From Halorubrum vacuolatum (GTDB lineage: Archaea; Halobacteriota; Halobacteria; Halobacteriales; Haloferacaceae), in contig NZ_FZNQ01000025.1 in the NCBI RefSeq assembly GCF_900188065.1, positions 1-32,883 of the forward strand: a stretch of DNA of 32,883 nt, in the 5' to 3' direction. The position numbers and the translations under genes were made by a program. Of the stretch, positions 1 through 32,883 are shown in pieces. Under the pieces are notes generated by a model. The model saw only the letters and a list, made by a program, of their open reading frames with translations, had not been told where the DNA came from and did not search any database. Numbering within the stretch: position 1 is the first letter of the stretch; every line of letters starts with the position of its first letter.

Positions 1-41
1 AAACTGGTGCATTCGCACCTCAAGAACAGGTGACGTCGTAA
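1..41 (+). CDS. tnpB: TnpB (IS200/IS605, IS1341-type) C-terminal end, cut by window edge
   Basis: Only the last 12 codons are in the window, read from base 3, ending TGAFAPQEQVTS and a TAA at 39-41. The assignment rests on comparison with the other window edge. There the minus strand carries SGLFHPREQVGCES and a stop in the same place relative to a near-identical right-end sequence. The shared pattern G-x-F-x-P-x-E-Q-V before the stop is best explained as two TnpB homologues. TnpB is the RNA-guided nuclease of these elements. Whether the missing body is intact, and whether a tnpA is present, cannot be seen. Confidence 0.6.
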   Translation, partial: TGAFAPQEQVTS

Positions 42-96
42 ACCACAATATCCCAACGTGGGAATCCTCGCGCTTCAGCGCGGGGAGGATGTCAAC
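42..96 (+). mobile_element. IS200/IS605-type right end with omega-RNA hairpin (left copy)
   Basis: This stretch follows the tnpB stop and ends with GAGGATGTCAAC at 85-96. It holds a hairpin whose apical stem is 69-73 and 78-82 around a TTCA loop. The copy at 32788-32837 shares the AATATCCCAACG block, the GGAATCCTCG block and the last dozen bases, and its stem differs by compensating base pairs. In this family the right end forms the scaffold of the TnpB guide RNA (omega-RNA or reRNA), and the bases just outside the element become the guide. Here those begin at 97 (CTTCGTGGCTATCC). The family assignment is by recognition of the haloarchaeal right-end motif. Confidence 0.75.
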
Positions 97-561
97 CTTC
101 GTGGCTATCCCGAGTCGAATCGGCAGAAGCTGCTTTTGATCACTATCTCGCGGTTCATCGAGCGGACGGCTTGGCGGGCCGGTTCCGGAACGCTGCGATC
201 GTCGTTTCAACGGCTCTCCCGCCTCTCCGAAGAAATCGGTACACAGCGGGTGTATGAGAGGGTTCCCAAAGCAGGAGTGGACACCCACGTCTACGGAGTC
301 GCCGATGAGTATCCGACCGATCTCGACGTTACGGTTCACGCCGGCGAGACGTCGGATTTCACCGATACCTGGTTTGTGGTGTATCGGCCCGAGGATGGTC
401 CCCGGACGGTTCCGGATGCCGAGAGCGACTTCGAACGGGGGGTGAACGGTGGAGTTGCGCTCCTCGCGGTCGAGACGGAGCCACGGCTCTGGCAGGGGTA
501 CTGGACGTTCGATCCCGAGCGGTTGGAGCGGATCGACGGGTACATCAGAACGGCGCTCTAG
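97..561 (+). pseudogene. DICT sensory domain protein, N-terminal half missing at transposon end
   Basis: An open frame of 154 codons begins directly at the transposon right end and closes at 561. Its features match the C-terminal part of haloarchaeal DICT sensory-domain proteins: an ERTAWRAGSGTLRSSFQRLS segment, then VDTHVYGVAD, TVHAGE, TWFVVYRPEDG, ALLAVETEP and a closing GYWTFDPERLERI. DICT proteins are soluble sensors, usually longer, with about 100 further N-terminal residues. These are absent here. They may lie beyond the element, or they may be lost. The frame runs without a stop back into the right end, so a short fusion could start at the GTG at 58. I treat it as a broken gene. Confidence 0.7.
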
Positions 562-659
562 CCGGCCATCGGTCGTCCTCCGTTGGATCGACCGTGAGTC
601 AGTGCTGTGCTATCGATCAGCATGGTTCGATTGAACACGACCCCGAAGCAACCCGTGCG

Positions 660-668
660 TTCATAACC
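660..668 (+). promoter_or_regulatory. TATA-like box for the CRTAC1-type gene
   Basis: TTCATAACC is centred about 26 bases before the ATG at 690, the spacing expected for a leaderless haloarchaeal transcript. It supports 690 as the start over upstream in-frame codons. Confidence 0.4.
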
Positions 669-689
669 ACGGAGCGGCGAGGGGGGGGC

Positions 690-2165
690 ATGTTCCGTGA
701 TCGGTCCGACCTCCTCTCGGATACGACCCCCATGCGTGGGTACGGCGTCGCGGTGACGCCGGGCCGACACGGACCGCTCCTCTTTATCGCCGGTTACGGG
801 GAGCCGAACCGTCTGTACGTTCGTGAGGGCTCCGCGTCCCGGTCGGTTGCGTTCACCGATACGGCCTGTGGGATCGTCGCCGATGGGAGCCGACACGCGA
901 TGGGCGTCTGTGCGGCCGACGTCGACGGCGACGGCTGTGAAGAGATTTACGTACACAACTGTGCGAGCTATGCGGGGACGACCGCCGAACCGGACCTCCT
1001 TTTGGATCGCCTGGAGTCCGAACGCTATCGATGGACGGACGTTTTTACCCTCCCGGTGAACGCCGACAGATTCAACTTCCGCGCCGGCCGATCCGTCGCG
1101 GCGATCGACCGTCTCGGGACCGGCCGATACGGCGTCGCGGTCGCGAGCTACGGCGCGCCAGTCGCGTTCTACGAACTGGGTGAAGATAGCGAGGTCTCCG
1201 ATATGGCGCCGGCGATCGGCTTGGACGTCGACGGCGGGTGTCGATCGCTGCTTCCGGGACCGTTCGTCTCGACCGCCGCCGTCGACCTCTTCATCGGCGT
1301 CGAACGGGGGGCGAACCGACTCTTCGAAAACACGGATGGGCGCTATGTTGAACTCGACCCGTCCATCGCGGCTGCCGATCCGGCCGGCGATGCCCGGGGA
1401 ATCGCGCTCGTCGACGAGGGCGACGGATTCGCGCTCGTGATCGGCAACTGGGAGGGTGAAAGTCGCCTCTGTCGCAGGGTCCCGGGATCGGACGGATTTG
1501 TTGACGTCGCACCGCCGACGCTCGCCTCGGCCGGGAGCGTTCGGTCGGTCGTCACCGCCGATTTCGACAACGACGGGCGCCAGGAGATCCTCTGTAACTC
1601 CCTCGGGGAACCCAATCGCCTGTTCGTGCGTGACGGTGATGCAGAACCGGACCGATCGGCGGGCGACGTCGATCGCACGGAGGCGGTGCAGGAGGGACCT
1701 CGATGGAAACACGTCGATGCGGGTTCCGCGAGTGAACCTGACGGGTTCGGGACGGGCGCTATCGCCGCGGACATCGACGGCGACGGCGCGTTGGAGTTGA
1801 TCGTGATCCACGGAGAGGTCGGATCACAACCGATCTCCGTCCACGCCGTTCCCGGGGCCGCCGAGAACGGGTGGTTGCGCGTCCGCCCGACTACGATTCG
1901 GGGAGCCCCGGCCCGCGGTGCCGTCGTAACGCTGGAGACCGAAACGGACGTCCAGCGTCGGGTCATCGATGCCGGGAGCGGCTATCTCTGTCAGGCCGAG
2001 CCGGTCGCCCACTTCGGGCTCGGGAACGAGAAGCCACGACGGGTAGCGGTTCGATGGCCCGACGGCCGCACACGAACCCTCGATCGACCGACGGCCGACG
2101 AGGAGATCACGGTCCGTCATCCCAGCGCGGATATCGACGATGAGATAGATCGGAAGCCAATCTGA
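690..2165 (+). CDS. CRTAC1 family protein: FG-GAP/VCBS repeats plus ASPIC/UnbV domain
   Basis: A 491-residue acidic protein. Several FG-GAP/VCBS-like repeats carry calcium-type loops: AADVDGDGCEEIY near residue 75, TADFDNDGRQEIL near 290 and AADIDGDGALELI near 360. Together they suggest a beta-propeller. The last roughly 85 residues are an ASPIC/UnbV domain, with GAPARGAVVTLET, then VIDAGSGYLCQAEPVAHFGLG and a VRWPDGRTR strand. CRTAC1 relatives are often secreted, yet no signal peptide or Tat motif is visible here, so it is probably cytoplasmic unless the start is misjudged. The substrate is unknown. ATG 690 is chosen because it fits the TATA-like box and because the upstream in-frame stretch lacks the acidic character of the protein. 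Confidence 0.85.
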   Translation: MFRDRSDLLSDTTPMRGYGVAVTPGRHGPLLFIAGYGEPNRLYVREGSASRSVAFTDTACGIVADGSRHAMGVCAADVDGDGCEEIYVHNCASYAGTTAEPDLLLDRLESERYRWTDVFTLPVNADRFNFRAGRSVAAIDRLGTGRYGVAVASYGAPVAFYELGEDSEVSDMAPAIGLDVDGGCRSLLPGPFVSTAAVDLFIGVERGANRLFENTDGRYVELDPSIAAADPAGDARGIALVDEGDGFALVIGNWEGESRLCRRVPGSDGFVDVAPPTLASAGSVRSVVTADFDNDGRQEILCNSLGEPNRLFVRDGDAEPDRSAGDVDRTEAVQEGPRWKHVDAGSASEPDGFGTGAIAADIDGDGALELIVIHGEVGSQPISVHAVPGAAENGWLRVRPTTIRGAPARGAVVTLETETDVQRRVIDAGSGYLCQAEPVAHFGLGNEKPRRVAVRWPDGRTRTLDRPTADEEITVRHPSADIDDEIDRKPI

Positions 2166-2244
2166 GCCGGATGCCTCTTCGGCCGCCGCCGGCCATACCT
2201 GCCGCCCTTCGCGGATTCAAGTACGCCGGGATGAGAAGGGTCGT

Positions 2245-2442
2245 ATGGTAGATCCGACTTCCGATCTCGAAGAGGACATCGACGAGGAGTCAGCCCCTCG
2301 ATGTGACAGCTGTGGTGCACCCGTGTTGGGCTTCGGCAGACGGACCGTGACGTGGGTCCTCGATGATCGCGTCGAACATCGCCACTTCTGTGACGAGGAT
2401 TGTCGAGCGGAATGGACCGAGGAGCGTCCCGGGAGGGACTGA
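2245..2442 (+). CDS. small zinc-finger protein (DUF7576-like)
   Basis: A 65-residue acidic protein with two Cys pairs, C20-x2-C23 (RCDSCG) and C49-x3-C53 (HFCDEDC), in the arrangement of a treble-clef or zinc-ribbon fold. It resembles the haloarchaeal DUF7576 family of tiny zinc fingers, an identification from memory of the pattern. No DNA-binding or catalytic part is present. Such proteins may act as adaptors, but no role can be given from the sequence. It stands alone, 79 bases after the CRTAC1-type gene and about 150 bases before SBDS. Confidence 0.75.
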   Translation: MVDPTSDLEEDIDEESAPRCDSCGAPVLGFGRRTVTWVLDDRVEHRHFCDEDCRAEWTEERPGRD

Positions 2443-2571
2443 GGGCTCCTCCGTCGAACTGGCGGAGTCGATCGGATGGTGGAACAATGGGATCGTTCGA
2501 ACGGTGATCTGACGGGATCGATCCCGGGACTGGGGGATGGGACGACCCGGTGCGGGAGGCTTTTTCACTAC

Positions 2572-2580
2572 GGAGGTGAT
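2572..2580 (+). promoter_or_regulatory. strong Shine-Dalgarno that fixes the SBDS start
   Basis: GGAGGTGAT is a full match to the anti-Shine-Dalgarno end of archaeal 16S rRNA and lies 10 bases before ATG 2591. It is unusual in a window where most genes look leaderless, and it rules against the upstream in-frame codon at 2537. Confidence 0.75.
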
Positions 2581-2590
2581 ACCACCGGAC

Positions 2591-3316
2591 ATGATATCAC
2601 TCGAGGAGGCCGTGACGGCGAGGCTGGAGTCACACGGGGAACGGTTCGAGGTGCTCGTCGATCCGGACGCCGCGTTGGCGATGCGACGCGGGGAGTTCGA
2701 GGGCGAACTCGAGGACGTGATCGCCGCCGAGGACGTCTTCGAGAACGCCTCACGAGGCGATAGGCCCGCAGAGGAGGCGTTAGAAACGGTCTTCGAGACG
2801 ACGGATCCGATGGAGATCATTCCACAGGTCGTCCGGGACGGCGAGATACAGATCACCGCCGAACAACGCGAGCAGATGTTGAAACAGAAACACAACCGCC
2901 TCGTCACGATCATCGCCCGCAACGCGGTGAACCCGCAGATGGACGATTCACCCCATCCCCCCGAGCGGATCGAACGCGCGCTGGAGGAGGCCGGCTTTCA
3001 GGTCGATCCGATGGACCCAGCCGAGAATCAGGTCGACGATGCGCTCGAGGCGCTGCGACCAGTGATCCCCATCCGGTTCGAGGAGGTAACGATGGCCGTC
3101 CGTCTCCCCGCGGACTACGCCGGACCGGGACAGGCACAGGTCCGTGAGTTTGGGGACCTCGAACGGGAGGAATGGCAAAACGACGGCTCGTGGGTCGGCG
3201 TACTCACGTTCCCCGCAGGATTACAAAACGACCTCTATGACCTCGTCAACGAGGTAACCTCCGGTGAAGGGGACGTGCGCGTGATCAAGGACAAAGACGA
3301 AATACGGACCCGGTAG
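2591..3316 (+). CDS. sbds: ribosome assembly factor SBDS
   Basis: A 241-residue protein of the SBDS/Sdo1 family, which helps release the anti-association factor from the large ribosomal subunit late in 60S/50S maturation. Visible family features are the N-terminal FYSH-type domain (MISLEEAVTARL, FEVLVDPDAAL, EDVFENASRG), the middle helical domain with ITAEQREQMLKQKHNRLV and an NPQMDDSPHPPERIERAL stretch, and the C-terminal ferredoxin-like domain with IRFEEVTMAVRLPADYAG. Length is normal for archaeal SBDS. Start choice rests on the Shine-Dalgarno at 2572. In many archaea sbds sits with exosome genes, but here it does not. Confidence 0.93.
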   Translation: MISLEEAVTARLESHGERFEVLVDPDAALAMRRGEFEGELEDVIAAEDVFENASRGDRPAEEALETVFETTDPMEIIPQVVRDGEIQITAEQREQMLKQKHNRLVTIIARNAVNPQMDDSPHPPERIERALEEAGFQVDPMDPAENQVDDALEALRPVIPIRFEEVTMAVRLPADYAGPGQAQVREFGDLEREEWQNDGSWVGVLTFPAGLQNDLYDLVNEVTSGEGDVRVIKDKDEIRTR

Positions 3317-3379
3317 GTTATAAATACGAAATACGGAACCCGGTCGGATCGGTTCTCACCGATTCCCGCCTCCCAGCCT

Positions 3380-4840
3380 TCAGGAGCCGTTCGTTCCATC
3401 GCCACCGCTTTCGACGCCCATCGCGGCGAAGAGCTTGCGTCGAACCGCTTCCTCGGTCAGCGAGAGCAGCGTTCCACGGTTCTCCTCGCTCGTCTCGATC
3501 CCGGTGAAGATACCGAGCGGGATCTCGACGGACCCCTGTGTCGAGTGGCCGGCGGTCTCGCCCATCTCGGAGAACGCTTCCTGGAGGACGTTCCCGATAT
3601 CCAGCCTGATGTCCTTCGAGCGTGCCGCCAAGAATATCCGGTCGTCGGCAATGCCGAAGACCGCGGTCGTCGTAATGCCCTCGAGGTTTAACAGGTGCTG
3701 AGCGGCCTGCGTTAACGCCTCCCGATCGCGGATGAACCCGGCGGTCGAAAAGAGGTGGCTTCCCTGTACCTGACGGTTCTGGATCGCCTCCGCAAGCACG
3801 TCGAGCGTCTCCGGCGACATCGACGGCGATTCGACCTGCTCTAAGGTATCGTGATTCGCGAACGGATGGAGGTACGCGGCGGCCGTCAGGTCGGCCGGGG
3901 TGGTGTCGCGTTTGAAATCGAGCGTCTCCGCGCGGATACCATACAGTAGGGCGGTGGCGACGGCCTCGGAAGGCGAGAGGTCGAACTCCTGGAGATATTT
4001 CGTGAGGATCGTCGACGTCGAGGAGACGTTCGTCCGGACATCGACGAATCGGGCGTCGATCTCCGTCTCCGCCGCGGCGTGGTCGATATAGACATCGAGG
4101 TCGTGGGTGAGATCGACCGCCTCGCCCGCCTTCGCGAGGTCGACCGCGGCTATCGTGTCGTACGCTTCGAGATCCGACGTGTCCGCCCGTGCGATGAGAT
4201 CGATCCCGAGCAGGTTGACGAACGCACGGTTCTCCTGATGGCCCACATCGCCGCTGTAGATGATGTCCGCGTCGACGTCGAGGACGTTTGCGATCGCCTG
4301 TAGCGCGGTCGCGGAGGCGATCGAGTCCGGTTCCGGGTTGTCGTGGGTGAGGATGGCCATTCGCCCATCCGTCTCCTCGATGATCTCCGCGAGCTGTCTG
4401 GCCATGTACTCCAGTTCGCCCGTCTCCAGCGACTGGAAGGCGCTATCGGCGATCACCGTCGAGGGGTTGATCACCACATCGGCGCCACGCTCACGGAGTT
4501 CGTCCTCGCTGACGGGGTCGGAGGCCCGGACGACGATGTAGTGGTCGCCGCCGACGTCGCGGATCGCTGAGACCGCCGCCTTGTTCGCCTCCACGTCCGA
4601 TGAAAGGATGAGGATGATGTCGCGGTCCCCGAGCGTCTCGACGACGGTGGGGTCGGCGATGTCTTGAACCCGAGCGTTGAGGTCCTGATCCCGCAGCGCC
4701 TCGACGCGGCTCTCGTCGCGATCGAGGATGAGGACGTCCCGTCCACGTTCGGTGAGTTCCTCAGCGACGGCGTGTCCAACGCTGCCGCAGCCGAGGATCG
4801 CGTACCGTGTGCGTGCCGATCCGCGCATCCCGCTACTCAT
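3380..4840 (-). CDS. TrkA-N / DHH-DHHA1 phosphoesterase fusion
   Basis: A 486-residue protein. Residues 10-130 form a Rossmann TrkA-N domain (YAILGCGSVGHAVAEEL, nucleotide-binding GxGxxG). Residues 160-330 are a DHH phosphoesterase (HDNPEPDS at 166-173, AAVDLAK around 234, the DHH position at 253, and the TNVSSTST loop). The C-terminal part is DHHA1-like (MGETAGHSTQGSVEIPLGIF). Relatives are manganese enzymes that cut short oligonucleotides, pAp or cyclic dinucleotides. The canonical Asp-His-His reads D253-H254-A255, followed by AA, so one metal ligand or catalytic His is changed. TrkA-N may sense NAD(H) or a dinucleotide. It converges with SBDS over a 63-base gap. The precise substrate cannot be told. 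Confidence 0.88.
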   Translation of the reverse strand: MSSGMRGSARTRYAILGCGSVGHAVAEELTERGRDVLILDRDESRVEALRDQDLNARVQDIADPTVVETLGDRDIILILSSDVEANKAAVSAIRDVGGDHYIVVRASDPVSEDELRERGADVVINPSTVIADSAFQSLETGELEYMARQLAEIIEETDGRMAILTHDNPEPDSIASATALQAIANVLDVDADIIYSGDVGHQENRAFVNLLGIDLIARADTSDLEAYDTIAAVDLAKAGEAVDLTHDLDVYIDHAAAETEIDARFVDVRTNVSSTSTILTKYLQEFDLSPSEAVATALLYGIRAETLDFKRDTTPADLTAAAYLHPFANHDTLEQVESPSMSPETLDVLAEAIQNRQVQGSHLFSTAGFIRDREALTQAAQHLLNLEGITTTAVFGIADDRIFLAARSKDIRLDIGNVLQEAFSEMGETAGHSTQGSVEIPLGIFTGIETSEENRGTLLSLTEEAVRRKLFAAMGVESGGDGTNGS

Positions 4841-4864
4841 TGTACGGATCTATCCGGGACGCCA

Positions 4865-4870
4865 CTTAAC
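4865..4870 (-). promoter_or_regulatory. TATA-like box for the TrkA-N/DHH gene
   Basis: On the minus strand GTTAAG lies 25-30 bases before the ATG at 4840, fitting a leaderless transcript. Confidence 0.35.
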
Positions 4871-4973
4871 GGATGTGTTCTTCTTGGGCAACGTGACGCG
4901 AGGGATCAACCGATGTCGTGGACCCCCGCCGAATGAAAAGGTCTTTTACCGTGACCGGGATACTCCTCGATGA

Positions 4974-5047
4974 GGGCCGGTAGCTCAGTTAGGGAGAGCG
5001 ACGGACTCTTAATCCGTCGGTCGCGTGTTCAAATCGCGCCCGGCCCG
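4974..5047 (+). tRNA. tRNA-Lys (CTT)
   Basis: A 74-base cloverleaf. The acceptor stem GGGCCGG pairs with CCGGCCC at 5040-5046, with a G discriminator at 5047. The anticodon stem ACGGA/TCCGT encloses the loop CTCTTAA, giving anticodon CTT. The T arm is GCGTG-TTCAAAT-CGCGC. CCA is not encoded and there is no intron. A TTTT run follows immediately and may end transcription. Confidence 0.95.
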
Positions 5048-5182
5048 TTTTGTCACGAGCACATACGCGAGTGGCAAAACGGCGATCATGATTTGAACGC
5101 AACGAACAGATCTGCTGTGAGTGAGTGTTCAAATCGCGCCCGGCCCGTATTTAACCGAGTAAGTACTCGAGAAGCAAATCGG
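5025..5182 (+). repeat. 100-bp-offset duplication of the tRNA-Lys 3' end
   Basis: Bases 5025-5048, which are the T arm, acceptor 3' strand and one further base of tRNA-Lys, recur without mismatch at 5125-5148. Ungapped comparison at the same 100-base offset continues past the tRNA: 5048-5082 against 5148-5182 agree at 23 of 35 positions, including CGAG, TAC, CGAG, GCAAA and CGG blocks. The region 5' of the second copy shows at most patchy similarity to the tRNA body, so it is not a functional second tRNA. It may be an old tandem duplication or a vestigial attachment site of a tRNA-targeting integrative element. No integrase gene is present. Confidence 0.8.
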
Positions 5183-5235
5183 ATCACAACGGATGAATAA
5201 ATACCGCCGTCTCGGTGTCGCCCGTCAACGGACGG

Positions 5236-5370
5236 TCAGTCGGGATCAGGAGGGGACGCCAGCCGACCGCCACAGTCCGGACAGGCTGCCCGGTACGCCA
5301 CGGGAATGATCTGCTTTCCGCACTCAAGACATTCGAAGTCTGGTCTGTTGTCAGCGTGTGTTGAACTCAT
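5236..5370 (-). CDS. 44-residue zinc ribbon, rubrerythrin-like domain protein
   Basis: ATG at 5370 to TGA at 5236 encodes 44 residues with two CxxC pairs, FECLECGKQ (C14, C17) and ACPDCGGRL (C30, C33). This is the pattern of the tiny haloarchaeal 'rubrerythrin-like domain' proteins, which carry only the rubredoxin-like metal knuckle pair. A role in metal binding, redox or as a protein adaptor is possible, but none is demonstrated by sequence. The gene lies in an AT-richer stretch between the two tRNAs and has its own promoter. Its GC is lower than its neighbours, which fits later acquisition. Confidence 0.75.
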   Translation of the reverse strand: MSSTHADNRPDFECLECGKQIIPVAYRAACPDCGGRLASPPDPD

Positions 5371-5571
5371 ACCCGATTGTTGTTACTCGATAGGATATGA
5401 ATCTTGCACCGATAGAGTCACAACTGTATAAGGATATTAATGGTTGGTTTGTCCAGCCTTTTGCTTTTTATTGTACGATCCACAACCCCACCGCACGTGG
5501 TTGCACTGGCGCGACGGGATCCTCACGAGCGAAGCGAGTGAGGGTCAGTCGCGCTCGCGAGTGGTAACGAG
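5371..5571. other. gene-free AT-richer stretch with hairpins after tRNA-Arg
   Basis: Apart from the zinc-ribbon promoter I see no gene. Bases 5521-5543 are an imperfect inverted repeat (CCTCAC and GTGAGG arms around GAGCGAAGCGA). A second one runs from CGCTCG near 5552 to CGAGCG near 5568. Both lie just downstream of the minus-strand tRNA-Arg and could shape its 3' processing or termination. The GAGCGAAGCGAG motif is common in haloarchaeal intergenic DNA. The plus-strand frame through here crosses the tRNA and is not a gene. Confidence 0.4.
5393..5402 (-). promoter_or_regulatory. TATA-like box for the small zinc ribbon
   Basis: ATTCATATCC on the minus strand ends 23 bases before the ATG at 5370, with its centre near -27. 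This supports a leaderless transcript and so the reality of this small gene. Confidence 0.45.
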
Positions 5572-5644
5572 CGGGCACGGCGGGATTCGAACCCGCGATC
5601 GAGAGGTTAGGAACCTCTCGCCCTGTCCGCTAGGCCACGCGCCC
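5572..5644 (-). tRNA. tRNA-Arg (CCT)
   Basis: A 73-base cloverleaf on the minus strand. The acceptor GGGCGCG pairs with CGTGCCC, including one G-U pair, and the discriminator is G. The anticodon stem AGAGG/CCTCT holds the loop TTCCTAA, giving anticodon CCT. The T arm is GCGGG-TTCGAAT-CCCGC. There is no intron and no encoded CCA. Confidence 0.95.
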
Positions 5645-5707
5645 TCGGGGGAGAGAAGAATCGATCTCAGCTATCACCTGATCGCAACCGACCGTATCGC
5701 CGGCCAA

Positions 5708-5998
5708 TCAGGCGTTCTTTTCGGCTTCGGTCTCCGTTTCGGTCTCGGTTTCCGCGGCGTCCTCGGCGTCGACCTCCTCGGTGGTGTCGTCGTCCGAGAC
5801 GTCGTCGCCTTCCTGCATCTGTTTCAGTTCGTCCTCGACCTCCTCACGGCCCTTCTTGAACTCGCCCATCGCCTGCCCGGTGGACCGGGCGAGTTTCGGG
5901 ATCTTGTTCGCGCCGAAGAGCAACACCAACACGAGTAGGATGATGAGGAGCTCGGGGCCCGCCGGAATGCCGCCGATCAGTGGAATCGCGCTTGCCAT
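5708..5998 (-). CDS. tatA: twin-arginine translocase subunit TatA
   Basis: A 96-residue protein. A short periplasm-side start is followed by one membrane helix (GPELLIILLVLVLLFGANK, residues about 14-32). The family-defining FGANKIPKLAR amphipathic helix comes next, then a charged region and a very acidic Glu/Thr-rich tail. TatA forms the pore through which folded Tat substrates cross the cytoplasmic membrane, the main secretion route in haloarchaea. The Tat lipoprotein at 19029-20360 would be a client. ATG 5998 has a GGAG motif six bases upstream and a TATA box at the right distance. The upstream in-frame TTG at 6025 lies next to that promoter and is rejected. tatC is not in the window. Confidence 0.93.
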   Translation of the reverse strand: MASAIPLIGGIPAGPELLIILLVLVLLFGANKIPKLARSTGQAMGEFKKGREEVEDELKQMQEGDDVSDDDTTEEVDAEDAAETETETETEAEKNA

Positions 5999-6023
5999 CT
6001 CTACTCCGTGGTACCCCTGTCGC

Positions 6024-6030
6024 AATTATA
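6024..6030 (-). promoter_or_regulatory. TATA box for tatA
   Basis: TATAATT on the minus strand lies 26-32 bases before the tatA ATG at 5998. Confidence 0.55.
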
Positions 6031-6193
6031 GTCTTTTTGCCTTCAGGGGGATCCTCGACCGTGCGAACACATCCATACCCGTGATCGGTCCCGGGATGCC
6101 AGTCGTCGTGGGCCCGGTCGCCTCCATCGCCGTGGCTGGGGCCGTCGGATCCGCTTCCGTAACCGTGATTTTCCGTCGTGTGCTGACAATAGT

Positions 6194-6673
6194 ATGGTCG
6201 ACATCGGCGACGACGCGCCCAACTTCACCGCCTCGCTCGCACACGATGGGATCGAACCGTTCGATCTGGCGGCTCATCTCGGCGACGGCCCGGTCGTGCT
6301 CGCGTTCTATCCCGCCGCGTTTTCGAACACCTGCACCGAGGAGTTCTGTACGTTTCGCGACGATCTCGCCCGCTTCGAGACGGTCGGCGCGACGGTCTTC
6401 GGGGTGAGTACGGACCTGCCCCACGCCCAAGACGTCTTCCGGGCGAAACACGACCTCCCGTTCGGGCTCATCGCCGACCCGGATCACCACGCGATCGAGG
6501 CGTATGACGTCGTCGATGACTCGTTTAAACCACGTGGGGTCGACGTCGTCGCCAGACGGGCGGTCTTCGTCATCGACGATGCGGGGATCGTTCGGTACCG
6601 CTGGCTCGCCGAACACCCCGGCAAGGAGCCCGACTACGACGCCGTCGCGGAAGCGGTCGCCGACGCGGCATAA
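6194..6673 (+). CDS. peroxiredoxin, AhpC/TSA-Bcp type
   Basis: A 159-residue thioredoxin-fold peroxidase that reduces hydroperoxides in the cytoplasm. The core motif is FYPAAFSNTCTEEFCTFRD, with peroxidatic C47 and a second Cys, C52, five residues later as in atypical 2-Cys Bcp enzymes. GVSTDLPHAQDVF, GLIADPDHHAIEAYDV and RAVFVIDDAGIVRYRW are standard strands of the fold. Length is normal. It is divergent from tatA, and the 195 bases between them must hold both promoters. The electron donor, probably a thioredoxin, is not local. Confidence 0.9.
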   Translation: MVDIGDDAPNFTASLAHDGIEPFDLAAHLGDGPVVLAFYPAAFSNTCTEEFCTFRDDLARFETVGATVFGVSTDLPHAQDVFRAKHDLPFGLIADPDHHAIEAYDVVDDSFKPRGVDVVARRAVFVIDDAGIVRYRWLAEHPGKEPDYDAVAEAVADAA

Positions 6674-7085
6674 CGGGCCGGGACGGCGAACCGACCGCAA
6701 CCCGATCGTGACGTGAATCGATCCCGAACGTCACCTGTGTGTGGGTCCGTCGCGACGTCGAACGCCCGTGACTCGCGCATTGGTCACCGTCGCGAGCAGA
6801 TCGGACATTCGTTCTAAACGAGTACAAATAAGCATCGAAATAGGCGATAATATGATGGATGGATGTGCGTTCGGCAGGATCCGAATCCGGCCGAATACGA
6901 AATAGCTTTCCTACGGGTCACGCATACTCGGGACAACGAGAGACAACTATGACCGAGATTCACCGTCGTCGTGGGGCGCCACTCCGCCTCACATCACGCC
7001 GTGGTCCCGGTCGGCGCAGCGCCGACTCGGGACTCGGACCGATCGGTTCGGGCCACGGGATCAGGCGCGACGCTACGGCGAAGAG
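6674..7085 (+). other. 412-bp gap: inverted repeat, AT-rich promoter zone, possible leader ORF
   Basis: Just after the peroxiredoxin there is a perfect inverted repeat, GTGACGT at 6708-6714 and ACGTCAC at 6728-6734, a plausible terminator or operator. Bases 6806-6855 are an AT-rich island (TACAAATAAG, GATAATATG) and the likely promoter zone of the antiporter operon. From ATG 6949 a 49-codon basic frame runs to TGA 7096-7098, overlapping the possible GTG start of mnhE at 7095 by GTGA. Its composition is unlike haloarchaeal proteins, so a coupled leader peptide is possible but unsupported otherwise. Confidence 0.35.
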
Positions 7086-8192
7086 GTGGTCCGTGTGACC
7101 GGCGTCCTCGTCCCGGTGAACCCATCCCGGACGCTTTCGGACACGATCACATACGCCGCGCGTGAAGCGGCCGCGACGGACGGCGAACTCCACCTCGTCC
7201 GGACGGTGCCCGGCCACTACGTCACCGAGGCGCCACCGGCGGACGTGCTCGCCCAGTTGGAGGAGTCGGCCGAGGTCGCAAACGGGGAAATCGACGATTT
7301 GGTCGTGCACACCGCGGCGTTGGGCGCGGACGTCTACGTTTCCGGCCCCCGTGAGCACGCCGGGCTGATAATCGAGTACGCGGAGGATCACGACGTCGAC
7401 CGCGTCATCGTCGACCCGTCGTACTCGCTCGATGCGACCGCACCTGAACTCTACTCCATCGAACGAGTGTTCAGGGGGCTCCCGATCGCCTACGAACACG
7501 CGCTTGTCGAATCCTCGAGCCGAGTTCCCACCCGCGGGGAGTTCATTCGTGGCGGGGTTATCGGCGTCATCGCGTTCCTCTTTTATATCGCGCTCGGTGG
7601 GCCGACCTACCCGTTCGCGCTCGCGACCGGGGTGGTCACCGCGTTGATCGCTGCGATCCTGTTACGCAACGTCTCGTTCGAGTCGACGCCGGCTATCGGC
7701 TCGGCGCTGCGTATCGCCGCCCGGAGCGCCGTCTTCGTCCCGTTCCTGCTGTGGGAGATCACGAAGGCCAACGTCCAGTTCGCCTATGTCGTGCTCCACC
7801 CGTCGTTACCGATCGACCCGTATCTCGACGAGGTGGAGATGGCCGTCGGCAGCGGCCTCTCGGTCACCGCGGTCGCGAACGCGATCACCCTGACACCGGG
7901 GACGCTCACCGTCGACGCTGACGGGCATCATCTACTCGTCCACTCGCTCAACGGCGCGGCGCGCGAGGACTTACTTGATGGGCTTCACGAGGGAGCTGTC
8001 CGGAACCTATTTTATGGCTCCGACGCGGTGGAGCTTTCCGGCCCCGGCGAGCGTGGGGACTATCAGCCGATCGCCGGTCCAGCCGCCGTGACTGACGGCG
8101 GTGAGTCGATCGACGGCAGCGAGTTCCCACACGACGGCGAATCGATCGAAGACGACCTCGACAGTGACGCCGACACGGAGGTGCCTGAATGA
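7086..8192 (+). CDS. mnhE: Mrp antiporter subunit MnhE with N-terminal USP-like domain
   Basis: A 368-residue protein of three parts. Residues 1-140 resemble a universal-stress-protein fold (TGVLVPVNPSRTLSDTITYA at the start and VDRVIVDPSY near the end). Residues about 155-305 are the MnhE domain, with membrane helices (VIGVIAFLFYIALGG, FALATGVVTALIAAILL) and the conserved LLWEITKANVQFAYVVL and GTLTVDADGHHLLVHSL segments. The last 50 residues are an acidic tail. MnhE is an accessory subunit of the multi-gene Na+/H+ antiporter. The start is GTG, at 7086 or 7095. Its stop overlaps mnhF by four bases. The USP part might bind a nucleotide and regulate the complex, which is inference. Confidence 0.9.
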   Translation: MVRVTGVLVPVNPSRTLSDTITYAAREAAATDGELHLVRTVPGHYVTEAPPADVLAQLEESAEVANGEIDDLVVHTAALGADVYVSGPREHAGLIIEYAEDHDVDRVIVDPSYSLDATAPELYSIERVFRGLPIAYEHALVESSSRVPTRGEFIRGGVIGVIAFLFYIALGGPTYPFALATGVVTALIAAILLRNVSFESTPAIGSALRIAARSAVFVPFLLWEITKANVQFAYVVLHPSLPIDPYLDEVEMAVGSGLSVTAVANAITLTPGTLTVDADGHHLLVHSLNGAAREDLLDGLHEGAVRNLFYGSDAVELSGPGERGDYQPIAGPAAVTDGGESIDGSEFPHDGESIEDDLDSDADTEVPE

Positions 8193-8479
8193 CCGACCTC
8201 GCGAACACCGCGCTGCTTGCGGCGGCGGCGATCACTGTCCTTCTCGGGCTCGTCGTGCTCTATCGGGTGGTCGTCGGCCCAACCACACAGGATCGCGTCA
8301 TCGCGATCAACGTGGTCGGGACGACTATCGTGATGGTGCTCGCACTGTTATCAGCTGGGTTGGACCGCCCGGAGTACCTCGATATCGCCATCGTGTACGC
8401 GCTTCTCAACTTCGTGCTAGCCCTGGTCGTTGGCCGGGCCACCTATGACCCGGAGGGGGTGAGCTGGCGATGGTCCTGA
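8189..8479 (+). CDS. mnhF: Mrp antiporter subunit MnhF
   Basis: A 96-residue protein with three predicted membrane helices and the MnhF signature VVLYRVVVGPTTQDRVIAIN after the first helix, then TTIVMVLALL and YLDIAIVYALLNFV. Normal length. It is a small accessory subunit of the cation/proton antiporter. ATG overlaps the mnhE stop (ATGA), and its own stop lies ten bases inside mnhG, implying coupled translation. Confidence 0.93.
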   Translation: MTDLANTALLAAAAITVLLGLVVLYRVVVGPTTQDRVIAINVVGTTIVMVLALLSAGLDRPEYLDIAIVYALLNFVLALVVGRATYDPEGVSWRWS

Positions 8480-8805
8480 GCGGGCTCACGACGCCGCTCG
8501 TGGTCCTGTTCGCCGCCATCGGGGTGTTTTTCACCCTCGTTGCGGCGGTCGGGGTGCTCCGCCTGCCGGACGTCTACTCACGGTCACACGCCGCGACGAA
8601 GGCCGATACGCTCGGCGCGGGCTTCTCCATCGCCGCGGCCGCGCTCTACTTCGGGACGGCAGGGGAGATCTTCCGAGCCGCCGTGCTCATCCTGTTCGTC
8701 TACTACACCAACCCGACGGCGGCACACGCGATCACCCGCGCGGCCTACAGCCAAGGGATACCCGTGTGGACGACGGGCGATGACGCCCAGGAGGAAGGGC
8801 AATGA
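8470..8805 (+). CDS. mnhG: Mrp antiporter subunit MnhG
   Basis: A 111-residue protein with three predicted membrane helices. It carries the MnhG signature GVLRLPDVYSRSHAATKADT after the first helix, then LGAGFSIAAAALYF and a last helix ending FVYYTNPTAAHAI. The Pro-Asp-Val-Tyr-x-Arg-x-His-Ala-x-x-Lys run is typical of the family. The C-terminal roughly 20 residues are polar and acidic. It overlaps mnhF by ten bases and the next gene by four. Confidence 0.93.
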   Translation: MVLSGLTTPLVVLFAAIGVFFTLVAAVGVLRLPDVYSRSHAATKADTLGAGFSIAAAALYFGTAGEIFRAAVLILFVYYTNPTAAHAITRAAYSQGIPVWTTGDDAQEEGQ

Positions 8806-9377
8806 CGCCGCTTGAGATCGCATTAGTCGCGTTCGTCGTCATCGGCGCGCTCGTGCTTCCGATCACCCGGGATCTGGTGGGTGCCATCGTCACGTTTGCG
8901 GTGTTGACGCTCGGGACCGCCGTCATCTGGGTACTTCTCGCGGCACCCGACGTGGCGCTCATCGAGGCCGCGGTCGGTGCGGGCGTCATCTCCGTGCTGT
9001 TCGTCCTCACGGTGGTGAAGACGACAGGATTCGGTGAGACCGACGACGAGATCGATTCGGATCGTCGATTCCGCCCGATAAGCCTGCCGACACTCGCGCT
9101 CGTCGGCGCGCTCGCGGTACCGCTCGGATACGCGTTCCTCGCGCTTGACCCGGTTGGAGCGGCCGACGCGCCGGCGGTTTCGGGGACGTTCCCCACCGGC
9201 GAGCAAACACCGTATGACTTCTACGTCCAGGAGTCGCTCGAACAGACCGGCTTTCCGAACGCGGTGGTCGCCGTCCTCGTCGTCTATCGGGGGCTCGACA
9301 CGCTCGGTGAGCTGATCGTCGCGTTCGCCGCGGCGGTGAGCATTCTGATCGTCTTAGGACGGGAGGACCTGCTATGA
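8802..9377 (+). CDS. Mrp subunit with DUF4040, equivalent to the MnhA C-terminal part
   Basis: A 191-residue membrane protein. Residues 1-75 form the DUF4040/MbhD-like unit (DLVGAIVTFAVLTLGTAVIWVLLAAPDVALIEAAVGAG). Residues about 95-190 resemble the MbhE/MnhB-like part (QTPYDFYVQESLEQTGFPNAVVAVLVVYRGLDTLGELIVAFAA, where GLDTLGE is typical). In bacterial Mrp these segments are the tail of the large MnhA. Here they are a separate gene, which shows the split arrangement found in archaea. Four-base ATGA-type overlaps join it to mnhG and mnhB. Confidence 0.85.
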   Translation: MTPLEIALVAFVVIGALVLPITRDLVGAIVTFAVLTLGTAVIWVLLAAPDVALIEAAVGAGVISVLFVLTVVKTTGFGETDDEIDSDRRFRPISLPTLALVGALAVPLGYAFLALDPVGAADAPAVSGTFPTGEQTPYDFYVQESLEQTGFPNAVVAVLVVYRGLDTLGELIVAFAAAVSILIVLGREDLL

Positions 9378-9841
9378 GTGACAGCGAACCGGTTACACGC
9401 GAACCAAAGGGGGAATCCGACGTCTCGGAGAGCCCGGTCGTCAGAACCGCCTCACGGACCGTGACGCCGTTCGTCGTCGCCTTCGGCGTCTATCTCACCC
9501 TGTTCGGGACGAGCCTCCCGGGTGGGGCGTTCCAAGGCGGCGTGGTGATGGCCTCGGTGGTCGTCCTCGTCGCGATGGCGTTCGGATTCGCGCCCACACA
9601 GAAGTGGCTCGATGAGCGTGCACTCGCCGGGTTGTTCGTGCTCGGGGCCGCTATCTTCGGGGCGGTCGCGTTCGGCGCTGTCGCCCTCGGCGGGGACGTG
9701 CTGGAGCTGTTCGTCTTCCCGTTATCGGTCGAGAACATGGTCAAACTGGTCGAGGTCGCCATCGCCGCGCTCGTTGCCGGCGTCATCATCGGCCTGTACG
9801 TCTGGCTTGCGGACGGCATTCACGGAGGGAAATCCGCATGA
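9374..9841 (+). CDS. mnhB: Mrp antiporter subunit MnhB
   Basis: A 155-residue protein. About 30 polar N-terminal residues are followed by four predicted helices, with the MnhB signature FGVYLTLFGTSLPGGAFQGG and a VVLVAMAFGF helix. The GxxLPGGxFQGG turn is the family hallmark. The MnhB domain pairs with MnhC in the membrane core. Overlaps of four bases on both sides place it firmly in the operon. Confidence 0.93.
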   Translation: MSDSEPVTREPKGESDVSESPVVRTASRTVTPFVVAFGVYLTLFGTSLPGGAFQGGVVMASVVVLVAMAFGFAPTQKWLDERALAGLFVLGAAIFGAVAFGAVALGGDVLELFVFPLSVENMVKLVEVAIAALVAGVIIGLYVWLADGIHGGKSA

Positions 9842-10215
9842 TCGAAGCCTATCACTACTACTTCGCGTCGTTCACGCTCTTTCTGGTCGGCATGTACATG
9901 ATGATCGAGAACCCGAACCTGATCCGGAAGATAATCGGGCTCAACCTCTCGCAGGTGGCGGTCTACCTCATGTTGGTCACCGTCGGCTACGTCGACGGGG
10001 CCTCCCCACCGATCCTGAGCCCGGGGTTCGAGGAGCCACACGCCAATCCGCTGTTGCACGTGCTCGTGCTCACCGCCATTGTGGTCGGCGTCGCGCTCAC
10101 GGCGCTGGCGCTGGCGCTCACGATCCGACTCTATAAGGAGTTCGGCACGCTCGATACCCGCGAGATAGAGGCCGCCATCGCGGCAGACGAGACCGGGGGT
10201 GGGAGCGATGACTGA
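9838..10215 (+). CDS. mnhC: Mrp antiporter subunit MnhC (NuoK-like)
   Basis: A 125-residue, three-helix protein homologous to NuoK of complex I. It has FTLFLVGMYMMIENPNLIRK, then IIGLNLSQVAVYLML, then the loop with PHANPLLHVLVLTAIVVG, where the L-x-L-T-A-I-V-x-G helix is typical of MnhC. The acidic tail is common in haloarchaea. Its stop overlaps the next start by eight bases. Confidence 0.93.
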   Translation: MIEAYHYYFASFTLFLVGMYMMIENPNLIRKIIGLNLSQVAVYLMLVTVGYVDGASPPILSPGFEEPHANPLLHVLVLTAIVVGVALTALALALTIRLYKEFGTLDTREIEAAIAADETGGGSDD

Positions 10216-12019
10216 CGTTGCGCTCGCACAGGCGACCGCCGACATCCGTCCGGCGCTCGTGCTGCTCGTGCCGCTCGTGGGCATGGCGCTCATCTTCCTC
10301 TCGAAGGACCGTCCGAACGTCCGGGAGGCGTGGACGGTGCTCTCGTCGGTAGCGATGTTCGGGCTCGTCGCCAGTATGGTTCCCGGCGTGCTCGATGGCC
10401 GGGTGTACGAGGCGAACTTCGGCGAGTTCGTCCTCGGGATCGACCTGTTGATCCGGGCGGACTCGCTCGGGATGATCTTCGCGCTGGTCGCGAGCGGGCT
10501 CTACGTCGTGACCGGCCTCTACAGCATCGGCTATATGCGCGGACATCATGAGCCGTTCCAGACGCGATTTTTCGCGATGCTGCTCGTCAGCGTCGGCGCG
10601 GCGCTCGGCGTCGCGTTCGCGGCGAACGTCTTCGTGCTGCTCGTCTTCTATGAGATCCTGACGCTCGCGACCTACCCGCTCGTCGCACACGACGAGTCCA
10701 AGGAGGCGCGGACGTCGGGGTATAAATACCTCGCCTATGCGCTCTCGGGCGGCCTCGCGGTGTTCGGCGGGATGGTGATCGTCTTCGTCTATACGGGAAG
10801 CATCGAGTTCACCCGCGGCGGCATCGAGGGGCTCTCGACGTTCGCCGCCGAGGACCCGTGGATCGCCCGCGCCGCGTTCGCGTTGATGGCGGGCGGCTTC
10901 GCGGTGAAAGCCGGCGTGATGCCGGTTCACGCGTGGCTCCCGAGCGCGATGGTCGCGCCGACGCCCGTCTCCGGGCTGCTGCACGCGGTCGCGGTCGTCA
11001 AGGCCGGCGCGTTCGGCGTCTCCCGCACCGTGATCGACGTGTTCGGCCCCGAGACGGTCGCGGCGATCGGCATGGGCGTTCCGCTCGCGATCCTCGCGGG
11101 GACGACGATCATCGTCTCCAGCCTGTTCGCGTTGCGACAGGACAACCTCAAAGCACGGCTGGCGTACTCCACCATCGCCCAGCTCTCCTACATCGTGCTC
11201 GGGATGGCGCTGCTCGCGCCCGAGGCGCTCATGGGCGGGCTGCTTCACATCCCCGCACATGCGTTCGCGAAGCTCACGCTCTTCCTCTGTGCGGGCGCGC
11301 TGTACGTGCAGCTGGAGGTGAAGTATATCAGCGAGATGCCTGGGGTCGCCAGACGGATGCCCGTGACGATGACGGCGTTCGCGCTCGGGAGCTTCAGCAT
11401 GGCGGGGATCCCGATCCTCGCCGGCTTCGTCAGCAAGTGGCACCTCCTGTGGGGTGGCGTCGGCGGCGGAAACCTGCTCGTCGTCGCCGTGTTGGTGACC
11501 TCCGGCGCGCTCAACGTGGCGTACTTCTGGCCGATCATCTACACGGCCTTCTTCGAGACGGCCGACGAACATGGCGGAAAACCCGTTCTGTTGAGCGCGT
11601 TCGGCGGACGGGACGCCCCGGCGGTCGCCGACGAGATCCGACCCGATGGGGGTCGTGTCGGCGACAAGGATGAGGGGACGGATGAACCCGATCAGGCGGA
11701 CACCGACGACCATGAGGACCATGACGAACACGACGGACATCGACCGCAGGATGAAGGCGAAGATGGCGATGACCACGACGACCACGAGGAGAGCCACGAC
11801 GACCACGGACACGGCCACCATGTGGAGCTCCCCCCGGCGGACGGGTGGGAGCGACCCGTGGGGCGATTCCGTGAGACGACGCCGTTCATGCTCGTGCCGC
11901 TTATGACGACGGCGACGCTCATGGTGCTCTTCGGAACGATGCCCGATTACCTGATCTTCTTCGATCTGATCCGTGACGTCGTCGAGGCGTCCGGCGCCGA
12001 GGGGGTGGTCGGGCGATGA
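10208..12019 (+). CDS. MnhD-like antiporter subunit D1 with His/Asp-rich loop
   Basis: A 603-residue NuoL/M/N-fold subunit with about 14 helices. Conserved functional residues are present: the TM5 Glu in FYEILTLATYPLVAHDESK, the TM7 Lys in GGFAVKAGVMPVHAWLPSAM, and the TM8 Lys in LLHAVAVVKAGAFG. Residues about 497-540 form a loop with eleven His among many Asp/Glu (ADTDDHEDHDEHDGH, then SHDDHGHGHH), a likely metal-binding or pH-responsive insert before the last helix. ATG 10208 is chosen because it follows GGGAG and gives the usual overlap with mnhC; the alternative start at 10199 lies only nine bases upstream. It exchanges a cation against H+ with the other D-type subunits. Confidence 0.9.
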   Translation: MTDVALAQATADIRPALVLLVPLVGMALIFLSKDRPNVREAWTVLSSVAMFGLVASMVPGVLDGRVYEANFGEFVLGIDLLIRADSLGMIFALVASGLYVVTGLYSIGYMRGHHEPFQTRFFAMLLVSVGAALGVAFAANVFVLLVFYEILTLATYPLVAHDESKEARTSGYKYLAYALSGGLAVFGGMVIVFVYTGSIEFTRGGIEGLSTFAAEDPWIARAAFALMAGGFAVKAGVMPVHAWLPSAMVAPTPVSGLLHAVAVVKAGAFGVSRTVIDVFGPETVAAIGMGVPLAILAGTTIIVSSLFALRQDNLKARLAYSTIAQLSYIVLGMALLAPEALMGGLLHIPAHAFAKLTLFLCAGALYVQLEVKYISEMPGVARRMPVTMTAFALGSFSMAGIPILAGFVSKWHLLWGGVGGGNLLVVAVLVTSGALNVAYFWPIIYTAFFETADEHGGKPVLLSAFGGRDAPAVADEIRPDGGRVGDKDEGTDEPDQADTDDHEDHDEHDGHRPQDEGEDGDDHDDHEESHDDHGHGHHVELPPADGWERPVGRFRETTPFMLVPLMTTATLMVLFGTMPDYLIFFDLIRDVVEASGAEGVVGR

Positions 12020-13806
12020 ACGAACTGCTCGCGGTGCCGCCGGCGCTCCTTGCGGCAGCGGCGTTCGTGGCGACGCTCGTCCTTCCGCGACGTGAGGGCC
12101 ACGCGGCGGCCGTCGTGTTGCTCTCGGCGGTCGTCGGCTGGGCGATCCTCGTCCCCGAGGGGACGGGCCCGACGGCGACGTTCCTCGGGTTCGAGGTAAT
12201 CCTCTTACAGGTCGACCAGTTCACCCGCCTGATGGCGATCATCTTCGGCGCGTTCGGCGCATCCGCGGTCGCCTATGCCTACTTCGCCGGGGCCTCCTCG
12301 CGACACCTGCTGTGGGGGCTCGGCTACGTCACCGCTTCCTTATATACCGTGATGGTCGGCGACTGGCTCGCGCTCATCGTCGGCTGGGAGGCGATGGCGA
12401 TCACCGCCACGGTCTTCATCTGGTACTCGGGCGGTGCGGCCGTTCGAGCCGGCTACCGCTACGCGCTCGCACACGCCATCGGCGGCAGCCTGCTGCTCGG
12501 TGGGCTCGTGCTCTACCTCGTTTCGATCGGGCCGAGCGCGACGGCGCTGCACTTCGCGGAGACGAACGTCCACGGCTTCGAGATCGCCCTCGGCGGGATG
12601 TCGGTCTCGCTCGCCGCCCTGCTGGTCGGCGTCGGGATCGGGTTGAACGCCGCGATCATCGGCTTCCACAGCTGGCTGCCGGACACCTACCCGGCACCGC
12701 ACGTGGCGACGTCGGTCTTTTTGGCGTGTTACACGACCAAGACCGCCGTCTACGCCGCCTATCGCGCGTTCCCCGAGGGCAATCTCGTGCTCGCGTACAT
12801 GGGCGGCGCGATGGCCATCTACGGGGCCGCCTACGCGCTCGCCCAGAAGGACATGCGACGGCTACTCTCGTATCACATCCAGGGACAGGTCGGCTTCATG
12901 CTGGCCGGCATCGGGGTCGGCACCTCGCTCGCTATCGACGGCGCGTTCGCCCACCTGTTCAACCACATCCTGTACAAGGGACTGTTGTTCATGGCCGCCG
13001 GCATCATCATCATCAAGGTCGGCAAAGGGAGCCTCGACAAGTTCGGCGCGGCCGGCACCTCCGCGCCGATCGCGTTGGTGCTGTTCCTCGTCGGGGCGCT
13101 CTCCATTTCGGGCGTCCCCGGCTTCAACGGTTTCGTCAGCAAGGGACTGCTCACCGAGGCGGTGATCAGGGAGGGGCTGACCCCGCTCGAATGGATCCTC
13201 TATATCGGGAGCGTCGGGACGTTCGCGTCGTTCATCAAGTTCGGCTACTTCGCGTTCCTCGACGGCGACTCCTTCGAGATGCCCGATGCGGACCTCGGGC
13301 ATGCCGTGGTGGGCGGCGCGGTAGCCGCCTCCTGTGTGGCGCTCGGGCTGTTCTATCAGCCGCTGTACGCCATCCTGCCGTCCGGGGGTGGATACGATCC
13401 CTACACGACACAGAAGTTCATCCAGACCGCGGCGCTCGCGGGCGGGGGAGCCGCCGTCTTCTTCCTCGGGAAGCCGATCCTCGGTCGCCTTCACGGGGGT
13501 ATCGACGTGAACCGCGCCCACGACCCGATCGCCTTCTACGGCACTCGGGCGGTCTCCGGCGGCATCGGCGGCGTCTACAACGCCGTCGACCGGGGCGTCG
13601 TCTCGGGCGGCTGGTCGCTCGTCGCGGCGGCGGCGACGCCCTCGACGACGATCAAGGGCGCCTTGCCGGAATCGCTCCATGGACGATACGACGATCGCCT
13701 GCAGGCGATCCCCGGCAAGACCGGGGCGAAACTCGGCATCGGCTATACGATCTACGTCACCGCGGGCGTGTTGGCGCTCGTACTGGCCCTTGCGCTGTTC
13801 CTCTAA
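12016..13806 (+). CDS. mnhD: MnhD-like antiporter subunit D2
   Basis: A 596-residue, NuoL/M/N-type proton-conducting subunit. TM5 Glu is kept (LIVGWEAMAITATVFIWYSG). In TM7 the usual Lys is Asn (GIGLNAAIIGFHSWLPDTYP), while TM8 keeps Lys (ACYTTKTAVYAAYRAF). The remaining signature strands are present: QKDMRRLLSYHIQGQVGFML, FNHILYKGLLFMAAG and SISGVPGFNGFVSKGLLTEA. The C-terminal roughly 100 residues extend past the core, with a soluble stretch and a final helix. It starts inside the D1 stop with a four-base overlap. A divergent D subunit of this kind is normal in haloarchaeal Mrp operons. Confidence 0.9.
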   Translation: MNELLAVPPALLAAAAFVATLVLPRREGHAAAVVLLSAVVGWAILVPEGTGPTATFLGFEVILLQVDQFTRLMAIIFGAFGASAVAYAYFAGASSRHLLWGLGYVTASLYTVMVGDWLALIVGWEAMAITATVFIWYSGGAAVRAGYRYALAHAIGGSLLLGGLVLYLVSIGPSATALHFAETNVHGFEIALGGMSVSLAALLVGVGIGLNAAIIGFHSWLPDTYPAPHVATSVFLACYTTKTAVYAAYRAFPEGNLVLAYMGGAMAIYGAAYALAQKDMRRLLSYHIQGQVGFMLAGIGVGTSLAIDGAFAHLFNHILYKGLLFMAAGIIIIKVGKGSLDKFGAAGTSAPIALVLFLVGALSISGVPGFNGFVSKGLLTEAVIREGLTPLEWILYIGSVGTFASFIKFGYFAFLDGDSFEMPDADLGHAVVGGAVAASCVALGLFYQPLYAILPSGGGYDPYTTQKFIQTAALAGGGAAVFFLGKPILGRLHGGIDVNRAHDPIAFYGTRAVSGGIGGVYNAVDRGVVSGGWSLVAAAATPSTTIKGALPESLHGRYDDRLQAIPGKTGAKLGIGYTIYVTAGVLALVLALALFL

Positions 13807-13808
13807 CA

Positions 13809-13940
13809 ATGACGGGCATTATCTACTTCCAACGGACGGACGGACCGGGCGGAACGCTCCCGCCGACGGATAGCTGTGAACGCGACAACGTCACAGGTCG
13901 CTCCGACGGCGACGACGTACTGGGGGTGACCCGCCCATGA
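13809..13940 (+). CDS. 43-residue ORF inside the antiporter operon
   Basis: It sits two bases after the D2 stop and ends in an ATGA overlap with the D3 start at 13937, the same coupling that joins the other operon genes. The product, starting MTGIIYFQRTDGPG and ending DDVLGVTRP, is polar with one Cys and no membrane helix, and I recognise no family. Without it there would be a 130-base gap in an otherwise overlapping operon. It could be a real small accessory protein or simply a coupling ORF that keeps ribosomes on the message. Confidence 0.45.
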   Translation: MTGIIYFQRTDGPGGTLPPTDSCERDNVTGRSDGDDVLGVTRP

Positions 13941-15412
13941 GCGAGTTCGAGTGGCTCGTCGGCGCGGTCGTCCTCTTCCCGCTTTTGACATCGGTCCTGC
14001 CGGTGGCGGCCAGCCTGAAGTGGAAACAAGCGGGGTGGACGCTGGCGACGATCATCACGGCGTCGACGCTGGCGCTCGCTGTCGCCGTCGCACGGATCGT
14101 TCACGAACACGGAACGATCGAATATGTCATCGCCGGCATCGGCGAGCGCTCGTTCGGGATCGAGTTCTATGTCGACGAGTTCTCGATGCTCGTCGTGCTG
14201 CTCACGCTGCTCATCAGCCTCGGCGTCCTCGTGTACACCCGCGTCGGCGGCCCGCGTGGGAACTTCTTTTATGCGGGCTTCCTGCTGCTCGTCGGCGGGA
14301 TGCTCGGGGTCGTCTTTACCGGCGACGTGTTCAACCTCTACGTCTTCTTGGAGATCATGGCGATCTCCTCGTACGCGCTCGTCTCCTCCTCGAAATATCG
14401 CTGGTCGACGTACGCGGCGTTTAAATACCTCCTCGTCGGCACGGTCGGGGCGTCCTTTTATTTACTCGGCGTCGCGCTCATCTTCGCGGCGACGGGGACG
14501 CTCAACATGCAGGATCTGGCGATCCAGATCGGCGAGGCCGGCTACACCGATCCGGTCGTCATCACCGCCTTCGCGCTGATGGCCGTGGGGCTCGCCGTGA
14601 AGATCGCGTTGTTCCCGGTCCACACCTGGCTGGCGGACGCCCACGCCTCCGCGCCGGACGGGATCAGCGCGGTGATCTCCTCGCTCATGCCCGCGGTCGC
14701 GGTGTACGCGTTCGCCCGCATCCTGTTTACCGCGTTCACGCCGGAGTTCCTTGAGGCGAACCCCGTCATCGCGGAGATCCTGCTCGTCGGCGCGCTCGCA
14801 AGTCTGTTCGCCGCCAGCCTGTTCGCGCTGTTACAGGAGCATATCAAACTCGTGTTGGCGTACTCGACGGTCTCACAGTTCGGGCTGATCTTCATCGGCA
14901 TCGCCGTCGCCAACGAGACGGCGCTGTTCGGCTCGATGTTACAGATCTTCGGCCACGGTGTCGTGAAGGCCTCGCTGTTCATCCTGGCGGGCATGTTCGC
15001 GCTCCGGTTCGGCGGGATCCGAACCGTCGACGAGTATGCCGGGCTCGCAAAGCGCGCCCCGGTGATGGCGGGGATGTTCGCCGTCCTCGGGATCTCGATG
15101 ATCGGCCTCCCGCCGACCGTCGGCTTCGTCGGCAAGTGGTACATCGCGCTCGGCGCGTTCGAGGCTGGTCACGTACTCGTCGCTGGATTGGTACTCTTTT
15201 CGACTCTGCTCTCTGCGGGCTACATTCTGCCGTTCATCAACCGGATCTACTTCCATCCGTTCGCGGGCGAGGACGTGGACCCGGCGGCGATCACGAAGGG
15301 GATGCTCATCGCCGTCGGCATCGGGGCGGCCCTCGGGCTCACGCTCGGGTTCTTCTCGGCGGAGATTCAGGGGCTGATCGAGAGCGCCGTGACTGACCTG
15401 CTGCAGGGCTGA
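13937..15412 (+). CDS. mnhD: MnhD-like antiporter subunit D3
   Basis: A 491-residue NuoL/M/N-type subunit. It carries the TM5 Glu (FNLYVFLEIMAISSYALVSS), the TM7 Lys (GLAVKIALFPVHTWLADAHA) and the lipid-facing APDGISAVISSLMPAVAVYA helix, where the usual TM8 Lys is absent. HIKLVLAYSTVSQFG, FGHGVVKASLFILAG and IGLPPTVGFVGKWYIALGAF are further family hallmarks and suggest the MrpD branch. It is last in the operon, followed by a poly-T terminator. It completes a set of three antiporter-like subunits with D1 and D2. Confidence 0.92.
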   Translation: MSEFEWLVGAVVLFPLLTSVLPVAASLKWKQAGWTLATIITASTLALAVAVARIVHEHGTIEYVIAGIGERSFGIEFYVDEFSMLVVLLTLLISLGVLVYTRVGGPRGNFFYAGFLLLVGGMLGVVFTGDVFNLYVFLEIMAISSYALVSSSKYRWSTYAAFKYLLVGTVGASFYLLGVALIFAATGTLNMQDLAIQIGEAGYTDPVVITAFALMAVGLAVKIALFPVHTWLADAHASAPDGISAVISSLMPAVAVYAFARILFTAFTPEFLEANPVIAEILLVGALASLFAASLFALLQEHIKLVLAYSTVSQFGLIFIGIAVANETALFGSMLQIFGHGVVKASLFILAGMFALRFGGIRTVDEYAGLAKRAPVMAGMFAVLGISMIGLPPTVGFVGKWYIALGAFEAGHVLVAGLVLFSTLLSAGYILPFINRIYFHPFAGEDVDPAAITKGMLIAVGIGAALGLTLGFFSAEIQGLIESAVTDLLQG

Positions 15413-15734
15413 CCGCGACTTCCCCAATGGGGGTGGCAACGTCCTCAAGGGTGCCGTTTTCGGCCCCACCGGCCGCTGGGACTCTTACTCCCACCGCGCG
15501 GGGGTTTTTTTCTGCCCCGGCACTGGGTCCCTCACTGTCGCCGAACGCCAGAACTCCCAGTTCCGCTAGATTCGTTCCACAGGGACGTGTCTGTTTGGAT
15601 CGATCCCATTAAATGGTAATTGTGCACAGATGTTAACTATCATCGGTTCTTATTTTTCGCATCGGACAGTCGACTGGCGGATCGGTGTCGATCCCGCAGC
15701 CGAACACCCAGTCGCCCGTGACCGACGGAGCGCT
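15413..15734 (+). other. 322-bp gap between antiporter operon and ppk1
   Basis: It holds the terminator above and, from 15605 on, AT-richer DNA with candidate TATA elements (ATTAAATGG near 15608, CTTATTTTT near 15648) for ppk1. An in-frame ATG at 15630 would add 35 residues to PPK1, but the added stretch is not acidic and overlaps the promoter-like DNA, so I treat it as untranslated. No other gene is seen. Confidence 0.5.
15490..15511 (+). terminator. poly-T terminator of the antiporter operon
   Basis: A GC-rich CCCACCGCGCGGGGG stretch runs into seven T at 15505-15511, about 80 bases after the D3 stop. This is the archaeal T-tract type of terminator. Confidence 0.7.
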
Positions 15735-17969
15735 ATGACTGACACACGAGACGATAACCATACGACCGGATCGGGGGGCTCCGGGACGAACGAGCCGTCA
15801 CAGCCCGACGAACCGGATGCTACAAATGACACGACTCCGACCGCCGAAGCCGACGATGAGCATGCCGCATCCACGGCGGAGGTCGAGACACGACCGACCG
15901 ACCGGTCCACCGAGGGCCCCGATCTGTCGAGCCCCGAGTATTACTTGAATCGGGAACTCAGCGAGCTCGAGTTCCATCGACGGGTTCTACATGAATCCCA
16001 AGACGACCGCAACCCGCTTTTAGAGCGGGTCCGGTTTCTGGCCATTGTTACGGGAAACATCGACGAGTTCGTTCGCAAACGGATCGGCGGGCTCAAACAA
16101 CAGATCGAAGCGGGGGTGACAGACCGCTCGCCGGACGGCCGGACGCCGACCGAACAATGGGTCGAAGCTCTCGCGACAACACGGGAGTTACTCCGGGAGC
16201 AAACCGCGTGTTATCACGAGGAGATTCGTCCGGCACTCGCCGCGGAAGGTATCCGTCTCGTCGAGTACGACGAACTCGGTACCGAGGAGCGCAGTCACCT
16301 TCGCGAGTATTTCAAAACATCGGTGATGCCGATGCTTACGCCGCTGACGTTCGACCCGAGTCACCCGTTTCCGTTCATCTCGAACCAGAGTCTCTCGCTT
16401 GCGGTGCTGACGCGCGCCGATGGACGGCGCGAACCCAAGTTCTCCCGGGTGAAGATCCCAGCGACACGCCCGCGGTTAATACCGGTCGAGGAAGGGAGCC
16501 GGTACATGCTTCTCGAACGCCTCGTCGCTGCCAACCTTGATCTCCTGTTTCCGGGCGTCGAGGTAGTCGATCACGCCGCCTTCCGGGTGACTCGAAACGC
16601 CGAGGTCGGGCGGAGCGAGGAGGTTGCCGAGGACCTCATCGAGACGATAGAGGACGTGCTCCGTGAACGGGAGTTCGCCATGGCGGTCCGGCTGGAGGTC
16701 GAATCCGGGATGCCCGAGATCGCCCGGAAGATCCTGGTCGAACAGCTCGATCTCGACACGCGAGAGGTGTTCGAACTCGACGGGCCGCTGGATTTCAGTG
16801 ATTTCTCGACGCTCGTCGATCTCGATCGGCGCTCGCTCAAACCGGATCCGTGGACACCCCAGCCACATCCACGGTTCGAATCGCTTGAGACGACCGCGAC
16901 CGACGCCATGTTTGCCGAAATTCGACGGCAGGATATCCTCCTTCATCACCCATATCACAGCTTTACCGATACGGTCCAGCGGTTTCTTGACGCGGCGGCG
17001 ATTGACCCGGCAGTCCACGCGCTCAAGATCACGATTTATCGAACGGCGACCGACTCAAAGGTGATTGACAGCCTCATCCAGGCCGCGAGGAACGGCAAAC
17101 AGGTCGTGGTGATGGTCGAATTAAAAGCCCGCTTCGACGAACGGAACAACATCGAGTGGGCCGAGAAACTCGAAGATGAGGGGATCCACGTTACGTACGG
17201 CACGCTCGATCTCAAGACCCACACGAAGACCGCGCTTGTCGTCCGCGAGGAGGCGACCGGAATGTCGCTGTATTCACATATCGGCACGGGAAATTATCAC
17301 TCAGAAACGGCGAAAGGGTACACCGACTTGGGCTTGCTCACCGCCGACTCCGCCATCGGTCGGGACCTCCTGCATGTGTTCAACTCCTTTACCGGCCACT
17401 CGGATGAAAGCGCCTACGAGAAACTGCTCATCGCTCCTGATAACCTACGCGACGACATCATCGCGTTGATCCGCCAGGAGGCAACGAACGCCAGCGAGGG
17501 CGGTACGGGTCGAATCATCGCGAAGATGAACAGACTCGAGGATCCGGCGATCATCGAGGAACTGTACCGGGCTTCGCGTGCCGGCGTGGAGATCGACCTC
17601 CTCATCAGGGATATCTGTCGGCTTCGGCCCGGAATCGAGGGAGTAAGCGAGAACATCCGCGTCTCAAGTATCGTCGGTCAGTTCCTCGAACACTCACGCA
17701 TCTTCCGGTTTCGAAACGGCGGCGACTGGCAGTGCTTTATCGGCTCGGCCGACTGGATGACGCGCAATCTCGACAGCCGGGTGGAGGTTGTCGCGCCGAT
17801 CGAGGACCCGTCGATCTGTAATTACCTCCGCGAGATCACCGAGGTGGGGTTGGCCGACAACCGGCGGCGCTGGAAGATGCGGGCCGACGGCAGCTACGTC
17901 CAGTGTCGTCCCGGTGACGAACCGATCCGGAGCCTCCAGCAGACGTTCATGAACCGTGTTGTCGAGTAA
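15735..17969 (+). CDS. ppk1: polyphosphate kinase 1
   Basis: A 744-residue enzyme that reversibly transfers the terminal phosphate of ATP to polyphosphate. The first 70 residues are acidic, low-complexity and haloarchaeal. Then the PPK1 N domain begins (YLNRELSELEFHRRVL, PLLERVRFLAIVTGNIDEF), followed by the head domain and the two C-terminal phospholipase-D-like domains. H496 in LDLKTHTKTALVV and H653 in GQFLEHSRIFRF match the two histidines of E. coli PPK1 (435 and 592), with the identical spacing of 157. ITIYRTATDSKVI and VMVELKARFDERNN surround the ATP site. ATG 15735 begins the acidic tail. ppk2 follows 80 bases later on the same strand. Confidence 0.95.
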   Translation: MTDTRDDNHTTGSGGSGTNEPSQPDEPDATNDTTPTAEADDEHAASTAEVETRPTDRSTEGPDLSSPEYYLNRELSELEFHRRVLHESQDDRNPLLERVRFLAIVTGNIDEFVRKRIGGLKQQIEAGVTDRSPDGRTPTEQWVEALATTRELLREQTACYHEEIRPALAAEGIRLVEYDELGTEERSHLREYFKTSVMPMLTPLTFDPSHPFPFISNQSLSLAVLTRADGRREPKFSRVKIPATRPRLIPVEEGSRYMLLERLVAANLDLLFPGVEVVDHAAFRVTRNAEVGRSEEVAEDLIETIEDVLREREFAMAVRLEVESGMPEIARKILVEQLDLDTREVFELDGPLDFSDFSTLVDLDRRSLKPDPWTPQPHPRFESLETTATDAMFAEIRRQDILLHHPYHSFTDTVQRFLDAAAIDPAVHALKITIYRTATDSKVIDSLIQAARNGKQVVVMVELKARFDERNNIEWAEKLEDEGIHVTYGTLDLKTHTKTALVVREEATGMSLYSHIGTGNYHSETAKGYTDLGLLTADSAIGRDLLHVFNSFTGHSDESAYEKLLIAPDNLRDDIIALIRQEATNASEGGTGRIIAKMNRLEDPAIIEELYRASRAGVEIDLLIRDICRLRPGIEGVSENIRVSSIVGQFLEHSRIFRFRNGGDWQCFIGSADWMTRNLDSRVEVVAPIEDPSICNYLREITEVGLADNRRRWKMRADGSYVQCRPGDEPIRSLQQTFMNRVVE

Positions 17970-18049
17970 CACACTTATGATGACGGAGGTCTACGATCCG
18001 ACATGACGCGAGCGAGAACCGAATGCGGTCATGAGGGACTCCGGGGCAG

Positions 18050-18934
18050 ATGACAGAACATCCGGTATTGCCGGCCGACGAGTCCGTACTGTCGACCGTT
18101 GATGCGGACGAGTTGTACAAAGACAGCGGTAAGATCAGGAACAAGTACTACGAGCGGGAACTGGAACGGTTACAAGAGGAACTCGTTCGGCTCCAGATGT
18201 GGGTCAAAGAACAGGGCCTCAGGGTCGTCGTCTGTTTCGATGGGCGCGACGCGGCCGGTAAGGGAGGAACGATCCATCGGATCACCCGGCGGACGAGCTC
18301 ACGCGTCGTGAAAGTCGTAGCGCTTGGCACACCGACCGAACGCGAGCAAAGCCAGTGGTACTTTCAACGGTACGTCGAACACCTTCCGGCGGCCGGCGAG
18401 ATGGTGTTGTTTGACCGCAGTTGGTACAACCGCGCCGGCGTCGAACGGGTAATGGGATTTTGTACCGACGAGGAGTATGATGAGTTTATTCGGTCGGTCC
18501 CCGAGTTCGAACGAATGTTGATGCGCTCGGGGATCATCCTGATCAAATACTGGTTCTCGATCAGCGATGACGAACAGGAAAGCCGGTTTCAAAAGCGCAG
18601 CAACGACCCGAAGCGTCGCTGGAAGCTCAGTGAACTCGACCTCGAAGCTCGAAAGCGATGGGTAGAGTACTCACGGGCGAAAGACGAGATGTTCAAACAC
18701 ACGGATACGGAGGACTCGCCGTGGTACGTCATCGATGCAGATATCAAAAAGCACGCGAGGCTCAACTGCATCAGCCATCTCCTCTCGCAGATCGAGTACG
18801 AGGACATCATGCCCGAACCGACGGAGCTTCCACCACGACAGGAGGACCCCAGCTACGACCGCCCACCGATCGACGGTCAGAACTGGGTCCCGGCGTTATA
18901 TGGGTCGAATCCAACCGGCGTCGACCGGTTCTGA
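18050..18934 (+). CDS. ppk2: polyphosphate kinase 2
   Basis: A 294-residue P-loop kinase of the PPK2 family, which uses polyphosphate to phosphorylate nucleotides. Walker A is G65-RDAAGKGG, Walker B begins D121 in LFDRSWYNRAGVERVMGF, and the lid contains KRSNDPKRRWKLSELD. LKYWFSIS-type strand IIKYWFSISDDEQ and HTDTEDSPWYVIDADIKKHARLN are standard. A single PPK2 domain of this length is class I, most often making GTP or ATP from the diphosphate. Placed with ppk1, it would let one locus build and spend polyphosphate. A separate promoter is not obvious in the 80-base gap. Confidence 0.94.
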   Translation: MTEHPVLPADESVLSTVDADELYKDSGKIRNKYYERELERLQEELVRLQMWVKEQGLRVVVCFDGRDAAGKGGTIHRITRRTSSRVVKVVALGTPTEREQSQWYFQRYVEHLPAAGEMVLFDRSWYNRAGVERVMGFCTDEEYDEFIRSVPEFERMLMRSGIILIKYWFSISDDEQESRFQKRSNDPKRRWKLSELDLEARKRWVEYSRAKDEMFKHTDTEDSPWYVIDADIKKHARLNCISHLLSQIEYEDIMPEPTELPPRQEDPSYDRPPIDGQNWVPALYGSNPTGVDRF

Positions 18935-19028
18935 GCGTGGAGCATCGGCGTTTCGAAGAACCGGATTATCTCGGTATGGCCTTCAACACGATCGGATGTC
19001 GTCGGCGACCGTTCCATCGGGATACCGT

Positions 19029-20360
19029 TCAGTACGGCGGGGAGGTCGCTGCGTCGAACTCCGCAAGCGGGCGAACGCCGATGCCGTGGAAGTCGCTGTC
19101 CTCGTCGTCCGGATCCGGCTCGACGACCTCGACGATGTCGCGTGTCTCGACGTCGAGGACGCCGAAGCCGGACGTCACGCCGGTCGCCGCGTGTGGGTCG
19201 CCGGAGACCGGGTTCTGCCCGCGGAGCGTGACGAACATGAACTCGCCGTCCGGCGAGCCCCAGAGGATGTCCGGCGCGTCGCTCTCGTCGGGGTCATCGG
19301 CCTGATCGGGGCCGAACGCCTCGATCTCCTCGATCACCTCGTCGGTCTCGGGGTCGACGACCACGCCGTCGTTGGTCTCGCGGTTCAACACCCACAGCTC
19401 CTCGGCGTCGCTCGTGAACCAGAAGCCGTGTGCGTCGATCCCCTCGGTGGACTCGCTCTCGACGATGACCTCGACCTCGTCGCCGGAGGTGTCGAGCACG
19501 TAGTAGTCGCCGACGCCCTCCTCGCCCTCGATCGGCTCGCCGTCGTCGTCCGTCGGCGTCGGCAGCCCGGCGGTGAGGTAGAACTTGTCCTCGGTCGGAT
19601 GCGGCATCGTGCCGCAGTTCGTGGGGAGTTCGTCGCCGTCGAACGCCTGAGCGATCTCGAACTCGTCGTGGTCGACGATAACGAGGCCGGCCTCGCCGTA
19701 GCCCGGTCCGAGCGTGTGGATCGACCGTCCCTGATGGTCGTAGGAGTGGCAGATCGGCGCGCCCTCCTCCTCGGTGAGCCCGTCGACGTCCTCGTCGATG
19801 TCGAGTGCCTCGTCGATCTCGAACGCCTCCTCGTCGAGGTCGACGTCGACCCGGACGATCCGGCTCTCGCCGATCACGTCCACGATGAGCGCGCCGTCAT
19901 CCGGAGTGAACCCGGCGAAGTGTGATCCGGGGCCGGTTTCGAGGTTCGCGACGAGTTCACGGTCCTCGGTTCGATAGACGAGCGTTCTGGCGCCAGCCGT
20001 GCAGGCGATGGCGGCGTACTCGTAATCCGAGGAGTACGCGACCATATGCGGGACTTCGCCGTCCGCCGCTCCGGTATCGATCTCGTCGACGAGGTCGAAC
20101 TCGGCGTCGGGGTTCCCCGCGGGCTCGTAGATGTAGATCGTGTTGGTTCCCTGATCGGCCGCCCAGATCTCGTAGGTGGCCTCGGCCGGCTCCTCTTCGG
20201 GCTCGTCATCCGTGTCGTCCGTGTCGTCCGTTTCCTCCGGCGGTTCGGCGTCGTCGGCTTCGGGTTCGTCGTCAGGCTCCTCACCGAGACATCCCGCGAG
20301 ACCGATCGCACCGACGGCCCCACCCGTGTGGATGAACCGACGTCGAGTTGTCCGCTTCAT
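19029..20360 (-). CDS. Tat-exported lipoprotein with YVTN-like beta-propeller
   Basis: A 443-residue protein. The N terminus is a Tat signal (TTRRRF, Arg pair at residues 6-7) with a haloarchaeal lipobox LAGC, Cys24 being the lipidated residue. A 35-residue Asp/Glu linker follows. Residues 62-435 show repeated blades of a seven-bladed type propeller (NTIYIYEPAGNP, GDYYVLDTSGDEVEVI, AEELWVLNRETNDGVVVDPETDEVIEE, GGxFMFVTLRGQ-like EFMFVTLRGQNP, FGVLDVETRDIVEVV). Such proteins sit on the outer face of the membrane. Some relatives bind metals or nitrogen-oxide intermediates, but no catalytic residue stands out here. His residues H105, H143 and several C-terminal ones are present. The function is unknown. 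The upstream region has paired repeats suggesting regulation. Confidence 0.85.
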   Translation of the reverse strand: MKRTTRRRFIHTGGAVGAIGLAGCLGEEPDDEPEADDAEPPEETDDTDDTDDEPEEEPAEATYEIWAADQGTNTIYIYEPAGNPDAEFDLVDEIDTGAADGEVPHMVAYSSDYEYAAIACTAGARTLVYRTEDRELVANLETGPGSHFAGFTPDDGALIVDVIGESRIVRVDVDLDEEAFEIDEALDIDEDVDGLTEEEGAPICHSYDHQGRSIHTLGPGYGEAGLVIVDHDEFEIAQAFDGDELPTNCGTMPHPTEDKFYLTAGLPTPTDDDGEPIEGEEGVGDYYVLDTSGDEVEVIVESESTEGIDAHGFWFTSDAEELWVLNRETNDGVVVDPETDEVIEEIEAFGPDQADDPDESDAPDILWGSPDGEFMFVTLRGQNPVSGDPHAATGVTSGFGVLDVETRDIVEVVEPDPDDEDSDFHGIGVRPLAEFDAATSPPY

Positions 20361-20387
20361 GCTGTCCTTCCCTCACGACCGGACGAA

Positions 20388-20395
20388 CATAAATG
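20388..20395 (-). promoter_or_regulatory. TATA box for the Tat lipoprotein
   Basis: CATTTATG on the minus strand lies 28-35 bases before the ATG at 20360. Confidence 0.5.
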
Positions 20396-20412
20396 GTGTC
20401 CTTTAACCCACG

Positions 20413-20447
20413 AATTTCGGCGTTTTAACCGGTAATTTCGCCGTTTT
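20413..20447 (-). promoter_or_regulatory. paired 14-bp repeats, 21-bp spacing, upstream of the lipoprotein promoter
   Basis: AATTTCGGCGTTTT at 20413-20426 and AATTTCGCCGTTTT at 20434-20447 differ at one base and are offset by 21 bases, two helical turns. They lie 18-60 bases upstream of the TATA box on the transcribed strand, the position of an activator or enhancer site. From 20448 to 20653 I see nothing further: no gene and no clear repeat. Confidence 0.5.
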
Positions 20448-20653
20448 CTCCGACGAAGCGATCGTCATAGACAGCGGATGATGTTGCCACCTCGTTTCGG
20501 ATAAATTTGTTCTGAGTTTATGAGTGTCGGGGGAGTCGAGACCGCAACCCGTGAACTCCTGAGGTGGGATCATCGGAAGGACGGCATATACCAGCAACAA
20601 GATCCGCTATTCGCGACAGCATATCGAATCGATCCGACGGCATCGGTCACGGG

Positions 20654-21835
20654 TCATCCGCCGCTCGATACCAGTTCCGTCGAGAGCCGCGCGGCGATCG
20701 CCCGGGCGAGCGCCGTCTTGTCTCCGGCGACGACGGTGCAGTCGTCGACCCGTTCGTCCGCGGGACCGATGAGGAGCGCCCGGGTTTCGTCCGCACCCAT
20801 GACGCTCGCGTCGTTGGCGACGACGAACGTCAGTCCCACCCGATCGATGAGCGGCGTCGCCGCCGCGAACAGCGCCTCGTCGTCGCCGGCGGTCTCCGCT
20901 TTGAACGCGACGATCGGGAGGTCGGGGTGTGCCTCCCGAACGGCGTCGATGAGCTTCGGTGTCGGTTCGAGATCGAGCGAAAGCGGCGATCCCGATCGGA
21001 TCTTCTCGGCGACGGCGTCGGCCGTAAAGTCCGAGATCGCGGCCGCGGAGATGAGTGCGTCCGCGTCCCGGGCGGCCTCCCGGCAGGCGGCCATCATCTC
21101 GTCCGCGGTCTCCACCCTGAGCACGTCAGCATAGTCAACGTCGGGACCGTCGTGAACGAGCGTCACATCCGCCCCGTGAACGTACAGCGCCCGGGCGACC
21201 GCCCGTCCGGTTTTGCCGGACGCGCGGTTCGTCAGGATCCGAATGGGGTCGATCCGCTCTTTGGTCGCGCCCGCGGTGACCACGATGTGTGTTCCGGCGA
21301 GGCTATCCGGCGTCGTTGCCCGCGCAAGCTCGGTGATGATCGCCTCCTCCCTGGCGATCTTCGCTTTCCCCTCCTCGATCCGCGGCTCGGCGAACGTTAC
21401 GTCCCAGCTCTCCAGCGTATCGAGCGCGGCGAGGACCCCCGGATGGTCGTACATCGGCTCGTGCATCGCGGGAGCCATGACGACGGGAATCCCCGCACCC
21501 AGCGCCGTCGTCGCACAGGTCGTCACCGGGGTATCGTCCACCGCGGCGGCGATCTTTCCGGCGGTGTTCGCCGTCGCCGGCGCTAAAAGCAGTACGTCCG
21601 CCCAGCCGTCATAGCCACAGAGCTCCACGTGTTCGACCGCGCCCGTTATTTCGGTGATTACCGGTTCGGTCGTCGCGAAGTCGACGGCCCACGGATGGAT
21701 GATGTTCGTCGCCGCCGGCGACAACACGGCACGGACCTTCGCGCCGTGACGCTGCAGCTCGTGGGCCAATTCGACCACCTTCACGGCCGCGATGCTGCCC
21801 GAGACCCCGAGCGCGACGTTGACGCCCTCCAACAT
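20654..21835 (-). CDS. coaBC: bifunctional CoaBC (PPC decarboxylase / phosphopantothenate-cysteine ligase)
   Basis: A 393-residue enzyme that makes 4'-phosphopantetheine from 4'-phosphopantothenate and cysteine in coenzyme A synthesis. The CoaC half (residues 1-185) shows the flavin-binding start VNVALGVSGSIAA, the catalytic H69 in VEHVEL, the APATANTAGKIA segment with N90, and VVMAPAMHEPMYDHP. The CoaB half starts at HIVVTAGATKERIDPIRIL, with TNRASGKTGRAVA and DALISAAAISDF. Archaeal CoaB is CTP-dependent as a rule. ATG 21835 is chosen because the TATA box lies at -27. It is divergent from the His-rich membrane protein. Confidence 0.95.
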   Translation of the reverse strand: MLEGVNVALGVSGSIAAVKVVELAHELQRHGAKVRAVLSPAATNIIHPWAVDFATTEPVITEITGAVEHVELCGYDGWADVLLLAPATANTAGKIAAAVDDTPVTTCATTALGAGIPVVMAPAMHEPMYDHPGVLAALDTLESWDVTFAEPRIEEGKAKIAREEAIITELARATTPDSLAGTHIVVTAGATKERIDPIRILTNRASGKTGRAVARALYVHGADVTLVHDGPDVDYADVLRVETADEMMAACREAARDADALISAAAISDFTADAVAEKIRSGSPLSLDLEPTPKLIDAVREAHPDLPIVAFKAETAGDDEALFAAATPLIDRVGLTFVVANDASVMGADETRALLIGPADERVDDCTVVAGDKTALARAIAARLSTELVSSGG

Positions 21836-21859
21836 TACCTGACGGGTTGCGCCCCGAAG

Positions 21860-21869
21860 GTATATATCG
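21860..21869 (-). promoter_or_regulatory. TATA box for coaBC
   Basis: ACGATATATA on the minus strand ends 26 bases before the coaBC ATG at 21835, typical of a leaderless gene. Confidence 0.6.
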
Positions 21870-21975
21870 TGGCATCGTGGCGTGGCAGGGTCGGTGGTCC
21901 CGATGCGCACGACGGGTCAGTCGTTCGAAGAGCGCACCAGAACCCGTAATACGTGTATATGCCTTCTCCCATCAT

Positions 21976-22629
21976 ATGGAGGGGAAACTGCCAAGCGGAC
22001 CGATCGGCTATGGGGCGCTCGCATTGCTTGGCCTCTCCGTTGCGATCCATCTCACCGTCGGCGTGAGCGAGCTGTTGGGCGTGATCACGGGTCACGGTGC
22101 GTTCGCGTACGCGCTGATGCTGCTCGTCGCCGCCGCGCTCCCCATCGTGCTCATGGGCGCGATGGTAGCCGGAGTGCTGCAGCCGAACGCGACCTATGCG
22201 ACCCTTTCCGGCGTCTTCGCGTTCTATCTCTTCGCCTACGTCGATATCCATGCGCTCGGGACGATCGAGTCGGTGACGGGCGCCGACCTCCACTCGCACG
22301 ACCACGGCGATCACGGCCACGACGACGGCAGTCATGGCGACGGTCACGATGATCACGGCCACGACGACGGCAGTCATGGCGACGGTCACGATGATCACGG
22401 CCACGATGACGGCAATCATGGCGACCATCACGATGACCACGCGCACGACGATCACGGACACGATCATGACGACAGCCACGCGCACGACGATCACGGACAC
22501 AGCCACGAGGGCTCCACGGTGGACGTCGTCGCGGAGCACCTCATCGCGGACCCGCTTGCGCTGATCTCGAAGGTCGCGGAGGGAACCGCAGTGGTGCTGT
22601 TTGCGCTCCTCGCGCTTCGTGAGGACTGA
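21976..22629 (+). CDS. membrane protein with long His/Asp repeat loop
   Basis: A 217-residue protein of unrecognised family. Residues about 10-95 contain three predicted helices (GALALLGLSVAIHLTVG, ALMLLVAAALPIVLMGAMVAG, LSGVFAFYLFAYVDI). Residues about 105-177 are almost only His, Asp, Gly, Ser and Asn in tandem repeats. A last hydrophobic helix follows (ISKVAEGTAVVLFALLAL). The loop should bind Zn, Ni, Co or Cu ions. Similar loops occur in metal transporters and chaperones, but no transporter signature is visible. ATG 21976 follows GTAATACG about 27 bases upstream. An unspecified metal-sensing, storage or delivery role is inference only. Confidence 0.75.
   Translation: MEGKLPSGPIGYGALALLGLSVAIHLTVGVSELLGVITGHGAFAYALMLLVAAALPIVLMGAMVAGVLQPNATYATLSGVFAFYLFAYVDIHALGTIESVTGADLHSHDHGDHGHDDGSHGDGHDDHGHDDGSHGDGHDDHGHDDGNHGDHHDDHAHDDHGHDHDDSHAHDDHGHSHEGSTVDVVAEHLIADPLALISKVAEGTAVVLFALLALRED
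22309..22434 (+). repeat. three in-frame 42-bp tandem repeats
   Basis: Units 22309-22350, 22351-22392 and 22393-22434 each encode 14 residues of the type DHGHDDGSHGDGHD; the third unit is slightly diverged. A second, shorter repeat (GCGCACGACGATCACGGACA at 22441 and again at 22480) continues the pattern. The unit is a multiple of three, so copy number can change without a frameshift. Confidence 0.9.
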
Positions 22630-22704
22630 GCGCGAGGAACGACCCAAGCCGGTGACACGAGGATCCCTACCCCGATTATGCGTCTACGGTCCATTGAACG
22701 TAGT

Positions 22705-23730
22705 ATGAATCAGCTCGTCGACGGCGAATGGCGAACGGACACGTACGAGGCGACCGACGGGGATGGGGCCTTCCAGCGCGGGGAGACGACCTTCCGAAAC
22801 TGGATCGTCGGCAGCGACGTTCACGACCACGTCGATGCCGAGCCCGACGAGCGGTTTACCCCTGAGGCAGGTCGCTACCACCTCTACGTCTCGTACGCCT
22901 GTCCATGGGCGCACCGGACGCTGCTCGCACGGTCGATCCTCGGGCTGGAGGACGTCATCGACGTCTCCGTCGTCGATCCGTGGCGGGGCGAGGATGGTTG
23001 GCAGTTCAGCCCCGACAAGCCCGGCTGTACCCCCGACAAGCTCCACGGAAGCGACTATCTCCGGAAGCTGTACGTCGAAGCCGACCCCGACGCGACCTGC
23101 CGAGTGACCGTTCCCGTACTGTGGGACACCGAGGAGGCGACGATCGTGAACAACGAGTCCCGCGAGATCCTTCGAATGTTGACGACGGCGTTCGCCGACC
23201 TCGGAAACGAGGTTCGGCTCCTCCCTGACGATCCCGCCGATGTTGTCCGCGTCGACGAAATCATCTCCGAGATCTACGAACCGATCAACAACGGCGTCTA
23301 CCGGGCGGGCTTTGCAACGTCACAGTCGGCGTACGATTCGGCGATCGATGAGCTCTTCGAGGCGCTCGACAGGTGGGATGCACACCTCGGCGAAAACCGC
23401 TACCTCGCAGGGGAGACGTTCACCGAGGCCGATATCTGTCTCTTCACGACCCTCGTCCGGTTCGATCAGGTCTATCACACCCACTTTATGTGTAACCGCC
23501 GGTTCATTCACCAATACGAGCACCTCTGGCCGTATCTCCGTGACATCTACACGACGCCGGGCGTCGCCGAGACGGTGAACATGGCCCACATCAAGGAACA
23601 CTACTACACGACCCATCCGGACGTGACCCCGACCGGGATCATCGCCCGCGGGCCTGATCTGGACTTCGAGGAGCCACACGACCGCGCTCGGCTCGTGGGA
23701 TCGCCGCCGATGCCGGAGACGACGGGGTGA
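22705..23730 (+). CDS. Xi-class glutathione transferase-like (glutathionyl-hydroquinone reductase family)
   Basis: A 341-residue protein. The thioredoxin-fold half has the family hallmark SYACPWAHRTLLARSILGLE with catalytic C66. VTVPVLWDTEEATIVNNESREIL follows, the cis-Pro and Glu-Ser pair that hold the thiol. The C-terminal helical half has AGETFTEADICLFTTLVRFDQVYHTHF and the closing NMAHIKEHYYTTHPDVTP. Such enzymes remove a thiol adduct from quinones. Haloarchaea use gamma-glutamylcysteine rather than glutathione, so the true co-substrate here is probably that thiol. ATG 22705 starts the standard N terminus. It stands alone. Confidence 0.9.
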   Translation: MNQLVDGEWRTDTYEATDGDGAFQRGETTFRNWIVGSDVHDHVDAEPDERFTPEAGRYHLYVSYACPWAHRTLLARSILGLEDVIDVSVVDPWRGEDGWQFSPDKPGCTPDKLHGSDYLRKLYVEADPDATCRVTVPVLWDTEEATIVNNESREILRMLTTAFADLGNEVRLLPDDPADVVRVDEIISEIYEPINNGVYRAGFATSQSAYDSAIDELFEALDRWDAHLGENRYLAGETFTEADICLFTTLVRFDQVYHTHFMCNRRFIHQYEHLWPYLRDIYTTPGVAETVNMAHIKEHYYTTHPDVTPTGIIARGPDLDFEEPHDRARLVGSPPMPETTG

Positions 23731-23763
23731 ATCGGGAGCGAGGACACCTTACGAACGGACCGC

Positions 23764-26364
23764 TCACACCTCCGGATCGGCCTCCGTTTCCGGGCGTTTG
23801 GCGCCGGTGATCTCGAAGCGTGCGCCGCCGGATTCGGCCGCCGTGACGGCGACGGTCCAGCCGTGTGCGTCCGCGATGCCTTTGACGATCGACAGCCCGA
23901 ACCCCGTCCCGGACTCGGATGACGTGTAGCCGCTTTTAAACACGTTCTCGCGCTCCTCGGGCGGGATCCCGGGGCCGTCGTCTTCGACGTAGAACCCGTC
24001 CGGAAGGTCGCCGACGGTCACCGTCGACCCGCCGTGCTCGACGGCGTTCCGAAGGAGGTTTTCGAGGAGCTGTGTGAGCCGACCGGGGTCCGCGGAGACC
24101 GTTCCGGTCGCGTTGATCTCGACCCCCATCCCCTCCTGTTCGAGATCGGGTTTAAATCGTTCGGCGAGCGTATCGAGTGAAACCGGCTCGTACTCGCCGA
24201 CGCGTTTCCCCTGCTTAGCGAGCGTGAGGAGGTCGTCAATCAGTCGCGTCATATCCGATACCGCCCGCTCACAGCGATCGAAGTACGCCGGATCGCCGGT
24301 TTCCCGTGCCAACTCGAGGTAGCCCGAAAGGACGTTTATCGGGTTTCGGAGGTCGTGTGAGACGATGGAGGTGAACTCCTCCAGTCGCTCGTTTTCTCGT
24401 TCGAGCCGACGGGCGTACGCCCGCTGGGTGGAGATGTCACGGCTGCTCGCGAGGAACTGATCCTCGCCACGGGACCCGATCCGACGCACGTGAACCTCCA
24501 CCGGAAACGTCGTCCCATCGCTGCGACGATACGTCGTCTCAATACGGAGCGTCTCATCGACGTCGGTCGTCTCCCACATCTCCAGTGCCGACTCGGGATC
24601 GAGTTCCGTATCTACCTCCCAGACGCGCATCCCGACCAGCTCCTCGGGAGGATACCCGAGCGCCGTGCAGATCGATCGATTGACGTCGACGATGCGCCCG
24701 TCCGCATCGTGGATGTTTATCATGTCCGGCGACCGCTCGAAGAGTGCCTCGAGACGCTCAGTGGTTTCTCTGAGCCGCTCCTCGCGCCGTTTCAGTGGCG
24801 TAATGTTCCGATAGATCCCCAAGACGCCGTCGAAGCGTCCGTCGATGACGAGCCGGACGAGGTCGTAATCGACGATCGACTCCGCTCCGTCGGGTAGTTC
24901 GACATCGGTCGTCCCCGAGCATCGTTCGCGTTCGCCCTCGACCAGCGCGGCGAACGGGTCGTCCGGGTGGCACCCTCGGAGCCGTTCGATGAACGGGCTC
25001 GCTTCCCCCACGAGCGCGTCGACCGACTCCCCGTAGACCGACGCGAGGTGTTCGTTGACGAGCACGAAGCGACCATCCTCGTCGTAGATCGCGGCTGATT
25101 CGGGCATCTCATCGACGACCCGCTTGTACCGCTCAAGGGTACGTTCCCGCGCTTTCTCCTCGGTGACGTCGATATGGATCCCGACCGCTCGACGGGGCTT
25201 CCCGTCGGGCCCACGTTCGACGACACGCCCACGATCACGGATCCACCTCCACGTACCGTTCTTCGTTCGCATCCGGTGATCGACGTGATACTGCTCGGTC
25301 TCCCCCGCGAAGTGTGCCTCCAGCGCCTCCCAGACCGCGTCAGCGTCGTCGGGATGAACGCGATCCTCCCACGTTGAGAGGTCCGGATCGAGTTCATCCA
25401 GTTCGTATCCGAGCATCTCGGCCCATCGTTCATCGAAGGTCACCTCGTCCGTCTCGACGTTCCAGTCCCAGACGCCGATCTCCGCCCCTTCGAGGGCGAG
25501 TTCAAGCCGTTCGGAGAGGTCCCGAACCGCCTGTTCGCGACGGCGACGTTCGGAGATATCACGGAAATAAACGGACAGCCCGGCGTCCGAGGGATACGCA
25601 TAGACCTCAAAATCGGTGTCCAGCGGCGGATAGTAATACTCGAGGGTAGTCGGCTCCCCCGTCCGCATCGTCTCCCGATAGGCCGCTTCGAGCTCCGAAC
25701 CGACCGCTTCGGGGAACGTCTCCCAGATCGACCGCCCGAGCAGTTCGGTGCGGTCACGTCGCAGCGTCCGCTCGGCCTCCCCGTTGAGAAACGTAAACCG
25801 CCACGCATCGTCGACGCTGAAGAAGGCGTCCGTCATGCGGTCGAGATGGTCATACAGTCGCTTTTCAGCCCGTGATCGGGAGACGAGCGTCTCGATGCGG
25901 TTCGCGAGGATGGTGTACTGGTCGGTTCCGCCCTCCTTCCGGAGGTAATCGCTCACCCCGGCCGAGATCGCCTCGCTTGCGACCTCCTCGGAACCACGGC
26001 CGGTAAAGAGGACGACCGGGAGATCACCGTGTCGCTCGCGGATGAGGCGGAGAAACTCGATGCCGTCTCGGCCGGGCATGTCGTAATCGGTGACCACGCA
26101 GTCGACCGATTCCCGTTCGAGCACCTCGAGACCCTCCTCGACGCTCGTCGCCGCCAGCGTCTCGATCCGCTCGTTCGACCGTCGGAGAAACGTCCCGGTC
26201 AACTCGACGATGTCTGGTTCGTCATCGACGTGGAGGACGACGATATCGTCGTCGAGGGGCGGATGAACCGCTGGATCCTCCAACAGGGACCCGTCCGTAT
26301 CGTCATCGGCGTTCGGGGACGGATCATCGGACGTATCGTCGCCGGTGTCAGTCCCACCCGTCAT
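23764..26364 (-). CDS. hybrid sensor histidine kinase: REC, four PAS, HisKA, HATPase
   Basis: An 866-residue soluble signalling protein with no membrane helix. The first 40 residues are acidic. A receiver domain follows (residues 40-155, acid pocket D47-D48, phospho-acceptor D93 in VVTDYDMPG). Four PAS or PAS-PAC units come next, at about 165-275, 285-400, 410-530 and 535-650, several ending in the RDIS/DVTEEK-type linker. The HisKA domain carries H670 in SIVSHDLRNP, and the HATPase has LENLLRNAVEHG, VEDDGPGIPPEE and GTGFGLSIVKG. A REC domain in front of PAS repeats is common in haloarchaeal kinases. No output regulator is adjacent, so the partner is unknown. Confidence 0.93.
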   Translation of the reverse strand: MTGGTDTGDDTSDDPSPNADDDTDGSLLEDPAVHPPLDDDIVVLHVDDEPDIVELTGTFLRRSNERIETLAATSVEEGLEVLERESVDCVVTDYDMPGRDGIEFLRLIRERHGDLPVVLFTGRGSEEVASEAISAGVSDYLRKEGGTDQYTILANRIETLVSRSRAEKRLYDHLDRMTDAFFSVDDAWRFTFLNGEAERTLRRDRTELLGRSIWETFPEAVGSELEAAYRETMRTGEPTTLEYYYPPLDTDFEVYAYPSDAGLSVYFRDISERRRREQAVRDLSERLELALEGAEIGVWDWNVETDEVTFDERWAEMLGYELDELDPDLSTWEDRVHPDDADAVWEALEAHFAGETEQYHVDHRMRTKNGTWRWIRDRGRVVERGPDGKPRRAVGIHIDVTEEKARERTLERYKRVVDEMPESAAIYDEDGRFVLVNEHLASVYGESVDALVGEASPFIERLRGCHPDDPFAALVEGERERCSGTTDVELPDGAESIVDYDLVRLVIDGRFDGVLGIYRNITPLKRREERLRETTERLEALFERSPDMINIHDADGRIVDVNRSICTALGYPPEELVGMRVWEVDTELDPESALEMWETTDVDETLRIETTYRRSDGTTFPVEVHVRRIGSRGEDQFLASSRDISTQRAYARRLERENERLEEFTSIVSHDLRNPINVLSGYLELARETGDPAYFDRCERAVSDMTRLIDDLLTLAKQGKRVGEYEPVSLDTLAERFKPDLEQEGMGVEINATGTVSADPGRLTQLLENLLRNAVEHGGSTVTVGDLPDGFYVEDDGPGIPPEERENVFKSGYTSSESGTGFGLSIVKGIADAHGWTVAVTAAESGGARFEITGAKRPETEADPEV

Positions 26365-26366
26365 CT

Positions 26367-26378
26367 GTCCGTACGGAC
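26367..26378 (-). promoter_or_regulatory. 12-bp palindrome between promoter and start of the kinase gene
   Basis: GTCCGTACGGAC is a perfect palindrome three bases before the kinase ATG at 26364. A TATA-like AACCATTAAC lies farther upstream at 26391-26400 (minus strand). A site just after the expected transcription start would suit a repressor, which is inference. Confidence 0.35.
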
Positions 26379-26532
26379 GGATGTGCGGATGTTAATGGTT
26401 GTCCCTTGGTTCGCGACGGCCGACATGTGTCGCGCCCGGGCCGATATCTCGTCTCCCGTTCGAACAGACACCCTCCCATCGGATACGTCCCGATGGCTCC
26501 AGACCCGCGCATCGGCTGCCGAGGCCGGGAGG

Positions 26533-26540
26533 CTTATACC
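26533..26540 (+). promoter_or_regulatory. TATA-like box for the class V aminotransferase
   Basis: CTTATACC ends 22 bases before the ATG at 26562, centred near -26. It supports that start over the much longer open frame from 26406. Confidence 0.5.
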
Positions 26541-26561
26541 GGATCCACGGGGGGATCGAAC

Positions 26562-27677
26562 ATGGATCCCCTCGATCTCCGCGCGGACGTTCCGGCGTTC
26601 GCGGGGGCGACCTACCTGAATTTCGGCGCGCACGGGCCGAGCCCTCGCCGTGTCGTCGAGGCCGCGAACGGGATGCTCACGGACCACGAATACGGCTCCG
26701 GCCGATCGAACCCCTACACGGTCGCGTTCGAGTTCTACGACGAGGTAAGAGCGCGGATCGCGGCGTTCATCGGCGCGGAAGCCTCCGAGGAGGTCGCACT
26801 CACCGAGAGCACGACCGACGGTATCGCCCGGATCGCGACCGCCATCGACTGGGAACCGGGCGATGTCGTCGTCCGGACCGACCTCGAACACCCGGCGGGG
26901 GTCCTTCCGTGGAAACGGCTTGAGCGCGACGGCGTCGAGGTACGCGTCCTCGAGACGACCGACGGGCGGATCGACCGTGAGGCCTATCAGGAGGCGATCG
27001 CCGACGCCCGCCTCGTCTGTTTCAGCGCGCTGACGTGGACACACGGAACCGTCCTGCCGGTCCGCGATCTCGTCGAGATCGCGACCGACGCCGGCGCGTT
27101 CACGCTCGTCGACGCCGTGCAGATCCCCGGCCACCTCCCGATGGACGTGACCGAGTGGGGCGCGGACGCCGTCGCGGCCGCCGGCCACAAATGGCCACTC
27201 GGTCCGTGGGGCTCCGGGTTTTTATATGTCGATCGCGAGGTGGCCGCCGAACTCGCGCCACCCGCTGTCGGCTACCGCGGGGTGACCGATCCGACGGACG
27301 GCGAGATCGAGTACGAACCGGGCGCGAAGCGCTTCGAGGTGGGGACAACGTCGCCGGCGCCACACGCCGGGCTCCGTGCGGCACTTGATGCGGTCGAGGC
27401 GGTCGGGATCGGCACGATCGAATCGCGGATCGAACGACTCACGCAGCGGTTTAAAAGCCAGATCGACGCCGATCGGCTCATGAGCCCCGAGGAGTTCGAA
27501 TCCGGGCTCGTCACGGTCGCCTGTGAGGACCCGACGGCGACGGTTGAACGCCTCGCCGAGGCGGACATCGTGATCCGGTCGCTGCCATATCCGGAGGCCG
27601 TGCGCGTTTCGATCCACGCGGTCTCGACGGAGGCCGAGGTCGACGCCGCGGCGAGTGCGCTGATGAGCGAGCCCTGA
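26562..27677 (+). CDS. aminotransferase class V fold PLP enzyme
   Basis: A 371-residue PLP enzyme of the SufS/NifS-like superfamily. Visible features are the N-terminal AGATYLNFGAHGPSPRRVVEA, TESTTDGIARI, the TLVDAVQIPGHLP strand with cofactor-binding Asp, and the Schiff-base K210 in AAAGHKWPLGPWGSGFLY. FEVGTTSPAP and the C-terminal RVSIHAVST close the fold. The Cys of the cysteine-desulfurase active loop is missing, because the corresponding segment reads VIRSLPYPEAVRVS. It is therefore more likely an isopenicillin-N-epimerase-like, kynureninase-like or other lyase or transaminase branch. No sulfur-cluster gene is adjacent. The substrate is unknown. Confidence 0.85.
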   Translation: MDPLDLRADVPAFAGATYLNFGAHGPSPRRVVEAANGMLTDHEYGSGRSNPYTVAFEFYDEVRARIAAFIGAEASEEVALTESTTDGIARIATAIDWEPGDVVVRTDLEHPAGVLPWKRLERDGVEVRVLETTDGRIDREAYQEAIADARLVCFSALTWTHGTVLPVRDLVEIATDAGAFTLVDAVQIPGHLPMDVTEWGADAVAAAGHKWPLGPWGSGFLYVDREVAAELAPPAVGYRGVTDPTDGEIEYEPGAKRFEVGTTSPAPHAGLRAALDAVEAVGIGTIESRIERLTQRFKSQIDADRLMSPEEFESGLVTVACEDPTATVERLAEADIVIRSLPYPEAVRVSIHAVSTEAEVDAAASALMSEP

Positions 27678-27732
27678 GGCGGGTACAGCCAGTAGGCGAG
27701 CGACCACGAAAGGGACCGAATCCGTCCGACAT

Positions 27733-27753
27733 CCGGACGTTTTTCGCGTCCGG
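27733..27753 (+). promoter_or_regulatory. perfect 7-bp inverted repeat before the methyltransferase
   Basis: CCGGACG at 27733-27739 and CGTCCGG at 27747-27753 surround TTTTTCG, ending 15 bases before the ATG at 27769. It may be a terminator of the upstream gene with a T-rich loop, or an operator. Confidence 0.4.
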
Positions 27754-27768
27754 CGGCGTTATCCCGCT

Positions 27769-28329
27769 ATGGGCTTTCACACGTTCGATCCGGAACGAGC
27801 CGACAGACTGGAGGATCCGGAGCGATACCGGTTTTGCTCGCGAGAGGAGCTGCTCGGTTCGCTGGGACCGGAGGCGGGAGAGACGGTCGCGGACCTCGGC
27901 AGCGGGACGGGATTTTTCACCGACGAGGTCGCCCCATACGTCGAGACCCTCTATGCCGTTGACCTTCAGGCGGAGATGCACGACATCTATCGCGAGAAGG
28001 GCGTCCCGGAGTCGGTCGAGTTCGTGACGAGCGACATCGCGGATCTGCCGTTCGCGGACGACGAACTCGACGCCGCGTTCTCGACGATGACCTACCACGA
28101 GTTCGCGACGCCGGAATCGCTCGCGGAGGTCGAACGGGTCATCAGGCCGGGCGGCACCTTCGTCGTCATCGACTGGTCGGCCGACGGCGAGGGCGAATCG
28201 GGCCCGCCCCGTGAGGAGCGATACGGGATCGACGACGCGGTCACGGGATTCGAGGACGCCGGAATCGGGGTCGTTCGGGCGGAGGACCGCCCGGAGACGT
28301 TCCTCGTGGTCGGCCGTCCGGGACGGTAG
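27769..28329 (+). CDS. class I SAM-dependent methyltransferase
   Basis: A 186-residue protein of the methyltransferase type 11/25 fold. Motif I is VADLGSGTGFFTDEVAPY (residues 39-56), the acidic end of strand 2 is YAVDLQAEMHDIY, motif II is SDIADLPFADDELDAAFSTM, and post-II is RPGGTFVVIDW. It belongs to the UbiE/arsenite-methyltransferase-like branch but lacks the Cys set of ArsM. It could act on a small molecule. The acceptor substrate cannot be told. It lies 91 bases after the aminotransferase-fold gene and converges with the gene at 28403. Confidence 0.88.
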   Translation: MGFHTFDPERADRLEDPERYRFCSREELLGSLGPEAGETVADLGSGTGFFTDEVAPYVETLYAVDLQAEMHDIYREKGVPESVEFVTSDIADLPFADDELDAAFSTMTYHEFATPESLAEVERVIRPGGTFVVIDWSADGEGESGPPREERYGIDDAVTGFEDAGIGVVRAEDRPETFLVVGRPGR

Positions 28330-28402
28330 GACGGCGTTCTGTGGAACCGCTCACCGTCCAAGGAACGCATCGTCTCTCACCGTCCGAAGGATCCCTCATC
28401 GC

Positions 28403-29950
28403 TCACCACTCGGAGAACCCCCCATCGATCAGGGTCCGTTCCTGAAGCTCGATGTACTCCCGCTGCATGTCGTGAACGGCGTCGGCGAACGGCTCGCCGT
28501 CCGCCAGTCGTGTCCGGACGCGATCCCGCTTCCAGCTCGCCGGAGTCACCCTGTTTTCAACCCGCCAGCGGAGCGGCGCGAGCCAGGACTCGGCCTCCGT
28601 CTCCGTGCAGCCAGCAGCAACGAGTCCGGCGGCGGCGTGGTCGAACAGATCGTCGTATAACCGCTCGGTGTCGCGCGTTCGCCCGCCGTCGACGGTGATC
28701 CATTCGAGGTCGGCATCGATTCCATCGGCGACGGCGTCGTAGAAGTTCTCACGGGCGACTTCCCACGGCTGGTCGATCGCGGGATGATCATAACGCGGAA
28801 GCGCCTCCATCAGGCCGGCGAACGCCGCCTGAAAGGCGACGGAGTCGCGAACGGTCGGCTGGGAGGCGATCGGCCGAAACTCGATGCGGCTGTGTGCGCT
28901 CGACCGGCTGGCACCCTCGAACACCGGCCGGACCCACCGCCAGTAGGTTCCGTGTTTGCTCCGAAACGCGGCGAAGGCGTCGTCGAACCGCCCCTGACCG
29001 CCGAGATCGGGAACCGGAACCAACGTCTCGTCGTCGGCGATACGCTCGACGGCCTCCGCGACGCTGTGGATATCGCGGGGGAATCTGACCTTTTCCTCCG
29101 CGGTCCGTTCGTTGAGGACGGATTCGAAGACGTGGATCCGGTTGCCGTGAGCGCCGTCCGCGAGGACGCGCTCGCCGGTCCATTCGGCATCATACAGCGC
29201 CGGCGGGAAGAACGGGGAGTTAACCCCGAGTGCCAGCAGCGGACCCGCGATCCGAAGCGCGTAGCGGAAACACGACGGAAGCGCGGACGCCCGCGCGGTC
29301 TGATAGTGTGGCTGGATGGAGGTGATAAGGCTCTCCGGCATCACCGTGTCGGCCGGCAGTGAGACGCCGGGTGCCGCCAGCCGGATCCGTTTTGATCCGT
29401 CGGTCTCCATGTTCGCCATCGCGTGATAGCGGGCGACATCGCTCATGTTCACGGCGATGGTGATCCCGTCAACCTCGACGCTGTCGGTGAGATATTCGTG
29501 CGCCGTCTCGCCGGCCGGCGGGACCGTCCAGATCCCGTCCGAGACGAGTCGCATCCCCTCAACGCCGGTACAGTCGTTCGCGGCCGCGAGCCGCGCACGG
29601 ATCTCCGAGAGCTGCGCCCGGAGCCCGTGATTCGAGAGCGGCTGGGGGCTCGTCGACATCTCCGCGTTGTGCAGCCCGAGCTCCTTTTCGAACCCGACGA
29701 GCTCCAACAACCGGCGTGGGACGCGCATCAGGGCGTACTCGCCGGCACGCGACTCCTCGCTCCAGCGCCCATCTGCGACCGCATAGAACTCGTATTCGAA
29801 ACCCACCATGGATTGGTGGTTGTCGAACGTCCCGCTCCGGAGTTCATCGATGAGGAACTCCGCCTCCTCTTTGGCCCGCGAGGTGAACGCATCGAGGTCG
29901 ACATCGAGGACATCGTGTACGTCGTCGCCGGGTCCGGCCTCGGTCGTCAT
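28403..29950 (-). CDS. glutamate-cysteine ligase / carboxylate-amine ligase-like protein
   Basis: A 515-residue acidic protein. The start of the fold, HQSMVGFEYEFYAVADG, has the Glu-x-Glu metal ligands typical of the glutamine-synthetase-like GCS2/YbdK family. NAEMSTSPQPLSNHGLRAQL is a second region that matches their active site, and AHSRIEFRPIASQPTVRD resembles the conserved R-E-x-R-x-x-x-x-Q-P-T motif. Enzymes of this group join an amino acid to a carboxylate using ATP. The standard haloarchaeal GshA is shorter, so this longer form may be a paralogue with another substrate. ATG 29950 has a CTTTTATG box at -23 to -30. An upstream extension is rejected for that reason. Confidence 0.65.
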   Translation of the reverse strand: MTTEAGPGDDVHDVLDVDLDAFTSRAKEEAEFLIDELRSGTFDNHQSMVGFEYEFYAVADGRWSEESRAGEYALMRVPRRLLELVGFEKELGLHNAEMSTSPQPLSNHGLRAQLSEIRARLAAANDCTGVEGMRLVSDGIWTVPPAGETAHEYLTDSVEVDGITIAVNMSDVARYHAMANMETDGSKRIRLAAPGVSLPADTVMPESLITSIQPHYQTARASALPSCFRYALRIAGPLLALGVNSPFFPPALYDAEWTGERVLADGAHGNRIHVFESVLNERTAEEKVRFPRDIHSVAEAVERIADDETLVPVPDLGGQGRFDDAFAAFRSKHGTYWRWVRPVFEGASRSSAHSRIEFRPIASQPTVRDSVAFQAAFAGLMEALPRYDHPAIDQPWEVARENFYDAVADGIDADLEWITVDGGRTRDTERLYDDLFDHAAAGLVAAGCTETEAESWLAPLRWRVENRVTPASWKRDRVRTRLADGEPFADAVHDMQREYIELQERTLIDGGFSEW

Positions 29951-29972
29951 GGGGCGACTGATGACGCCCCGA

Positions 29973-29980
29973 CATAAAAG
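29973..29980 (-). promoter_or_regulatory. TATA-like box for the ligase-like gene
   Basis: CTTTTATG on the minus strand lies 23-30 bases before the ATG at 29950. Confidence 0.5.
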
Positions 29981-30080
29981 GTCAGTGACGAACCGGGACG
30001 CCGAGAGACACGAACGCGCCGGTCGGGTCCCGACCGAGACGGCCGCAAACCGCTTCCGGATCGGGATCCTAGGGTCGACG

Positions 30081-30899
30081 ATGAGTGATCCGCTCGGGGA
30101 CGCGGCGCGCAGCCGGCTGACGGCGGCCGCGATACACACGCTGGAACGTGAGGGATACGACGTTCACCGTCCCGAATCGAGCGCGGAGCCGCCAGCGATC
30201 GCGACTCGCGGCGCCGAGTCGGTGAGCGTCGAGCCGCTCGCCAGCGACGACATCGATCCCACGACGGTGGCCTCCAGACTCGGACATGCGGCGAGTCGTG
30301 ACCGGCGCGCGCTCTTCGTCGTCGGATCGGCCGCGACCGAGCGGCGGCTTCGTGAACTCCTGTCCGCACCCGTGCTGGTCGTCGACGAGCGGGATGGCCG
30401 CCGACGGTTCCATTCGGGCCCGGATCGGATCCCGGTTCAGGGCGGCGGCTACGCCTGCGTGCACGTCGAGGGGCCGTTCACACCCGAGATACGCTGGCGG
30501 GAGACGGACACCCCGATCGGCCCGGTCCCCGCCGCTCCCGGTATCGACCCGACCGCCATGGACGGGACGGCGCGGCCGACGGTACCGCGGCTTCTCTGTG
30601 AGGTAGACGGCGAGGTCGTCGCCGTCCTTGCCGGCGTCGAGAGCCTGCGGATGCCCCCCGCCTCCGCGTTTCCATTCAGCTATGCGAGGAACGCATCCGA
30701 TAAGCGGTTCCGGGTTCGGCGCGGCCACGACGGGCGCGTCATCGACGACTTCGCGGGGTTCGCGGCGATGCGCGAGGCCGGTTACGTGCCCCTTCCGATG
30801 CCGCTCGTTCCCGAACACGTCCTCGGTGAACTCGTCGAGCCCTTAGCCGACGGTCCGGAGGGCCACTGGGAGCTGGTTCGAATCGTTGAGGACGGATGA
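30081..30899 (+). CDS. uncharacterised haloarchaeal protein
   Basis: A 272-residue protein that I do not recognise. The first 50 residues (LTAAAIHTLEREGYDVHRP) look like a small alpha/beta start. Residues 60-100 contain a hydrophobic strand, RRALFVVGSAATERRLRELL, followed by PVLVVDERDGRRRFHSGPD, suggesting a Rossmann-like half. The C-terminal part has several beta stretches (RLLCEVDGEVVAVLAGVESL, KRFRVRRGHDGRVIDDF) and ends PEGHWELVRIVEDG. No catalytic motif, membrane helix or signal is visible. ATG 30081 precedes the acidic N terminus. The gene is divergent from 28403-29950. Confidence 0.7.
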   Translation: MSDPLGDAARSRLTAAAIHTLEREGYDVHRPESSAEPPAIATRGAESVSVEPLASDDIDPTTVASRLGHAASRDRRALFVVGSAATERRLRELLSAPVLVVDERDGRRRFHSGPDRIPVQGGGYACVHVEGPFTPEIRWRETDTPIGPVPAAPGIDPTAMDGTARPTVPRLLCEVDGEVVAVLAGVESLRMPPASAFPFSYARNASDKRFRVRRGHDGRVIDDFAGFAAMREAGYVPLPMPLVPEHVLGELVEPLADGPEGHWELVRIVEDG

Positions 30900-30978
30900 G
30901 ACCGGTGGACCCCGAGCCAGCCGACTACGATGACATCGGAAGGGCACCCTCAAGTCCCTGCGCCCGCACCCCGACGAC

Positions 30979-31725
30979 ATGACCGTTCGATACGATGGCT
31001 TCAGGATCGACTGGCTCGGCTATGCGACCGCACGGATCGAAACCGCCGGCGGGTTCACCACGTACACCGATCCCGGACGGTACGGCGTGCTCTCCGACTA
31101 CTGGGCCCGCGACGGCGACCTCGTCCTCGTCACCCACGGTCACCACTACGATCCGGCGGGGATCCGATCGGTCGCCGAGGACGGAGCGACGGTCGTGATC
31201 CACGAGGCCGTCGACGCGGCCGTCATCGATCGCGAGGTCGAGTCGGTGTCGTCGCTCGCGGAGGACTTCGACGTCGTTCGTGTCGACGACGAGGCCCGTG
31301 TGAACCTCGGAGCACGCGTCGAATCGGCGCCGGAGGACGCGACCGTCTGGTCCGTCGCCGCCTACAACCGACCGGACGGTCCGTGTGCCGAGCCGGACGG
31401 AACGGTCCCGCATCCGGCGGGATCCGGCTGTGGCTACCTGCTCTCCGTCGATGGACGGCGCGTCTTCTGGCCGGGCGATGGGGACGCATTGGCCGGCTAC
31501 GCGGAGCTCGAAGTCGACGTCCTCTTGGGAAACATCGGCGGCGGGGGGATCGTCTCGGATCGCCACGAAACCGCCGCGTTGGTCGGTAAGATGCGTCCCG
31601 AACTCGTCGTCCCGATCCACTACGACACGTTCCCCGCACTGGAGGCGGACGCTCGGGCGTTCGCCGCCGACGTCGCAAGCCGATCGGTCGCCGTCGCGCT
31701 CGATGAAGGCGACCGGTCCGACTAG
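30979..31725 (+). CDS. MBL-fold metal-dependent hydrolase-like protein
   Basis: A 248-residue protein of the UlaG-like metallo-beta-lactamase fold. The first strand pair is IDWLGYATARIETAGGFTTYTDP. The metal motif reads VTHGHHYDPAG (H53, H55, H56, D58), which keeps His-x-His but shifts the Asp by one compared with the standard H-x-H-x-D-H. LLSVDGRRVFWPGDGDAL supplies the bridging Asp, and VVPIHYDTFPALEADARAFAADV carries the late His typical of the family. The substrate is unknown. It starts 79 bases after the previous gene on the same strand and is followed by the acetyltransferase. Confidence 0.85.
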   Translation: MTVRYDGFRIDWLGYATARIETAGGFTTYTDPGRYGVLSDYWARDGDLVLVTHGHHYDPAGIRSVAEDGATVVIHEAVDAAVIDREVESVSSLAEDFDVVRVDDEARVNLGARVESAPEDATVWSVAAYNRPDGPCAEPDGTVPHPAGSGCGYLLSVDGRRVFWPGDGDALAGYAELEVDVLLGNIGGGGIVSDRHETAALVGKMRPELVVPIHYDTFPALEADARAFAADVASRSVAVALDEGDRSD

Positions 31726-31781
31726 CCGGTCGTCGCCGAACGCGGGGAACCGTTTTCCGGGTGGCCATCCTACGGGCCAGT

Positions 31782-32369
31782 ATGTACGTCCGCGACGCCA
31801 AGAACCGGGATGAGGCGTGGTTGCTGGACGAGATCGAATCGATGGGGCTCGATGACGCCGCCTTCCGCTCACGCGATTACGTCATCGCGGTCGACGAGGA
31901 GTCGGGCGACCGAGCCGGGTTCGGTCGACTACGGATCCACAAGACCGACGACGGCGAGCGCATCGAACTGACCGGCATCGGCGTCGTCCCCGACTGGCGG
32001 GGCCACGGCGTCGGAGCGCATGTCGTTGAGCGGCTCGTCGACACCGCCGCAGCCGACGGGTTCGAGACCGTCTATGTATTGACCGACGAACCGGCGTACC
32101 TCACGCAGTTCGGCTTCGAACGCGTCGAGGCTGACGCGTTGCCCGCGGTCATTCGGGACCGCCTCGCCGAAAAGCGACGCCGGATCGACGAGGACGTGGT
32201 CCCACTCGGGATCGATCCCGACCGCTTCGAGATGCCCGGTCGGCTCCGCGAGGCGTTTAAAAACGCTGCCGCGGGCGACGACGAGGCGGCCGACGAGCCG
32301 ACCGAGACCGCCGAGGACTTCGGGATCGACCCGGAGTCGGCGACGTATAAATACGACACCGGTCGCTGA
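31782..32369 (+). CDS. GNAT family N-acetyltransferase
   Basis: A 195-residue protein. The acetyl-CoA motif A is IELTGIGVVPDWRGHGVGAH, with R73-G-H-G-V-G in the pyrophosphate loop. YVLTDEPAYLTQFGFERVEA is motif B, with the typical F-G-F-x-x-V end. The N-terminal half carries the substrate-binding strands (DYVIAVDEESGDRAGFGRLRI). The C-terminal roughly 50 residues are an acidic extension ending ATYKYDTGR. The acetyl acceptor is not deducible. ATG 31782 starts a normal N terminus, and the longer frame from 31761 adds only seven residues. Confidence 0.88.
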   Translation: MYVRDAKNRDEAWLLDEIESMGLDDAAFRSRDYVIAVDEESGDRAGFGRLRIHKTDDGERIELTGIGVVPDWRGHGVGAHVVERLVDTAAADGFETVYVLTDEPAYLTQFGFERVEADALPAVIRDRLAEKRRRIDEDVVPLGIDPDRFEMPGRLREAFKNAAAGDDEAADEPTETAEDFGIDPESATYKYDTGR

Positions 32370-32374
32370 ACGCT

Positions 32375-32508
32375 GGACCGGGACGCGAATAGTTGGAAGC
32401 CGACGTGTCGGGACGCGAAATGGTAGGCATCGAGGTGTCGGGACGCGAAATGGTAGGCATCGAGGTGTCGGGACGCGAAATTGTAGGCATCGAGGTGTCG
32501 GGACGCGA
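32375..32508. repeat. 30-bp tandem repeat between convergent genes
   Basis: Three units of 30 bases, at 32405-32434, 32435-32464 and 32465-32494, start GTGTCGGGACGCGAAATGGT and differ by one base (a T for G in the third). A degenerate unit (32375-32404) precedes them, and a 14-base partial unit (32495-32508) follows. They have no spacers, so this is a minisatellite and not a CRISPR. It fills the gap between the GNAT stop at 32369 and the minus-strand gene end at 32517. Read on the minus strand, each unit encodes ten residues (RHLDAYHFAS), in the frame into which the frameshifted gene runs. Confidence 0.95.
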
Positions 32509-32516
32509 GCGGTCTC

Positions 32517-32761
32517 TCACCGCCGCGTCGATACAATATACAGGCCGATGACGAGTCCCCGGCGAGGAGCGCGCCGAAGGTCTGAGCGGGAACGACGAGC
32601 GTCGCCAGCAGCATCGAACCGAAGACGGCAAGGCCCCACACCGCCGGACGGTCGGCCCCACGGCGTCGCGCATCGCGGGCGACGATCCCCGCGATAACGG
32701 CGTACGCGACGAGCGCGAGGATCGACAGCAACGCCACGGATCCGCCCTGTAAGAGGATCAT
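32517..32761 (-). pseudogene. small two- to three-helix membrane protein with one-base frameshift
   Basis: From ATG 32761 the frame reads MILLQGGSVALLSILALVAY, then GIVARDARRRGADRPAVWGL and a second helix AVFGSMLLATLVVPAQTFGALLAG. It then breaks at a run of four G (32557-32560 on the plus strand as CCCC). One extra G there would restore GLVIGLYIVSTRR and a stop at 32517, giving a natural 81-residue protein of a haloarchaeal type. The loss of one G, or a sequencing slip, sends translation into the repeat array. The right end of the TnpB element lies 27 bases before the ATG, where the TATA box should be, so the gene is probably also unpromoted. Confidence 0.6.
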
Positions 32762-32787
32762 CTCCCCGTCGGTAGCGCCGTCCGAGA

Positions 32788-32837
32788 GTTGACATCCTCC
32801 CCGCCCTAAAGGGCGAGGATTCCCGAGCGTTGGGATA
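32788..32837 (-). mobile_element. IS200/IS605-type right end with omega-RNA hairpin (right copy)
   Basis: The minus strand reads, after the tnpB stop, AATATCCCAACG, GGGAATCCTCG and GGGGAGGATGTCAAC, as in the left copy. The apical stem is 32802-32806 with 32811-32815 around a four-base loop. Compared with the left stem, both members of a base pair are exchanged, so pairing is kept. The right end faces inward, and the guide-adjacent sequence outside it begins TCTCGGACGGCG. Confidence 0.75.
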
Positions 32838-32883
32838 TTAAGATTCGCAACCCACCTGTTCTCTCGGGTGGAACAACCCGGAG
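32838..32883 (-). CDS. tnpB: TnpB (IS200/IS605, IS1341-type) C-terminal end, cut by window edge
   Basis: The minus strand from 32882 reads SGLFHPREQVGCES and TAA at 32838-32840. It shares the G-x-F-x-P-x-E-Q-V ending with the left copy but is clearly diverged from it, so the two elements are related rather than recent duplicates. The main part of the gene is beyond the window. Confidence 0.6.
   Translation of the reverse strand, partial: SGLFHPREQVGCES

Follow-up and report, generated by a model that had tools for sequence, protein, structure and literature searches.

Hairpin-bearing units with copied tRNA 3' ends behind tRNA-Lys(CTT) of Halorubrum vacuolatum and other tRNA genes of Halobacteria

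The tRNA-Lys(CTT) gene of Halorubrum vacuolatum is followed by a second copy of its own 3' end, and this locus raises the question of whether such a copy is the scar of an integrative element, an old tandem duplication or part of something else. The window, that is, the whole stretch of DNA that was analysed, comprises 32,883 nucleotides.

The duplication and its internal parts

The copied block comprises the last 23 nt of tRNA-Lys(CTT) (5025-5047). Positions 5025-5048 and 5125-5148 (sequence GTGTTCAAATCGCGCCCGGCCCGT) were identical at 24 of 24 bases with an offset of 100; this perfect match, described in an earlier note on the same DNA, was borne out by direct comparison, and it is not due to chance, since the longest exact repeat obtained in 1000 shuffles of region 4900-5400 was 13 nt. 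The similarity that the note reported beyond the match is real, with 22 of the next 35 bases identical at the same offset instead of the 23 counted before, and a repeat search retrieved a single 58-nt pair of 79% identity and spacing 100. Similarity extends past the tRNA end because a sequence of hairpin A type follows each tRNA-end copy, the second one in the window being degenerate.

The earlier note missed that GATTTGAAC is an inverted copy (reverse complement) of the T-arm segment GTTCAAATC. The layout of the unit is tRNA, hairpin A, inverted copy of its own T-arm, hairpin B and second copy of the tRNA 3' end (Table 1). Hairpin A carries tandem G-A mismatches and GC/GC beneath its loop. 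The loops may contain the ultra-stable DNA mini-hairpin GCGNAGC. The tRNA-Lys(TTT) gene of the same genome follows the same plan with its own sequence, having the copy at offset 115, the inverted segment GGGATTCGAAC and hairpins. A tRNA-Lys match was obtained in each of the 52 genomes of the genus that were searched, and a protein encoded nearby has its closest named relatives mainly in Halorubrum.

Table 1. Coordinates of the tRNA genes and unit parts in the window.
Feature	Position	Strand	Remarks
tRNA-Lys(CTT), host gene	4974-5047	+	ARAGORN; Rfam RF00005, 66.7 bits
Hairpin A, CGTTTTGTCAC GA GC ACATAC GC GA GTGGCAAAACG	5046-5081	+	Folded as DNA, z -2.75
Inverted T-arm, GATTTGAAC	5090-5098	-	Complementary to GTTCAAATC of tRNA-Lys and of its copy
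Hairpin B interior	5099-5126	+	One long hairpin with inverted arm and T-arm copy; DNA fold z -2.52
tRNA-Lys 3'-end copy, T-loop to discriminator plus one base; right unit boundary	5125-5148	+	24/24 identity
Second A-type segment, degenerate, behind the copy	5146-5182	+	22/35 identities to first A; weak fold, z -1.17
Tentative related module behind tRNA-Arg(CCT)	5508-5543	-	Read directly from the sequence
tRNA-Arg(CCT), neighbour of tRNA-Lys(CTT)	5571-5644	-	

Among the units compared, hairpin B formed at least seven Watson-Crick pairs into the tRNA-end copy in 115 of 135, and the T-loop of the copy was equalled by the inverted arm in 91 of 109. The T-stem beside the inverted arm fitted its own tRNA at 4-5 of 5 positions in 52 of 128 units, versus 19 of 128 for a foreign tRNA (p = 6e-6). 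Seven units had a T-loop class unlike that of the tRNA, and both arms had changed together in five of these. The copied tRNA-Lys end often contained one extra T-loop base at CTT loci (L034, L046, L055, L059, L066, L070, L077 and L078), in the three forms GTTCACAATC, GTTCAAAATC and GTTACAAATC.

The tentative module behind tRNA-Arg(CCT) consists of a hairpin, CCTCAC-GAGCGAAGCGA-GTGAGG (5521-5543), and an imperfect 13-nt copy of the tRNA-Arg 3' end (5508-5520, two mismatches); it also holds a loop motif match, of a kind that is not rare by chance in the window.

A zinc-ribbon open reading frame of 44 amino acids is located at 5236-5370 on the reverse strand (DUF7129, E 1.3e-6, just below the cut-off), and zinc-ribbon-type sequence was also observed behind tRNA-Lys(TTT) of H. 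vacuolatum. The earlier note had regarded this gene as fitting a small foreign remnant, but it was ruled out as a component of the element by the occurrence of such sequences behind tRNA-Lys(CTT) in species in which the site is empty (L073, L076).

Occurrence at other tRNA genes and in other genomes

The spread of the units within genomes was determined as recurrence of the last 19 nt of each tRNA gene within 700 bp downstream, one tandem tRNA cluster being set aside, in H. vacuolatum and in G111 and G057, genomes of two other families, so that the three genomes represent three families. The own 3' end was copied downstream of 14 of 45 tRNA genes in H. vacuolatum (a count that includes a tandem tRNA-Asp gene; 13 under a stricter count), 14 of 31 in G111 and 16 of 30 in G057, the samples of the latter two being the 30 best-scoring tRNAs of each genome. 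The upstream control gave 0 in G111, 0 in G057 and 1 in H. vacuolatum (14-nt test), the last being the tandem tRNA-Asp gene.

For comparison across species, the inverted-arm/arm motif GATTYGAA-N(20-50)-TTCRAATC was used, with the reversed pattern as control. The motif was present in 114 of 116 Halobacteria genomes and in 44 of 45 genera, and the reversed pattern gave zero matches in all 114 motif-bearing genomes. In other classes of the phylum the motif was detected in 11 of 124 genomes, with one or two matches each, and the reversed control in three; judged by this motif, the element looks specific to Halobacteria. Outside H. vacuolatum, 42 of the 43 sites fetched (the first ones listed, and thus a non-random sample) were situated 19-200 bp behind a tRNA 3' end. 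A hairpin-forming DNA module of ~100 bp is widespread: in the three genomes, between a third and a half of the tRNA genes examined have it immediately downstream.

Presence at one and the same site is variable. Among 49 species placed at the tRNA-Lys(CTT) site, 11 were filled, 4 had remnants and 34 were scored as empty. The filled state required at least nine changes on the tree of the upstream region, in which some branches are long, and it clustered on that tree no more than shuffled labels did. In five comparisons the flank past the unit aligned from its first base with the flank that stands, in a relative, directly behind the tRNA or another unit, the sole control being that the unit itself matched the empty flank less well; these alignments argue that the unit is a precise indel with a duplicated tRNA end. 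On this sequence evidence, the unit is a clean insertion between tRNA-Lys(CTT) and the native flank in some Halorubrum species and is absent from others. A duplication conserved at this spacing throughout the genus, which the earlier note had named as grounds for giving up the scar of an integrative element, was not found; both spacing and presence vary.

Units are also arranged in tandem. The tRNA-Lys(TTT) loci contained as many as six copies downstream, spaced at periods of about 100-110 bp, as in L110, with copies at +90, +201, +312, +423, +551 and +625. As read from the sequences, a limited set of A and B hairpins is combined in varying ways, and 78 of 177 distinct units had an exact interior 20-mer in common with units at different tRNAs. 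The tRNA-Phe and tRNA-Tyr units of H. vacuolatum had 38 nt in common, and the tRNA-Lys and tRNA-Arg units of G057 had 37 nt. Hairpin B may be common to different tRNAs, yet its arms match the local tRNA. Simple tandem duplication was rejected as a full account, covering array growth only. From the extra similarity the earlier note had concluded against a plain attachment (att) scar, proposing either an old tandem duplication or an element that carried tRNA flank; the second proposal and the objection to a plain scar stand, whereas the first is insufficient because it accounts neither for the inverted T-arm and hairpin B nor for the recurrence of this design at tRNAs unrelated to each other.

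Candidate explanations

A real integrative element of the same host was available for comparison. The tRNA-Val(TAC) gene of H. vacuolatum harbours a 19.8-kb island (L405/L406, G000:C48:3047-22900) with MCM helicase, DNA methylase and tyrosine integrase genes. Its left end is the tRNA followed by TCTTTTTAGTGG, and its right end is CAAGACCAGAGG followed by the tRNA end; neither hairpin A, inverted arm nor B was present at the ends of this one dissected island, and a unit array begins directly behind its right end. For these two reasons the units are best read as resident 3' flank into which the real island was inserted, with the reservation that this is one island and others may differ. A distant copy in G014 (26 kb), considered as a clean island end, proved to be the remnant of a disrupted tRNA with an A-type hairpin behind it.

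The evolution of the stems was compared with that of tRNA stems. Covariation was significant at all six fixed-position stem pairs tested around the loop motifs, in both A and B (58 A-type stems), although quasi-palindrome templating can be its source without any function. G-U and A-C counts were 29:19 in unit stems with at least three Watson-Crick pairs versus 55:7 in tRNA stems of the same loci (p = 0.0007), and 55:43 in all unit stems versus the same 55:7 (p = 1e-5). A DNA-level hairpin element is favoured because the stems covary but lack RNA-like G-U tolerance; the counts speak for pairing at the DNA level or for templated repair of palindromes. G-A mismatches were enriched only on the tRNA-sense strand (152 versus 46 expected in A). 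This excess indicates that the tRNA-sense strand folds well, which is natural if the unit is an RNA and counts against a DNA element, and the asymmetry leaves room for an RNA role.

The interval 5048-5148 is tentatively interpreted, with a probability of roughly 0.45, as one member of a family of short DNA elements that are non-coding, occur throughout Halobacteria and have their anchor point at tRNA 3' ends. Every unit supplies the tRNA 3' end anew, so that the tRNA is left whole and a further unit can attach to the end thus formed. The unit would act as single-stranded DNA in folded form or as a cruciform, and a candidate tyrosine recombinase, with the 7-nt T-loop as crossover, may capture or exchange units. 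Copying within the hairpin would re-match the inverted arm to the local tRNA, and slippage or recombination between tRNA-end copies would expand and delete units. The sites of tyrosine recombinases consist of a 7-bp overlap with inverted repeats on either side, a plan to which tRNA genes are similar, the anticodon loop being the one described (PMC8371274); that the T-loop may take this part instead is our own inference. Since two short identical T-loop cores in inverted orientation flank hairpin B, its exchange by such an enzyme is plausible, and ordinary homologous recombination could hardly account for it. The interpretation as an element family is also weakened in that the one dissected island, which encodes an integrase of its own, does not resemble the units at its ends, and a blastn search of plasmid and phage records with one 131-nt unit as probe retrieved no unit, the two 32-nt phage matches being at chance level.

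Less probable, but the strongest of the alternatives, is a passive origin, in which slippage, quasi-palindrome template switching and recombination between short repeats alone build, match and shuffle the units, with no dedicated enzyme or function. Arrays with identical neighbouring units (L110) and the near-symmetric pattern of G-T and A-C mismatches fit such an origin, as do the indels mediated by repeats of <20 bp that are described for Haloquadratum (PMC3119063). It leaves unexplained why the T-loop and the tRNA end are the limits of the copy across dozens of different tRNAs, why hairpins of 30-38 nt are common to unrelated tRNAs of one genome, and the near-absence of the units outside Halobacteria.

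A more far-reaching and rather unlikely extension is a gene-less, integron-like system, in which a resident recombinase would read tRNA T-loops and the folded strand and would add, swap and delete hairpin cassettes behind many tRNA genes, possibly providing alternative landing sites so that viral integrases leave the tRNA itself alone.

It is unlikelier still that the units act at the RNA level. In that case, transcription from the tRNA promoter would yield a structured 3' trailer or small RNA, much as the Escherichia coli tyrT repeats yield rtT RNA. The invariable position of the units 3' of a tRNA in the same orientation, the concentration of G-A mismatches on the tRNA-sense strand and the covarying stems agree with this, and repeats with the tRNA 3' end behind the tRNA are a trait of such trailers that the units do have. 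The RNA-like stem evolution expected of a trailer, with G-U kept and A-C not, was not observed, G-U not being tolerated above A-C as it is in tRNA stems; furthermore, Rfam searches gave no family match over the units, and their presence among close species is patchy.

Finally, the idea that an integrative element since lost has left its right end behind as the copy, which the earlier note considered, is very improbable and largely refuted: the direct repeat of the tRNA 3' end is there, a copied block reaching from the T-loop to the 3' end is usual for tyrosine integrases that target tRNA genes and islands of this kind occur in the genus, as at tRNA-Val of H. vacuolatum, but the comparison with that island, after which a plain att scar was dropped as the main reading, showed unlike ends and a unit array beyond them, numerous tRNAs in many genera have the same internal parts behind them, and neither integrase nor cargo lies between the repeats in the window, where the 77 bp separating the 23-nt blocks are too short for an integrase gene.

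Known systems and further repeats in the window

The tyrT tandem repeats of E. coli are repeats of >100 bp behind a tRNA gene, each with a copy of the tRNA 3' end, and thus resemble the units in being tandem repeats behind a tRNA that contain its 3' end. They are confined to a single locus in enterobacteria and are released as rtT RNA, and we know of no inverted T-arm design at many tRNAs among them. In integrons, gene cassettes are modules added serially, and attC sites are folded-strand sites with inverted core sequences. The likeness to the units is in outline only (serial modules and inverted cores in a folded strand); unlike cassettes, the units have no genes, and their sites are tRNA T-arms.

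The att duplications of tRNA-integrated elements (islands of Haloquadratum, PMC3119063; Thermococcaceae, PMC9897764; archaeal tyrosine recombinases in review, PMC8371274) have in common with the units the direct repeat of the tRNA 3' end and the intact tRNA, but the units are without island or integrase, measure ~100 bp and have fixed internal hairpins, an inverted T-arm and tandem arrays. Work on Haloquadratum has recorded short-repeat deletions as well as repeats of tRNA ends beside prophages (PMC3119063), and tRNA fragments in Thermococcaceae were attributed to islands and CRISPR (PMC9897764). The MITEs, PATEs and small mobile repeats of Haloquadratum are short, non-coding, palindromic and strain-variable like the units, which in addition show the presence/absence at the same site among relatives expected of such mobile repeats; as far as they are described in the sections consulted, they are neither anchored at tRNA ends nor carry host tRNA sequence (PMC3119063). 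In Haloferax gibbonsii LR2-5, 11 partial tRNAs are recorded, several of them beside the full gene; compared by description only, and within the sections consulted, their internal structure, spread and mechanism are not described, in which they differ from the units (PMC7921747). No description of the unit structure was found in the open-access literature, and the element seems undescribed save for such remarks on "partial tRNAs".

A structured element so placed in three families, and detectable in nearly all sampled Halobacteria genomes, changes how tRNA-end duplications in haloarchaea are to be read, these often not being island scars. The units confuse the annotation of tRNA genes and att sites, and they offer a ready natural assay of short hairpin DNA moving between fixed sites.

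Other repeated sequences were noted. The window contains an exact direct repeat of ~57 nt with offset 42 at 22309-22406 (GATCACGGCCACGACGACGGCAGTCATGG...), probably a coding repeat, another repeat of 25 nt at 22437/22476, and 30-bp tandem repeats (GTGTCGGGACGCGAAATGGTAGGCATCGAG) at 32405-32508, close to the window end. Elsewhere in H. vacuolatum (G000:C20:12613-14650; L127, L133, L215), about ten tRNA genes are densely arranged on one strand, resembling a halovirus tRNA cluster.
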